48,278 nucleotides of DNA from NCBI RefSeq assembly GCF_010501035.1, contig NZ_QVMH01000010.1:1-48278 (forward strand). The letters are read 5' to 3'. Under the pieces are notes generated by a model that was not told the DNA's origin, did no database searches, and was given only the letters and a program-made list of their open reading frames with translations. The translations under genes were made by a program, and so were the position numbers. Within the stretch, counting starts at the first letter, position 1, and the number at the start of each line of letters is the position of its first letter. Positions 1 through 48,278 of the stretch are shown piece after piece. The stretch comes from Paludibacter sp. 221 (GTDB taxonomy: Bacteria > Bacteroidota > Bacteroidia > Bacteroidales > Paludibacteraceae).

Positions 1-1350
1 CGACAGACTTTAGTTTTGTTCTGTCTTTTTCAATTTTCGTTTTTCATTTTCAGTGCAACTGCACAGGTAACTATTGGGGCTGACAAAGCACCCGAAACAT
101 TCTCGGCTTTAGAGGTAGTAAGTACTACGGGCGGTTTACGCTTGCCTCAGCTTACTACCGTTCAGCGTAACAATTTATCGGTAAGCGGTAAGGGTTTAGC
201 TAAGGGTTTGATCATCTACAATGCCGACATTGATTGTACCGAAACATGGAACGGTACTTTGTGGATAGCTAATTGCGGTGATTTACAAAACGCTTTAAGA
301 ATTACCACTCAGCCTCGTAAATTCAACTGGGCAGAAACTAAAAATGCAACCGCCCTTACAGGTATTGGTGGCGAATCGGCTACTATCAGCGTGGCGGCTA
401 CCGGAATAGCTCCCCTTACTTACCAATGGTACGAACTGACTGCTAACAGCAATGCAGCTCCTGTAACTGTAACAGATGGTGCGGACGAAGCTACCGCAGC
501 TTTCACTCCTAACTTAAGCAAACTGGGCATGCGCCGTTATTATTGCCGGATAACCGACGGAGACGGTAATACAATTGATAGCGAGATAGCCGAAGTGGCT
601 GTAGGCTGTGGGGCAAAAACCGTAACGGGAGGATGGAGTACGTTTATGTGCCATAATCTGGGTGCGGATGAAAATAAAAGTATTGAAGAACAAAAGACAT
701 ATAGTAGCCCAGTGTTTAGTTATCCTAATACAAGAAATGATAATTCAGTTGTTTATGGCGACTTGTACCAATGGGGGCGTACCCGCGATGGTCACGAAAA
801 ACGTACCAGTGGTGTTTCGGATGTTATAGTTACAGATGTAGCTACAGGTAGTACAACTGCTAATGGTGTGACTATGGATGGGCTTAATACCTTTATTAAG
901 GCTACTTCTTACCCTTACAACTGGACATCTGCTGCTACCGCTGACCTTAATTGGCGTAATCAAAAGAATGCTACTTACGATCCTTGCCCCACTGGTTGGC
1001 GTGTACCAGCTCAAGGCGAGTGGAGTGGTATTTTTCGTGGCGGGTCTGCTCCAGGTACTTTTAGTACTGCCGTTGTTAATACTTGGGTGTGGAATGATGA
1101 TGCTGGCAGTACTACCGGTTACGAAGTGAAGCCTGATGGTGAAACCACTACTCTCTTTTTGCCCGCTGCTGGCTACCGCTACAACTTTGACGGCGAGTTC
1201 TACAATGTAGGTACTAAGGGCTACTACTGGAGTGGTGGCATTTACGGTTGTACCTCGTTCGCCCTGTACTTTAATGGCAGTACCGTGTCCCCTGCGACTA
1301 TTGAACACCGTGCGTACGGTCGCAGTGTAAGGTGTATTGCGGAATTTTAG
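1..1350 (+). CDS. Secreted FISUMP-domain protein with Ig-like domain (5' end cut off)
   Basis: The reading frame is open to base 1 and the first residues already form the hydrophobic core of a signal peptide ending in SATAQ, so the true start lies left of the window; the TTG at 16 is probably not the start. After the signal comes a conserved Bacteroidetes segment (GGLRLPQLTTVQRNNL). An Ig-like domain follows at about residues 97-195 (TYQWYELT...RRYYCRITDGDG). The C-terminal half matches the Fibrobacter succinogenes major paralogous (FISUMP) domain: FMCHNLGAD, YGDLYQWGR, YDPCPTGWRVP, FLPAAGYR, GYYWSG and a closing GRSVRCI. Such proteins are exported or surface-exposed; no enzymatic function is known to me. 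It converges with the OmpH-like gene across a shared terminator. Confidence 0.75.
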   Translation, partial: RQTLVLFCLFQFSFFIFSATAQVTIGADKAPETFSALEVVSTTGGLRLPQLTTVQRNNLSVSGKGLAKGLIIYNADIDCTETWNGTLWIANCGDLQNALRITTQPRKFNWAETKNATALTGIGGESATISVAATGIAPLTYQWYELTANSNAAPVTVTDGADEATAAFTPNLSKLGMRRYYCRITDGDGNTIDSEIAEVAVGCGAKTVTGGWSTFMCHNLGADENKSIEEQKTYSSPVFSYPNTRNDNSVVYGDLYQWGRTRDGHEKRTSGVSDVIVTDVATGSTTANGVTMDGLNTFIKATSYPYNWTSAATADLNWRNQKNATYDPCPTGWRVPAQGEWSGIFRGGSAPGTFSTAVVNTWVWNDDAGSTTGYEVKPDGETTTLFLPAAGYRYNFDGEFYNVGTKGYYWSGGIYGCTSFALYFNGSTVSPATIEHRAYGRSVRCIAEF

Positions 1351-1388
1351 GGTTTATTTAAAATGCGTTTGAAATTTCCGGAAAATAA

Positions 1389-1423
1389 AAAAACTACAAG
1401 CAAAATATATGCTTGTAGTTTTT
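1389..1423. terminator. Bidirectional rho-independent terminator
   Basis: A perfect 14-bp stem (aaaaactacaagca / tgcttgtagttttt) with a 7-nt loop has a T run on both strands. It lies between two convergent genes and can end transcription of both the FISUMP gene and the ompH-like gene. Confidence 0.8.
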
Positions 1424-1462
1424 ACCACCCCTAAGTGGAACTTCCTTTCTTAAAGAAGTTTT

Positions 1463-1996
1463 TTATTCTTTTAATAGTTTGATTATCTCTCCTGTAATGT
1501 TCTTTTTTTCGTTTATATACGCCAAGCCCGGCGACAATTCTTCGATAATATAAACAATGTCTATTTTGTTCTTTTTCGAGTAGCTGGTAATTGTTTTATT
1601 TACCTTGTCCAACAAAGGCTGTATGTCCCGGTGAAAAACAAAGTTCAGCATGTTGTCATAGCTTTTGGCTTTGGTTTGTAGCATCTGGTCTTCTTGCAAT
1701 AAAATCGAAAATGTAATGCTGTCCATAGGCTCTATTGTGCTCTGAATATCTTCTATGCTTTCTTGTCCGGTAAGGCCATATGGTGCTAATAGTTGATTGT
1801 AACGTTGTTTTAGTTGCTCCTGCATATAATCCAGCTCTTGTGTGTAGTTTGTTTTCAAACTGTCCAGTTGTAGCAGGTTTTTATTGTAGTCGTCGATCGA
1901 AGTTAAAATGCTATCGCGGGATATGTATGCAAATTGTTGGGAAAAAACAAAAGAGGTAGAAACTGATAATAGAAATAATAAAACTATCTTTTTCAT
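1463..1996 (-). CDS. OmpH/Skp-family periplasmic chaperone-like protein
   Basis: The 177-aa product begins with a clear Sec signal peptide (MKKIVLLFLLSVSTSFVFS) likely cleaved before QQFAYIS. The mature start QFAYISRDSIL corresponds to the Skp/OmpH opening (usually KIGYVDxxxIL). A long charged helical region (about 40-135) and a C-terminal DIVYIIEE...GLAYINEKKNIT segment correspond to the coiled tentacles and the last beta strand of the family. Skp/OmpH proteins hold outer-membrane proteins soluble in the periplasm. The gene stands alone and not beside bamA, so it is probably a paralogue of the main ompH. Family assignment is good; the specific client is unknown. Confidence 0.75.
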   Translation of the reverse strand: MKKIVLLFLLSVSTSFVFSQQFAYISRDSILTSIDDYNKNLLQLDSLKTNYTQELDYMQEQLKQRYNQLLAPYGLTGQESIEDIQSTIEPMDSITFSILLQEDQMLQTKAKSYDNMLNFVFHRDIQPLLDKVNKTITSYSKKNKIDIVYIIEELSPGLAYINEKKNITGEIIKLLKE

Positions 1997-2099
1997 AATG
2001 TTTGATAAGTATAAATTTATAAAGTCTTAATAAATTATAAGAAGGGGATTTTTATTTCTTTTGAGGTTGTACGTGCTAACGTACCTGTTTAAAATTAAA

Positions 2100-2133
2100 C
2101 AACATGGTTACTAAAATATTAGTAACCATGTTG
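2100..2133. repeat. 15-bp perfect inverted repeat (hairpin)
   Basis: The arms caacatggttactaa (2100-2114) and ttagtaaccatgttg (2119-2133) pair perfectly around a 4-nt loop. On the minus strand the stem is followed by the T-rich tttaatttta, so it could stop leftward transcription before the ompH-like gene; on the plus strand there is no T run. Confidence 0.6.
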
Positions 2134-2786
2134 AGTTGTCTTCATTACTCTCTCTAAAAAGGAATATATTTATATAATTAATGAATGTTGATTGTGTATA
2201 TATATAATAAATATTTGTAAATAAATAATGTTCTCGTCGTTTGCGATAAACAGTTACTTACTCAGCGGAACCTTTTTTAATGAAGACTTTTATTTTTAAA
2301 ATCAAATATGTGCATAAAATTAAAGAAATGAACTCTTCCATTCCTTGTAAAAACAATCTTGCTTTAAGAAAGATACAGTGTATTCAATCTATAAATAGTA
2401 ATGGTATATTAACAAATGAAAAAACAGATAAGACATTGTCTTTTAATTCAATACTGAACATGTGCCATGTGGGCAGGATGTCAATGTTAAATTCAAATGT
2501 CTATTTATCAGCTTTTTAAAAACACAAAACAACTCATATTTTTCTACACTTTCATCAAGAAAAATACACTTGCAAAAGTATCTTATTTATTAGTACTATG
2601 CAAGTTTTTACAATTGTTTTAGGGCGCACAGTCGGTTTTTTAACTAAAAGCATCTAATAAAGTGCTTGTTGGTTAGCCGAAATGTTATATTTTGAATTTG
2701 TGAAAAAAATATGCCCGACTTCTTTTATAAGTCGTTCGGTGATAAAATAATATTTTCAAAATTCCCCAAGCTATCATTTTTATACA

Positions 2787-2832
2787 TTTTGATTAAAGAA
2801 ATTTTTCTTTAATCAAAAAATCACTACCTTTG
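2787..2832 (+). promoter_or_regulatory. Putative operator palindrome and -7 box for the hydrogenase gene
   Basis: A near-continuous palindrome with 15-nt arms (ttttgattaaagaaa, 2 nt, tttctttaatcaaaa; 2787-2818) ends 6 nt before tacctttg (2825-2832), which matches the Bacteroidetes -7 consensus TAnnTTTG. The palindrome would overlap the -33 region, where a regulator could block or recruit polymerase. No TTTG at the usual distance is seen, which fits an activator-dependent promoter. The regulator is unknown. Confidence 0.5.
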
Positions 2833-2883
2833 CGCTCCCAAACAAAAAATGACTATATACTTCATCAAAAATTCAGGTAAATA

Positions 2884-4308
2884 ATGGCTTTTGTAAACAA
2901 TGCTCTTATCATTCGGCGAGAGTTAATGTCGAACTTAGTAGGGATGTATAAAAACGGTACTTTGGTTGATGAAATAAACCGGATTCCCCTCAATATGGCC
3001 CCACGAAAAAAAGTACCACGGGGGCGTTGCTGTATACATAAAGAACGTGCCGTTTTGAAATATAAAATGCTGCCCATTCTTGGTTATAGTGTTGAAGATG
3101 AAGAGGATGAATTAACTCCATTGTCGGAATATGCCCGCAAAGCATTGGTGCGTACAAAAAAGAAAAACAGTATTCTTACTGTGGTGGATGAGGCTTGTAC
3201 GGCTTGTGTGAAAACAAATTACGTGGTTACCAATCTTTGTAAAGGATGTGTAGGGCGTGCGTGCCATATGAATTGCCCTAAAGATGCTATTGGTTTCCTC
3301 CAAAACGGGCAAGCGCAAATAGACCATAATAAGTGTGTTAACTGTGGTATATGTAAAGAGGCCTGCCCATATCATTCTATTGTATATATTCCCATTCCAT
3401 GCGAAGAGGTTTGTCCTGTAAAGGCAATTCAGAAAGATGAAAACGGAATAGAATATATTGATGAGAAAAAATGTATTTATTGCGGAAAATGTATCAACGC
3501 TTGTCCTTTTGGTTCTATATTTGAAATCTCTCAGATATTCGATATTTTTTCTGTATTGTCGAAAGGCGAGAAGCTCGTTGCTATTGTAGCACCTTCGATA
3601 CAATCGCAATACGATGCCCCTCTGAGCAATATCTTTGATGCGATAAACGAAATAGGATTTACCGAGACTGTAGAAGTGGCTCATGGGGCAATGGAAACCA
3701 CCCGGCTCGAAGGTTTGGAATTGCAGGAAAAATTGGAGTCGGGACAGCAATTTATGACTACATCATGTTGTCCCTCATACGTTGAGTTGGTAAATAAGCA
3801 TTTGCCGGAGATGAAGCCATTCGTTTCGCATACTAAATCGCCAATGTATTACACGGCCGAGGTTGTAAGGGCGCAATATCCTGATGCAAAAATAGTTTTC
3901 ATCGGCCCATGTGTAGGAAAAAGAAAAGAGGCTGCTGATAATGAATTGATTGATTTTGTTATAACCTTTGAGGAGCTGGATGCTATTTTCGAAGGATTAT
4001 CTATAAAACTGGAAAAAAGTAAACCGGAAATTAAAGGGGAGGCTCCGAAAGCCGGAAAAGGTTTTGCCCGTGTAGGAGGAGTTATCTCTGCTATTTCGGA
4101 ATATTATCCGCAATTAGGGGTAAAGCCGGTACAGGTGTCTAACATCAATAAAAAGAATATCGGGTTGCTCAGAGCTTATGCAAAGGGGAAAGCACCGGGC
4201 AACTTTATAGAAGTAATGGCATGCGAAGGAGGTTGTATCTCAGGTCCGTCGGCAAGGTTGGATTTCAACCAGTCGCAGAAGATTTTTAAGAAAGTGCTGG
4301 ATGAGTAG
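2884..4308 (+). CDS. Monomeric [FeFe] hydrogenase, probably group B
   Basis: The 474-aa protein carries ferredoxin-like cysteine clusters at about residues 119-131, 151-161, 173-177 and 197-207 (CVNCGICKEACP, CIYCGKCINACP). The three H-cluster loops follow: TSCCPSYV at 293-300, GPCVGKRKEA at 341-350 and EVMACEGGC at 443-451. These are the L1-L3 motifs that bind the diiron active site, so it should produce or take up H2 with ferredoxin-like partners in the cytoplasm. The N-terminal arrangement and the Gly before PC in L2 (usually Met) fit the Bacteroidales group B type rather than a bifurcating HydABC enzyme, and no hydB/hydC neighbour is present. Maturases HydEFG are not in the window. The ATG at 2884 is followed by an alternative Met at residue 15. 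Confidence 0.88.
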   Translation: MAFVNNALIIRRELMSNLVGMYKNGTLVDEINRIPLNMAPRKKVPRGRCCIHKERAVLKYKMLPILGYSVEDEEDELTPLSEYARKALVRTKKKNSILTVVDEACTACVKTNYVVTNLCKGCVGRACHMNCPKDAIGFLQNGQAQIDHNKCVNCGICKEACPYHSIVYIPIPCEEVCPVKAIQKDENGIEYIDEKKCIYCGKCINACPFGSIFEISQIFDIFSVLSKGEKLVAIVAPSIQSQYDAPLSNIFDAINEIGFTETVEVAHGAMETTRLEGLELQEKLESGQQFMTTSCCPSYVELVNKHLPEMKPFVSHTKSPMYYTAEVVRAQYPDAKIVFIGPCVGKRKEAADNELIDFVITFEELDAIFEGLSIKLEKSKPEIKGEAPKAGKGFARVGGVISAISEYYPQLGVKPVQVSNINKKNIGLLRAYAKGKAPGNFIEVMACEGGCISGPSARLDFNQSQKIFKKVLDE

Positions 4309-4508
4309 TGATGGAAGGGAGATACATAGAATCAAGAGCCAAGAGCCAAGATGAAAGAATGAGGAAAAAGGTGAAAGGAAAAAGTATAAAGTTACTTTAT
4401 TACCTCTTACTCCCTACTTCTTATCTCTAACTCGTAACTAATAACTAATAATTAAAAATTAATAATTAATAATTAATATCCCCGTGTCTTAGTGTCTCTG
4501 TGTTTTAA
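4309..4508. repeat. Low-complexity intergenic repeat, copy 1 (inverted relative to 6955-7197)
   Basis: Reads gagccaagagccaag, an A/G-rich stretch, tataaagttactttattacc, cttatctctaact, taactaataactaataatta, then cccgtgtcttagtgtctctg. The reverse complement of 6955-7197 carries the same blocks in the same order with few changes. The two copies thus form a long imperfect inverted repeat enclosing DUF454, the Nudix-like gene and ribE. Confidence 0.75.
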
Positions 4509-4514
4509 GAAAAA

Positions 4515-4889
4515 ATGAAGGTACTATACGTCGTAATAGGAATTATAAGTCTGATTTTGGGTGTTTTAGGAATTTTTCTTCCTATTTTGCCCACTACTCC
4601 TTTTTTGCTTTTATCGGCTGCGGTATTTGCACGCAGTTCTGATAAGCTCTATAACTGGCTGCTGAATCATAGGGTTTTAGGAGAATATATCCGCAGTTTT
4701 AGGGAAGAAAAAGCAATCCCTTTGCGGATAAAGGTTTTCTCGGTAAGCCTGTTGTGGAGTGTAATGTTGATAACGATATTTACGGTAGCCGGCGAAAAAT
4801 TATGGCTGCAAATCTTGCTTGCAGCCATTGCAACCGGAGTCACTATTCATATTTTATCATTTAAAACCAAGAGGCGTCCAAAAGAATAA
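4515..4889 (+). CDS. DUF454 (YbaN-family) inner-membrane protein
   Basis: The 124-aa protein has the family hallmark LPTTPFLLLSAAVFARSS (about 25-42) followed by LYNWLLNHRVLGEYI, and three to four membrane segments (about 3-22, 24-40, 72-90, 93-110). E. coli YbaN is the reference member; its biochemical role is not established. The stop codon ends at 4889 and the convergent Nudix-like gene ends at 4890, so the two genes abut without a single spare base and no terminator lies between them. Confidence 0.85.
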   Translation: MKVLYVVIGIISLILGVLGIFLPILPTTPFLLLSAAVFARSSDKLYNWLLNHRVLGEYIRSFREEKAIPLRIKVFSVSLLWSVMLITIFTVAGEKLWLQILLAAIATGVTIHILSFKTKRRPKE

Positions 4890-6155
4890 TCAGCCTTCGC
4901 CTGTGGTTTCCGGCTTTTCATTTTTTGCACCTTTTGCTTTTCCTGCTTTTGCTTGAGGCTTACTTGCTTTCTTTGGCGTTTTTCGTTGTTTGCCTTTGTT
5001 TTCTTGAGTTTGTTCTACTACTTCATCCGGCTCGCACGAGCAAATATCTTCTCCCGAATCCAACAATCCGGAACGCTTCAGCAGTTCATATTCGGTAACG
5101 AAACGGTCGTCGAATATTCCTGCTTTCAGGTTGCTCTCTATCTGAGGCATAGTCCACCATTTCATTTGAGCTATTTTGTCCGGATTCGGAACCATGTCGC
5201 CTTTATAGTCGCATATAATAAAAACCAGTACGTATTGTTTCTCGTATGGAGTATCGTGTATATACTTGGTCAAATAGAATGATTTCAGGTCTTCGATATT
5301 GAGTTTTTCGAACGCGGCTTTTTTCAGGCTTTCTTCAGCCGTCTCGCCTATATTTATATGCCTTGAGATGATGTTATCCCACGAGGATTTGTAAAACATG
5401 TCACCTTCTACCGGCTTCTGCATAAGTACCCGCCCCTCGTTAACCAATATCCCCCTGATAACGGGGTGCATATGTTTCCGTCTGTCCGACAGGCTACTTA
5501 CACGCTGAATAGTGCCTACTACCTTTCCTTCTTTTGTAATGATGGGCAGCCATCTCTCGTTTGCCAGTTGGGAGCGTACAATCTTTACTTTAATAAAAAA
5601 GAACAATGTAGTGATAAACGTAATGACAAGATACGCAAGGTTGAGCAACATAACATATTGCAGGTTCTTATCGCTATTCAGATGGATAAGTATAAAGTAA
5701 AAAAGTAAGTATGTAGCAACTACGACGATAAATACTTTAAGCAACTTGTAAAATTCCATGATATTGTTGCTCATCGGAATTAATGGTGAAACAAGCTTGT
5801 CGGAAAGTTTTGTGATAGAACGCCGTAACAGAAAGACAACGAGAAGGGCTACGAGGAATACAACACTATTGGCTACTATGGATGACACAAGCAAGTGCAT
5901 TTTGCTGAAATAATATGCAACGCTCATCAGCGAGATAACAACCAAAAATATCAGCATATAAAACAGATACCATTTGAACAGGTTCTTATATGTAACCCTG
6001 ACAAAAACAGTAAGTAAAATAGCAATTGAAAGTGCCCCTATCCAAGCGTACATTAACCCCGAAAAAAAATCAAGAATAATGAATACCAATACAGGGAGTA
6101 TCAATAAGACCGGATTAAAAAAAGATTCTTTAATCTGTGATTTAAGTTTACCCAT
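4890..6155 (-). CDS. Membrane-anchored Nudix-like protein with degenerate Nudix box
   Basis: The 421-aa product has about six membrane segments in residues 13-190, a Nudix fold at about 225-355, and a Lys/Ala/Pro-rich tail at about 385-421 (KTPKKASKPQAKAGKAKGAK). The Nudix region shows RGILVNEGRVLMQK, the GETAEESLKKAAFEKLNI helix, YVLVFI and MKWWTMPQIE. Compared with the consensus GX5EX7REUXEEXGU, the REUXEE core reads KAAFEK, so most metal-binding glutamates are missing; hydrolase activity is doubtful and it may bind rather than cleave a nucleotide or pyrophosphate ligand. The gene stands alone between convergent DUF454 and ribE. Confidence 0.75.
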   Translation of the reverse strand: MGKLKSQIKESFFNPVLLILPVLVFIILDFFSGLMYAWIGALSIAILLTVFVRVTYKNLFKWYLFYMLIFLVVISLMSVAYYFSKMHLLVSSIVANSVVFLVALLVVFLLRRSITKLSDKLVSPLIPMSNNIMEFYKLLKVFIVVVATYLLFYFILIHLNSDKNLQYVMLLNLAYLVITFITTLFFFIKVKIVRSQLANERWLPIITKEGKVVGTIQRVSSLSDRRKHMHPVIRGILVNEGRVLMQKPVEGDMFYKSSWDNIISRHINIGETAEESLKKAAFEKLNIEDLKSFYLTKYIHDTPYEKQYVLVFIICDYKGDMVPNPDKIAQMKWWTMPQIESNLKAGIFDDRFVTEYELLKRSGLLDSGEDICSCEPDEVVEQTQENKGKQRKTPKKASKPQAKAGKAKGAKNEKPETTGEG

Positions 6156-6272
6156 AACCTATAAATTTCCTCCTATACTTAAACAAGCGCTGTTGTTCTT
6201 TTGTTTATATTTGCCTGTGTTAAATAGTGTATTTAACTAATGCTGCTGTTGTAGCAATGTAAAGAACACATG

Positions 6273-6323
6273 AAAAAAAGGCAAACAACGTTTTTTGTAA
6301 AACAGGGTTGTTTGCCTTTTTTT
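6273..6323 (-). terminator. Rho-independent terminator of ribE
   Basis: A perfect 17-bp stem (aaaaaaaggcaaacaac / gttgtttgccttttttt) with a 17-nt loop begins 11 bases beyond the ribE stop. Both strands end in a T run, so it also stops rightward readthrough. Confidence 0.85.
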
Positions 6324-6333
6324 GAGTCTTTTT

Positions 6334-6936
6334 TTAGTTGAATGCCATGATACGGCTTATATATTTACCGATTATATCAAATTCGATATTAACCATGCTT
6401 CCTTTTTCTATCTGGTGAAAATTGGTAAACTCGTGTGTGTAAGGAATTATCGCCACCTGGAATGTGTCGTCGGTAGGGTTGCAGACGGTAAGGCTTACCC
6501 CATTTACGGTTACCGAGCCTTTGTCTACAGTAAGGTAGCCGCGCTTTGCCATTTCTTTATCAAATTTGTATTTGAACGTATATAGCCAGCTTCCGTCCAT
6601 CTCTTCTACATTTATACATTCGGCAGTTTGGTCTACGTGTCCCTGTACGATATGCCCGTCCAAGCGTCCGTTCATCCGCATGCTGCGTTCGAGGTTTACT
6701 TTGCTTCCGATTCTTAACAGTCCCAGGTTCGACCTGTCGAGCGTTTCCTGAATTGCGGTTACGGTATAGGTCTTATCATCTTTTTTCACAACAGTAAGGC
6801 ATACCCCATTGTGGGCCACACTTTGGTCGATAGTAAGTTCGTCGACAAACGAACAAGACATTGTTATATGAAGATTTTCTTTGTCTTTCTGTAAGGCCAC
6901 TACTTGAGCAGCTTCTTCTACTATTCCTGAAAACAT
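6334..6936 (-). CDS. ribE: Riboflavin synthase alpha subunit
   Basis: The 200-aa protein starts with the diagnostic MFSGIVEE and has the two tandem lumazine-binding barrels of the family. Repeat 1 (about 1-96) contains VAHNGVCLTV and repeat 2 (about 97-200) contains GSVTVNGVSLTV, the matched ligand-binding motifs, plus GHIVQGHVDQ at the junction. It converts two 6,7-dimethyl-8-ribityllumazine into riboflavin and a pyrimidinedione as a cytoplasmic trimer. Length is normal. It is a stand-alone gene here, away from ribD/ribBA/ribH, with its own terminator. Confidence 0.95.
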   Translation of the reverse strand: MFSGIVEEAAQVVALQKDKENLHITMSCSFVDELTIDQSVAHNGVCLTVVKKDDKTYTVTAIQETLDRSNLGLLRIGSKVNLERSMRMNGRLDGHIVQGHVDQTAECINVEEMDGSWLYTFKYKFDKEMAKRGYLTVDKGSVTVNGVSLTVCNPTDDTFQVAIIPYTHEFTNFHQIEKGSMVNIEFDIIGKYISRIMAFN

Positions 6937-6954
6937 ATTATTTAGTGTTTAATT

Positions 6955-7197
<243 letters not shown>

Positions 7198-7204
7198 AGG
7201 TACC

Positions 7205-7325
7205 CATATATAGCGCAAGTCTGCGACTTGTGCTTCTCTTTTACAGTTTCAAACTGCCTCTATTTTCGGTACAAGTTGCGCTACGCTAAACTTGCGCCAA
7301 TGGGAGCACTTTCACCTTTTCCTGC
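7205..7325. repeat. Short palindromic repeat cluster 3' of relA/spoT
   Basis: gcgcaagt-ctgcg-acttgtgc (7213-7233) is a hairpin with 7 of 8 pairs; a related second segment (acaagttgcgctacgctaaacttgcgc) follows at about 7280-7306. They resemble the hairpin cluster between ilvD and ilvB. Together with repeat copy 2 they fill the space between ribE and relA/spoT; no gene is seen there. Confidence 0.5.
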
Positions 7326-9509
7326 TTACGCTCTGGATACATTTTTCACCCCTTTTACCAGCTTTATTTTTTTAACGATGGCTTCCAAGTCTTTCGTATC
7401 ATTCACCATCAGTGTGATATTTCCCTGAAAAAGTCCTGCGTTCGAGTCGATGGAAATGGAACGCAACTGGATGTTTTTTTCTTTCGAGATGAGCGACGTA
7501 ATGTTAGCAACGATACCAATATCATCGTGCCCTACAATACGCAGGGTTATAGGATACAACGATCCTACCGACTTGCCCGACCATCGTGCCTTAATAATAC
7601 GATAGCCAAAGCGGGAAATCAACTGCGGAGCATTAGGGCAGTCGGTACGGTGTATTTTTATACCACCTGTAACCGACACAAATCCAAATACATCATCTCC
7701 ATAAATAGGGTTGCAGCATTTTGACAGTTTGAAATCGACATTTTTCAGGTCTTGCCCGATTATCAGGACGTCTTCTTTGACATCAACCTGCTGCGGTTCT
7801 TTCGAAAATGATTCGGCGCTTTTTACTTCCGGCTCTTGAATCGTATCGCGTTTGTCCAGATTAAGGTAAGCATCCTTAATAAGGAGAATATCCAGTTTGC
7901 CTTGTGCCAGTTCCTGATACAAGTCGCTTACTGTTTTGTATCCTTTCTTTTTCGCTAAGCGTGATATATTGCCATCGTCAAGCTCTATTTTCCAGTTTTT
8001 AAAACGGCGAATCAGGGTTTCACGCCCTATTTCCGCATCTTTAAACTCCACTTCTTTAAGTGCCTGGCGTATTTTGTTCTTAGCCTTCGATGTGGTTACT
8101 ATGCCCAGCCATGCCTGATTTGGTTTCTGGGTAGGCGATGTTAGTATCTGTACCTGGTCGCCATTATCCAAAACGTGCTTTATAGGTACGTTTTTGTTGT
8201 TTACTTTAGCTCCTACACACTTACTCCCCAGTTCCGAATGAATCGAAAAAGCAAAATCAAGTACGGTAGCCCCTTTTGGTAATTTATGTAAATCGCCGTT
8301 AGGAGTAAAAACAAAAACTTCCTTGTCATACAGGTTCAACTTGAACTCATCCATGAAGTCTACCGCGTTCAACTCAGGATTTTCCAGAATTTCGCGGATA
8401 TTCTTCAACCACTCATCCATTCCCGACTCACTTTTGATGCCTTTGTACTTCCAGTGAGCAGCCAGCCCTTTTTCGGCAATCTCGTCCATCCGTCGTGTTC
8501 TGATTTGTACCTCAACCCATTTTTCCTCAGGTCCTAATACCGTGGTATGCAGGCTTTCGTATCCATTCGATTTTGGAATGGATATCCAGTCTCTCAGGCG
8601 TTTAGGGTTGGGCTGGTACATATCGGTAACGATGGAATAAGCCTGCCAGCATACGGCTTTTTCTTTCTCAATAGGAGCATCTATAATAATACGGATTGCA
8701 AACAAGTCGTAAATATTTTCGAATGCCGTATTCTGCTTTTTTATTTTCGAGTAAATGGAATGAATAGACTTGGTTCTCCCTTTTATGTCAAATGTTATGC
8801 CAAGAGTGTTCAGCTTTTCTTTCAGGGGAGTTATAAATTCGGCAATGTATTTTTCGCGCGAACGCTTTGTCTCGTTCAGTTTCTTTGCTATCTCTTTATA
8901 AATTTCCCTGTTTGTGTATTTCAGCGATAAATCTTCCAACTCACTTTTGATAGCATACAAGCCCATACGGTGTGCCAACGGAGCATACAGGAACGAACAC
9001 TCACGGGCTATACCCTGACGGATTTCTTCGGGATAGGCGTCCAGATTGCGCATTACATACAGACGCTCGGCTACCATGATAAGAATAACACGGATATCTT
9101 CGGCAAACGTCAGTAACAGTTTGCGGAAATTCTCGGTTTCTATCGATGCGTTTCTTTTATACAGGTTTTCTACATGCGACAATCCGTGTATTATAGAATC
9201 TACGCTTGTATTAAAACGCTGGTTTATTTCTTTTACCGAGATTTTTCCTTTTTCAGTCATCTCATGCAAAAGCACACTTAAAACTGCCGGTTTTCCTAAC
9301 CCTATTTCATCCAGAACAATTCCCACTATGTGTATTCTATCGAAGATAGAACGTCCCGGAGCGAGGTTCTGTTCTTTTTCGGAGGCATAATGTTCTACCA
9401 ATATATTTTTCAGCGTCAGCCTTTCTGCCGGTGTGAAAAGATTTGGATGCAAACGTAAAAGCTGATTATACTTTTTCCGGATAGATGTTGCGGCGGGAGT
9501 TAATGTCAT
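7326..9509 (-). CDS. RelA/SpoT-family (p)ppGpp synthetase with altered hydrolase site
   Basis: The 727-aa protein has the full long-RSH layout: HD hydrolase-like region (about 25-190), synthetase (about 240-360; RTKSIHSIYSKIKK, IYDLFAIRI, PKSNGYESLHTTVLGP, EVQIRT), TGS (about 395-455) and a C-terminal ACT domain (about 655-727). The synthetase has RLRD at 304-307, nearer the basic RXKD of bifunctional enzymes than the EXDD of RelA. In the HD region the canonical HD is H82-E83, the following ED is E86-K87, and ADRLHNM is AERLYVM (E148, Y151). Hydrolysis is therefore doubtful; it likely makes (p)ppGpp in the stringent response. A TATCTTTG box (9590-9597, minus strand) lies upstream. Confidence 0.9.
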   Translation of the reverse strand: MTLTPAATSIRKKYNQLLRLHPNLFTPAERLTLKNILVEHYASEKEQNLAPGRSIFDRIHIVGIVLDEIGLGKPAVLSVLLHEMTEKGKISVKEINQRFNTSVDSIIHGLSHVENLYKRNASIETENFRKLLLTFAEDIRVILIMVAERLYVMRNLDAYPEEIRQGIARECSFLYAPLAHRMGLYAIKSELEDLSLKYTNREIYKEIAKKLNETKRSREKYIAEFITPLKEKLNTLGITFDIKGRTKSIHSIYSKIKKQNTAFENIYDLFAIRIIIDAPIEKEKAVCWQAYSIVTDMYQPNPKRLRDWISIPKSNGYESLHTTVLGPEEKWVEVQIRTRRMDEIAEKGLAAHWKYKGIKSESGMDEWLKNIREILENPELNAVDFMDEFKLNLYDKEVFVFTPNGDLHKLPKGATVLDFAFSIHSELGSKCVGAKVNNKNVPIKHVLDNGDQVQILTSPTQKPNQAWLGIVTTSKAKNKIRQALKEVEFKDAEIGRETLIRRFKNWKIELDDGNISRLAKKKGYKTVSDLYQELAQGKLDILLIKDAYLNLDKRDTIQEPEVKSAESFSKEPQQVDVKEDVLIIGQDLKNVDFKLSKCCNPIYGDDVFGFVSVTGGIKIHRTDCPNAPQLISRFGYRIIKARWSGKSVGSLYPITLRIVGHDDIGIVANITSLISKEKNIQLRSISIDSNAGLFQGNITLMVNDTKDLEAIVKKIKLVKGVKNVSRA

Positions 9510-10257
9510 AATAATCAGTCCTGCAAATAATATGCTTAAAATTCAAATTGTTTATTTATATGCTTCCATACAAGTAGTACAGCTATGTGCAAAGATATAA
9601 AACTTACATGTATTTTTATGGGTTAAAACAGTAAAAAAGAATTTTATGTTTACACATTAGTAACTGATGCGTTAAATGTTTTTTGAGATTGAAATATCAT
9701 TCATGTGCTCCGTAGGAGCATAAGTTTGGTAACAGCACATAATTAACGCACATTATTCGTGCCGTAGGAACGAAACTCTTGTAACGGGGTAGCGTACCTA
9801 CGGCACGCAGAGGCAGTACTAAAAGCCGGTCATTACCAAACTCCCGTCCCTATGGGACTTTAAATATTAACGTGAATCTTTAAATCGAAAAAATGATATT
9901 CTTCTGTATATAGCTATGAAATAGAGAATTACCGAAAATAATTGCGTTTTAACGCATCAGTAGTATTTACACATTAAAATCCGGTTTTTCGGAAGTGGGT
10001 TATTAAAATTCATACAGGGCTTTGAAAAATTTAAGCCGTATGTGGTAAAACACAAAAAACACAAAAAAAATACATAAAAAAGCACTTATGGTTATGAGTA
10101 TTTGATTTTCTTTTCTAAATTTGCAAACTAGTGGCTTTTTATGCGGACACATAAAAATTTATCATCCATTTTTTAATGATAAAGACAATATGCAAAGCCT
10201 CCGGATAAAAAATAACGTTTGCAATAAAGTTAATATTAAAAAGTAAATATACCTCAC
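9510..10257. other. Gene-free region dominated by a MITE-like element
   Basis: About 750 bases with no plausible gene. 9649-9976 is a MITE-like palindromic element, listed separately. A TAAATTTG box at 10116-10123 could serve the pilin-like gene at 10258, leaving a leader of about 130 nt; no TTTG is at the usual distance from it. Confidence 0.5.
9649..9976. mobile_element. Candidate MITE with nested palindromes
   Basis: The direct repeat tttacacatta occurs at 9649-9659 and 9966-9976, exactly outside an inverted terminal pair: actgatgcgttaaa (9663-9676) against its perfect reverse complement (9947-9960). Inside lie agtttggtaa/ttaccaaact (9723-9732/9833-9842), a 15-nt pair with one mismatch (cgtgccgtaggaacg 9758-9772; cgtacctacggcacg 9793-9807), and small hairpins tgctccgtaggagca and gtccctatgggac. 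No transposase frame is present, so it would be non-autonomous. The 11-bp flanking repeat is long for a target duplication. Confidence 0.5.
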
Positions 10258-10941
10258 ATGAAAACAGTTGTCAAAATTTTGCTTGGAATTGCGATTATTT
10301 TTCTTGCCTATCTTTGTATTATGAGTATTGTAACTCCTATTCAGTTCGAAAACACACGGACGATGCGTGAGAAAGCGGTAGTGAAAAATTTAATAGACAT
10401 TCGTAAAGCTCAATTAGAATATAGAGACCAATATGGCCGTTTTGTGTCAGACCTTGATTCGTTGGTAGATTTTGTTCGTGACGGAAAGAAAAAGATAGTT
10501 TCGAAAGAAGGCGCGTTGACCGATGCACAGTTGGAAGCCGGACTGACCGAAGCAAAAGCAGTTCGCATTGTGAATAGCGGAAATCAGAGAGAAATTGAGA
10601 AGAACGGACTTCAAGGCTTCCGCCGTGATACAACAGTTGTTGATGTTATCAGCGAAATTTTTAAAGGAGAATACACGAGAGAAAATATAGGGAAAATGAT
10701 TATCATACCTTATTCTCAAAATGTAAAATATGGTGTAGAAGTAAATAATGGCTACAAAAACGATATAGGTATCCGTATCCCTTTGTTTGAAGTTACTGCT
10801 CCGTATAAAACTTATCTGCACGACCTTGACCGTCAGGAAATGCTTAACCTGATTGATAAAGCAGAGCAAATGGATAAATATCCGGGACTGAAGGTAGGTT
10901 CGGTTGACGCGCCTAACAATAATGCAGGAAACTGGGAATAA
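10258..10941 (+). CDS. Uncharacterised membrane-anchored, pilin-like protein
   Basis: The 227-aa protein has one N-terminal membrane helix (about 5-27) followed directly by RTMREKAVVKNLIDIRKAQLEYRDQYGRFVSDLDSLV. That pattern of a long amphipathic helix ending in Y-x-x-x-x-GRF-x-x-x-L-x-x-L resembles type IV pilins and type II secretion pseudopilins, although there is no prepilin peptidase site (G-F/M-T-L-x-E) and no assembly genes nearby. The rest is soluble and probably periplasmic. It is followed after 24 bases by DUF3822 and then rsmD, so it is likely first in that operon. Function unknown; the similarity is a suggestion only. Confidence 0.6.
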   Translation: MKTVVKILLGIAIIFLAYLCIMSIVTPIQFENTRTMREKAVVKNLIDIRKAQLEYRDQYGRFVSDLDSLVDFVRDGKKKIVSKEGALTDAQLEAGLTEAKAVRIVNSGNQREIEKNGLQGFRRDTTVVDVISEIFKGEYTRENIGKMIIIPYSQNVKYGVEVNNGYKNDIGIRIPLFEVTAPYKTYLHDLDRQEMLNLIDKAEQMDKYPGLKVGSVDAPNNNAGNWE

Positions 10942-10965
10942 TTTACACGCTCTAAGTTTTCACGC

Positions 10966-11682
10966 TTGGATAAATCAGATTTAAATAAAAGAGATTATAG
11001 TTTGTCCATCCGGTGTAGTCCGGATGGATTTTCTTTATTTATACTTGAGCAAGGGAACGTTTTTTTTGAGCAGAAAATTCACGCTCCTGTTTTTCATGTA
11101 AGCAGCGAGGAGATAAAGCAATTGCTGAGTGGTACAAGTGAAATTAATTTGTACGACTACAATGAGATGCAAGTGCATGTGGAATCGGACAAGTATGTAT
11201 TTTTACCCGAAAGTACTTTTAAGCCCCGGTATATTGATGATTATTATTACTTTCAGTACGACAGGAATAAAGAAGATATAGTTTTGTTCAACCGCACTGC
11301 CGGATGGGATATGGTGAATGTGTTCTCCATTCCTTTTGCCTTGCATCAGGCCTTAAACGAACTGTTTCCCGAAACAATTATAAGACATCACTTAAGTTAT
11401 TTTCTTTCAGAGAAAATAAAATCAGGGGAGGATGGGGTATATGTATGGGTACGGGCTAAAATGCTTGATGTGGTGGTAGTGAGAAATAGTTCCGTTGTTT
11501 TGATAAATAGCTTCAGCTACCGTACTCCCGAGGATTTTACTTACTATATCCTGAGTGTTTTTGAGCAACTGAGACTTGATGTGGAAAATACAAAAGTAAA
11601 GTTATATCAGCGGAATAATACAACTGAATTTCAAAGCCTGATTTCGGACTATGTAAGGAACTGTAAAGTGATTTTGCAATAA
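10966..11682 (+). CDS. DUF3822 family protein
   Basis: The 238-aa protein looks like a member of the Bacteroidetes DUF3822 family, which has an actin/ASKHA-like flavour. Here YSLSIRCSPDGFSLFILEQG resembles the first beta hairpin and a later VYVWVRAKMLDVVVVRNSSVVLINSFSY resembles the second. No catalytic motif is evident. The frame has no ATG near its beginning; TTG at 10966 is the best start, giving MDKSDLNKRDYSLSI, with the previous stop 24 bases upstream. It ends 9 bases before rsmD, the arrangement I recall for this family, so the two are probably cotranscribed. Biological role unknown. Confidence 0.7.
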   Translation: MDKSDLNKRDYSLSIRCSPDGFSLFILEQGNVFFEQKIHAPVFHVSSEEIKQLLSGTSEINLYDYNEMQVHVESDKYVFLPESTFKPRYIDDYYYFQYDRNKEDIVLFNRTAGWDMVNVFSIPFALHQALNELFPETIIRHHLSYFLSEKIKSGEDGVYVWVRAKMLDVVVVRNSSVVLINSFSYRTPEDFTYYILSVFEQLRLDVENTKVKLYQRNNTTEFQSLISDYVRNCKVILQ

Positions 11683-11691
11683 AACCTGCCT

Positions 11692-12225
11692 ATGAGAATT
11701 GTAAGTGGAAAATACAAGGGACGACGGATAAGCCCGCCTAATAATATAACAGCAAGGCCAACCACCGATTTTGCAAAGGAGGGTTTGTTTAATTTGCTAT
11801 CCAACCAACTTGATTTTGAGGATATAAATGCATTAGACCTTTTTGCCGGAACGGGAAGTATTAGTCTGGAGTTGATTTCGAGAGAATGTAAAAGCGTTAC
11901 GGCGGTAGAACTGAACGAGAAACATTATGCTTTCATAAAAAAAACATGTAGCGAGTTGAAAGTAGATAACCTGCTGTTGCTGAAAACAGATGTTTTTAAG
12001 TTTATAAAAAAGACTCATGCCAAGTACGACCTGATATTTGCCGACCCTCCATACGATTTGCGCGAACTCACCGCAATACCGGATATGATTTTCGAGAGGG
12101 ATATTTTGAGCGAAAACGGCCTTTTTGTATTGGAACATTCTGCTAAAAACAATTTTGAATCGCATCCTAACTTTAAAGAGCACCGGCACTATGGCAATGT
12201 CAATTTTTCTTTCTTCAGGAAGTAA
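11692..12225 (+). CDS. rsmD: 16S rRNA (guanine-966-N2)-methyltransferase
   Basis: The 177-aa protein matches RsmD throughout: MRIVSGKYKGRRI at the N terminus, ARPTTDFAKEGLFN, the SAM-binding motif DLFAGTGSISLE (about 49-60), and the catalytic DPPYD (about 117-121). It methylates N2 of G966 in 16S rRNA of the assembling 30S subunit. Length is normal. It follows DUF3822 by 9 bases. Beyond its stop are about 140 bases without a gene before the convergent ABC exporter gene, and I see no strong terminator there. Confidence 0.95.
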   Translation: MRIVSGKYKGRRISPPNNITARPTTDFAKEGLFNLLSNQLDFEDINALDLFAGTGSISLELISRECKSVTAVELNEKHYAFIKKTCSELKVDNLLLLKTDVFKFIKKTHAKYDLIFADPPYDLRELTAIPDMIFERDILSENGLFVLEHSAKNNFESHPNFKEHRHYGNVNFSFFRK

Positions 12226-12365
12226 TGATTGAAAAAACGTATTGCAATTCAACAATTAAAAATTTGACGTGTTGTGTAATTGCCTGGTTATCAGCTAATT
12301 GTATCTTTGTTGATTTCTTGTATGTATACCTTTTGTCACTTTTTTCCTTTTTGAGATTTCTCTCC

Positions 12366-14204
12366 TTAAAAAGACTGCATGTCAACCAACCGCTTATAAT
12401 AACCATTGAGCAGGATGAGTTCATCGTGCTTGCCACGTTCAACTATTTGTCCTTCGTGCATCACGCAAATTTCGTCGGCACGTTTAATGGTTGATAGGCG
12501 GTGTGCCACTACCAGGGTGGTGCGGTTTTTCATCAGGTTATCCAGTGCTTCCTGTACCATTTTTTCCGATTCGGTATCCAGTGCTGAGGTTGCCTCGTCC
12601 AGTATAAGTATTGCCGGGTTTTTGAGTATGGCGCGTGCTATGCTGATGCGTTGCCGCTGTCCACCGGAGAGTTTACTGCCTCGGTCGCCTATGTTAGAGT
12701 CGTATCCTTGTTCGGTAGCCATGATGAAGTCGTGTGCATTAGCTATTTTTGCAGCTTCTATTACCTGTTCCATTGTAGCAGATTCTACGCCGAATGTAAT
12801 GTTATTGTAAAAGGTGTCGTTAAACAAGATTGCCTCTTGGTTCACATTTCCCATTTGCGAACGGATATCCTTTGTTTGCAATTCTTTTATATTTACGCCA
12901 TCTATCATTACTTCGCCTTTTTGCGGGTCGTAAAAGCGCGGCAGTAAATCAACAAGTGTTGATTTACCTGAGCCCGATTGACCTACAAGTGCTACGGTCT
13001 TTCCTCGCTCTATTGTCAGGTCTACATCCTGCAAAACCCATTCGTTTTGGTACTTGAACCATAGGTTTCGATATTCAATTTTATTGCTGAAGGGTTTAAT
13101 TATTTCAGGATATTGTGGTTCGGGAATGGTGTTTTCTGTTTCAAGAACTTTATCCACCCTCTCAAGCGAGGCCAATCCTTTCTGAATGCTGTATGATGCC
13201 TTCGAAAGTTCTTTTACAGGATTGATTATCAAGTAAAAAATGGTAAGATAGTAGATAAATGACTCTCCGCTAAGGCCATAGCGGTCGCCCAAAATGAAAA
13301 GGCCGCCAACGCATAATATAACAGCTACGATTACTGTTCCCAAAAATTCGCTTACCGGATGTGCCAGTGCATGTTTGCGGTTTATCTTATTGAATGTACG
13401 CCGTAGTTTTTCGTTCAGTATTGAAAAACGGCCTTCCAGTTTTTTTTCGGCATTGAAGGCTTTTATTACCCGCAGGCCACCAAGTGTTTCTTCTATTTGG
13501 GATAGCAATTCCCCGTTCTGTTCCTGTCCTTCTTTCGAGCGTCTTTTTAATGATTTTCCGATTTTTCCGACAACAAGGCCGCCAACAGGTAAAAATATTA
13601 ATGCAAATATCGTTAGTTGCCAGCTTATGGAAAACATGGCTATCAGGTATATCGCAATCATGATGGGGTTTTTAAACATCATGTCCAGAGAGCTCATGAT
13701 GGAGTTTTCCACTTCTACCACATCGCCTGTCATGCGCGCCATTATATCGCCTTTGCGTTCTTCGGTAAAAAATCCGAGCGGCAGGCTTAAAATCTTGTCA
13801 TATAGTTTCATCCTCAAATCGCGAAGCACCCCTGTGCGGATAGGAACCATAAAATAAGAACCTAAAAAGGAGGAGCCTGTTTTCAGAAAAGCTGTAACGA
13901 TAAGGTATGTGCCGATGCAAACCAAAGCGGTGGCAGGGGTAAGTTGTCCTAAGAAGCTTTCGATATGGAAAAACACATTGTTCTTTATTGCATTGAAAAT
14001 ATTCCCCAAGCTATCGTTCCATGTCCAAGGTTGAAAAACTTTGATTTTATTCGAAATACCGAACAAAATCTGCAATATCGGAATAATGGCGTAAAAAGAC
14101 AGTAATCCTAAAATTGTAGAGAGGATATGAAACAACAAGTTCAGGAAAACATATTTCTTGTAAGGCGGGATAAATCGCTTAAGAAGTTGAAAAAGTTTGA
14201 ACAT
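12366..14204 (-). CDS. MsbA-like ABC exporter, fused permease-ATPase
   Basis: The 612-aa half-transporter has a six-helix transmembrane domain (about 1-345) with the coupling motif GDIMARMTGDV, and a nucleotide-binding domain (about 375-610). Walker A is GQSGSGKS at 408-415, the signature LSGGQ at 513-517, Walker B ILILDE at 532-537 and the H-loop histidine at 568. It should act as an inner-membrane homodimer flipping a lipid or amphipathic drug. Bacteroidales carry several such genes annotated as lipid A export/multidrug proteins; the sequence alone does not settle the substrate, so no symbol is given. It is preceded by about 180 bases containing the purB terminator, so it has its own transcription start. 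Confidence 0.88.
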   Translation of the reverse strand: MFKLFQLLKRFIPPYKKYVFLNLLFHILSTILGLLSFYAIIPILQILFGISNKIKVFQPWTWNDSLGNIFNAIKNNVFFHIESFLGQLTPATALVCIGTYLIVTAFLKTGSSFLGSYFMVPIRTGVLRDLRMKLYDKILSLPLGFFTEERKGDIMARMTGDVVEVENSIMSSLDMMFKNPIMIAIYLIAMFSISWQLTIFALIFLPVGGLVVGKIGKSLKRRSKEGQEQNGELLSQIEETLGGLRVIKAFNAEKKLEGRFSILNEKLRRTFNKINRKHALAHPVSEFLGTVIVAVILCVGGLFILGDRYGLSGESFIYYLTIFYLIINPVKELSKASYSIQKGLASLERVDKVLETENTIPEPQYPEIIKPFSNKIEYRNLWFKYQNEWVLQDVDLTIERGKTVALVGQSGSGKSTLVDLLPRFYDPQKGEVMIDGVNIKELQTKDIRSQMGNVNQEAILFNDTFYNNITFGVESATMEQVIEAAKIANAHDFIMATEQGYDSNIGDRGSKLSGGQRQRISIARAILKNPAILILDEATSALDTESEKMVQEALDNLMKNRTTLVVAHRLSTIKRADEICVMHEGQIVERGKHDELILLNGYYKRLVDMQSF

Positions 14205-14327
14205 AAATAGTTACAAGTGTTTAGTTACGAGTGGTAAGCCTCACTATATGATTATTTAAAATAAAATTATTACTTTGGAGAGTACCTTACTCGTTTTCAG
14301 TATATACTGTGAGCTTGCAAAATAAAT

Positions 14328-14375
14328 AAAAAAGATTCAAGGATATTGATATTTTTTGAACCTTGAATCTTTTTT
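14328..14375 (-). terminator. Rho-independent terminator of purB
   Basis: A perfect 15-bp stem (aaaaaagattcaagg / ccttgaatctttttt) with an 18-nt loop starts 10 bases past the purB stop; T runs flank it on both strands. Confidence 0.85.
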
Positions 14376-14384
14376 ACCAAAATT

Positions 14385-15728
14385 TTATACTCCGGTGTAA
14401 TTTCTTGGAGTGATTCTACGTAATTCTTCTTTTACCGATTCGTCCACATCCAGAGTGTTGATAAACTCACGGATGGATGTTTCCGTTATAGCTTCGTTTG
14501 TACGGGTGAGGGCTTTCAACGCTTCGTAAGGCGAAGGATATGCTTCCCTGCGTAAAATGGTTTGAATTCCCTCTGCTACTACAGCCCAGTTGTCGTCCAA
14601 GTCGCGGTAAATAGCTGTTTCATTCAGCAATAATTTGTTCAGTCCCTTCAATATGCTTTGAGTGGCAATCATCGTATGCGCAAAAGGCACTCCTACATTA
14701 CGCAAAACCGTACTGTCTGTCAGGTCTCTTTGCAGGCGTGAAACAGGCAGTTTGGAAGCAAGGAACTCTAAAACAGCATTTGCAATGCCTAAATTGCCTT
14801 CGGCATTTTCAAAGTCGATAGGGTTTACCTTGTGCGGCATGGCCGATGAGCCTACTTCGCCCGCTTTAATTCTTTGTTTGAAATACTCCATCGACACATA
14901 CGTCCAGATGTCACGGCATAAGTCAATCAAAATAGTATTGATGCGTTTCATCGCGTCGAACAATGCTGCCATGTTATCATAATTGGATATTTGGGTAGTC
15001 CATTGTTCGCGCTCCAAACCGAGTTTTTCGGAAACAAATTTGTTTCCGAATGCTTTCCAGTCGGTAGTAGGGTATGCTACTGTGTGCGCATTGAAATTGC
15101 CTGTAGCGCCTCCAAATTTAGCGGAAAGGGGCACTTCTTTCAACAATTCTATTTGCTGTTTCAGTCGGCTTACGAAAACCATCATCTCTTTACCTAAGCG
15201 TGTAGGCGATGCGGGCTGTCCATGTGTTTTTGCCAGCATGGATACGTCGCGCCATTCGTCGGCCACGCGGTTCAGGTCGCGGAGCAAAGTTTCTGCTTCG
15301 GGGTAATAAACATGGTCTAATGCTTCTTTTAGCGACAATGGAACTGACGTGTTGTTTATATCCTGCGATGTTAAGCCGAAGTGGATAAATTCTTTAAATG
15401 CCGATAAGTTCAGTTCGTCAAATTTTTCTTTCAGAAAATATTCTACGGCTTTTACATCGTGGTTGGTAACTTTCTCTATGTCTTTTATCTTAGTTGCGTC
15501 CGCTTCGGAAAAACCGGTATATACTTCACGCAGTTTCGGGAAAACTCCGGCAGGGACATGTTCCAGCTGTTTCAATGGAATTTCGCATAATGCAATGAAG
15601 TATTCCACTTCTACCAACACACGGTAGCGGATTAATGCGTATTCTGAAAAATAATTTGCATATTGTTCACATTTAGAGCGATAGCGTCCATCAACAGGTG
15701 AAATTGCTGTAAGCTGAGATAAGTTCAT
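14385..15728 (-). CDS. purB: Adenylosuccinate lyase
   Basis: The 447-aa protein has the E. coli-type PurB start LTAISPVDGRYRSKCEQYANYFSEYALIRYRV. It also has the VEYFLKEKF...FIHFGLTSQDINNTS region with the catalytic His, TKTHGQPAS-like AKTHGQPASPTRLG, and the superfamily signature GSSAMPHKVNPIDFEN carrying the mobile catalytic serine loop. It cleaves SAICAR to AICAR and adenylosuccinate to AMP, releasing fumarate, as a cytoplasmic tetramer. Length is normal. It is a single-gene unit: a TACCTTTG box lies at 15764-15771 on the minus strand and a strong terminator lies directly downstream. Confidence 0.96.
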   Translation of the reverse strand: MNLSQLTAISPVDGRYRSKCEQYANYFSEYALIRYRVLVEVEYFIALCEIPLKQLEHVPAGVFPKLREVYTGFSEADATKIKDIEKVTNHDVKAVEYFLKEKFDELNLSAFKEFIHFGLTSQDINNTSVPLSLKEALDHVYYPEAETLLRDLNRVADEWRDVSMLAKTHGQPASPTRLGKEMMVFVSRLKQQIELLKEVPLSAKFGGATGNFNAHTVAYPTTDWKAFGNKFVSEKLGLEREQWTTQISNYDNMAALFDAMKRINTILIDLCRDIWTYVSMEYFKQRIKAGEVGSSAMPHKVNPIDFENAEGNLGIANAVLEFLASKLPVSRLQRDLTDSTVLRNVGVPFAHTMIATQSILKGLNKLLLNETAIYRDLDDNWAVVAEGIQTILRREAYPSPYEALKALTRTNEAITETSIREFINTLDVDESVKEELRRITPRNYTGV

Positions 15729-15809
15729 TTTTTTATTAGTTTGAGTTTACAAAAAAGAAAAAGCAAAGGTAATTATTTCCCCTCTATTCTGAAAAGTTTT
15801 TCGTCCGGC

Positions 15810-15840
15810 TTTGTACGGTAAATCTTTTTAGCTATTTTTG
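15810..15840 (+). promoter_or_regulatory. Bacteroidetes-type promoter of psd
   Basis: TTTG at 15810-15813, a 19-nt spacer and TATTTTTG at 15833-15840 match the -33/-7 consensus. The expected start of transcription is about 20 bases before the psd ATG. Confidence 0.65.
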
Positions 15841-15869
15841 TCCTTGTTTTTTTCTGAAAAAATCTGAAT

Positions 15870-16538
15870 ATGAAATATATCAAGATACATAAGGAAGGAT
15901 ACCTTATTTTACTGGCGCTTATATTCATTATATTTGTTATCAGTTTGATAGTATATATGAACTATCCTAAAATAATATTTGCTATCACAACTATTATTTC
16001 GGCGATGGTGTTGGTGTTTTTTGCCTATTTTTTCCGGAATCCTTCCCGCGTGGTCGAAATAGACGACCCAAGTTTGGTGGTAGCACCTGCTGACGGAACG
16101 GTGGTAGTGGTAGAGCCTACCGAAGAGTTGGAGTATTTTGGAGAAAGACGCCTGCAGGTTTCTATTTTTATGTCGGTGTTTAACGTGCATGCCAACTGGT
16201 ATCCGGTAGCGGGTAAGGTGTTGAAGTCTGTTCACCACGATGGTAACCATATGGTGGCATATTTGCCAAAATCGAGTACGGAAAACGAGCGTTCTACGGT
16301 TGTAATCGAGACACCTTCTAAAACACAAATATTAGTCCGGCAGATTGCGGGTGCGTTGGCGAGGCGTATTGTTACTTATGCGCACGAGGGAAAAGAGTGT
16401 CATCTGAATGAGCAAATGGGATTTATTAAATTTGGTTCCCGTGTGGATTTATATCTTCCGTTGGATACAGAGGTTTTTGTACAAGTAGGCGATAAAACTA
16501 CCGGCAATGAGACTATTATCGCAAGATTGAACGAATGA
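15870..16538 (+). CDS. psd: Phosphatidylserine decarboxylase-family proenzyme (short form)
   Basis: The 222-aa protein has two N-terminal membrane helices (about 11-51), then the short PSD core: FRNPSR, VVAPADGTVV, SIFMSVFNVHANWYPVAG (metal/His region), NERSTVVIE and a C-terminal MGFIKFGSRVDLYLP. The FGS tripeptide is where the family self-cleaves to make the beta chain and a pyruvoyl-serine alpha chain. It should decarboxylate phosphatidylserine to phosphatidylethanolamine at the inner membrane. The length is typical of the short archaeal/Bacteroidetes type. pssA, often adjacent in relatives, is not next to it here. Confidence 0.9.
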   Translation: MKYIKIHKEGYLILLALIFIIFVISLIVYMNYPKIIFAITTIISAMVLVFFAYFFRNPSRVVEIDDPSLVVAPADGTVVVVEPTEELEYFGERRLQVSIFMSVFNVHANWYPVAGKVLKSVHHDGNHMVAYLPKSSTENERSTVVIETPSKTQILVRQIAGALARRIVTYAHEGKECHLNEQMGFIKFGSRVDLYLPLDTEVFVQVGDKTTGNETIIARLNE

Positions 16539-16557
16539 GAAAACTAAAAAACATCAT

Positions 16558-16772
16558 TAGTGTCCACTAAAAAATCACAATGGCTCTTTGAAGTATTTGA
16601 AATATAGTTAGTTGTGGAGTTTTTTAAGTAAACGGACTTCAATTCTCGGATATGTTTTACAATTCTCGTCTCTTCAATAATACCATTTTTCAATATAGCA
16701 AAGTACGATGTGGTTCTTGTGAACTAGGTTTATTTAACTAAATTTTAATCGTCTCATTTTTATGGGACACTG
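16558..16772. mobile_element. Possible IS remnant or MITE
   Basis: The ends tagtgtccactaaaaa (16558-16573) and tttttatgggacactg (16757-16772) match as inverted repeats at 13 of 16 positions. The 215-bp element has no intact transposase and no obvious target duplication. Confidence 0.4.
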
Positions 16773-16797
16773 GTGAAAAAACATATATAACGCAAAC

Positions 16798-16832
16798 GAG
16801 GCTATCCTACTTAGGATAGCCTCTGTTTTTTT
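16798..16832 (+). terminator. Rho-independent terminator between psd and ilvC
   Basis: The stem gaggctatcct / aggatagcctc (11 bp, 4-nt loop, 16798-16823) is followed on the plus strand by tgttttttt. The T run favours stopping rightward transcription; on the minus strand the run after the ilv operon is poor (gtttgcg), so leftward termination may be less efficient. Confidence 0.7.
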
Positions 16833-16846
16833 GTGTTTTAAGAATG

Positions 16847-17893
16847 TTAATTATTCTCTGGTCTCAGTTTGCGTACAGTAGCACCGGCTTGCCACATTTC
16901 GCTTTCGCGGAGTGCTTTAAGCTCTTTTTCCAACCCTTCGCGGTAGTCGGGTTTCGAGTTTGTATCGATAGAGCGTTGTGCTTCGTTTCCGCTTGCAACT
17001 TCAGAATACAATTTAGCAAAAACCGGTTTTGTAGCATCGTGGAAAGGTCCCATCCAGTCCAGTGCACCACGTTGCGCAGTGGTAGAGCAGTTTGCATACA
17101 TCCAGTCCATACCGTTTTCAGCGAAAAGCGGCATCAACGATTGGGTCAGTTCTTCCACTGTTTCGTTGAATGCCTCTGATGGAGTGTGTCCGTTTTCGCG
17201 CAGCACCTCGTATTGAGCCAATAATATACCTTGAATAGCTCCCATTAGCGTTCCGCGTTCTCCGGTGAGGTCGGAATATACTTCGCGTTTGAAATCTGTT
17301 TCGAACAGATAGCCCGACCCAACTCCGATTCCTAAAGCTACAACACGCTCGAAAGCACGTCCGGTAGCATCCTGGAAAATAGCGTATGAAGAGTTCAACC
17401 CACGTCCTTCGAGGAACATGCGGCGAAGTGAAGTTCCGGAGCCTTTAGGCGCTACCAGAATCACATCTACATCAGCAGGAGGGATAATCCCTGTACGTTC
17501 TTTATATGTGATGCCAAAGCCGTGAGAGAAATATAATGCTTTGCCTGCAGTGAGATAAGGTTTGATACGTGGCCAAACTTCAATTTGCGCAGCATCAGAA
17601 AGGAGGTATTGAATAATAGTTCCTCTTTCGCATGCTTCTTCAATATCAAAAAGTGTTTCGCCCGGAACCCAACCGTCAGCTACAGCTTTATCCCAAGTTT
17701 TTCCACCTTTACGTTGTCCTACGATTACGTTGAATCCGTTATCGCGCAGGTTCAGCGATTGTCCCGGACCTTGTACGCCGTATCCGATAATTGCGATGGT
17801 TTCATCTTTTAATACTTCTCTTGCTTTTTCCAACGGAAATTCGTCGCGGGTGATTACGTTTTCTTCTACACCGCCAAAATTCATTTTTGCCAT
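16847..17893 (-). CDS. ilvC: Ketol-acid reductoisomerase
   Basis: The 348-aa class I enzyme has the nucleotide-binding motif IAIIGYGVQGPGQSLNLRDNG (about 34-54). The knotted C-terminal domain follows, with metal-binding SDLTGERGTLMG and NETVEELTQ. It isomerises and reduces acetolactate or acetohydroxybutyrate to the dihydroxy acids, needing Mg2+ and NAD(P)H. It is the last gene of the leftward ilvD-ilvB-ilvN-orf-ilvC unit, starting 129 bases after the small membrane protein gene. Length fits the class I type of Bacteroidetes. Confidence 0.96.
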   Translation of the reverse strand: MAKMNFGGVEENVITRDEFPLEKAREVLKDETIAIIGYGVQGPGQSLNLRDNGFNVIVGQRKGGKTWDKAVADGWVPGETLFDIEEACERGTIIQYLLSDAAQIEVWPRIKPYLTAGKALYFSHGFGITYKERTGIIPPADVDVILVAPKGSGTSLRRMFLEGRGLNSSYAIFQDATGRAFERVVALGIGVGSGYLFETDFKREVYSDLTGERGTLMGAIQGILLAQYEVLRENGHTPSEAFNETVEELTQSLMPLFAENGMDWMYANCSTTAQRGALDWMGPFHDATKPVFAKLYSEVASGNEAQRSIDTNSKPDYREGLEKELKALRESEMWQAGATVRKLRPENN

Positions 17894-18022
17894 TTTATTT
17901 GTTTTTGTATTACTTCTACATCCTTTAAAATAGGATTTGAAGATATGATTATATTATAATAATTTAAAAACTGTTTTTTCTCTCCTTTTTGTTACAAATG
18001 GGGGAGTTCGATAGTAACATGA

Positions 18023-18340
18023 TTAACCTAAAAAATGTCCGGCTATTCCAATCAAAGTTCCCAGTACAATCGCATTGATTGCAATTATAGGTACTGATTT
18101 TTTTTCAGCATGCCCTACCAGCACAAGTACCGGAAGTGCTAAACATAATGATATCAATCCGCCTTCGAGCCACCATACAATATGGGGAAGGTCGATATTG
18201 ACAATGACGATAGAAACAAAAAAATACTGTACAAATGCCGAAATTGTTGAATGTTTGGGCAATTTTTGTATTATCATTGGAATAATATCAATTATTCCGG
18301 CTACAAGTCCGATAATTACAGATAATAATAATTTATCCAT
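18023..18340 (-). CDS. Small membrane protein within the ilv operon
   Basis: The 105-aa protein is almost wholly hydrophobic, with about three to four membrane helices (3-22, 35-50, 58-75, 83-104), GxxxG-like contacts (GLVAGIIDIIP, GTLIGIAGHFLG) and a short loop HAEKKSVP. I do not recognise a named family. It lies in the same orientation between ilvN (50 bases before) and ilvC (129 bases after), so it should be co-expressed with valine/isoleucine synthesis. In Bacteroides that slot usually holds an acyl-ACP thioesterase gene, which is absent here. A role in export or sensing of branched-chain intermediates is only a guess. Confidence 0.65.
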   Translation of the reverse strand: MDKLLLSVIIGLVAGIIDIIPMIIQKLPKHSTISAFVQYFFVSIVIVNIDLPHIVWWLEGGLISLCLALPVLVLVGHAEKKSVPIIAINAIVLGTLIGIAGHFLG

Positions 18341-18390
18341 TGTTGTGTTTTTTGTAAATTAGTTATAGTGTTTTGTTTATTTTTATTTTT

Positions 18391-18942
18391 CTATCCTTCG
18401 TTTGTAACCTTTTCTTCGATGCTTGCAAGCATATCACTTAGGCGTTCTACCTTGGATTTTGTAATTGCTATGCGTCCCGAACGGATAAACTGCAATACTC
18501 CTACCGAGTCTTTCAGTTCGTCGAAAAGCCCTTGCGTTTCTTTATAATGTCCGGTTTTCTGTAAAACCATGAAGGTTTCATTCATTTCCAGAATCTGGAT
18601 ATTATATTTGCGTATTATTTCTTCAATCGAACCTAAAGCCAATAGTTTGTTTGTTGCTATTTTGTATAAGGCTATTTCCTGAAAAACCAGTTCGTCGTCG
18701 GTACTGTAATATGCTTTCAATATGTCTACCCGTTTGTCAATTTGTTGTACCACTTTTTCAATCATGTCTTTTGTAGAAAAGACCGTGATTGTAAACTTGT
18801 GGATGCCTTTGATGGCTGATGGTGAGACTGATAGAGTTTCTATATTTATCCCTCTCCGGGTAAAAATAATGGTTATCTGATTAAGTAGTCCAACCGTATT
18901 TTCCGAGAATATCGTAATAGTATATAATGTACTTTCCTGCAT
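18391..18942 (-). CDS. ilvN: Acetolactate synthase small (regulatory) subunit
   Basis: The 183-aa protein starts with an ACT domain (YTITIFSENTVGLLNQITIIFTRRGINIETLSVS, about 6-40) followed by the second regulatory domain. It matches the IlvN/IlvH family and would bind valine and activate or inhibit the catalytic subunit IlvB. Twenty bases separate it from the end of ilvB, so the two subunits are cotranscribed and probably translated together. The C terminus beyond about residue 150 (GRIAITKSKVERLSDML) is normal for the Bacteroidetes form. Confidence 0.93.
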   Translation of the reverse strand: MQESTLYTITIFSENTVGLLNQITIIFTRRGINIETLSVSPSAIKGIHKFTITVFSTKDMIEKVVQQIDKRVDILKAYYSTDDELVFQEIALYKIATNKLLALGSIEEIIRKYNIQILEMNETFMVLQKTGHYKETQGLFDELKDSVGVLQFIRSGRIAITKSKVERLSDMLASIEEKVTNEG

Positions 18943-18962
18943 GGTTTAAAAAATTAGGTTGA

Positions 18963-20723
18963 TTAATCGCATAATAAAATATCTGTAATACATGCTCCGG
19001 CCGGAACCATAGGATAAACCAGTCCTTTGGTTTCTACATTCACAACTAAGAGATAAGGCTTATCATCCTGCAGCATATCGTTGATAGCACCATCCAGTTC
19101 TTCACGTTCGTTTACCTCTTTGCTTGCAATGCCGTAAGCCCTTGCAATGGTAACAAAGTCGGGGTTTTTCATCTCGGTAAACGAATAACGCTCGTCAAAG
19201 AACAACTCTTGCCATTGGCGTACCATACCCAGAAAATGATTGTTCAGAATAATTATTTTTACGCCAATCTGCTCCTGCATAATTGTGCCAAGTTCCTGCA
19301 TTGTCATCTGGAAACCGCCATCGCCACAAAACAAACAAACCGTACGCTCCGGTGCTCCGATTTTAGCCCCCATAGCGGCAGGAATACCAAACCCCATTGT
19401 ACCCAATCCGCCGGAAGTAACTATACTGCGTGGCTGCGAGTATTTAAAATATCGTGAAGCCATCATTTGGTTTTGTCCCACATCGGTAACTAAAACGGCT
19501 TTATTCTCTGTTGCCTCCGAAACCCTGCGGACAACTTCTCCCATCGTTATCTGACCATGTTCGGGGTGAATTTCTTTTCTGATTACTTTGTCGTATTCCA
19601 GTTTGTCGTATTCGTCGAAAGAGCGTATCCACTCTGTATGCGAATTTTTCTTTACTTTTTCGGTAAGAGCGGCTAAGGTTTCTTTTGCATCGCCAAGTAC
19701 AGCAACGTCTACAGGTACGTTTTTACCTATTTCGGAAGCATCAATATCTAAGTGTATAATTTTAGCTTGTTTGGCATATTTGGTCAGGTCGCCTGTAACA
19801 CGGTCGTCGAACCGCATCCCGATTGCAATTATCACATCAGCTTCGTTGGTTTTCATATTGGGGCCTATGTTGCCGTGCATACCCAAAAATCCCTTGTTTA
19901 ATGGATAATCGGATGGCAATGCCGACAGTCCCAGCAAGGTATTTCCGGCAGGGATACCTGCTTTCTCAAGAAATGCTTTTAATTCTTCTTCGGCATTTCC
20001 CAAAATAACTCCCTGACCAACCAGAGCAAATGGTTTTTTTGCTTCGTCAATCAGTTGTGCGGCAGCTTCTATCTGTGCAGGATTTACTTCCGGTACAGGT
20101 ATGTAGCTACGGATAAAATCGCAAGGCTGATACTCAAACTCAACATTCTGTGCTTGCGCATTTTTAGTAAAATCCAACACTACAGGTCCCGGTCGGCCAC
20201 TACGTGCGATATAAAACGCCCGTGCTATTGCCCAACTAATATCCTCAGCACGACGTATCTGGTACGACCATTTGGTTATAGGCTGTGTAATACCTACTAC
20301 GTCTATCTCTTGAAAAGCATCGGTTCCCAAAAGGTTTGCGCCTACTTGTCCGGCTATGACTACCATCGGGGTGCTATCGAGCATGGCATCGCCTATTCCG
20401 GTAATCACATTGGTAGCTCCGGGACCGGAGGTTACAAAGCATACTCCTACTTTGCCCGAAACCCGAGCATAGCCTTGCGCGGCATGAGTGGCGCCTTGTT
20501 CGTGACGTGTGAGTATGTGGTTGATTTCGTTTTTGAAATCGTATAGCGTGTCGAATACAGGGATGATTTGTCCGCCCGGATATCCGAAGATGGTATCAAC
20601 TCCTTCGCAAATTAATGATTCGATTAGTATTTGTGAACCGGAAATAATGCGCTTCGTTCCTTTGGCGCTGTCATTGCGGGCTTGACCCGCAATCTCTTCT
20701 ATGTTATTATTTTTTGATTTCAT
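18963..20723 (-). CDS. ilvB: Acetolactate synthase large (catalytic) subunit
   Basis: The 586-aa ThDP enzyme has GSQILIESLICEGVDTIFGYPGG, the catalytic-glutamate region LTRHEQGATHAAQGYAR, the central FAD/cofactor domain with GMHGNIGPN and GMRFDDRVTGD, and the ThDP-Mg2+ motif GDGGFQMT...NNHFLG. It condenses two pyruvates, or pyruvate with 2-oxobutyrate, at the first shared step of valine/leucine/isoleucine synthesis. The first ~25 residues are not family sequence: IEEIAGQARNDS is encoded by a palindromic repeat (20671-20697) inserted at the start of the gene. The catalytic region begins at about residue 26, and no better start lies downstream before it. Confidence 0.95.
   Translation of the reverse strand: MKSKNNNIEEIAGQARNDSAKGTKRIISGSQILIESLICEGVDTIFGYPGGQIIPVFDTLYDFKNEINHILTRHEQGATHAAQGYARVSGKVGVCFVTSGPGATNVITGIGDAMLDSTPMVVIAGQVGANLLGTDAFQEIDVVGITQPITKWSYQIRRAEDISWAIARAFYIARSGRPGPVVLDFTKNAQAQNVEFEYQPCDFIRSYIPVPEVNPAQIEAAAQLIDEAKKPFALVGQGVILGNAEEELKAFLEKAGIPAGNTLLGLSALPSDYPLNKGFLGMHGNIGPNMKTNEADVIIAIGMRFDDRVTGDLTKYAKQAKIIHLDIDASEIGKNVPVDVAVLGDAKETLAALTEKVKKNSHTEWIRSFDEYDKLEYDKVIRKEIHPEHGQITMGEVVRRVSEATENKAVLVTDVGQNQMMASRYFKYSQPRSIVTSGGLGTMGFGIPAAMGAKIGAPERTVCLFCGDGGFQMTMQELGTIMQEQIGVKIIILNNHFLGMVRQWQELFFDERYSFTEMKNPDFVTIARAYGIASKEVNEREELDGAINDMLQDDKPYLLVVNVETKGLVYPMVPAGACITDILLCD
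20671..20697. repeat. Palindromic repeat inside the ilvB coding sequence
   Basis: attgcggg-cttga-cccgcaat (20673-20693) is a perfect 8-bp stem with a 5-nt loop. It belongs to a dispersed repeat type seen in many bacterial genomes and, read in this frame, encodes EIAGQARND within the N-terminal extension of IlvB. Confidence 0.7.
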
Positions 20724-20799
20724 TGTTCCACTTTAATGATAAATCCTCCCAGTCGGGATTTATCGTATTTACTAAATCATTTTTCCACTCTTCTTTGCT

Positions 20800-20955
20800 G
20801 GCGCGGACTTGTAGTCCGTGTTCTGCTTGAAAAGCAGCTGTATTTGTACTGAATAAGTCCTGTCTTTCAGACAGTCGTGTGCTTTGTTTATCGTCCGCAA
20901 GCTGCGCTTTGCTTGCATGCGGTTATGCAAATCATGCCTTTCAGGCATAAGCATA
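20800..20955. repeat. Cluster of short hairpins between ilvD and ilvB
   Basis: At least four adjacent small palindromes occur: cggac-ttgta-gtccg, ctgctt-gaa-aagcag, ctgtc-tttca-gacag and atgcc-tttca-ggcat. The 264-base ilvD-ilvB gap has no credible gene. In the ilv transcript these would fold as a row of hairpins and could affect mRNA stability or ilvB expression. Confidence 0.55.
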
Positions 20956-20987
20956 CTTTAGTCCGCAATAACCATAATAAGTGTGCA

Positions 20988-22814
20988 TTAGTCTATTAAT
21001 CTTACAGCTCCTTTGTCTGCAGAGCTGACGAGGCTTGCGTATGCCTTTAGCGATTTCGAGACGACTCGGTTTCTGTCTTTTGGTTTGAATGCGTCTTTTC
21101 CGCGTGCTTCTTCTTTTTTGCGGCGTTCGGCCAATTCTTCGTCCGAAAGTTTTACGTTTATACTGCGGTTTGGTATATCTATTTCTATGATGTCACCGTC
21201 TTGGATAAGACCTATGTTGCCTCCTGCTGCTGCTTCGGGCGAAATGTGTCCGATAGACAGTCCGGAAGTACCGCCCGAAAAGCGTCCGTCCGTAATAAGG
21301 GCGCACTCTTTGCCTAAATGGCGCGACTTGATATAAGAGGTAGGATAGAGCATTTCCTGCATTCCGGGACCTCCCTTAGGGCCTTCGTGTGTGATAACCA
21401 CCACATCGCCCGATGCTACATTTCCTTTTAGTATACCTTCGCATGCTGATTCTTGCGAAGTAAATACTTTTGCAGGGCCCGAAAACTTCCAGATGCTCTC
21501 GTCTACGCCTGCCGTCTTGATAACACATCCATCTTGAGCAATGTTGCCTTTGAGTATCCCCAATCCTCCGTCTTTTGTGTAAGCATATTCGATAGAACGT
21601 ATACAGCCATTCTCGCGGTCGGCATCTAAAGTGTCAAAGTATTCCTCTTGTGAACCTAACACCAGATTGAAACGGTTGGCAGGGGCTGTGGAATAAATCT
21701 GTTTTGCCTCCTTCGATGTGTTTCCCGTTGTTATATCGTATTTGTTTAATGCTTCTTTAAGTGTAAGCCCATCTACCCGTTTTACTGAGTTGTTCAGCAA
21801 CCCTGCTTTATCAAGCTCATTTAAAATGCCTAAAATTCCACCTGCGCGGTTTACATCCTGAATGTGATATTTTTGTGTATTGGGAGCTACTTTGCACAAA
21901 CATGGCGTTTTGCGCGAGAGCATATCAATATCATCCATCGTAAAGTCTACTTCAGCTTCGTGGGCAATGGCAAGCAAGTGTAATACTGTATTGGTGGAGC
22001 CTCCCATCGCAATATCCAAAGTCATGGAGTTTAAGAATGCGTTACGCGTAGCAATTGAACGTGGGAGAACGCTATTGTCGCCATCGCGGTAATATTTGTA
22101 AGCATTTTCGACAATAAGTTTTGCAGCCTCTTCAAACAGTCGTTCACGGTTTTTATGTGTGGCTACTATTGTTCCGTTTCCGGGTAGGGCTAAGCCTATT
22201 GCCTCGTTCAAGCAATTCATGGAGTTAGCTGTAAACATTCCGGAACATGACCCGCACGAAGGGCATGCCGAACGTTCAATTCGTTCCACTTGTTTGTCCG
22301 AAACGCTTTCATCGGCCGATTGAATCATGGCATCAATCAAGTCCATCTGGTGACCGTCCAATTTTCCGGCCTCCATTGGGCCACCCGATACGAAAACAGT
22401 AGGAATATTCAACCGCATAGAAGCCATAAGCATTCCCGGTGTTATCTTGTCGCAGTTGCTTATACACACCATTGCATCGGCCTTATGGGCATTTACCATA
22501 TACTCTACACTATCGGCTATAATGTCGCGCGATGGCAGGGAATAAAGCATGCCGTCGTGTCCCATTGCTATACCATCGTCGATAGCTATGGTATTGAATT
22601 CGGCAGCGAAGCATCCAAGTTTTTCTATTTCGGTTTTTACCTTTTGCCCTATTTCGTGCAGGTGTACATGTCCCGGAACAAATTGTGTAAAAGAGTTGAC
22701 AATAGCAATAATAGGTTTGCCCATTTGTTCGTCTTTCATTCCGTTGGCACGCCACAGTGCACGGGCTCCAGCCATCCTCCGTCCTTGTGTGCTTGTTTCG
22801 CTTCTTAATTTCAT
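20988..22814 (-). CDS. ilvD: Dihydroxy-acid dehydratase
   Basis: The 608-aa protein matches IlvD end to end: [45 protein letters not shown] with the first cluster cysteine, [20 protein letters not shown] with further Fe-S ligands, and [22 protein letters not shown]. It dehydrates the dihydroxy acids to 2-oxo acids of the valine and isoleucine pathways using an oxygen-sensitive Fe-S cluster. It is the first structural gene of the operon and sits directly behind the leader attenuator at 22831-22974, which should control it and everything downstream. Confidence 0.97.
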
Positions 22815-22830
22815 ATACGTTTATTTAAAT

Positions 22831-22868
22831 AAAAAACCTTCCTCATTTAATGGTGAGAAAGGTTTTTT
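22831..22868 (-). terminator. Attenuator terminator of the ilv operon
   Basis: On the minus strand aaaaaaccttt-ctca ... tgag-g-aaggtttttt forms a stem of 10 plus 4 bp separated by one A/C mismatch, followed by tttttta. It lies 17 bases before the ilvD ATG, inside the leader. Its 5' arm (22852-22864) can alternatively pair with 22900-22912 in the leader-peptide coding region, so terminator and antiterminator exclude each other. Confidence 0.85.
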
Positions 22869-22893
22869 AATGCTTTTATTCTACATGTATTTT

Positions 22894-22974
22894 TTACGCA
22901 ACCGTCCTCACCTCTGATTTATTGACCAAAAGTAGAATGACGTTCACGAGAATAATAATGCTTTGAGAAATCAT
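22894..22974 (-). CDS. ilv operon leader peptide (26 aa)
   Basis: This small frame starts with ATG (complement of 22972-22974) and ends with TAA (22894-22896). Fourteen of its 26 codons are Ile, Leu or Val, including the runs IIILV (residues 6-10) and VILLLV (12-17). Its start lies about 17 bases after the predicted transcription start, and it is followed by a terminator before ilvD. Ribosome stalling on the Ile/Leu/Val run would free codons 21-25 (GAG GTG AGG ACG GTT) to form an antiterminator; completion of translation would cover them. This is the classic layout of ilv leader attenuation and is not listed by gene finders because of its size. Confidence 0.85.
   Translation of the reverse strand: MISQSIIILVNVILLLVNKSEVRTVA
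22900..22912 (-). promoter_or_regulatory. Antiterminator segment of the ilv leader
   Basis: On the minus strand ggtgaggacggtt pairs with aacctttctcacc of the terminator 5' arm: 12 pairs, one of them G-U, with a single C/U mismatch. The segment lies in codons 21-25 of the leader peptide, just after the Ile/Leu/Val run. Confidence 0.75.
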
Positions 22975-22997
22975 TAATTTCGTTTTTGTTTCGGTTG

Positions 22998-23029
22998 CAA
23001 AGATATGCTAAGATTTTTAAAGTAACAAA
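22998..23029 (-). promoter_or_regulatory. Promoter of the ilv operon
   Basis: Read on the minus strand: TTTG (23026-23029), a 20-nt spacer, TATCTTTG (22998-23005). Both boxes and the spacing match the Bacteroidetes sigma consensus. Transcription would start near 22991, about 17 bases before the leader-peptide ATG. Confidence 0.75.
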
Positions 23030-23214
23030 CAAACTGCAAGAAAAATACAGTTTTTTTGTCCGAATTGAAAGAAATATAGCTTTTGAAATTAGAAAATTAA
23101 GAGCTTGTATTTTGCAAGCATAGCATTATTCTAATTTATTGTGTGTTCCGGCTCATTGTAATGTCTTGAAATCTTTTTAAGGTATAAACATAAGGCAAAA
23201 CCAGTAAAATATAT

Positions 23215-23222
23215 TACTTTTG
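23215..23222 (+). promoter_or_regulatory. Putative -7 box of dxs
   Basis: TACTTTTG matches TAnnTTTG and lies 26 bases before the dxs ATG. No TTTG is found at the usual -33 distance, so the call is tentative. The dxs and ilv promoters diverge from the same intergenic region. Confidence 0.4.
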
Positions 23223-23248
23223 TACATCTATTATGCTGTAACCCCAAA

Positions 23249-25168
23249 ATGATTGAAAGACAATATAAATACCTTAGCGAAATAAATTCTCCGGCTGATT
23301 TGAAGAAGATTCCAAGGGAAGAACTGGAAGTTGTATCTCAGGAATTGCGGCAATTTATAATTGATGAGGTATCAAAAAATCCCGGACATTTAGGTTCAAG
23401 TTTAGGTGTTGTTGAATTAACCGTAGCACTGCATTATGTTTTTGATACGCCATACGACCGTATAATTTGGGATGTAGGGCATCAGGCCTACGGGCATAAA
23501 ATACTGACAGGCAGGCGCGATGTTTTCCATACCAATCGCCAGTTTAAAGGTATTTCAGGTTTTCCTTCGCCTAAAGAGAGTGAGTACGACGCTTTTGGGG
23601 TAGGGCATTCGTCCACGTCCATTTCGGCAGGTTTAGGTATGTCAGTTGCATCCCTGTTGCAAAACGATGCCAAGCGTAAGGTTGTTGCTGTAATTGGCGA
23701 TGGCTCTATGACAGGAGGTTTAGCCTTCGAGGGATTGAACAATACCTCTATGGATAAAAATAACCTTTTGATTGTACTGAATGACAACCAGATGGCTATC
23801 GACCCTATCAAAGGAGGTTTCAGTCAATACCTTGTAGATATAACTACTTCGAGAACTTACAATAAAATCCGTTATGGGCTTTATACTGTTTTGCGGAAAT
23901 TAGGCTTTATCAGCGAATCGCGAAGGAAACGCATTTTACGTTTTAATAACAGCCTGAAAGCAAAAATATCCAGTAAGCAGCCTAACATCTTCGAGGGTTT
24001 GAACATCCGTTACTTTGGCCCTGTAGATGGGCATGATGTTGATAATCTGGTACGCGTTTTAAATGAAATAAAGGAGTACGAAGGGCCTAAGGTGCTGCAT
24101 ATCATTACTAAAAAAGGGAAAGGTTATAAGCCTGCGGAAGAAGCCGCTACTATTTGGCATGCTCCCGGTAAATTTGACGTATCGACCGGGGTGCGCGATT
24201 GTTCCTGCAAGGAGTGTACTCCTCCATTATTTCAGGATGTGTTTGGTGAAACTTTGCTTGAACTGGCAAAACAAAATGATAAGATAGTGGGTGTTACGCC
24301 TGCTATGCCATCGGGTTGCTCCATGTGTATAATGCAGGAGGAATTTCCCGACCGGGTATTTGATGTGGGAATTGCTGAGGGGCATGCGGTAACTTTTTCG
24401 GCCGGACTGGCAAAAGAGGGTTTGATGCCGTTTTGTAATATCTACTCTTCATTCATGCAACGTGCGTACGATAATATTATTCACGATGTAGCTCTACAAA
24501 AACTAAACGTGGTTTTTTGTATCGACCGTGCGGGTATTGTAGGTTCCGACGGGGCTACCCATCAGGGACAGTTTGATTTGTCTTACCTTCGTTTTATCCC
24601 AAATATGACGATTGCCGCACCACGTAATGAGATGGAGTTGCGGAACTTGATGTACACAGCCCAATTGCCCGATATGGGACCTTTTGCTATTCGTTATCCG
24701 CGTGGAAACGGTTTTAATGTGGATTGGGAAACCCCTCTTGCACCTTTGGAAGTAGGTAAGGGCGAGAAACTGAAAGATGGAAAAGATATTGCAGTACTTA
24801 CTATCGGAACAATAGCACATAATGCGTCAAAAGCTATAGAGGAAATTGAACGGGAGCAGAATGTGACTGTTGCACATTACGATTTGCGCTTTCTGAAGCC
24901 TTTGGATGAAACTTTATTGCATGAGATAGGGCAATCGTTCACCAAAATTGTAACCATCGAAGATGGCGTTATTAAAGGCGGATTTGGTAGTGCAGTATTA
25001 GAGTTTATGGCAGATAATGACTACAGCCCTCAAATAAAACGCTTGGGAATACCGGATAACTTTATTGAACACGGTACTCAAAAAGAGCTCTTTAGTATGC
25101 TTGGCTTGGATGCCGTAGGAATCGCCAAGAGTATCCTCGACTTTTCTGATTTTACAAAAGCAAAATAA
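23249..25168 (+). CDS. dxs: 1-deoxy-D-xylulose-5-phosphate synthase
   Basis: The 639-aa ThDP enzyme shows the family markers: [38 protein letters not shown], the ThDP motif GDGSMTGG...NDNQ (about 150-181), [54 protein letters not shown] and IRYPRGNG. It condenses pyruvate with glyceraldehyde 3-phosphate, entering the MEP isoprenoid and thiamine/pyridoxal pathways. The motif usually written DGPTHHG reads DGATHQG here, a moderate variation. Length is normal. The trkA gene follows 75 bases later. Confidence 0.96.
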
Positions 25169-25243
25169 ACAAAGCCTGTTTTTTATTTGTTTAATACTTT
25201 ATAAATTTGTTTGTTTGAAACTTTTCTTATTTAATTTATCAAA

Positions 25244-26578
25244 ATGAGAATTATTATAGCAGGAGCAGGAGAAGTCGGTACACATTTAGCCAAATTACTG
25301 GTACACGAGAATGTGGAAACTACATTGCTGGATGAAGACCCCGATCGTTTGGAGGATTTAAGTAATAACTACGACTTGCTTATTCACGAAGGATCGCCTA
25401 CGTCTATCAAAGACCTGAAAGAAGTAAGGGTGGAAAATGCCGACCTTTTTATAGCTGTTACTCCTTACGAGAGTGTAAACACCACTGCCTGTATGATTGC
25501 CAATAACTTAGGGGCAAAAGCTACGCTTGCCCGTATCGACAATTATGAATACCTGCAACCTAAAAACAAACAGTTTTTTGAGCAACTGGGAGTAAATCAT
25601 TTGATTTATCCCGAAATGCTTGCCGGAAAGGAAATAGCCGAGTCGCTTAAAACCAGTTGGATACGCCAATATCTTGGCTTTTGTGGTGATTCGCTAATCA
25701 TGATAGCCTGCAAAGTGCGCTCAAATGCCCTCATTTTGAATAAGAAATTCAAGACAGGTTTTTTCGACCATGATAAATACCGTATTGTTGCTGTCAAACG
25801 CCGGATGAATACCATTATCCCTTCGGGCGAAGATGAGATAAAAGCCAATGATTTGGTTTATTTCATGACTATGCCTGAAAATCTGGATTTTGTGCGTGAG
25901 CAAGCCGGTAAGGAAGATTATCAGATTAAGAATGTGATGTTTATGGGTGGTGGGCGTATCGTACGCGAAACTATCTACCAGTTGCCTGAGCACATCAATA
26001 AAAAGATATTGGAGCGCGATAAGGAGAAAAGTTACGCATTGGCCGACAAATTCAGCGAAACCTTAATCATTAATGCTGATGCCCGCAATGTAGAGATACT
26101 GAAAGAGGAGGGTATAAAAGAAACTCACGCTTTTGTAGCTGCCACTTCTAATACAGAGGCGAATATTCTTGCTTGTTTGGTAGCCAAGCGTTTTGGTGTA
26201 AGAAAAACCATTGCCGAGGTTGAGAATATAGATTATATCATGTTGGCCGAAAATCTGGATATAGGTACGGTTATCAATAAAAAATTCATAGCAGCTAGCT
26301 ACATTTATCAGATAACGCTGGACGCCGATGTGCTCAATGTTCACAACCTTATATCGGTAGATGCCGAGGTTGTTGAATTTATGGTTAAGGAAAAGGCAAA
26401 GGTTACCCGTTCGAAAGTAAAAGACCTGCGCTTGCCCGAAGATGTAAACATCGGAGGAATAGTGCGCGAAAATAAGGCTTTCGTGGTAAACGGCGATATA
26501 CAAATTCAGCCGGGCGACCATGTTGTAGTATTTTGTCCTGCATCTAAAATCCGCAAGTTAGAATCATTCTTCAATTAG
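25244..26578 (+). CDS. trkA: Trk potassium uptake system NAD-binding subunit
   Basis: The 444-aa protein has two RCK modules: N-domain 1 starts MRIIIAGAGEVGTHLAKLL with D-x-D (LLDEDPDRL), and N-domain 2 starts about residue 226 (NVMFMGGGRIVRETI); each is followed by a TrkA-C domain. It binds NAD(H) or ATP and gates the TrkH channel from the cytoplasm. Only 3 bases separate its stop from the trkH ATG, so the two subunits are coexpressed. Length and layout are the standard full TrkA rather than the half-length KtrA. Confidence 0.94.
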   Translation: MRIIIAGAGEVGTHLAKLLVHENVETTLLDEDPDRLEDLSNNYDLLIHEGSPTSIKDLKEVRVENADLFIAVTPYESVNTTACMIANNLGAKATLARIDNYEYLQPKNKQFFEQLGVNHLIYPEMLAGKEIAESLKTSWIRQYLGFCGDSLIMIACKVRSNALILNKKFKTGFFDHDKYRIVAVKRRMNTIIPSGEDEIKANDLVYFMTMPENLDFVREQAGKEDYQIKNVMFMGGGRIVRETIYQLPEHINKKILERDKEKSYALADKFSETLIINADARNVEILKEEGIKETHAFVAATSNTEANILACLVAKRFGVRKTIAEVENIDYIMLAENLDIGTVINKKFIAASYIYQITLDADVLNVHNLISVDAEVVEFMVKEKAKVTRSKVKDLRLPEDVNIGGIVRENKAFVVNGDIQIQPGDHVVVFCPASKIRKLESFFN

Positions 26579-26581
26579 TAA

Positions 26582-28054
26582 ATGGCATCCTCAAACTTCA
26601 ATTATAAACTTTTTTTCAAGATACTGGGCGGATTACTCCTTGTAGAGAGTTTCTTCCTGCTTGTAGCATTGACCGTGGGTTTGTATTACAAAGAAGATGC
26701 TATATCGAGTTTTATAATAGCTATTGCTGTGGCTGTGGCGTTAGGAATTGTAGGATTGCTGATTGGGAGAAAGGCTCCTTTGGAGGCTGGTAAACGCGAA
26801 GGTTCGGTTATTGTAACATTTACTTGGATACTGTTTACAATGGTAGGGATGATACCCTTTTTAGCGAGTGGGAGTATTGCTAATTTTACCGATGCTTTCT
26901 TCGAAACCATGTCGGGGTTTTCCACTACCGGAGCATCCATTTTGATGAACATTGAAGAAATGCCTTTCTGTATCCTGTTTTGGCGAAGCCTTACACAGTG
27001 GATTGGCGGGCTTGGGATTATTGTTATTACAATGGCCTTGCTGCCGCTTTTTGGTTTTACCAGTGTGCAGCTTTTTGCAGCCGAAGCCACCGGCCCCACC
27101 AAGGATAAAATTCATCCGAAAATAAGCGAAACGGCTAAACGCCTGTTTTTAATCTATGTGATACTTACTGTATTGCAGATTGTAGCGTTGAAAATTGCGG
27201 GGATGACTTGGTTCGATTCGGTTTGCCATTCTTTTACTACTATTGCTACGGGCGGATTTTCTACAAAACAAGCCAGTATCGCTTATTGGGATTCTCCTTT
27301 GATTGAATATATTATTATATTTTTCATGGTGTTTTCGGGGGTTAATTTCAGCCTGTATTATTTCTTGTTTAAACTGCGTGGAAAGAAGGTGTTTAAAAAT
27401 GAAGAATTACGGTATTATTTCCTGATTTTAATTCTGTTTACAATTTTAATATCCATATCGAATCTTGATTTTTCTCAGATTCCGACGGCCGGTAATATAG
27501 AAAAAACTTTCAGAGAAAGTTTATTTATGGTAAGTTCCATTATAACTACTACCGGATATACCACGTATGATTATATGCAGTGGATGCCTTTTACGTGGAT
27601 TATGTTGCTTATCCTGATGTTGTCGGGCGCTTCGGCCGGTTCAACGTCCGGAGGTATCAAGGTGGTACGTGTTGTATTGGTAGCTAAATATTGTTATTAC
27701 GAGTTCAAACGGATGATACATCCCAATGCTGTGCTTCCGGTGCGGTACAACGGACATATTGTGCGCGATGATATTATTACCCGTGTGTTGGCCTTTGTGC
27801 TGTTGTATTGTATTTTAACAATGCTCGGTATATTGGTTTTAAGTTTTAGTGGGTTAGGCTTTATGGAGTCGGTAAGTGGTATGATTACCTGTTTGAGCGA
27901 CGTAGGACCCGGTTTGGGTGAATTTGGTCCGGCTGGTAGCTTTGCCAATATACCATCTTTCACCAAATGGTTTCTCTCGTTTGTGATGTTGGTAGGGCGT
28001 CTTGAGTTATTTACCGTATTACTTATTCTTACCCCTGCATTCTGGAAAAGATAA
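26582..28054 (+). CDS. trkH: Trk potassium transporter, membrane subunit
   Basis: The 490-aa polytopic protein has four pore repeats with selectivity-filter-like loops (FSTTGASI, TIATGGFST, TTTGYTTYD, CLSDVGPGLG), as in TrkH/KtrB. The segment LMLSGASAGSTSGGIKVVR corresponds to the intramembrane gating loop. It conducts K+ into the cell with TrkA, encoded directly upstream. The end, FVMLVGRLELFTVLLILTP, is the conserved closing helix of the family. Confidence 0.94.
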   Translation: MASSNFNYKLFFKILGGLLLVESFFLLVALTVGLYYKEDAISSFIIAIAVAVALGIVGLLIGRKAPLEAGKREGSVIVTFTWILFTMVGMIPFLASGSIANFTDAFFETMSGFSTTGASILMNIEEMPFCILFWRSLTQWIGGLGIIVITMALLPLFGFTSVQLFAAEATGPTKDKIHPKISETAKRLFLIYVILTVLQIVALKIAGMTWFDSVCHSFTTIATGGFSTKQASIAYWDSPLIEYIIIFFMVFSGVNFSLYYFLFKLRGKKVFKNEELRYYFLILILFTILISISNLDFSQIPTAGNIEKTFRESLFMVSSIITTTGYTTYDYMQWMPFTWIMLLILMLSGASAGSTSGGIKVVRVVLVAKYCYYEFKRMIHPNAVLPVRYNGHIVRDDIITRVLAFVLLYCILTMLGILVLSFSGLGFMESVSGMITCLSDVGPGLGEFGPAGSFANIPSFTKWFLSFVMLVGRLELFTVLLILTPAFWKR

Positions 28055-28108
28055 AAGTAGTTACGGAGTAGGGAATGATATTTTTGAAAATTTATCAAAT
28101 ACTTGTAA

Positions 28109-29068
28109 ATGAAAAAAGTCCTCGTTTCTACCCGTCTTCCAATCGAAGGTTTTTCTGCGCTGAAAGAGCACTTTGAGGTAGTAATGCCAACTGATAAAGC
28201 CATCTTCTCCAAAGAGGAGGCGATGCAATTATTGCCCGGCTTTGATGCTTTCCTTCCTACGTTTCAGTTCAAAGTAGATAAAGATGTTTTAGATGTAGCA
28301 AAGAGCAGTGTGAAAATTATAGCTAACTTTGGTGTCGGTTACAATAATATAGATGTAAAGTATGCTGCCGAATGTGGAATTGTAGTAACTAATACCCCCG
28401 CCCCGGTGATTGAACCTACTGCAGAACAAGCCTTTGCGCTGATGCTGGCTGTTGCACGCCGCATTGCCGAGTGCGACCGTAAGATGAGGCTCTCTGATGG
28501 ATTAAAGTGGGGGGTGATGGAAAATTTAGGGCAGTCGCTTTACGGAAAGACTTTGGGTATTGTTGGTATGGGTAGGATAGGGCAATCACTTGCACGTCGC
28601 GCCTTAGCTTCAGGCATGAAAATTGTATATCATAACAGGAGCCGGTTATCAACACAGATAGAAAAGGAGTATCAGGCAGAGTATGTTGATTTGGATAGCT
28701 TAATTCAGACAGCCGATTTTATTTCATTGCATGTGCCGCTAACAGATGAAACAAAACATTTGATTAATAGTGAACGGTTAAGAAAAATGAAGCCTACGGC
28801 AATTTTGATAAATACGGCACGTGGCCCCGTGATTGATGAAAAGGCGTTGGCGGTAGCATTGCAAAATAAATGGATTTATGGAGCAGGACTGGATGTTTTT
28901 GAGAATGAGCCTGAAATCACTCCTGAGTTACTCCGGTTGGATAATGTTGTGCTTGCTCCCCACAATGGTACAGGAACTATTGATGCCCGTATCGAAATGA
29001 GCCGTTTTGCTTCGCGTAACATTATTCGTTTTTTTGAAGGGAGTCGTGATATTACAAGAGTGAATTAA
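28109..29068 (+). CDS. D-2-hydroxyacid dehydrogenase (NAD-dependent)
   Basis: The 319-aa protein has the split catalytic domain and a central Rossmann fold with GIVGMGRIGQSLARRA (about 149-164). The three catalytic residues are in the expected motifs: Arg in NTARGPVIDE, Glu in FENEPEI and His in APHNGTGT (commonly PHIGSAT). It reduces a 2-oxo acid such as glyoxylate or hydroxypyruvate, or oxidises a D-2-hydroxy acid; the substrate cannot be read from the sequence, so no symbol is given. Its stop codon overlaps the start of the ECF sigma gene by one base, so the two are translationally linked. Confidence 0.88.
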   Translation: MKKVLVSTRLPIEGFSALKEHFEVVMPTDKAIFSKEEAMQLLPGFDAFLPTFQFKVDKDVLDVAKSSVKIIANFGVGYNNIDVKYAAECGIVVTNTPAPVIEPTAEQAFALMLAVARRIAECDRKMRLSDGLKWGVMENLGQSLYGKTLGIVGMGRIGQSLARRALASGMKIVYHNRSRLSTQIEKEYQAEYVDLDSLIQTADFISLHVPLTDETKHLINSERLRKMKPTAILINTARGPVIDEKALAVALQNKWIYGAGLDVFENEPEITPELLRLDNVVLAPHNGTGTIDARIEMSRFASRNIIRFFEGSRDITRVN

Positions 29069-29616
29069 TGAAATTGTCAGAAGAGGAATTACAAGAGCAG
29101 CTTACCAAGCTAAATAAACGTAAGAATGCGTTTTCAGAAGTTGTCAGGGTTTTTCAGGAACGCTTGTATTGGCATATCCGTAAGATGCTTCTATCGCATG
29201 AAGACTCCAATGATGTATTGCAGAATACATTTCTGAAGGCTTGGAATGGCTTGGATAATTTCCGGGGTGATTCGCAACTCTCTACATGGCTTTATCGTAT
29301 AGCCACAAACGAAACACTTACTTTTTTGGCTAATAAGCGGTTACGTAATCTTCAGTCGATAGATGATGTAGAAGATATGCTTTTGCAAACATTGAAGTCC
29401 GATAATTATTTTAATGGGGACGAAGCCCATATGAAACTTCAGAAGGCTATTTTGACTCTCCCTGAAAAACAACGTCTGGTATTTAATATGAAGTATTTTG
29501 ATGAGATGAAATATGAAGATATGGAAGCTATACTCGGCACTACAACCGGAGCTTTAAAAGCATCTTATCACCATGCTGTGAAGAAAATTGAAAAATACCT
29601 GGAAGAAGCGGAATGA
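29068..29616 (+). CDS. ECF-type RNA polymerase sigma factor
   Basis: The 182-aa protein has sigma region 2 (YWHIRKMLLSHEDSNDVLQNTFLKAWNGLDNFRGDSQLSTWLYRIATNETL, about 33-84) and region 4 (LPEKQRLVFNMKYFDEMKYEDMEAILGTTTGALKASYHHAVKKIEK, about 129-175). It should direct polymerase to a small stress regulon. It overlaps the preceding dehydrogenase by one base and is followed by a small membrane protein and a Spy/CpxP-like protein, the typical arrangement of an envelope-stress sigma operon. Confidence 0.93.
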   Translation: MKLSEEELQEQLTKLNKRKNAFSEVVRVFQERLYWHIRKMLLSHEDSNDVLQNTFLKAWNGLDNFRGDSQLSTWLYRIATNETLTFLANKRLRNLQSIDDVEDMLLQTLKSDNYFNGDEAHMKLQKAILTLPEKQRLVFNMKYFDEMKYEDMEAILGTTTGALKASYHHAVKKIEKYLEEAE

Positions 29617-29675
29617 AATTTAAAGATGAGGCAGATAATTGATTAAACCTTTTATTATACATACAGTCTAAATAA

Positions 29676-30002
29676 ATGAGTATGAATAAAAAGAAAAAAA
29701 TATCATTGAGCGAAATAAACAAGGAATTGCCATTTGAGGTTCCTCAAGGCTATTTTGACGATTTTGCATCAAGGATGATTGCACAGACTTCGGAACAGCA
29801 TGTGCCTGTGCGCAGAATGTTAAAGCCTTGGTTGTATATGGCAGGGATGTTTGTAGGTATTCTTTTGTTGGGTAATGTGGTTTATAACGCGTACCAAAAT
29901 TATAATAGTCTGAAAACAGAAAATTATGAACGTTATCTTCTTTCTCAAGTGGATGATGTCTCATTAATTGATTTTTATTTTGAAGAGTTTACCGAAGATT
30001 AA
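29676..30002 (+). CDS. Small single-pass protein, probable anti-sigma factor
   Basis: The 108-aa protein has a cytoplasmic N-terminal part (ISLSEINKELPFEVPQGYFDDFASRMIAQ), one membrane helix (about 49-67, LYMAGMFVGILLLGNVVY) and a short acidic outer tail (DVSLIDFYFEEFTED). The segment VPQGYFDDF resembles the N-terminal regions of small Bacteroidetes anti-sigma-like proteins. It lacks the usual zinc-binding anti-sigma motif (HxxxCxxC). Position directly behind the ECF sigma gene is the main reason for the call. Two in-frame Met codons, two residues apart, both allow a start. Confidence 0.6.
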   Translation: MSMNKKKKISLSEINKELPFEVPQGYFDDFASRMIAQTSEQHVPVRRMLKPWLYMAGMFVGILLLGNVVYNAYQNYNSLKTENYERYLLSQVDDVSLIDFYFEEFTED

Positions 30003-30023
30003 TTTAATTGGGAAATAGGAATT

Positions 30024-30488
30024 ATGAAAAAGATAAGATATTATTTGCTGTTTAGCTTTATAATGGCTCTCACTGTTCTTCAGGCAGAGGAAAAGCGGCA
30101 GCCCAGCCCGGAAGATATGCATACGAAGAAATGGGAATTTCTTGTAAAAACAGCTAACCTGAATCAGCAGCAGGCAGAACAGGTAAAGCCTGTTTTCATG
30201 AAATATGAAGAAGGGCTTTGGGATTTACATAAAAAAAATCATCCGAAAAGAGAACCAAAAAATACTCCTCCTAATTATGAGGAATTGAATGATAAGTATG
30301 TCGAACGTGAATTGAAACAAGCAGAGTTGCTTCGTGACTATCATGCCGAGCTTAAAGAGATTTTAACACCTGAAACCTTACATAATTATTATAAGGCGGA
30401 AAGGATGTTTAAGCGCGAACTGATATTTGAAATGCAGCATAATCACCAAAGGCGCAATCAAGGATTACCTCCTCCTCCGATGAAATAA
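30024..30488 (+). CDS. Spy/CpxP-like periplasmic protein
   Basis: The 154-aa protein has a signal peptide (MKKIRYYLLFSFIMALTVLQA) and a mature part of charged helices: LVKTANLNQQQAEQVKPVFMKYEEGLWDLHKK and LKQAELLRDYHAELKEILTPETLHNYYKAE. The LTPEQ-like LTPET and the L-N-Q-Q-Q-A-x-x-V pattern recall the Spy/CpxP family, whose members act as periplasmic chaperones or stress sensors. It is third in the sigma / anti-sigma-like / Spy cassette, so it could be both a target and a modulator of that sigma factor. The exact client is unknown. Confidence 0.65.
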   Translation: MKKIRYYLLFSFIMALTVLQAEEKRQPSPEDMHTKKWEFLVKTANLNQQQAEQVKPVFMKYEEGLWDLHKKNHPKREPKNTPPNYEELNDKYVERELKQAELLRDYHAELKEILTPETLHNYYKAERMFKRELIFEMQHNHQRRNQGLPPPPMK

Positions 30489-30520
30489 TTTCCAAATTGA
30501 CTGTGTTTTTTTTAAAATAC

Positions 30521-30551
30521 TTTGTGTAGAAGCAAAAAACGATTATCTTTG
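30521..30551 (+). promoter_or_regulatory. Promoter of tRNA-Cys
   Basis: TTTG (30521-30524), a 19-nt spacer and TATCTTTG (30544-30551) match the Bacteroidetes consensus exactly, 17 bases before the tRNA 5' end. Confidence 0.75.
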
Positions 30552-30568
30552 CACACCGTAAAAAGCAG

Positions 30569-30639
30569 GGTTCCTTGGCCGAGTGGCTAGGCACCGGTCT
30601 GCAAAACCGTCTACGGCGGTTCGAATCCGCCAGGAACCT
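30569..30639 (+). tRNA. tRNA-Cys (anticodon GCA)
   Basis: The 71-nt gene forms a full cloverleaf: acceptor ggttcct / aggaacc, anticodon stem cggt / accg with loop ctgcaaa (GCA at 30602-30604 region), T arm ggcgg-ttcgaat-ccgcc, and U73 as the cysteine discriminator. CCA is not encoded. The integrase gene starts 167 bases downstream on the same strand, so the tRNA 3' end is the likely phage attachment site and integration has left the gene intact. Confidence 0.95.
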
Positions 30640-30659
30640 CTAAGTACTGGATTTTAACA

Positions 30660-30693
30660 AAAAGCTCTTAGTCAGAAATGACTGAGAGCTTTT
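30660..30693 (+). terminator. Terminator after tRNA-Cys
   Basis: aaaagctcttagtca (30660-30674), loop gaaa, tgactgagagctttt (30679-30693) form a 15-bp stem with one G-U pair and a T-rich end. It separates tRNA transcription from the integrase. Confidence 0.8.
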
Positions 30694-30806
30694 GTCATTT
30701 ATATGGTTTTTAGCAAGTTATCTCCGATTTTAAATTATGTGTGAAATTTTGTACGGACGTGCAAATACAAAAGTTAGCAGACCGTTTGTAGACCGGTGTT
30801 TTTTAT

Positions 30807-31967
30807 ATGATAAACATTAAACTAAAATTGACAGTTCATAAAAATGAAAATCATGGATACATCCATGTTTATTTTTATTTAAAGAGAGAAAAAGTACATT
30901 TTTCTACTCGTGTTCAGTGTGATATTAAAAACTGGAACGAAAAAACAATGCGTGTTCGGATTAGCGACCCAATGGCTGCAGATAAAAACTTAATACTGGA
31001 AAATATCCTGGCACGTATAAATTCCATCATAGTAAAATACAGGTTGAAAGACAAACAACCTACGAAAGAAATATTCCTACGTGAATACAACCGTCCGGAT
31101 GACTATGAAACGTTTTTTAAATTTACTGATGAACAAAAACGGAAGTTTGCCCGGACACTTGAGCTCGGTACAATAAATAATCATAACACATCGCTTAAAA
31201 AGTTGCAAGAGTATGCTCCTAAGCTACATTTTGATGATTTTACAGAAGATTTTGTAAGTGAATATTATTGTCACCTGATGAAAACATTAGGTAATAATAA
31301 CAACACAACCTATAAAAATCTATCGGTTATTCGTAAGTACGTGAACGAGGCAATCAGGTTGGGTTACATGGATGAAGATCCTTTTAAAAATTTTTCCATA
31401 CCTCGTACTAAAGCCAGTTACACATATTTAGAGGAAGAAGAATTAAAAGCATTTATCGAATTGTATCATCAGGGTGATTTACCTTTGAATAAATATAAGG
31501 CACTACAGTTGTTCTTATTTATGTGTTTTAGCTCCTTACATATTGGTGATGCCAAGAAAATGAAAATAGAGCAATTTACAGATACAAGTTTTACCTATTA
31601 CCGGATAAAGAACAGGAACCGTAAGCCGGAACCGATACAGGTTCCGGTGTCAAACACCTTGCGAAATCTACTAAAAGATATTATCGGATACAGAAAAAAG
31701 GATTTTGTTTTTGAAAATCTGCCGGCAGATCAGACAATGAATAAGTATCTGAAAAAATTTGCAACTGAATTAAAAATAAATAAGGATATTTCGCATAAGA
31801 CAGGCAGACATACATTTGCAACATATTTTCTCTCAAAAACGAAAGACCTGAATACCTTAAAAGAAATAATGGGACACTCTAATATAAGGGAAACACTCAT
31901 ATATGCCCATGTGCTTGATAAAGATAAACAGGAAGGAATTACCTGCTTCGATAATTTCGCTATTTAG
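30807..31967 (+). CDS. Tyrosine recombinase (phage integrase) with His in place of catalytic Arg I
   Basis: The 386-aa protein has an arm-binding N-terminal domain (about 1-95), a SAM-like core-binding domain (about 100-195) and a C-terminal catalytic domain. The motifs H330-KTG-R334-HTFAT, GH357S and the nucleophile Y366 (IYAHV) are intact. The first catalytic Arg, usually in TGLR-x-S/G-D, is H245 in SSLHIGD. It should integrate and excise the prophage at the adjacent tRNA-Cys. Its stop overlaps the convergent glycosyltransferase gene by 4 bases. It is the only rightward gene of the prophage. Confidence 0.9.
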   Translation: MINIKLKLTVHKNENHGYIHVYFYLKREKVHFSTRVQCDIKNWNEKTMRVRISDPMAADKNLILENILARINSIIVKYRLKDKQPTKEIFLREYNRPDDYETFFKFTDEQKRKFARTLELGTINNHNTSLKKLQEYAPKLHFDDFTEDFVSEYYCHLMKTLGNNNNTTYKNLSVIRKYVNEAIRLGYMDEDPFKNFSIPRTKASYTYLEEEELKAFIELYHQGDLPLNKYKALQLFLFMCFSSLHIGDAKKMKIEQFTDTSFTYYRIKNRNRKPEPIQVPVSNTLRNLLKDIIGYRKKDFVFENLPADQTMNKYLKKFATELKINKDISHKTGRHTFATYFLSKTKDLNTLKEIMGHSNIRETLIYAHVLDKDKQEGITCFDNFAI

Positions 31968-32824
31968 CAGTACAGGAGTGCAGAAGTGCAAAATTCATTT
32001 AAGAGAATATTTTTATCATAAAAATCAGTATGCTCGATCAGATAATTCAGCCATTCTTGACCTTTATCAAGATTAACCAAGTTTAAATGATTTTCTATCT
32101 GTTCGAAGTCCGGAGCTGAAATACCAAAACGCTCCAGTTGCTTTAACTGTATTTGATGTTTGTATAAGTCCTGTTCATTTTTCTTTTTAGCGGTTATTTG
32201 TCCGGAATGCACACGATATTTTAAGAGAGGTATTTTTATATTTGTTATCTTCCCTATTTTACTGATTTGATATAAAAGCTCATAATCTGCCGAATACAGG
32301 TACTTCTCATTATAGTATATGCCATGTTTTTTAAAAACTTCACTTCTGAGCATCAATGTAGGATGCGTGCAAACATTATCTTTTAGTAGTCGCACCTTTA
32401 TTTCTTCGAAGTTATTTGAATGTTTACTCCAGATACCCTTTTCTTTAGAGTTCTCATCAACAACAAAAACATCGGATCCGACGGCCATATATTGTTCGTT
32501 ATTCAGGAGGAATAGTAACTGAGTATCCATGCGTTCGGGAACCATAATATCATCTGCATCCATGACAGCAATAAACTCTCCGGTAGCTTGTTTTATTCCT
32601 CTGTTCCGGCAAGGATAGTTTCCGGTATTTTGCTTGTTTTCGATCAGTATGATCCGTTCATCGTCAAATGATTTTACTATTTGCACTGAGTTGTCGGATG
32701 AACAATCGTCTACTATGACCAGTTCAAAATTTTCATGTGTTTGGCCGAGCACACTTTCAATGGCCTCACGTAAAAATCTGCCGGCATTATAAACCGGCAT
32801 AACAACGGATATTTTATTCTTCAT
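31964..32824 (-). CDS. GT2-family glycosyltransferase (prophage-borne)
   Basis: The 286-aa protein is a GT-A fold family 2 enzyme: ISVVMPVYNAGRFLREAIESVLGQT at the start, VIVDDCSSDNS with the first Asp pair, and the DXD-type metal site VMDADDIM at about 94-101. The C-terminal part (SADYELLYQISKIGKI, LKYRVHSGQIT) is typical of family 2. No membrane helix is present, so it acts in the cytoplasm on a nucleotide-sugar donor. It lies 11 bases after the fused GT gene and its first ~100 residues are closely similar to that protein's C-terminal domain, also at the DNA level. The acceptor is unknown. Confidence 0.88.
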   Translation of the reverse strand: MKNKISVVMPVYNAGRFLREAIESVLGQTHENFELVIVDDCSSDNSVQIVKSFDDERIILIENKQNTGNYPCRNRGIKQATGEFIAVMDADDIMVPERMDTQLLFLLNNEQYMAVGSDVFVVDENSKEKGIWSKHSNNFEEIKVRLLKDNVCTHPTLMLRSEVFKKHGIYYNEKYLYSADYELLYQISKIGKITNIKIPLLKYRVHSGQITAKKKNEQDLYKHQIQLKQLERFGISAPDFEQIENHLNLVNLDKGQEWLNYLIEHTDFYDKNILLNEFCTSALLYC

Positions 32825-32835
32825 ATTTAAGCAGA

Positions 32836-34701
32836 TTATTGTCGGTATAAGTATTCAAAGATTTCAAGCCGTATTTTTCTGGCTGTCTGAGTTTGTATGT
32901 CGCTTTTCTTATAGCTTATCTGATTAGGAGATATCCTGTACCGAATGAGAGGTCTATCGATTATAAAAAACATACCACCCCTTTTAGCTATTTCGGTCCA
33001 TAACTTATAATCTTCTGCATAGATATAATCCTTTTCGTATTTCAGGTTATTCTTTACAAGGAATTTCTTCCGGAGCATAACGGTAGGATGGAAGATATAG
33101 TTCGCTTCCAGAAAGTTGAACATTACTTGGTTGATGTAACCATTTTTTCCTGAGCTTGATAAAAACTCTTTCTTTTGGTCGAATGCTACCATTTGGCTTG
33201 AGCATATACTGATGTTTAGATTCCTTTCCATCACATCAACCTGTGTTTGCAGTCTATCCGGCATCATAATGTCATCAGCATCGAATCTGGCAATGTATTT
33301 TCCGGAGGCTGCGTTGATCCCGGTATTCAAAGCATCTACCAAGTTGTTTTCTATCCTTTCGATTAGCCGTATACGCTCGTCATCGAACGACCTGATAATA
33401 TTCACCGAATTGTCGGATGAACAGTCATCTATTATGATTAACTCAAAATTTCTATACGTTTGGCCGAGCACACTTGTGATGGATTCTTTTAAATACTGGT
33501 CTGCATTAAATACCGGCATCACTATCGATACCATGGGAGGCTCCAGTACTTGCTTATAAGTTTCTTCGATATCTCCTATCATCCGTTCGATGGTGAACTT
33601 CTCATCGTATAGTTTTTGAACATTCCCGGATAACATGCTGCACAGCTCAGGATTGTTTTTCAGTGTGAGGATCTTGTCCGTTATCTCATCGATATTCAGT
33701 GCCGGCATTTTATCGTCCGTCTGATATATTTTTAGCTTCAGGGCGTTTTTGTAGTCGGTAAATATCTCTTTTAGTCCATCTGTATCCGATACTATCATGG
33801 GTACTCCGTGCATTGCCATTTCTATTGCTGTATAGCTGCATTGCTCATGAAAGGACGGAACGATGCCGATATCGGCAGATGAATAGTATTCTGCGAGCTG
33901 ATGGTATGGGAGCTGTCCGAGAAAAGTCACGTATTCACGCATCCGGGCGTTTTTCTCAAAATACTCGTTTATCATTTCCTGAGTAATGTGGCCGGCCACA
34001 AGTAAACGGATATCCCGGTATCCTTTTTCCACCAGATTTTTTACGGCTGCCAGCAGATAAGGAAGTCCTTTGTTCCGGTTCATGGATCCTGCAAACAGGA
34101 TATTAAAACTGTTGTCTTTTTTATTCCGGATTACTTCGTGCCTGGTGATCGCATTGGATACCACTTTTGTGTCGGCATAACTTATTTTGTTTACAAAGCG
34201 TTCGGCCATCTCTGTAACACATATAACGGTATCCGCATTTGTATAACTCATCAGCTCATGCTCCGATGATATTCGGATTTCTTTTGCTGTTATATTTTTA
34301 TACGCTTCCTGGTTTGCGTCCAGAAATAAAGTGTACGGTAGGCAATGCAGATGTGTGATTATTTTGGCTCCGAATACATCCTTTATTTTTTCGGCAATGC
34401 CTATCAGGTTCAATGTGTGAAGGTGCAGGATGATGTCTGTTTTGTCCTGAAACAATCCATATGTTTTTTTGAATACAAAGTCATTTATCTTTTCCATTGC
34501 CCGGCTATCCTCCGGAGCAGGAAAATATATGCCGGTATAAAGCATGTCATCATTTTCTACTATGCCGGTATTCTTCTCCGAAAAAATCACTTCGATGTGG
34601 TGCACGGTTCCGGCGGTGATGTTTTCCTTCAGCATTTCGATGTGACGGTTTACTCCGGAGAATTGTCCATCTACAGATATATTTAATAGAAAAATGTTCA
34701 T
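32836..34701 (-). CDS. Fused GT4-GT2 glycosyltransferase, overlapping the tail fibre gene
   Basis: The 621-aa protein joins two enzymes. Residues 1-385 are a GT-B family 4 transferase: GQFSGVNRHIEML, THLHCLPY, AGSMNRNKGLPYLLAAV and the EX7E motif E286...E294 (EQCSYTAIE). Residues 391-621 are a GT-A family 2 transferase starting VSIVMPVFNADQYLKESITSVLGQT, with DADD at 474-477. Its start codon overlaps the stop of the tail fibre gene by 4 bases, so it is translated in step with it. It may glycosylate the fibre, or alter host surface sugars in the lysogen; the sequence does not decide. Confidence 0.85.
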   Translation of the reverse strand: MNIFLLNISVDGQFSGVNRHIEMLKENITAGTVHHIEVIFSEKNTGIVENDDMLYTGIYFPAPEDSRAMEKINDFVFKKTYGLFQDKTDIILHLHTLNLIGIAEKIKDVFGAKIITHLHCLPYTLFLDANQEAYKNITAKEIRISSEHELMSYTNADTVICVTEMAERFVNKISYADTKVVSNAITRHEVIRNKKDNSFNILFAGSMNRNKGLPYLLAAVKNLVEKGYRDIRLLVAGHITQEMINEYFEKNARMREYVTFLGQLPYHQLAEYYSSADIGIVPSFHEQCSYTAIEMAMHGVPMIVSDTDGLKEIFTDYKNALKLKIYQTDDKMPALNIDEITDKILTLKNNPELCSMLSGNVQKLYDEKFTIERMIGDIEETYKQVLEPPMVSIVMPVFNADQYLKESITSVLGQTYRNFELIIIDDCSSDNSVNIIRSFDDERIRLIERIENNLVDALNTGINAASGKYIARFDADDIMMPDRLQTQVDVMERNLNISICSSQMVAFDQKKEFLSSSGKNGYINQVMFNFLEANYIFHPTVMLRKKFLVKNNLKYEKDYIYAEDYKLWTEIAKRGGMFFIIDRPLIRYRISPNQISYKKSDIQTQTARKIRLEIFEYLYRQ

Positions 34702-35543
34702 GATATACCTAATAATGTTTTTACTTGTTCAATGCTTATGTGTGTAAGTCTGTGAGAGTTGTTTGAGTCATAATAATAAACATAAAAACCACTGATAAGT
34801 AGAATGTCATCTGAAAATTCAGGAGTACTTATATCAATAAACTCTCCACTTATTCTTATTTTATGAGGTGCAGATATATCAAGCTCAGCGGAATCTATTT
34901 TGAGTTTTGAATCAACAATAAGATTGAAGTCTGAATTACTGTGAATACCAGTAGCTTCTTCATCCAAATTGTCTACAAAATCCATGAGAGCTCCTGATAT
35001 TATGATATACCTATTCGGGTTGCTTCCTGATTCAATGGTAACTTCGTTTGGAGATTTAATTTTTTCGGCAAAAGTAGCACTCGTCGCCGTATTGGCCGAG
35101 GTTGCTTTTAGTACAGTTCCGGAACCGCTTGGATCATAAACGCTTTTTTTCATGTAATCGGATAAGTCCGGAATAACCGGTATATCCGTTTTTTTGGCTA
35201 CTTCTCCACCATTGTAAAGCAGTTTTGCTCCGTCTGTCATTTGAAAGTTAAAACTTTTTTGACTTAACATTCCCAGATCATCAGTTGCTGCAGTTCCGGT
35301 GATAACGCTGATCACTCCTCCTTCGAGCTCAAACCAACTCTTTTCTGCCATCTGATTTGCATGTATCTGAATCTTTCCGCTTGAAACTACATTGAACGCA
35401 TTTGACACGGATCCGGCGGTGATGTTTTTATAAAATCTATCCAGTGAAACCCATCCTATTTTTCCTCTCGGAATATCTGCTGTTATCCTTACTGCATCGT
35501 TGGTTGGATCGTATTCAACACCATTATCATTTAATTTTCCCAT
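34698..35543 (-). CDS. Phage tail fibre-like protein
   Basis: The 281-aa protein starts MGKLNDNGVEYDPTNDAVRITADIPRG and is rich in Ser, Thr, Asn and Asp with short beta-prone repeats. It contains the linker DIPVIPDLSDYMKKSVYDPSGSGTVLKATSANTATSATFAEKI, a pattern common in phage tail fibre and baseplate-appendage proteins (YMKKSVYDPxGxG). The C-terminal half is beta-rich (FNLIVDSKLKIDSAELDISAPHKIRISGEFIDI). It lies directly behind a tail/baseplate protein gene, 11 bases away, and overlaps the fused glycosyltransferase. Host-receptor binding is likely but not shown. Confidence 0.7.
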   Translation of the reverse strand: MGKLNDNGVEYDPTNDAVRITADIPRGKIGWVSLDRFYKNITAGSVSNAFNVVSSGKIQIHANQMAEKSWFELEGGVISVITGTAATDDLGMLSQKSFNFQMTDGAKLLYNGGEVAKKTDIPVIPDLSDYMKKSVYDPSGSGTVLKATSANTATSATFAEKIKSPNEVTIESGSNPNRYIIISGALMDFVDNLDEEATGIHSNSDFNLIVDSKLKIDSAELDISAPHKIRISGEFIDISTPEFSDDILLISGFYVYYYDSNNSHRLTHISIEQVKTLLGIS

Positions 35544-35554
35544 ATTTTATATTG

Positions 35555-36703
35555 TTAATTCGATGTTAGAACATTTCCATCATTATCTGTAAGTATTTCT
35601 CCATAATTATCAGTCAGTACGGTTGGTGGATATATCTCGAAATCTCCGTCGATAGGACTTTGCAGACTTCCGGCATCCACCATTTCAATATTCAGTAGTA
35701 TGCTCTCCGGTATGGTTTGTCTTTTCGCATATCCGGGCGATGCAGTTACCAGGCATGGCAGCCATTCGCCGTTTTCCTGCAGATATATCTCATCCGATGT
35801 CAGTAGGTCGTTGATGAACTGCAGATCGAGTGTAGGGCGGAAGCCTGTTTCTGCTTCAATAATTGTAGTGGCTGTTTCACGTCGCCTACTTTTCTCCAGA
35901 TCGTTTATATCGGAATTGTACTTATTATAAGTGTTATCAGCTGTAAATTCAGGCGTGTATTTTGCTTTTCCTTTCAGTTCCAGATACTCAAATACATTCA
36001 GCGAGTTGCGAAACTGAAGTAAATAACGTTCTTCCAGTAGGCTGTCGGATATATTAATGGTGCATGCTATTACTCCATTTACTTTTATCTGCAGTTCCTT
36101 TATACTATCCGGGTTTGGAAAATAATTCTGAAAAAAACGGATCATATCTATATGTACCGGTACTCCAATTTCATAAGCAGATAATGTTTTTGACCCTCCG
36201 GTGTCAGATACCAGTTCAATAGTTTCATTTAGAGGATTCAGGAAGTATAATTCACGCAATTCGTTCCTTCTCATTTTTATAACCTTCTGGTTGCTTCTGG
36301 TTGTAAAAAGAAATTGATTTAATGGATTCAGAAATCGATATGTGAAAATATCCAGATTATTCTTACTCAGAATACGTTGCATTGTCTTGGATGTTCCTCC
36401 CTGCAATGCAAATCCGGAGAAGAAATAATCCACACATTGCAGTGAGTATGATTGAAGCTCGCCGGTCGAAATTATTTCGTCTCCGGTAAAAACATCTCCT
36501 ACAAATGATTTGAGTATATCCTGGATGTCGAACTCAATATGAAAAACGCCCGGTGAAACAAAATAAGGATATGCGGTGAATGCCATTGTACGGTTGGCCA
36601 CACTTACAGTAACTGTAACGAGGGAATTATCATTTGTCTCCAGTATGAATAATACCGGATTTCCTGTAAAAGCGTATTGTCCTGGTTGTTTTATTGCATT
36701 CAT
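35555..36703 (-). CDS. Phage tail/baseplate-region protein
   Basis: The 382-aa product, from ATG at 36703, has no catalytic motif: QPGQYAFTGNPVLFILETNDNSLVTVTV, a beta-rich N-terminal region, and a C terminus with tandem DNYGEILTDNDGNVLTSN. A TTG nine bases upstream keeps the frame, but it overlaps a TACTTTTG box (36710-36717), so the ATG is preferred. The protein resembles large beta-rich structural proteins found between tape measure and fibre genes in Bacteroidetes prophages. It is preceded by a terminator (36743-36779) and thus probably starts a new transcript that includes the fibre and glycosyltransferase genes. Confidence 0.6.
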   Translation of the reverse strand: MNAIKQPGQYAFTGNPVLFILETNDNSLVTVTVSVANRTMAFTAYPYFVSPGVFHIEFDIQDILKSFVGDVFTGDEIISTGELQSYSLQCVDYFFSGFALQGGTSKTMQRILSKNNLDIFTYRFLNPLNQFLFTTRSNQKVIKMRRNELRELYFLNPLNETIELVSDTGGSKTLSAYEIGVPVHIDMIRFFQNYFPNPDSIKELQIKVNGVIACTINISDSLLEERYLLQFRNSLNVFEYLELKGKAKYTPEFTADNTYNKYNSDINDLEKSRRRETATTIIEAETGFRPTLDLQFINDLLTSDEIYLQENGEWLPCLVTASPGYAKRQTIPESILLNIEMVDAGSLQSPIDGDFEIYPPTVLTDNYGEILTDNDGNVLTSN

Positions 36704-36742
36704 CAATAGCAAAAGTATAAAAGTGAAAGCGGTGTCAAAAGG

Positions 36743-36779
36743 ACAAAAAAAACCTCATTCGTTTTGATGAATGAGGTTT
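36743..36779 (-). terminator. Phage rho-independent terminator
   Basis: aaacctcattc (36750-36760) and gaatgaggttt (36769-36779) form an 11-bp perfect stem. On the minus strand it is followed by eight T. It ends transcription after the 116-aa gene, and its T run is part of a 13-base sequence shared with 47351-47363. Confidence 0.8.
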
Positions 36780-36805
36780 AATAGGATAGTAATTTCAGAA
36801 CCGGT

Positions 36806-37156
36806 TTATAATCCGAATAAATCTTTGAGCTTTTTATTGACGGCTTCACGTCGGCGTTCGGCCGAAAGGTTCTTATAAGCATCTTTGGCTTTGGGGTCGC
36901 CAACGTTATACTCCAGGTCGATGGCGAGCTTGAGCTTTCCTTCGGCTACTCCCTGATGATACCATTGGTAGGGTTCGCTCTCCGGATCCTGCAGCTCGGC
37001 CATGAGTTGCTCCGGATTTGTTTTCTCGGCAAGCAACAGGCATATATCTTCAAAATCCAACTGCAGCATACCACAACGGTAAACGGCATCTTTTACCGAC
37101 ATGGAGGAAAGTATAGGACGTTCGTCCTTTTTTTGTTCTTCAGTATTTTCCTTCAT
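36806..37156 (-). CDS. Small phage protein, function unknown
   Basis: The 116-aa protein is charged and helical: SVKDAVYRCGMLQLDFEDICLLLAE, then PESEPYQWYHQGVAEGKLKLAIDLEYNVGDPKAKDAYKNLSAERRREAVNKKLKDLFG. The first segment looks like a helix-turn-helix scaffold and the W/Y-rich middle with a basic end could bind DNA or a structural partner. It is the last of three small genes (37680 to 36806) sharing orientation and tight spacing, followed directly by a terminator. No family recognised. Confidence 0.6.
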   Translation of the reverse strand: MKENTEEQKKDERPILSSMSVKDAVYRCGMLQLDFEDICLLLAEKTNPEQLMAELQDPESEPYQWYHQGVAEGKLKLAIDLEYNVGDPKAKDAYKNLSAERRREAVNKKLKDLFGL

Positions 37157-37168
37157 TTTTATTATAAG

Positions 37169-37447
37169 TTATTTTTCAAAAGTAGTGATTTTATTAGGAA
37201 TCATTTGTTTTAAATTATTTCTTACATCGAGTAAATAGGCTATCAGGTCGATAAATTTATCCTGCTCTTCCTGAGAGCACGTTGTGAGTAATTTAGATAT
37301 TTCGTCCTGTACTTGCGATAGGCTTTCATAAGCCATTGCAGGGAATGATTCCCAAGGGGAATCAACATCATACCATTCATTCAATGTTTCTGCCATTCGG
37401 GGTGTGATAGTTACATTGCCTATTTTAAATTCCACCGGATTACTCAT
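37169..37447 (-). CDS. Small phage protein, function unknown
   Basis: The 92-aa protein (MSNPVEFKIGNVTITPRMAETLNEWYDVDSPW...) is acidic and helical with no recognised domain. Its start overlaps the stop of the upstream 78-aa gene by 4 bases (ATGA), and it ends 12 bases before the 116-aa gene, so the three are one translation-coupled unit. The early phrase TITPRMAETLNEW followed by long acidic helices would fit a small virion or regulatory protein, but nothing more can be said. Confidence 0.6.
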   Translation of the reverse strand: MSNPVEFKIGNVTITPRMAETLNEWYDVDSPWESFPAMAYESLSQVQDEISKLLTTCSQEEQDKFIDLIAYLLDVRNNLKQMIPNKITTFEK

Positions 37448-37680
37448 AACTGCACCCTCCTTTCACTCATACGTATATCTACCAGTACTTCTCCTGTTAG
37501 TATGGTAAGGATGGTTTCGTCACTATCATGGTGTAGTGTTACCCTGTTTTTAGTTTTTAAAACTGAGCACAAGTCGCGTGCAAAGCTCATTACCGATGCT
37601 TTTGTTACTTCTTTTGAAAACAGCTGCGAGTTGTGCAGCACATCTGCCGGAGGTACGGCAGGAATAGGATTCTTTTTCAT
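37444..37680 (-). CDS. Small phage protein, function unknown
   Basis: The 78-aa protein (MKKNPIPAVPPADVLHNSQLFSKEVTKASVMSFARDLCSVL...) ends RVTLHHDSDETILTILTGEVLVDIRMSERRVQL, an alpha-then-beta pattern. It is the first of the three-gene unit and lies just after the structured 420-base intergenic region, where its promoter should be. No family recognised. Confidence 0.55.
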   Translation of the reverse strand: MKKNPIPAVPPADVLHNSQLFSKEVTKASVMSFARDLCSVLKTKNRVTLHHDSDETILTILTGEVLVDIRMSERRVQL

Positions 37681-38101
37681 TTCGGATTGTTTAGCATTTT
37701 AGTTGTAAGGCAAAAACAAAGCAGTGCCTATATCCTGCTGCTAAACAATCCTTACGGAGAAATTACCGGGCTTACCGGCTCAGAATACGGACACTGCCGT
37801 TTATCAATAAGTATTTTTCAGACATAAAAAAACCACCTGTCTTTGCAGTGGTGGAGAATTACTTCTCCGCAATAAATTGTTTAGCACTGCAAATATAGGT
37901 GTTTTTTTGAAACAGGCAAGAGAAACTATTGATTTTCTTGATTCTATTGTAAATCCAGAACCAACTGTTTTCTTGAAATGTTAATAAAACGGGAATTCCC
38001 GTTTTTTAAATAAACCTCAATGAAATTTTTACTATCATCGTTTTTCTATTTAAGCATACAACAAAGTATTCAGTTGCCTTTATGATAAAGGCGACCGAAT
38101 A
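37681..38101. other. Structured phage intergenic region with repeated palindromes
   Basis: No gene is seen. ggattgtttagca (37684-37696) pairs perfectly with tgctaaacaatcc (37739-37751). A third related copy, in the first orientation, lies at about 37876-37890 (attgtttagcactgc), with cggagaa/ttctccg extensions at about 37754-37760 and 37862-37869. A terminator for the upstream BRCT-like genes is at 37826-37854, and TATATTTG on the minus strand (37890-37897) is a possible -7 box. Confidence 0.6.
37826..37854 (-). terminator. Terminator after the BRCT-like pair
   Basis: On the minus strand ccac-ca-ctg ... cag-gtgg forms a stem with a small bulge, followed by seven T. It lies about 250 bases beyond the stop of the 148-aa gene. 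Confidence 0.55.
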
Positions 38102-38548
38102 TCAAAATAAATTACCTTGTTGAATCTGTTTTTTGCTTACCTTATATTTTTTGATTAAGTCGTCCAATAAATCATCATTAGTGTTTTTGATTCTGTTTTC
38201 CAGATACCATATCAAGTGGTTTTCTGATATATACTTCATGCGTCGGTATGGAGAACTGTTCTGGTTTAGCTTATCCTCAATATCCTGAATAAAACTATTG
38301 TTAAAATTATCTATAATATCGTTGCCTATTATTATTACAGATATATCTTTATCAAGGTCTTTTTTTCTGGCAAATGCTCCAAGATTACCTAACGCCTGAA
38401 ATAAATAATCTGTATTTCCGGAGAAGCCCTCAGTTAAAAATACTTCTTTTCCATAAAAACCATTCATTTCTTCGATGCTTCCATAGTTCAATATAGTAAG
38501 TAAGTTTAAACCTTCGGGGGTTATTTTGATATATTCTTTTTTAGCCAT
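38102..38548 (-). CDS. BRCT-like protein, second of a pair (prophage cargo)
   Basis: The 148-aa protein has a central segment (about 31-118) that follows the BRCT pattern: beta FYGKEVFLTEGF, a helix NTDYLFQALGNLGAFARKK, beta ISVIIIGNDII and YISENHLIWYLENRI in place of the conserved W helix. A C-terminal helical tail (LDDLIKKYKVSKKQIQQGN) resembles a small interaction module. It starts one base after the stop of the first BRCT protein, so they are made together and may form a heterodimer. No enzyme motif. BRCT domains bind phosphopeptides or DNA ends. The call rests on pattern only. Confidence 0.55.
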   Translation of the reverse strand: MAKKEYIKITPEGLNLLTILNYGSIEEMNGFYGKEVFLTEGFSGNTDYLFQALGNLGAFARKKDLDKDISVIIIGNDIIDNFNNSFIQDIEDKLNQNSSPYRRMKYISENHLIWYLENRIKNTNDDLLDDLIKKYKVSKKQIQQGNLF

Positions 38549-38549
38549 A

Positions 38550-39143
38550 TTATTTATTAAATATTGGGATTAATATCTCTTTTAATTCATTTTCATTTAT
38601 AACTTTAATATTACATCCGGATTGATTTAACTGATTAATTTTTTCAATTTTTTTAGGGCCTGCTTCAGTTCCTACACAGACAATATTAGTTTTAGAAGAA
38701 ATACTTGTGTTCACATCTGCACCCAAACATTTCAAATAATAAGCTAATGTGTCTCGAATAGGATATTTTTCAAAAATTCCAGTTATAACTACTTTTTTGT
38801 CGTAAAAAATAGTTTCAGTATTTACAACGTTGATAAGATCCTTAATAGTATTTTCCTTTGATATTTTGTGTTTTTCAAATTCTTTAGCATTAAAACCGAA
38901 GGTACTTTTTAATTGATTTCTAATTTCTCTGTTTTTTCTATATTCTTCTGTACTTTGGAAAATAACGATTAAATCCTTATTTAATTTATCAATAATTCTA
39001 TGATATTCAGTGTTTGAATAAAACTCAGATGCTTCAAATGCTTTATACATTAAATTTAAACCTAACAAAATATTATCCAATCCTAATTCATTAACTTCAT
39101 TATTTAAAAGATTGAATAGTTCTTTTTGTGAAATGTTTTCCAT
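38550..39143 (-). CDS. BRCT-domain protein, first of a pair (prophage cargo)
   Basis: The 197-aa protein has an N-terminal helical region (about 1-108) and a C-terminal BRCT domain (about 113-192): YDKKVVITGIFE, YYLKCLGADVNTSISSKTNIVCVG, then AGPKKIEKINQLNQSGCNIKVINENEL. This is the NAD-ligase/polymerase-exonuclease type of BRCT, with the conserved TG and the KT-x-x-V-x-G segment. No catalytic domain is attached. The gene is very AT-rich compared with tail genes, suggesting separate acquisition. With its partner it could act in DNA repair, replication of the phage, or defence; the role is unknown. Confidence 0.75.
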   Translation of the reverse strand: MENISQKELFNLLNNEVNELGLDNILLGLNLMYKAFEASEFYSNTEYHRIIDKLNKDLIVIFQSTEEYRKNREIRNQLKSTFGFNAKEFEKHKISKENTIKDLINVVNTETIFYDKKVVITGIFEKYPIRDTLAYYLKCLGADVNTSISSKTNIVCVGTEAGPKKIEKINQLNQSGCNIKVINENELKEILIPIFNK

Positions 39144-39155
39144 AATATAATTAGT

Positions 39156-39578
39156 TTATTTTGTTCGTGTGCCTGTAACAATAGTTGGAGAGTACCAATA
39201 AAATCGGCACTCTTGTCCATAATAATCCCATGTAACGAGTTCTCCTTCTAACGATTTTTTGTCTATTCTTTTTAAATTAAAAATAAATTGGGGTGCACAC
39301 TTTCTATCCTGATATACCCGTTGAAAATTTAGGATAATAGAATCGTTTCTTTCTTCCCAGGATGATGACCTTACTTCTTTTCCATCGTAATCTACTGACT
39401 GTATCGTTCCATCGGCCATCAGCCGGAGGTTAATGTGTCCTACATTGTCTAAGTTCTGCCGATACTCCAGTTTCCACTCCGAGTTATCAAACGATTCGGG
39501 GAAATCAATTTCAGTTTCTTTTTCTTTGCACGCTGTAATGGCAAGCATGAGAATTAGGAATAAGCATGTTTTTTTCAT
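39156..39578 (-). CDS. Small lipoprotein (prophage cargo)
   Basis: The 140-aa protein has a type II signal peptide (MKKTCLFLILMLAITAC) with lipobox cysteine 17. The mature part looks like a lipocalin-type or extracellular beta-barrel domain: WKLEYRQNLDNVGHINLRLMADGTIQSVDY, DSIILNFQR, SLEGELVTWDYYGQE. It would be a membrane lipoprotein expressed from the prophage. A TATCTTTG box (39606-39613, minus strand) lies about 28 bases before its ATG, so it may be transcribed independently in the lysogen. A role in superinfection exclusion is possible but not shown. Confidence 0.75.
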   Translation of the reverse strand: MKKTCLFLILMLAITACKEKETEIDFPESFDNSEWKLEYRQNLDNVGHINLRLMADGTIQSVDYDGKEVRSSSWEERNDSIILNFQRVYQDRKCAPQFIFNLKRIDKKSLEGELVTWDYYGQECRFYWYSPTIVTGTRTK

Positions 39579-39630
39579 AAGCTACAGGTGTTAAATTATT
39601 CAAGCCAAAGATAATGAATATTTTAACAAA

Positions 39631-39664
39631 TAAAAAAAGCCTGCTTTAAAAAAAAGCAGGCTTT
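39631..39664 (-). terminator. Terminator after hicB
   Basis: aaagcctgcttt (39636-39647) pairs perfectly with aaagcaggcttt (39653-39664); on the minus strand seven T follow. It closes the hicAB transcript. Confidence 0.8.
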
Positions 39665-39695
39665 GAGCTGATGCAAAAGTATTCAATTGTTGTAG

Positions 39696-40100
39696 TTAAT
39701 TAATAAAATGCACCTGCTCCAGGTCTTTTGCAAAACGGTTCAGCCCGTCTTGTATTTTTTTTACGGTTTCAGGGTTTGGCTTTCGTGTACCTGATGCGTA
39801 ATGCCAAAGCTGTTTTTGATTAATTCCGGTAATCTTTTCCAAACCCGATTTCGACAGAATACCGTCATAATAATTCAGGAAAGAGGCCACATCGTATTCA
39901 TAAACAAAATCGAGTGCAGGAACCTGTTTTTTTTCTTCCGCATACATCTCTTTCAGCTCGTTGTAGGCCTGTAGAAATTCCTCTTTAGCTTCTTCTACCG
40001 TATTGCCCTGCCCATTCAGCCCGAAATCGAACTTATCTTCATTCATATACAACGAATAAAAACCGTCAGTTCCTCTTTCGATAATAACTTTTGCTTTCAT
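39696..40100 (-). CDS. hicB: HicB-family antitoxin
   Basis: The 134-aa protein has the HicB N-terminal RNase H-like domain (KAKVIIERGTDGFYSLYMNEDKFDFGLNGQGNTVEEAKEEFLQAYNELK) and a C-terminal XRE-type helix-turn-helix (about 95-130, GLEKITGINQKQLWHYASGTRKPNPETVKKI). It neutralises HicA and represses its own promoter. It follows hicA by 25 bases, toxin first, as usual. A terminator lies directly downstream. Confidence 0.88.
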   Translation of the reverse strand: MKAKVIIERGTDGFYSLYMNEDKFDFGLNGQGNTVEEAKEEFLQAYNELKEMYAEEKKQVPALDFVYEYDVASFLNYYDGILSKSGLEKITGINQKQLWHYASGTRKPNPETVKKIQDGLNRFAKDLEQVHFIN

Positions 40101-40125
40101 AGTTTTTATTTTTTACAGGCGGGGG

Positions 40126-40311
40126 TTATTTCAACCCCGCCTTAGTTAAGATACTGTTTAATGTCCCTTTGGGTACTTCCTGTGTTTTGTGCCGTCCTAC
40201 GGGGAAGCTCTGTTTTGTTGTCGGACTGTAATACCAGTCGTGGTTTCCGCCGTTCCTCTTAATGTAGCACCCTGCACTTTCGAGGATTTTTCTTAGCTCT
40301 GAATACTTCAT
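40126..40311 (-). CDS. hicA: HicA-family mRNA interferase toxin
   Basis: The 61-aa protein is a standard HicA: MKYSELRKILESAGCYIKRNGGNHDWYYSP, with the catalytic histidine H24 in GGNHDWY, then FPVGRHKTQEVPKGTLNSILTKAG. It is a double-stranded-RNA-binding-fold endoribonuclease cleaving mRNA. It has its own promoter (40346-40377) and is paired with hicB, forming the second toxin-antitoxin module of the cargo island. Confidence 0.9.
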   Translation of the reverse strand: MKYSELRKILESAGCYIKRNGGNHDWYYSPTTKQSFPVGRHKTQEVPKGTLNSILTKAGLK

Positions 40312-40345
40312 AATGTCAAAGATGTTTTATTAATTAACTACATTA

Positions 40346-40377
40346 CAAAGATAACTATTTTTCTACTACTATGCAAA
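40346..40377 (-). promoter_or_regulatory. Promoter of hicAB
   Basis: Minus strand: TTTG (40374-40377), 20-nt spacer, TATCTTTG (40346-40353). Transcription would begin about 28 bases before the hicA start. Confidence 0.7.
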
Positions 40378-40408
40378 TTATTTAGAGTAATATTTCGATT
40401 ATTTTTCA

Positions 40409-40436
40409 AAAAAAATCCCTGCTAATAAAGCAGGGA
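40409..40436 (-). terminator. Terminator after higA
   Basis: tccctgct (40416-40423) and agcaggga (40429-40436) form an 8-bp stem followed by eight T on the minus strand. Confidence 0.8.
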
Positions 40437-40468
40437 GAACATCCGAGATATGTAGATATGTTGACTAC

Positions 40469-40837
40469 TTATACAGTTTCAAGAATCACATTAGCATCGA
40501 TATTCAGTTTGGTGTGCATTCTTCGTGCCACTTGCAGGGTAGGTTCTGTTTTTCCGGTAAGGTATTCGCTTACCCTCGGAGCACTTATATCCAATAATTC
40601 GGCCAGTGCTTTTTGAGTCAGGTTCATTTCATACATGCGTAGCTTCAGCAAATCGGCAAGCGATGGTGTGCCTACCGGATAATGTGCTGTTTCATATTCT
40701 TCTACCAAATCGGCAAGCAGGTCAAGCTCTACGTATGCAGGGTCGGTAGATGGAGTATCTTCTGTTACTACTTCCATCAGGTTTTCTACCTTTTTAAGTA
40801 GTACCTGGTATTGTTCTTCGGTTTTTATTCGTACCAT
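40469..40837 (-). CDS. higA: HigA-family antitoxin
   Basis: The 122-aa protein has the HigA N-terminal helical part (EEQYQVLLKKVENLMEVV...DPAYVELDLLADLVEEYE) and a C-terminal XRE helix-turn-helix (about 70-105, MNLTQKALAELLDISAPRVSEYLTG). The layout with a helical first half and HTH second half is that of E. coli-type HigA (YgjM). It binds and blocks HigB and represses the operon. The gene starts 15 bases after higB. Confidence 0.9.
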   Translation of the reverse strand: MVRIKTEEQYQVLLKKVENLMEVVTEDTPSTDPAYVELDLLADLVEEYETAHYPVGTPSLADLLKLRMYEMNLTQKALAELLDISAPRVSEYLTGKTEPTLQVARRMHTKLNIDANVILETV

Positions 40838-40852
40838 GTTATGTCATATTTT

Positions 40853-41146
40853 TTAGATGGTGGAACAATCTATTTTGTTATATTCAGTGTGTGTGCCGAT
40901 AAACCGGATGTATATAATCTGCTGCACGAACAGGATTTTTACTATCAACCTGTAATCGTTACCTTTGATATTGAACACATAACGTTTGTTACCTACATAA
41001 TCCACACTGTTGAACGCTTGCTTTATATCCTGTATGCTTTTCCACTGAGCTGCCTTAGCCGTTTTGTACCAACATTCGAGAGCTGTTTTTGCCAGTGGTT
41101 GTTGTTCGCTGTATTCTACTATCGTTCTGTGTGCAATGATTCTCAT
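40853..41146 (-). CDS. higB: HigB-family mRNA interferase toxin
   Basis: The 97-aa protein matches HigB of the E. coli YgjN type: MRIIAHRTIVEYSEQQPLAKTALECWYKTAKAAQWKSIQDIKQAF...DYVGNKRYVFNIKGNDYRLIVKI...IYIRFIGTHTEYNKID. It is a RelE-fold ribonuclease cutting translated mRNA on the ribosome. The gene precedes its antitoxin, the reversed order typical of hig. It has its own promoter at 41166-41196. Confidence 0.92.
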   Translation of the reverse strand: MRIIAHRTIVEYSEQQPLAKTALECWYKTAKAAQWKSIQDIKQAFNSVDYVGNKRYVFNIKGNDYRLIVKILFVQQIIYIRFIGTHTEYNKIDCSTI

Positions 41147-41165
41147 GTCTTTTCTGATTGTGATA

Positions 41166-41196
41166 CAAATATAATATAATTATTTTGATTTGCAAA
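41166..41196 (-). promoter_or_regulatory. Promoter of higBA
   Basis: Minus strand: TTTG (41193-41196), 19-nt spacer, TATATTTG (41166-41173), ending 19 bases before the higB ATG. The TA module is thus independent of the late phage transcript. Confidence 0.7.
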
Positions 41197-41223
41197 ACAT
41201 AATTACAAATAACGTATTTTTTT

Positions 41224-43092
41224 TCAGTCCTCGTACTTCTTTATGGTACGGTAGTTTATCTCGATAAGACGGACTCCTGTATCGGATATTTCGTACTTCA
41301 TGCTCTCCATTAGCAGGGGTTGGCCGTCTATCAGGTCGGGCTGCGTTTTATCGTATCGCATAATGTCTACCGTATCCAGATTCAGGTTGGTTTGCACCGG
41401 TTGGAACGAGTGCCGGAGCACATTGTCGAAACGTTCCCAAAAGCGGTGGTACAATCCTTTGTCGCCCCCATACACCAGGTGCAGGTTGCCATTGGGCACT
41501 CCTGCGTTGTTGAACGAGTAAGTGGTTCCGTAAAAACAACGCTCAACATTGGCGTTGTTGTTTTCAGCCACAGCCCTGCCATGTGCATAGCAGAACATGA
41601 TAGGGCAATCTTTTCCTACCTTATCTTCGTTGGTAGTATTGTCGCTGTATTGGATAACAGAGTTCTTCTGCCGGACTTTATCTACAAATGGTGTTATAAC
41701 CCTTGGTACCATTGTGCTTGATTTCCATTTAGCACTTAAAAATGCTCTTACGATAGGCACATAGTCATCAGTAGACTGATACTCCATCGTTTCCAATTCG
41801 TCATTTTCTTCGAAATAATCCCATCCATCTTGTCCTATTGTATCTGTAATAAGATATTCTTGTCCGGAATCAATAATACTTCGGCGTTGTACGTACAGTA
41901 AATAATTCTGAGCAAAATAAACTCCTACCGGGGCTGTCTGTGTTTCAGAGTAGGTTTGTTTAGGAGTTACATTAGGAAATATTTTTTTGAACGCCTGATA
42001 ACTTTCGTAGGAGTTTACGAAGAAATAGTAGTTGGATGCGTTGATACTCTTTTTCTGTGTGAGCTTTACGGTTTTTTGCTTTTCGTATCCGGCAACGGGG
42101 TACATATTTATTTTTTGCGAAACATTGTTGTAGTTCGTATTGCTTAAAATATCGTTCCAGAACACCACTTTTACGCTTACATTGTCTTTCTGGAGAAAGA
42201 AATCGCATCCGAACTTGTAGCGTATCGCATCGAGAAACTCGGTTACCGTACAGTTGGGTACGAGCTGACCGTAATTGAACACTCCTTTGAGTATGGCATC
42301 GACGGTATTGTTGAGCACTACCATCTTTTTCAAATCAGGGTCGGTGTCGAACAGCGATTCCTGCAGATTGAACCCGAAATAATTGAACAGGCGGCGCAAT
42401 ACTACGCTTAGTTTCAGGAAAGGAGTAACTCCATAACCGATAGGAAAATCTATTGTTTTACCATCTATGCTGACACTATAAGTACGGTATGCCGATAAGC
42501 GGTAATAGGCATTCCCATTCCGGTCGGTTTTAGTAGCTGCAGTCCACAATCCATTGTTGGTGGGTACTGCCACATGATTCAGGAAGTCATGGTATTCGGT
42601 TTCATTAAATTCAGTACATACCGGGAATACGTGGAATTCTTCCGTCTTATCACCACACATCACCCGGTCCATATAATCAACGCACTGGACAACCTTTTCT
42701 GCCGTGCTACCATAGAATATATCGAATATCATCGTTCCAAACACTCCCTCCATAGTTGCATCTTTTATCCGATTGTTAATTTCGCCTTCGTCGAGCAGAA
42801 AGGTTACTTTGATGGGTTGGTACTTTTGCGCCGATGTTACTACCATGTTTGCTACAAGTTGGAAACTTCCGGCCATGATAATCACTTCACGCTTGGCCAT
42901 GTATTTTCGCCGACGGTCGTACCGGTGTGGAAAGTCCAGAATACGCAGATTATTGTCGGTATACTCCAGTGCGGTCTGCAGGGTGATGCTCCCTTGTGTT
43001 GTGAGTAGGGGCTGTGTTTCCAGTACGCTTATCTTCATGCCTGCAGGCAGGTCGTACCGTTGCCCGGTGGATTTGTCTATTATTTGAATCAT
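41224..43092 (-). CDS. Phage distal tail/baseplate protein
   Basis: The 622-aa protein follows the tape-measure gene and has no catalytic motif. It begins MIQIIDKSTGQRYDLPAGMKISVLETQPLLTTQGSITLQTALEYTDNN and is rich in beta segments and aromatic residues (VPNCTVTEFLDAIRYKFGCDFFLQKDNVSVKVVFW). The latter resembles LysM-like or hub-like domains of baseplate proteins. It closes LMESMKYEISDTGVRLIEINYRTIKKYED. By position, second after the tape measure, it is likely a tail-tip/hub component. It is separated from the tape measure by 192 bases of low-complexity repeat. Confidence 0.7.
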   Translation of the reverse strand: MIQIIDKSTGQRYDLPAGMKISVLETQPLLTTQGSITLQTALEYTDNNLRILDFPHRYDRRRKYMAKREVIIMAGSFQLVANMVVTSAQKYQPIKVTFLLDEGEINNRIKDATMEGVFGTMIFDIFYGSTAEKVVQCVDYMDRVMCGDKTEEFHVFPVCTEFNETEYHDFLNHVAVPTNNGLWTAATKTDRNGNAYYRLSAYRTYSVSIDGKTIDFPIGYGVTPFLKLSVVLRRLFNYFGFNLQESLFDTDPDLKKMVVLNNTVDAILKGVFNYGQLVPNCTVTEFLDAIRYKFGCDFFLQKDNVSVKVVFWNDILSNTNYNNVSQKINMYPVAGYEKQKTVKLTQKKSINASNYYFFVNSYESYQAFKKIFPNVTPKQTYSETQTAPVGVYFAQNYLLYVQRRSIIDSGQEYLITDTIGQDGWDYFEENDELETMEYQSTDDYVPIVRAFLSAKWKSSTMVPRVITPFVDKVRQKNSVIQYSDNTTNEDKVGKDCPIMFCYAHGRAVAENNNANVERCFYGTTYSFNNAGVPNGNLHLVYGGDKGLYHRFWERFDNVLRHSFQPVQTNLNLDTVDIMRYDKTQPDLIDGQPLLMESMKYEISDTGVRLIEINYRTIKKYED

Positions 43093-43284
43093 TTGTTAGT
43101 TACGAGTTACGAGTTACAAGTTAGTAGTTAGTAGCGAGTAGCGAGTAGTTAGTAGTTAGATTTTAGAGCCAAGAGCCAAGAATCAAGAATCAAGAACCAA
43201 GAACCAAGAGTTAGGAGTCAAGAGTCAAGAGACTGGACGGATTATTGCTTTTATTCTTACTTCTTATTTCTGAATTCTGAATTC
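43093..43284. repeat. Low-complexity repeat between phage tail genes
   Basis: Tandem blocks of gttacga/gttagta/gcgagta, then agagccaagagccaag, aatcaagaatcaag, aaccaagaaccaag and agtcaagagtcaag, ending in attctgaattctgaattctta. The gagccaagagccaag core is identical to one in the host intergenic repeat at 4309-4508. It lies between tape measure and distal tail genes, a place normally tightly packed. Confidence 0.7.
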
Positions 43285-46200
43285 TTACCTGTTCCCCAAG
43301 TTCATCGAACTGTTATATTCATCGTTGGCTGTTTTGAATTCAGACATGTTCCAATCGCCCCGGACACGGGTAATCGCAAACTTATCTACTGCCCGGGCAA
43401 ATGTACCGATGCTTTCGGAAAGGCTTGTTTCGGCCTGTGTGATACCGGATGGAAGCACGTCTGTACCATTGTATCCACCGTCGGAAAATCCATTGGGTAA
43501 CGGATTTTTATTCGTTCGTTTCCTTCTTACTGCTTCAATCCTGCGTACAAGCGGTATAAGTGCAGGGTTTTTCATTTCGGGTTGTGCCACGATGTATTCT
43601 CCTTTATGAACGTTCTTTCCGTTAGCGAATGTGCCGGCATACTCATACCGGCCACCATCGCCGGTATATCCACTCATTTCGGAATGGTTGAACCCACCAT
43701 CGGCAAAGCCATCGTTCATCACTACTTTTCCACTGACGTTGCTCCCCGACAAGGTGGATGGAGCTTCGAGCGTGGTGGCTTTTACCGCTTTGCGCTGTTC
43801 GTTGGCTGCTGCTATCTGGGCTATGGTGGTAATACCGATTAACCCTGTAAGTACCCCTGCCATGATTTGCCCTGCCGGAGGCGGTATGGTCATAGCACTT
43901 GCCCATGCATTCATCACAGCCAGTGCCGACGCTGCGAGTATCTCGGCCGACTTGATAGCGAACTGTGCATCGGCAAACTGTTTTTCTATTTCAAGCTCGT
44001 TTTTGCGCTGTTCGTAGTCCAGTTTTTCCTTCTTCTGGTTATATTCTTCCTGGCTTATCGTTTTGTTGTCGAGCTGCTCCTGCAGTGCACTGAAATCTTT
44101 CTCGTAGTTAGCCTGCGAACGGGCTACTTGTGCTTCCTGAATGGCATTAATGGTATCTGCAGCAGCCGAAATAATTTTCTGTACTTCCTGAATATACTCT
44201 CCGGCGTATTTAAGTTGAAGCCCTTTTCTTGCTCTTTGGTACTCTTCTTCAGAGATTAGTTTATTGTCGAGCGACTCTTTCAGGGCTTTCAGTTCCAGTT
44301 CGTACGATTCTTTGAGCGATGTAAGCCCGTATTGGTCGCGAACAGCTTTTCGGCGTTCCTGATACGTTTGTTCGTCCGTTATTTTCCCGTCGTTAATCTG
44401 GTTTTGAGTTTGACGGATGGCTTCCTCTGTTTGCTCAATCTCTTTTTTCTGTTCGTCGGTGGGATTGGTCAGCAGTTTGAGTGTGGCCAGATAATCCTGT
44501 TGCGACTTGAGACGGTCAGCCAGTGCTTTGTTCTGAATCTGTTTTAATTCCTGGTCGTACTGTGTCTGTGTTTTTATCCCGTCGGCCAGTTCTGCTTTCA
44601 GTGCAGCTATTTTAGCACTCTCTACTGCACTAATGGCTTGCAGTTCCTGTTGGCCTGCAGTACGGATGTTCCGGAGGATAGCCTGGTCGGTAGCCTTCAT
44701 CATGTCTACCTGCTTTTTTGCTCCATCGTCCCTTATCTTTTGCTTATTGGCCTCGTGCTGTTCCGTGAGTATTTCGAGAGCCTTATTTTGTTCGGCTGTC
44801 AACTTTTCGGGATCTCCATCGATACCGGCATCTTTTTTTGCTTTTTCGAACCGATTGTCCTCTGCTTCCATAGCAATTTCGGTAAGCCGTGCCTGGTAAT
44901 CGCTTTCGATACGGAGCTGCTCCTGTAGTTCTTCCATGGTGAGCTTATTGCGCTCTTTGCCGAATAGGCCTGCTGCCTTCAGGCGGTCGTTGTATGCCTT
45001 GGTTTCAGCATCGATGAGTGCCTGGGAGTCAGCCAGTATTTTTTTTAGGTTTTTCTCCCTTTCCTTTGCTTGCTTTTTTTCTTCGTCGGTTGGGGTATTT
45101 GTTCCGGAACCAAAGCGTTGCTCATATATCTGTTTGGCAAGTTCCAAATGTTTATTTGCTGCATTAGCTTCATTTTTTATCCATTCGTCAAGTTCTTTTT
45201 TTGTTGCAGCATTGAATTGTTGACGGTGTTTAATAAGCTCTTTTTGAGCATTAATCTGATCCTCCAGTGTTTTTCCGGATAATTCTTTTATTTCTTCTTC
45301 CGCTCCTAAAATAAGTTGTCCATATTCCTGAATTTCTTTTTCAAATTGTTTCATTTCTTCAGGAGAATAAGCATGGCGTACAGTGTATGTCTCTCCATGC
45401 TTCCTATCAGTTATGGTTTCTTCATAATATCCTGTGCTATATTTTTTTTGAGCAATGTCTAATTTTTTCGAGAACTCATCAATATCTTTCTCAGCCTGTT
45501 TTATTGCATCCCGGTGTGTGTACTGCAGGCGTGCCTTTTCGGCCTCAATATAGTCATACACCTTATCTGTGTTAATTGAAAGAATATTACCATATTCATC
45601 AAATTTTGTTACTATCCCCGGTATATTATCAGATAAAGTATTCATAATACCATTCAATTCCTCTTGTTCTGTAGAGTTCAATTCGGTTTTAGTACTCAGT
45701 TCGTCGTACCGTTCTGCAAGCGGACGTATATTGACCTCTAATTCAGATACTTTTGTTATCTGGTCGTCTAATACCTGTGAGGCATTGCGTGTATCTCCTG
45801 CTAATTTGGTAATTGAATCGGCAATATTTCCGGAGATATTATTCCAAAGATCTCCCAACCATTTGAAACGCTTTCCCACTGCAAGCTGAGCATTCTCCCA
45901 CTTTACAGAAGCCTGTTGTGCTTTATCGGCACTGGTCAAAGCAAGATCGCCCTGTTTCTCCAGTTCTTCGTTTACAATCTCAATAGCAGCTCCAGCAAAA
46001 TCTCCTGTTTTCTTCACCTGTTCTTGTAGTTTTGAAGCAGATATTCCCAGATTATCCAGTATTAGTGGTGATTTCCTTCCGATACCATTTATAATGGAGT
46101 CTACCAGATAATCTACACTTTCGCCTGTTTCCTGAGCACGTTGTTGAGCGAACTTTAATAGTTTCCCAAGATTGTCAAAAGGAATTCCAAAATTCTGTGC

Positions 46201-46890
46201 TTTCACTGCTGTTTGCATCAGTTGGAAATCGGAAATAAGCCCTTTGGTATCTTGTCGGAGATTTTTTAATAAGTCAGGTTGATTCAGTTTGTCAAAAGCA
46301 GTAGATACACCTTCGGCCTTAGATGCAATTTCGATACTTTGTTTTACGAACTCTTTAGCCTGCTGTGCCGCTTTTCCTAAGAATTGAGTGAATTTAATAC
46401 CTAATCCTCCGAGGAAAACAGCTAATCCACCTCTAATAGTAGAAAATGATTTGTTGACCTGTTTATTTTTTCCGTTCAGGTCGTTAATGCGGTTAGTTAC
46501 TTTTCCCAGTTCTTTTTCCAGTTTGGCATAAGCCTCCGGATTAGTGGCTTTTGAAGTATGGTTGAGCTGCGTTTGCAGTTCTTTTGCCCTTTTCCGGAGT
46601 TGTGCCATAGTCAGGGCCTCAATGCCCATTGATTTTTCAAGCTCGTCTACCTTTTTCTTATTTTCGGAAATAGTCTTATTATTTTTCTTGATTTCTGCGT
46701 CCAGTTTTTTATATTCGTCACTTTCTTTTTTGCCTGCAGCAATCAGGTCGTTCATCGATTTACGAAGCGACTTATTTGTCGCCTCCAGTTCTTTATTCTC
46801 TTTGTTCAGGGAGTGGATACCTTGCTGTGCTTTGGAAGAATCCACATCGAGTATCCATTTTATTTCGTCGTCCTTTAGTTTTTTTGCCAT
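43285..46890 (-). CDS. Phage tail tape-measure protein
   Basis: The 1201-aa protein is the largest in the window. Long coiled-coil helices fill residues 15-150 and 450-1010; a hydrophobic stretch at about 150-175 (GGLAVFLGGLGIKF) and another at about 1010-1060 (AILAASALAVMNAWA, IMAGVLTGLIGITTIAQIAAA) are the usual membrane-inserting parts. Degenerate repeats occur: LKESLDNKLISEEEYQRA and LQEQLDNKTISQEEYNQK, plus more distant LKAELADGIKTQTQYDQ. It sets tail length and threads DNA into the cell. The size indicates a long-tailed siphovirus-like phage. Confidence 0.9.
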   Translation of the reverse strand: MAKKLKDDEIKWILDVDSSKAQQGIHSLNKENKELEATNKSLRKSMNDLIAAGKKESDEYKKLDAEIKKNNKTISENKKKVDELEKSMGIEALTMAQLRKRAKELQTQLNHTSKATNPEAYAKLEKELGKVTNRINDLNGKNKQVNKSFSTIRGGLAVFLGGLGIKFTQFLGKAAQQAKEFVKQSIEIASKAEGVSTAFDKLNQPDLLKNLRQDTKGLISDFQLMQTAVKAQNFGIPFDNLGKLLKFAQQRAQETGESVDYLVDSIINGIGRKSPLILDNLGISASKLQEQVKKTGDFAGAAIEIVNEELEKQGDLALTSADKAQQASVKWENAQLAVGKRFKWLGDLWNNISGNIADSITKLAGDTRNASQVLDDQITKVSELEVNIRPLAERYDELSTKTELNSTEQEELNGIMNTLSDNIPGIVTKFDEYGNILSINTDKVYDYIEAEKARLQYTHRDAIKQAEKDIDEFSKKLDIAQKKYSTGYYEETITDRKHGETYTVRHAYSPEEMKQFEKEIQEYGQLILGAEEEIKELSGKTLEDQINAQKELIKHRQQFNAATKKELDEWIKNEANAANKHLELAKQIYEQRFGSGTNTPTDEEKKQAKEREKNLKKILADSQALIDAETKAYNDRLKAAGLFGKERNKLTMEELQEQLRIESDYQARLTEIAMEAEDNRFEKAKKDAGIDGDPEKLTAEQNKALEILTEQHEANKQKIRDDGAKKQVDMMKATDQAILRNIRTAGQQELQAISAVESAKIAALKAELADGIKTQTQYDQELKQIQNKALADRLKSQQDYLATLKLLTNPTDEQKKEIEQTEEAIRQTQNQINDGKITDEQTYQERRKAVRDQYGLTSLKESYELELKALKESLDNKLISEEEYQRARKGLQLKYAGEYIQEVQKIISAAADTINAIQEAQVARSQANYEKDFSALQEQLDNKTISQEEYNQKKEKLDYEQRKNELEIEKQFADAQFAIKSAEILAASALAVMNAWASAMTIPPPAGQIMAGVLTGLIGITTIAQIAAANEQRKAVKATTLEAPSTLSGSNVSGKVVMNDGFADGGFNHSEMSGYTGDGGRYEYAGTFANGKNVHKGEYIVAQPEMKNPALIPLVRRIEAVRRKRTNKNPLPNGFSDGGYNGTDVLPSGITQAETSLSESIGTFARAVDKFAITRVRGDWNMSEFKTANDEYNSSMNLGNR

Positions 46891-46902
46891 GATAGTAATG
46901 TT

Positions 46903-47304
46903 TTATTCTCCGAAATCGATGGTTAATTGCAGACCTGCAGCTTCGAGGCGTTTACGGATAGCTTCCCGAATTTCATCTGTCAGACCGTATTTAAGTTCAG
47001 GGAGAGTTTCTCCATACAACACGCCCCACACAGTCCGGTTGTACAAGTGAAGATCCGAACGTAGTTTATCATTGTACCGGATGTCCTGGAATCGGAGGTA
47101 GTTGAGAATGCGAACAGTGACAGTGTAATGCTCAGATTTAACATCAAGTCCGAATTTCCGTTCTTCCAGGTTTGCAAATAATCGTCCGGTTCGTTGTTGT
47201 AATATTTCGTGGGCTATTTCTGATTGTAACTCAAATACCTTATTCGTGCCGGCACGCAGTGTTTTTGTTACAAATCCGTCTTTGATTATTTTATCCGAAA
47301 TCAT
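46903..47304 (-). CDS. Phage tail-region protein, function unknown
   Basis: The 133-aa protein (MISDKIIKDGFVTKTLRAGTNKVFELQSEIAHEILQQRTGRLFANLEERKFG...) ends in charged helices (LTDEIREAIRKRLEAAGLQLTIDFGE). It lies 12 bases before the tape-measure gene, where chaperones, tail terminators or head-tail adaptors are found, and is preceded by a terminator. By position a role in tail assembly is likely; no family recognised. Confidence 0.65.
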   Translation of the reverse strand: MISDKIIKDGFVTKTLRAGTNKVFELQSEIAHEILQQRTGRLFANLEERKFGLDVKSEHYTVTVRILNYLRFQDIRYNDKLRSDLHLYNRTVWGVLYGETLPELKYGLTDEIREAIRKRLEAAGLQLTIDFGE

Positions 47305-47356
47305 AATTCGCTATTTTATAAGCGAAAATAATCTTACGAGTGTGGGTTGTAAAGGA

Positions 47357-47388
47357 CAAAAAAGCCCCGACTTATCGCAAGCCGGGAC
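47357..47388 (-). terminator. Terminator after the DUF6808 gene
   Basis: gccccgactt (47364-47373) and aagccgggac (47379-47388) pair at 8 of 10 positions; on the minus strand six T follow. It sits between the lysis-type genes and the tail genes. Confidence 0.7.
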
Positions 47389-47429
47389 TAATCTAAAAAA
47401 CCATGAAAAATTGAACAATTGTAGTTATT

Positions 47430-47972
47430 TTACCACGAAAAGATATTATACTGTATCCCTACACCTATATAGGGCGAGAACCGCCCGAAATCCGTACCAT
47501 ATCCCACCTGTATGCCTACACCCCACTTAGGGCGTTTGTATTCTATTTTAGGCACATACACCGTGTTGGTGATAGTTTCTTTGGGGATGAATAAATTAAG
47601 GCTATCGAGATTTGGTTTATAGCCCGAAACGTAAGCCTCGTAATTATCACCTTCGTACACTTTTTGGCTAATGGGAATATCCACTACGGTCGAGTCGTTA
47701 TCCGTACCATGAAGTATAAGTGTGTCCGTCTGCCACTTGATAACCGTTTCCTTAACGATCTGCGTTTCAACTATTCTTATTGTGTCGACAATATAGATAG
47801 TATCGCTTTTTATTGTTTCGATGTATATAGGCTCAGATGCTTTATTTGAAAAAATACAAGGGAGCAAAAAAGAGGCTACAAATAAAATAAGACATGTGAA
47901 ATAAACAAGGTATTTCACAATCTGCCTTTTATTTGTAGTTTTCTCTAACAAAAGCATATCTTTTGTTTTCAT
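47430..47972 (-). CDS. DUF6808-type phage membrane protein
   Basis: The 180-aa protein has one N-terminal membrane helix (about 19-41, VKYLVYFTCLILFVASFLLP), a central Thr/Ile/Val-rich stalk (SDTIYIVDTIRIVETQIVKETVIKWQTDTLIL) and a C-terminal beta segment PKWGVGIQVGYGTDFGRFSPYIGVGIQYNI. I recognise this as the DUF6808 pattern common in Bacteroidetes phages and mobile elements. The single anchor plus periplasmic stalk and barrel-like end suggests a spanin-like or surface role in lysis; that is inference. It lies downstream of the M23 peptidase and the 47-aa protein. Confidence 0.7.
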   Translation of the reverse strand: MKTKDMLLLEKTTNKRQIVKYLVYFTCLILFVASFLLPCIFSNKASEPIYIETIKSDTIYIVDTIRIVETQIVKETVIKWQTDTLILHGTDNDSTVVDIPISQKVYEGDNYEAYVSGYKPNLDSLNLFIPKETITNTVYVPKIEYKRPKWGVGIQVGYGTDFGRFSPYIGVGIQYNIFSW

Positions 47973-47994
47973 CCTTCGATTTCGTCTGATGTTT

Positions 47995-48138
47995 TCATAT
48001 CTCTAAATTTTTATTCCACATATCCAACCGCGCCACTTGCTCCCAATTATTGGGGTGATTGCGCCACCGATAGTAACGGATGAGCAAAGCTGCGTAGTTA
48101 CGGATAAGCTTGCGGATTCGTTTTATAATTACTGGCAT
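47995..48138 (-). CDS. Small basic phage protein (47 aa)
   Basis: An open frame from ATG (complement of 48136-48138) to TGA (47995-47997) encodes a basic peptide starting MPVIIKRIRKLIRNYAALL and continuing IRYYRWRNHPNNWEQVA. It is amphipathic with many Arg/Lys. It starts 26 bases after the M23 peptidase gene and ends 23 bases before DUF6808, filling the gap exactly. It may be part of the lysis cassette; its small size keeps the call tentative. Confidence 0.5.
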   Translation of the reverse strand: MPVIIKRIRKLIRNYAALLIRYYRWRNHPNNWEQVARLDMWNKNLEI

Positions 48139-48163
48139 ATTGGCACATTAAGATATTGACACA

Positions 48164-48278
48164 TTAATCCGGTATCTCCAAATAGGGCGTAGGTTCCACC
48201 CAATTACCCCCTACGTAACCGTTACCCTGCCACACACCGCCTGTTTTAGCTGTAAAATGCAAGTGTGGTCCTGTACTC
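48164..48278 (-). CDS. M23-family peptidase, C-terminal end (cut by window edge)
   Basis: The frame is open to the right edge and encodes the last 37 residues: STGPHLHFTAKTGGVW, then QGNGYVGGNWVEPTPYLEIPD. GPHLHF with the HxH metal ligands, followed by a VEP-x-x-YL ending, is the closing motif of LytM/M23 zinc metallopeptidases, which cut peptidoglycan cross-bridges. In this phage context it is probably the endolysin or a tail-associated lysin. The rest of the gene is outside the window. Confidence 0.7.
   Translation of the reverse strand, partial: STGPHLHFTAKTGGVWQGNGYVGGNWVEPTPYLEIPD

Follow-up and report, generated by a model that had tools for sequence, protein, structure and literature searches.

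A putative leader-peptide attenuator tuned to branched-chain amino acids precedes ilvD in Paludibacter and is conserved among Bacteroidales

The window analyzed here, a 48,278-nt stretch of the Paludibacter sp. 221 contig NZ_QVMH01000010.1, carries on its minus strand genes for branched-chain amino acid synthesis, and a compact leader element lies directly upstream of the first of them, ilvD (Table 1). Among the named matches listed, the closest IlvD (83%) came from a MAG labelled Porphyromonas. From the sequence, we regard it as plausible that ilvD, ilvB, ilvN, the small hydrophobic open reading frame (ORF) and ilvC form one operon, and do not put this higher: the scan listed no minus-strand terminator-like site in the 264 nt that separate ilvD from ilvB, but it failed to pick up the leader terminator described below as well.

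Table 1. Positions of the ilv genes, of the leader element upstream of ilvD and of two sister elements (window coordinates unless a locus is named)
Feature	Position	Strand	Evidence
Promoter, Bacteroidota type: TTTG (23029-23026), 20 nt, TATCTTTG (23005-22998)	22998..23029	minus	sequence, conservation
Leader peptide ORF MISQSIIILVNVILLLVNKSEVRTVA, 26 codons, 14 Ile/Leu/Val in two runs	22894..22974	minus	ORF and Ile/Leu/Val leaders in relatives
Antiterminator strand (segment 2) GGUGAGGACGGUU, leader codons 21-25	22900..22912	minus	12 pairs with terminator 5' arm
Terminator 5' arm (segment 3); antiterminator partner AACCUUUCUCACC at 22852-22864	22854..22869	minus	folding, pairing, covariation
Terminator 3' arm and T-run (segment 4)	22830..22845	minus	sequence, folding, covariation
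ilvD, dihydroxy-acid dehydratase, first gene that would be controlled	20988..22814	minus	NCBIfam NF009103, 1091.9 bits; TIGR00110, 804.8 bits
ilvB, acetolactate synthase large subunit	18963..20723	minus	TIGR00118, 719.5 bits
ilvN, acetolactate synthase small subunit	18391..18942	minus	TIGR00119, 78.7 bits (cut-off 56.9)
105-aa hydrophobic protein between ilvN and ilvC	18023..18340	minus	without Pfam or NCBIfam match
ilvC, ketol-acid reductoisomerase, probable last operon gene	16847..17893	minus	TIGR00465, 324.7 bits; PF07991/PF01450
leuA leader MNFIINILSIIILLCPKTK, Ile/Leu, same layout as ilvD	L324 about 1635-1501 (G000:C57, about 7433-7299)	minus	covariance model
pheA (prephenate dehydratase) leader MNRFFTYFYFYFYFMR, then directly the antiterminator-like strand GAGCAGGA, with TCCTGCTC...GAGCAGGA as terminator	L340:388-533 (G000:C18, about 6887-7032)		sequence

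The original prediction for this region had named a promoter, a 26-codon ORF with 14 Ile, Leu or Val codons and a stem-loop followed by a T run, all of which were present on the minus strand, and the 12-bp alternative pairing that it placed between leader codons 21-25 and the terminator 5' arm was recovered as described, GGUGAGGACGGUU pairing with AACCUUUCUCACC with one G-U pair and one mismatch. The terminator hairpin (22869-22830) has 16 pairs and an 8-nt loop and lies 15 nt 5' of the ilvD ATG at 22814. The fold of the leader was more stable than 200 of 200 dinucleotide shuffles (z −4.53), and the best antiterminator duplex (−18.1 kcal/mol) was equalled by none of 100 mononucleotide shuffles. 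A generic terminator scan of the window did not list the leader hairpin, we think because its T-run sits inside the stem. Of 122 ilvD leaders, 109 had the sequence TAnnTTTG no more than 80 nt from their ATG, compared to 6.7 expected from mononucleotide shuffles, with a median of 23 nt between the end of the box and the ATG; since TANNTTTG alone showed no enrichment in the window (57 sites against an expected 58.6), the promoter call relies on this conservation. The leader ORF of the window has no Shine-Dalgarno sequence and its 5' side is A-rich. Among 123 leaders, only two had a Shine-Dalgarno-like 4-mer 5' of the ATG and the 18 nt preceding the ATG were 49.5% A, in agreement with what is known of translation initiation in Bacteroidetes. 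A search of 22700-23300 against Rfam returned 11 sub-threshold matches up to E=5, none of them credible, and neither a T-box leader nor the Bacteroid-trp RNA (RF01692) was among them.

The end of the leader ORF varies. In six aligned relatives, congeners and others, the leader stop is the TGA in ..GGTGA or ..AGTGA, for example directly after ...VNNQR. The spacer of the window leader (about 22914-22926, GGTCAATAAATCAG) has one extra base compared to three congeners, so that the TGA of the relatives is out of frame and the window ORF extends to a TAA. The TGA of the relatives falls at the start of the antiterminator strand and this TAA at its far end, and the strand would be covered by a ribosome at one or the other. 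The extra base represents either a real change or a sequencing error.

Conservation was examined in the regions upstream of ilvD from genomes of the genus and family, genomes of the order and 80 named genome contigs (the best-ranking ones among at least 596 stretches), plus fetched stretches. A total of 221 loci were placed, and 211 were retained after five duplicates and five regions shorter than 200 nt were dropped; these are not independent, since near-identical congeners were kept. G074 and G076 were left out of the 62 family genomes with ilvD, G118, G133, G151, G200 and G241 were left out of the 88 order genomes, second ilvD copies were left out, and L005 lacked a gene start. A leader was called where an ATG-started ORF held a dense Ile/Leu/Val run with a run score of at least 5, and the joint test combined such a leader with a terminator within 65 nt after its stop. 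Leaders reaching this score were found in 36 of 59 family loci, 63 of 78 order loci and 37 of 61 named Bacteroidota loci, against dinucleotide-shuffle expectations of 2.25, 3.3 and 2.55 and reverse-strand counts of 5, 7 and 4, respectively. None of the 13 named loci labelled as other phyla had one (reverse strand, 1). The joint test was passed by 126 of the 211 ilvD upstream regions compared to 3 of 543 regions upstream of other open frames, the latter being frames of at least 150 codons on either strand of the window and the named loci that are not proven genes; two of the three positives turned out to be ilvD called from a different start, and the third belongs by eye to the LeuA/CimA family. 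A terminator was found in 126 of the 136 leader-positive loci, and several of the other 10 show one by eye. The leaders have a median length of 21 codons, and named carriers include Bacteroides graminisolvens (L063), Phocaeicola faecalis (L073), a Marinifilum sp. (L116) and an Alistipes MAG (L130).

The remaining 85 ilvD upstream regions failed the strict joint test, some without any sign of a leader, and two of them (L070 and L037) seem by eye to have leaders that start with GTG or TTG. Within the 75 regions without a leader, 21 have an open frame of at least 60 codons ending within 70 nt. Two loci (L018 and L020) keep a terminator about 250-80 nt before ilvD with no Ile/Leu/Val leader ORF; here the leader has perhaps decayed or been altered. 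Beyond the order, the element was rarer: in the other orders of the class, 4 of 20 loci passed the joint test (20 of 29 matched genomes sampled), and in other classes of the phylum none of 21 did (79 genomes matched; 30 loci, 9 of them without an upstream region).

In 120 of 126 loci, the strand that pairs best with the terminator 5' arm begins between −30 and +12 nt from the leader stop, and in 85 of these 120 the antiterminator overlaps the stop codon itself. The six loci whose best duplex lies far from the stop were retained in the permutation test and in the ribosome modelling. In 105 of 126 loci, at most 5 of 100 mononucleotide shuffles paired equally well. A 53-nt segment at the stop paired with the terminator arm of its own locus at a mean of −14.5 kcal/mol compared to −10.7 kcal/mol with the arms of other loci, and the observed sum of cognate pairings was reached by 0 of 10,000 permutations, while a control segment just upstream of it gave a mean of only −3.8 kcal/mol (n=124). 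Besides CCUUUCUC/GAGAAAGG, changes carried through all three strands were seen in CCAUUCUC/GAGAAUGG (L111), CCUUUCCACC/GGUGGAAAGG (L048) and ACUUUCCGGGUC/GACCCGGAAAU (L203). In an alignment built without structure, standard pairs occupied 93.1% of the terminator cells (shuffled maximum, 86.3%; slid pairings, 41-69%) and 80.6% of the antiterminator cells (shuffled maximum, 75.7%; slid pairings, 45.6-51.9%). Changes on both sides were observed in 10 of 10 terminator pairs (116 cells; slid pairings, 5-8 of 10 pairs and 13-32 cells) and in 13 of 13 antiterminator pairs (92 cells; slid pairings, 5-11 of 13 pairs and 24-53 cells); since slid pairings show such changes too, the cell counts are more telling than the pair counts. 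The antiterminator is thus exclusive with the terminator, and the pairings covary. The first base of the last Ile/Leu/Val codon lies a median of 12 nt from the antiterminator, which is about the reach of a ribosome.

The effect of ribosome position was evaluated in a model of the nascent RNA, in which the RNA before the 3' arm had been made, the ribosome footprint (15 nt to each side of the first base of the A-site codon) was held unpaired, and the antiterminator was scored as formed when at least 5 bp were expected. In this model, the antiterminator formed in 125 of 126 loci with the ribosome in the middle of the run, in 78 with the ribosome at the last run codon, in 8 with the ribosome at the stop and in 77 without a ribosome; for the window, the expected numbers of antiterminator base pairs were 12.5, 11.2, 0.5 and 3.8, respectively. 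The geometry of classic ilv/leu attenuation that had been claimed for this leader was supported by the contrast between the mid-run and stop positions together with the placement of the antiterminator at the leader stop, and the comparison with relatives that had been suggested as a check yielded both the conserved leader with its terminator and the covarying exclusive pairing. In the full-length RNA of the window, the terminator was favoured in all modelled states, so the switch must be kinetic, as it is in classic attenuators. Pairing of the antiterminator with the upstream leader reached 0.683, while shuffled leaders gave 0.544 (58 of 120 loci at p≤0.1), yet the antiterminator formed in the majority of ribosome-free models. 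The classic protector pairing therefore appears uneven, and in most models with an untranslated leader it does not prevent the antiterminator.

Based on these data, we infer translation of the leader, stalling, kinetic competition, a response to amino acids and the extent of the operon, and we propose the following sequence of events. RNA polymerase would start a few bases past 22998, and a ribosome would follow it into the leader ORF. When charged tRNA is scarce, the ribosome would stall in the Ile/Leu/Val run (codons 6-17), leaving the antiterminator strand free to pair with the terminator 5' arm as it emerges, and transcription would read through into ilvD-ilvB-ilvN-orf-ilvC. When charged tRNA is ample, the ribosome would reach the stop codon and cover the antiterminator strand, and the terminator would form.

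A covariance model was built from 33 ilvD leaders and used to search 21 whole genomes, with 150 of the 3533 first-look candidates scored in the window genome. There, it matched ilvD (74.5 bits), leuA (67.8 bits; 44.6 bits for the reverse strand of the same site) and pheA (38.9 bits), and it also recovered the leuA leaders of the L241 and L245 genomes. Eleven leuA leaders were chosen by hand, namely 9 of the 11 above-threshold loci among 16, plus L243 (below threshold) and L329; L247 and L253 (weak ORFs with one V each) and L326 (no V) were left out. Valine accounted for 5 of 107 Ile/Leu/Val residues in these 11 leaders compared to 559 of 1421 in the 126 ilvD leaders (Fisher p 7e-16, a value that is overstated since the leaders are related). 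Three of the 11 leuA leaders do hold V, which speaks against valine being nearly absent before leuA, and in L120 a Val-rich leader precedes a LeuA/CimA-family gene, which contradicts a strict no-V rule. The leu cluster of the window genome encodes a LeuA-like protein whose best model is CimA, citramalate synthase (675 bits, below the cut-off of 950), and we infer that this cluster serves both Leu and Ile.

Other amino acid operons gave similar results. F/Y/W-run leaders were found before pheA in 13 of 14 loci from the window's own genome and relatives (one start was not found; the fragment L407 was left out of this count), compared to 1 of 260 shuffles, with the terminators judged by eye. In relatives, Trp-run leaders preceded 3 of 8 trpE loci. 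RF01692 matches occurred in 3 of the 21 genomes, one of them above the gathering score, and in the copy of relative G004 a leader ORF containing WWW can be made out by eye, together with a terminator. His-run leaders preceded 4 of the 14 hisG loci with a found start (2 of 16 starts were not found), and none was found in the window genome. Neither PF04715 (the TrpE N-terminal domain) nor RF01692 was found in the window genome or three congeners, the RF01692 candidates being partly scored in most genomes; the window's genus may not make tryptophan. Before thrA, the upstream regions of 15 of 16 matched genomes held no convincing Thr leader, with one T/I-rich ORF (L304). The antiterminator/terminator arrangement of the ilvD leaders also follows a short ORF, MKSHSNTVNRHMTIGIIWSG, ahead of a gene of relative G107 that looks by eye like glutamate synthase (L328, about 1630-1500, minus strand). 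At the sequence level, the leader codons match the product of the operon: I/L/V before ilvD, mainly I/L before leuA, F/Y before pheA, and W or H in some relatives.

This match bears directly on the other ways in which the leader could be read. An arrest peptide, for which TnaC is the model, would stall the ribosome once its nascent chain had bound a small molecule, be it a free branched-chain amino acid or something else; the RNA switch would then be thrown in the same way, and our analysis does not separate the two. Fixed residues would be expected of an arrest peptide, however, and here I, L and V interchange with little fixed order outside close relatives, while F/Y, W or H take their place in operons with other products, so that we consider this mechanism very unlikely. 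The hydrophobic leader peptide, about one helix long, would also suit a functional membrane microprotein with its own terminator, its I/L/V residues forming a membrane helix. Yet of the A, F, I, L, M, V, W and C residues in the 126 ilvD leaders, 88.9% are I, L or V, runs of F/Y occur in the pheA leaders and runs of H in some leaders of hisG, and the antiterminator pairing at the stop codon would go unexplained, making this the least probable of the alternatives. Since the codons follow the product, the leaders are explained neither by a membrane microprotein nor by an arrest peptide that responds to a free ligand.

An attenuator that works independently of translation (a riboswitch, a T-box or a protein-bound RNA), with an incidental ORF, would likewise show the alternating terminator and antiterminator, as any attenuator does. 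Against it, no Rfam family matched at the gathering score, the T-box is absent from the table for 7 Bacteroidetes/Chlorobi genomes in one survey (PMC2494555), and the I/L/V leader is conserved jointly with the pairing; its chances seem to us a shade below those of the arrest peptide. Taken together, the ORF, the two exclusive pairings with their conservation and covariation, and the product-matched codons of the sister elements, all of them established here, suggest that the element works as a transcription attenuator of the ribosome-mediated (leader-peptide) type, with charged Ile/Leu/Val tRNA as its signal, a reading to which we assign a probability of about 0.9.

Leader-peptide attenuation of the enterobacterial ilv and leu operons is textbook knowledge. 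The attenuators of ilvGMEDA, ilvBN and leuABCD resemble the element described here in having a short I/L/V-rich leader ORF, a terminator before the first gene, and an exclusive antiterminator that stalling uncovers and that a ribosome at the stop codon hides. The Bacteroidales element differs in that it belongs to another phylum, shows no demonstrated sequence kinship, lacks a Shine-Dalgarno sequence, is compact and has an uneven protector. In addition, the abstract of a 2004 study by Vitreschak et al. reportedly names candidate attenuators in Bacteroidetes/Chlorobi in some cases. The Bacteroid-trp RNA RF01692 is listed as cis-regulatory in Bacteroidetes (Weinberg 2010, PMC2864571); it concerns Trp, in contrast to I/L/V here, and the window genome has no match (97 of 586 first-look candidates scored). 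In Flavobacterium psychrophilum, strong clues for leader-peptide attenuation have been reported before amino acid operons, with pheA and hisG 5' elements that also occur in other Flavobacteriaceae (PMC9723704), although this is another order and 'ilv' is absent from the main text. A transcriptome map of Bacteroides thetaiotaomicron reports leader-peptide-like small ORFs in long 5' UTRs (PMC7366714), and the main text of a paper on his genes in the superphylum contains no word starting with 'leader' (PMC8305728). A full-text literature search, with most subscription journals outside its scope, found no description of a Bacteroidales ilv, leu or pheA leader in the searchable text, including PMC7366714, PMC9723704, PMC2864571, PMC6429828, PMC2494555 and PMC8305728. 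The original remark of being unaware of a described ilv leader in Bacteroidales needs qualifying at the level of the phylum, for which the Flavobacterium proposal and Bacteroid-trp are on record (PMC9723704, PMC2864571). Attenuation of this kind has been suggested in Bacteroidota before; what is new is its conservation across the order and the product-matched sisters.

Bacteroidales are major gut bacteria, and our full-text literature search found little in print on how they control amino acid synthesis. We see an even chance that codon-matched, ribosome-mediated attenuation is a main control of amino acid synthesis across Bacteroidales (ilv, leu-cim, phe, trp and his), and that leader codons follow the wiring of the pathways, V being scarce beside I and L where a leuA cluster has a citramalate-synthase-like gene able to feed isoleucine synthesis. 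If this were true, kinetic coupling of transcription and translation would be required in a lineage that starts its leaders without Shine-Dalgarno sequences. A leader attenuator works only if the ribosome keeps pace with RNA polymerase, and with a simple reporter the element therefore allows a direct test of coupling in Bacteroidota. It may also serve as a tuning part for Bacteroides genetics, and it predicts responses to branched-chain and aromatic amino acids in organisms whose exchange with the host includes these compounds.
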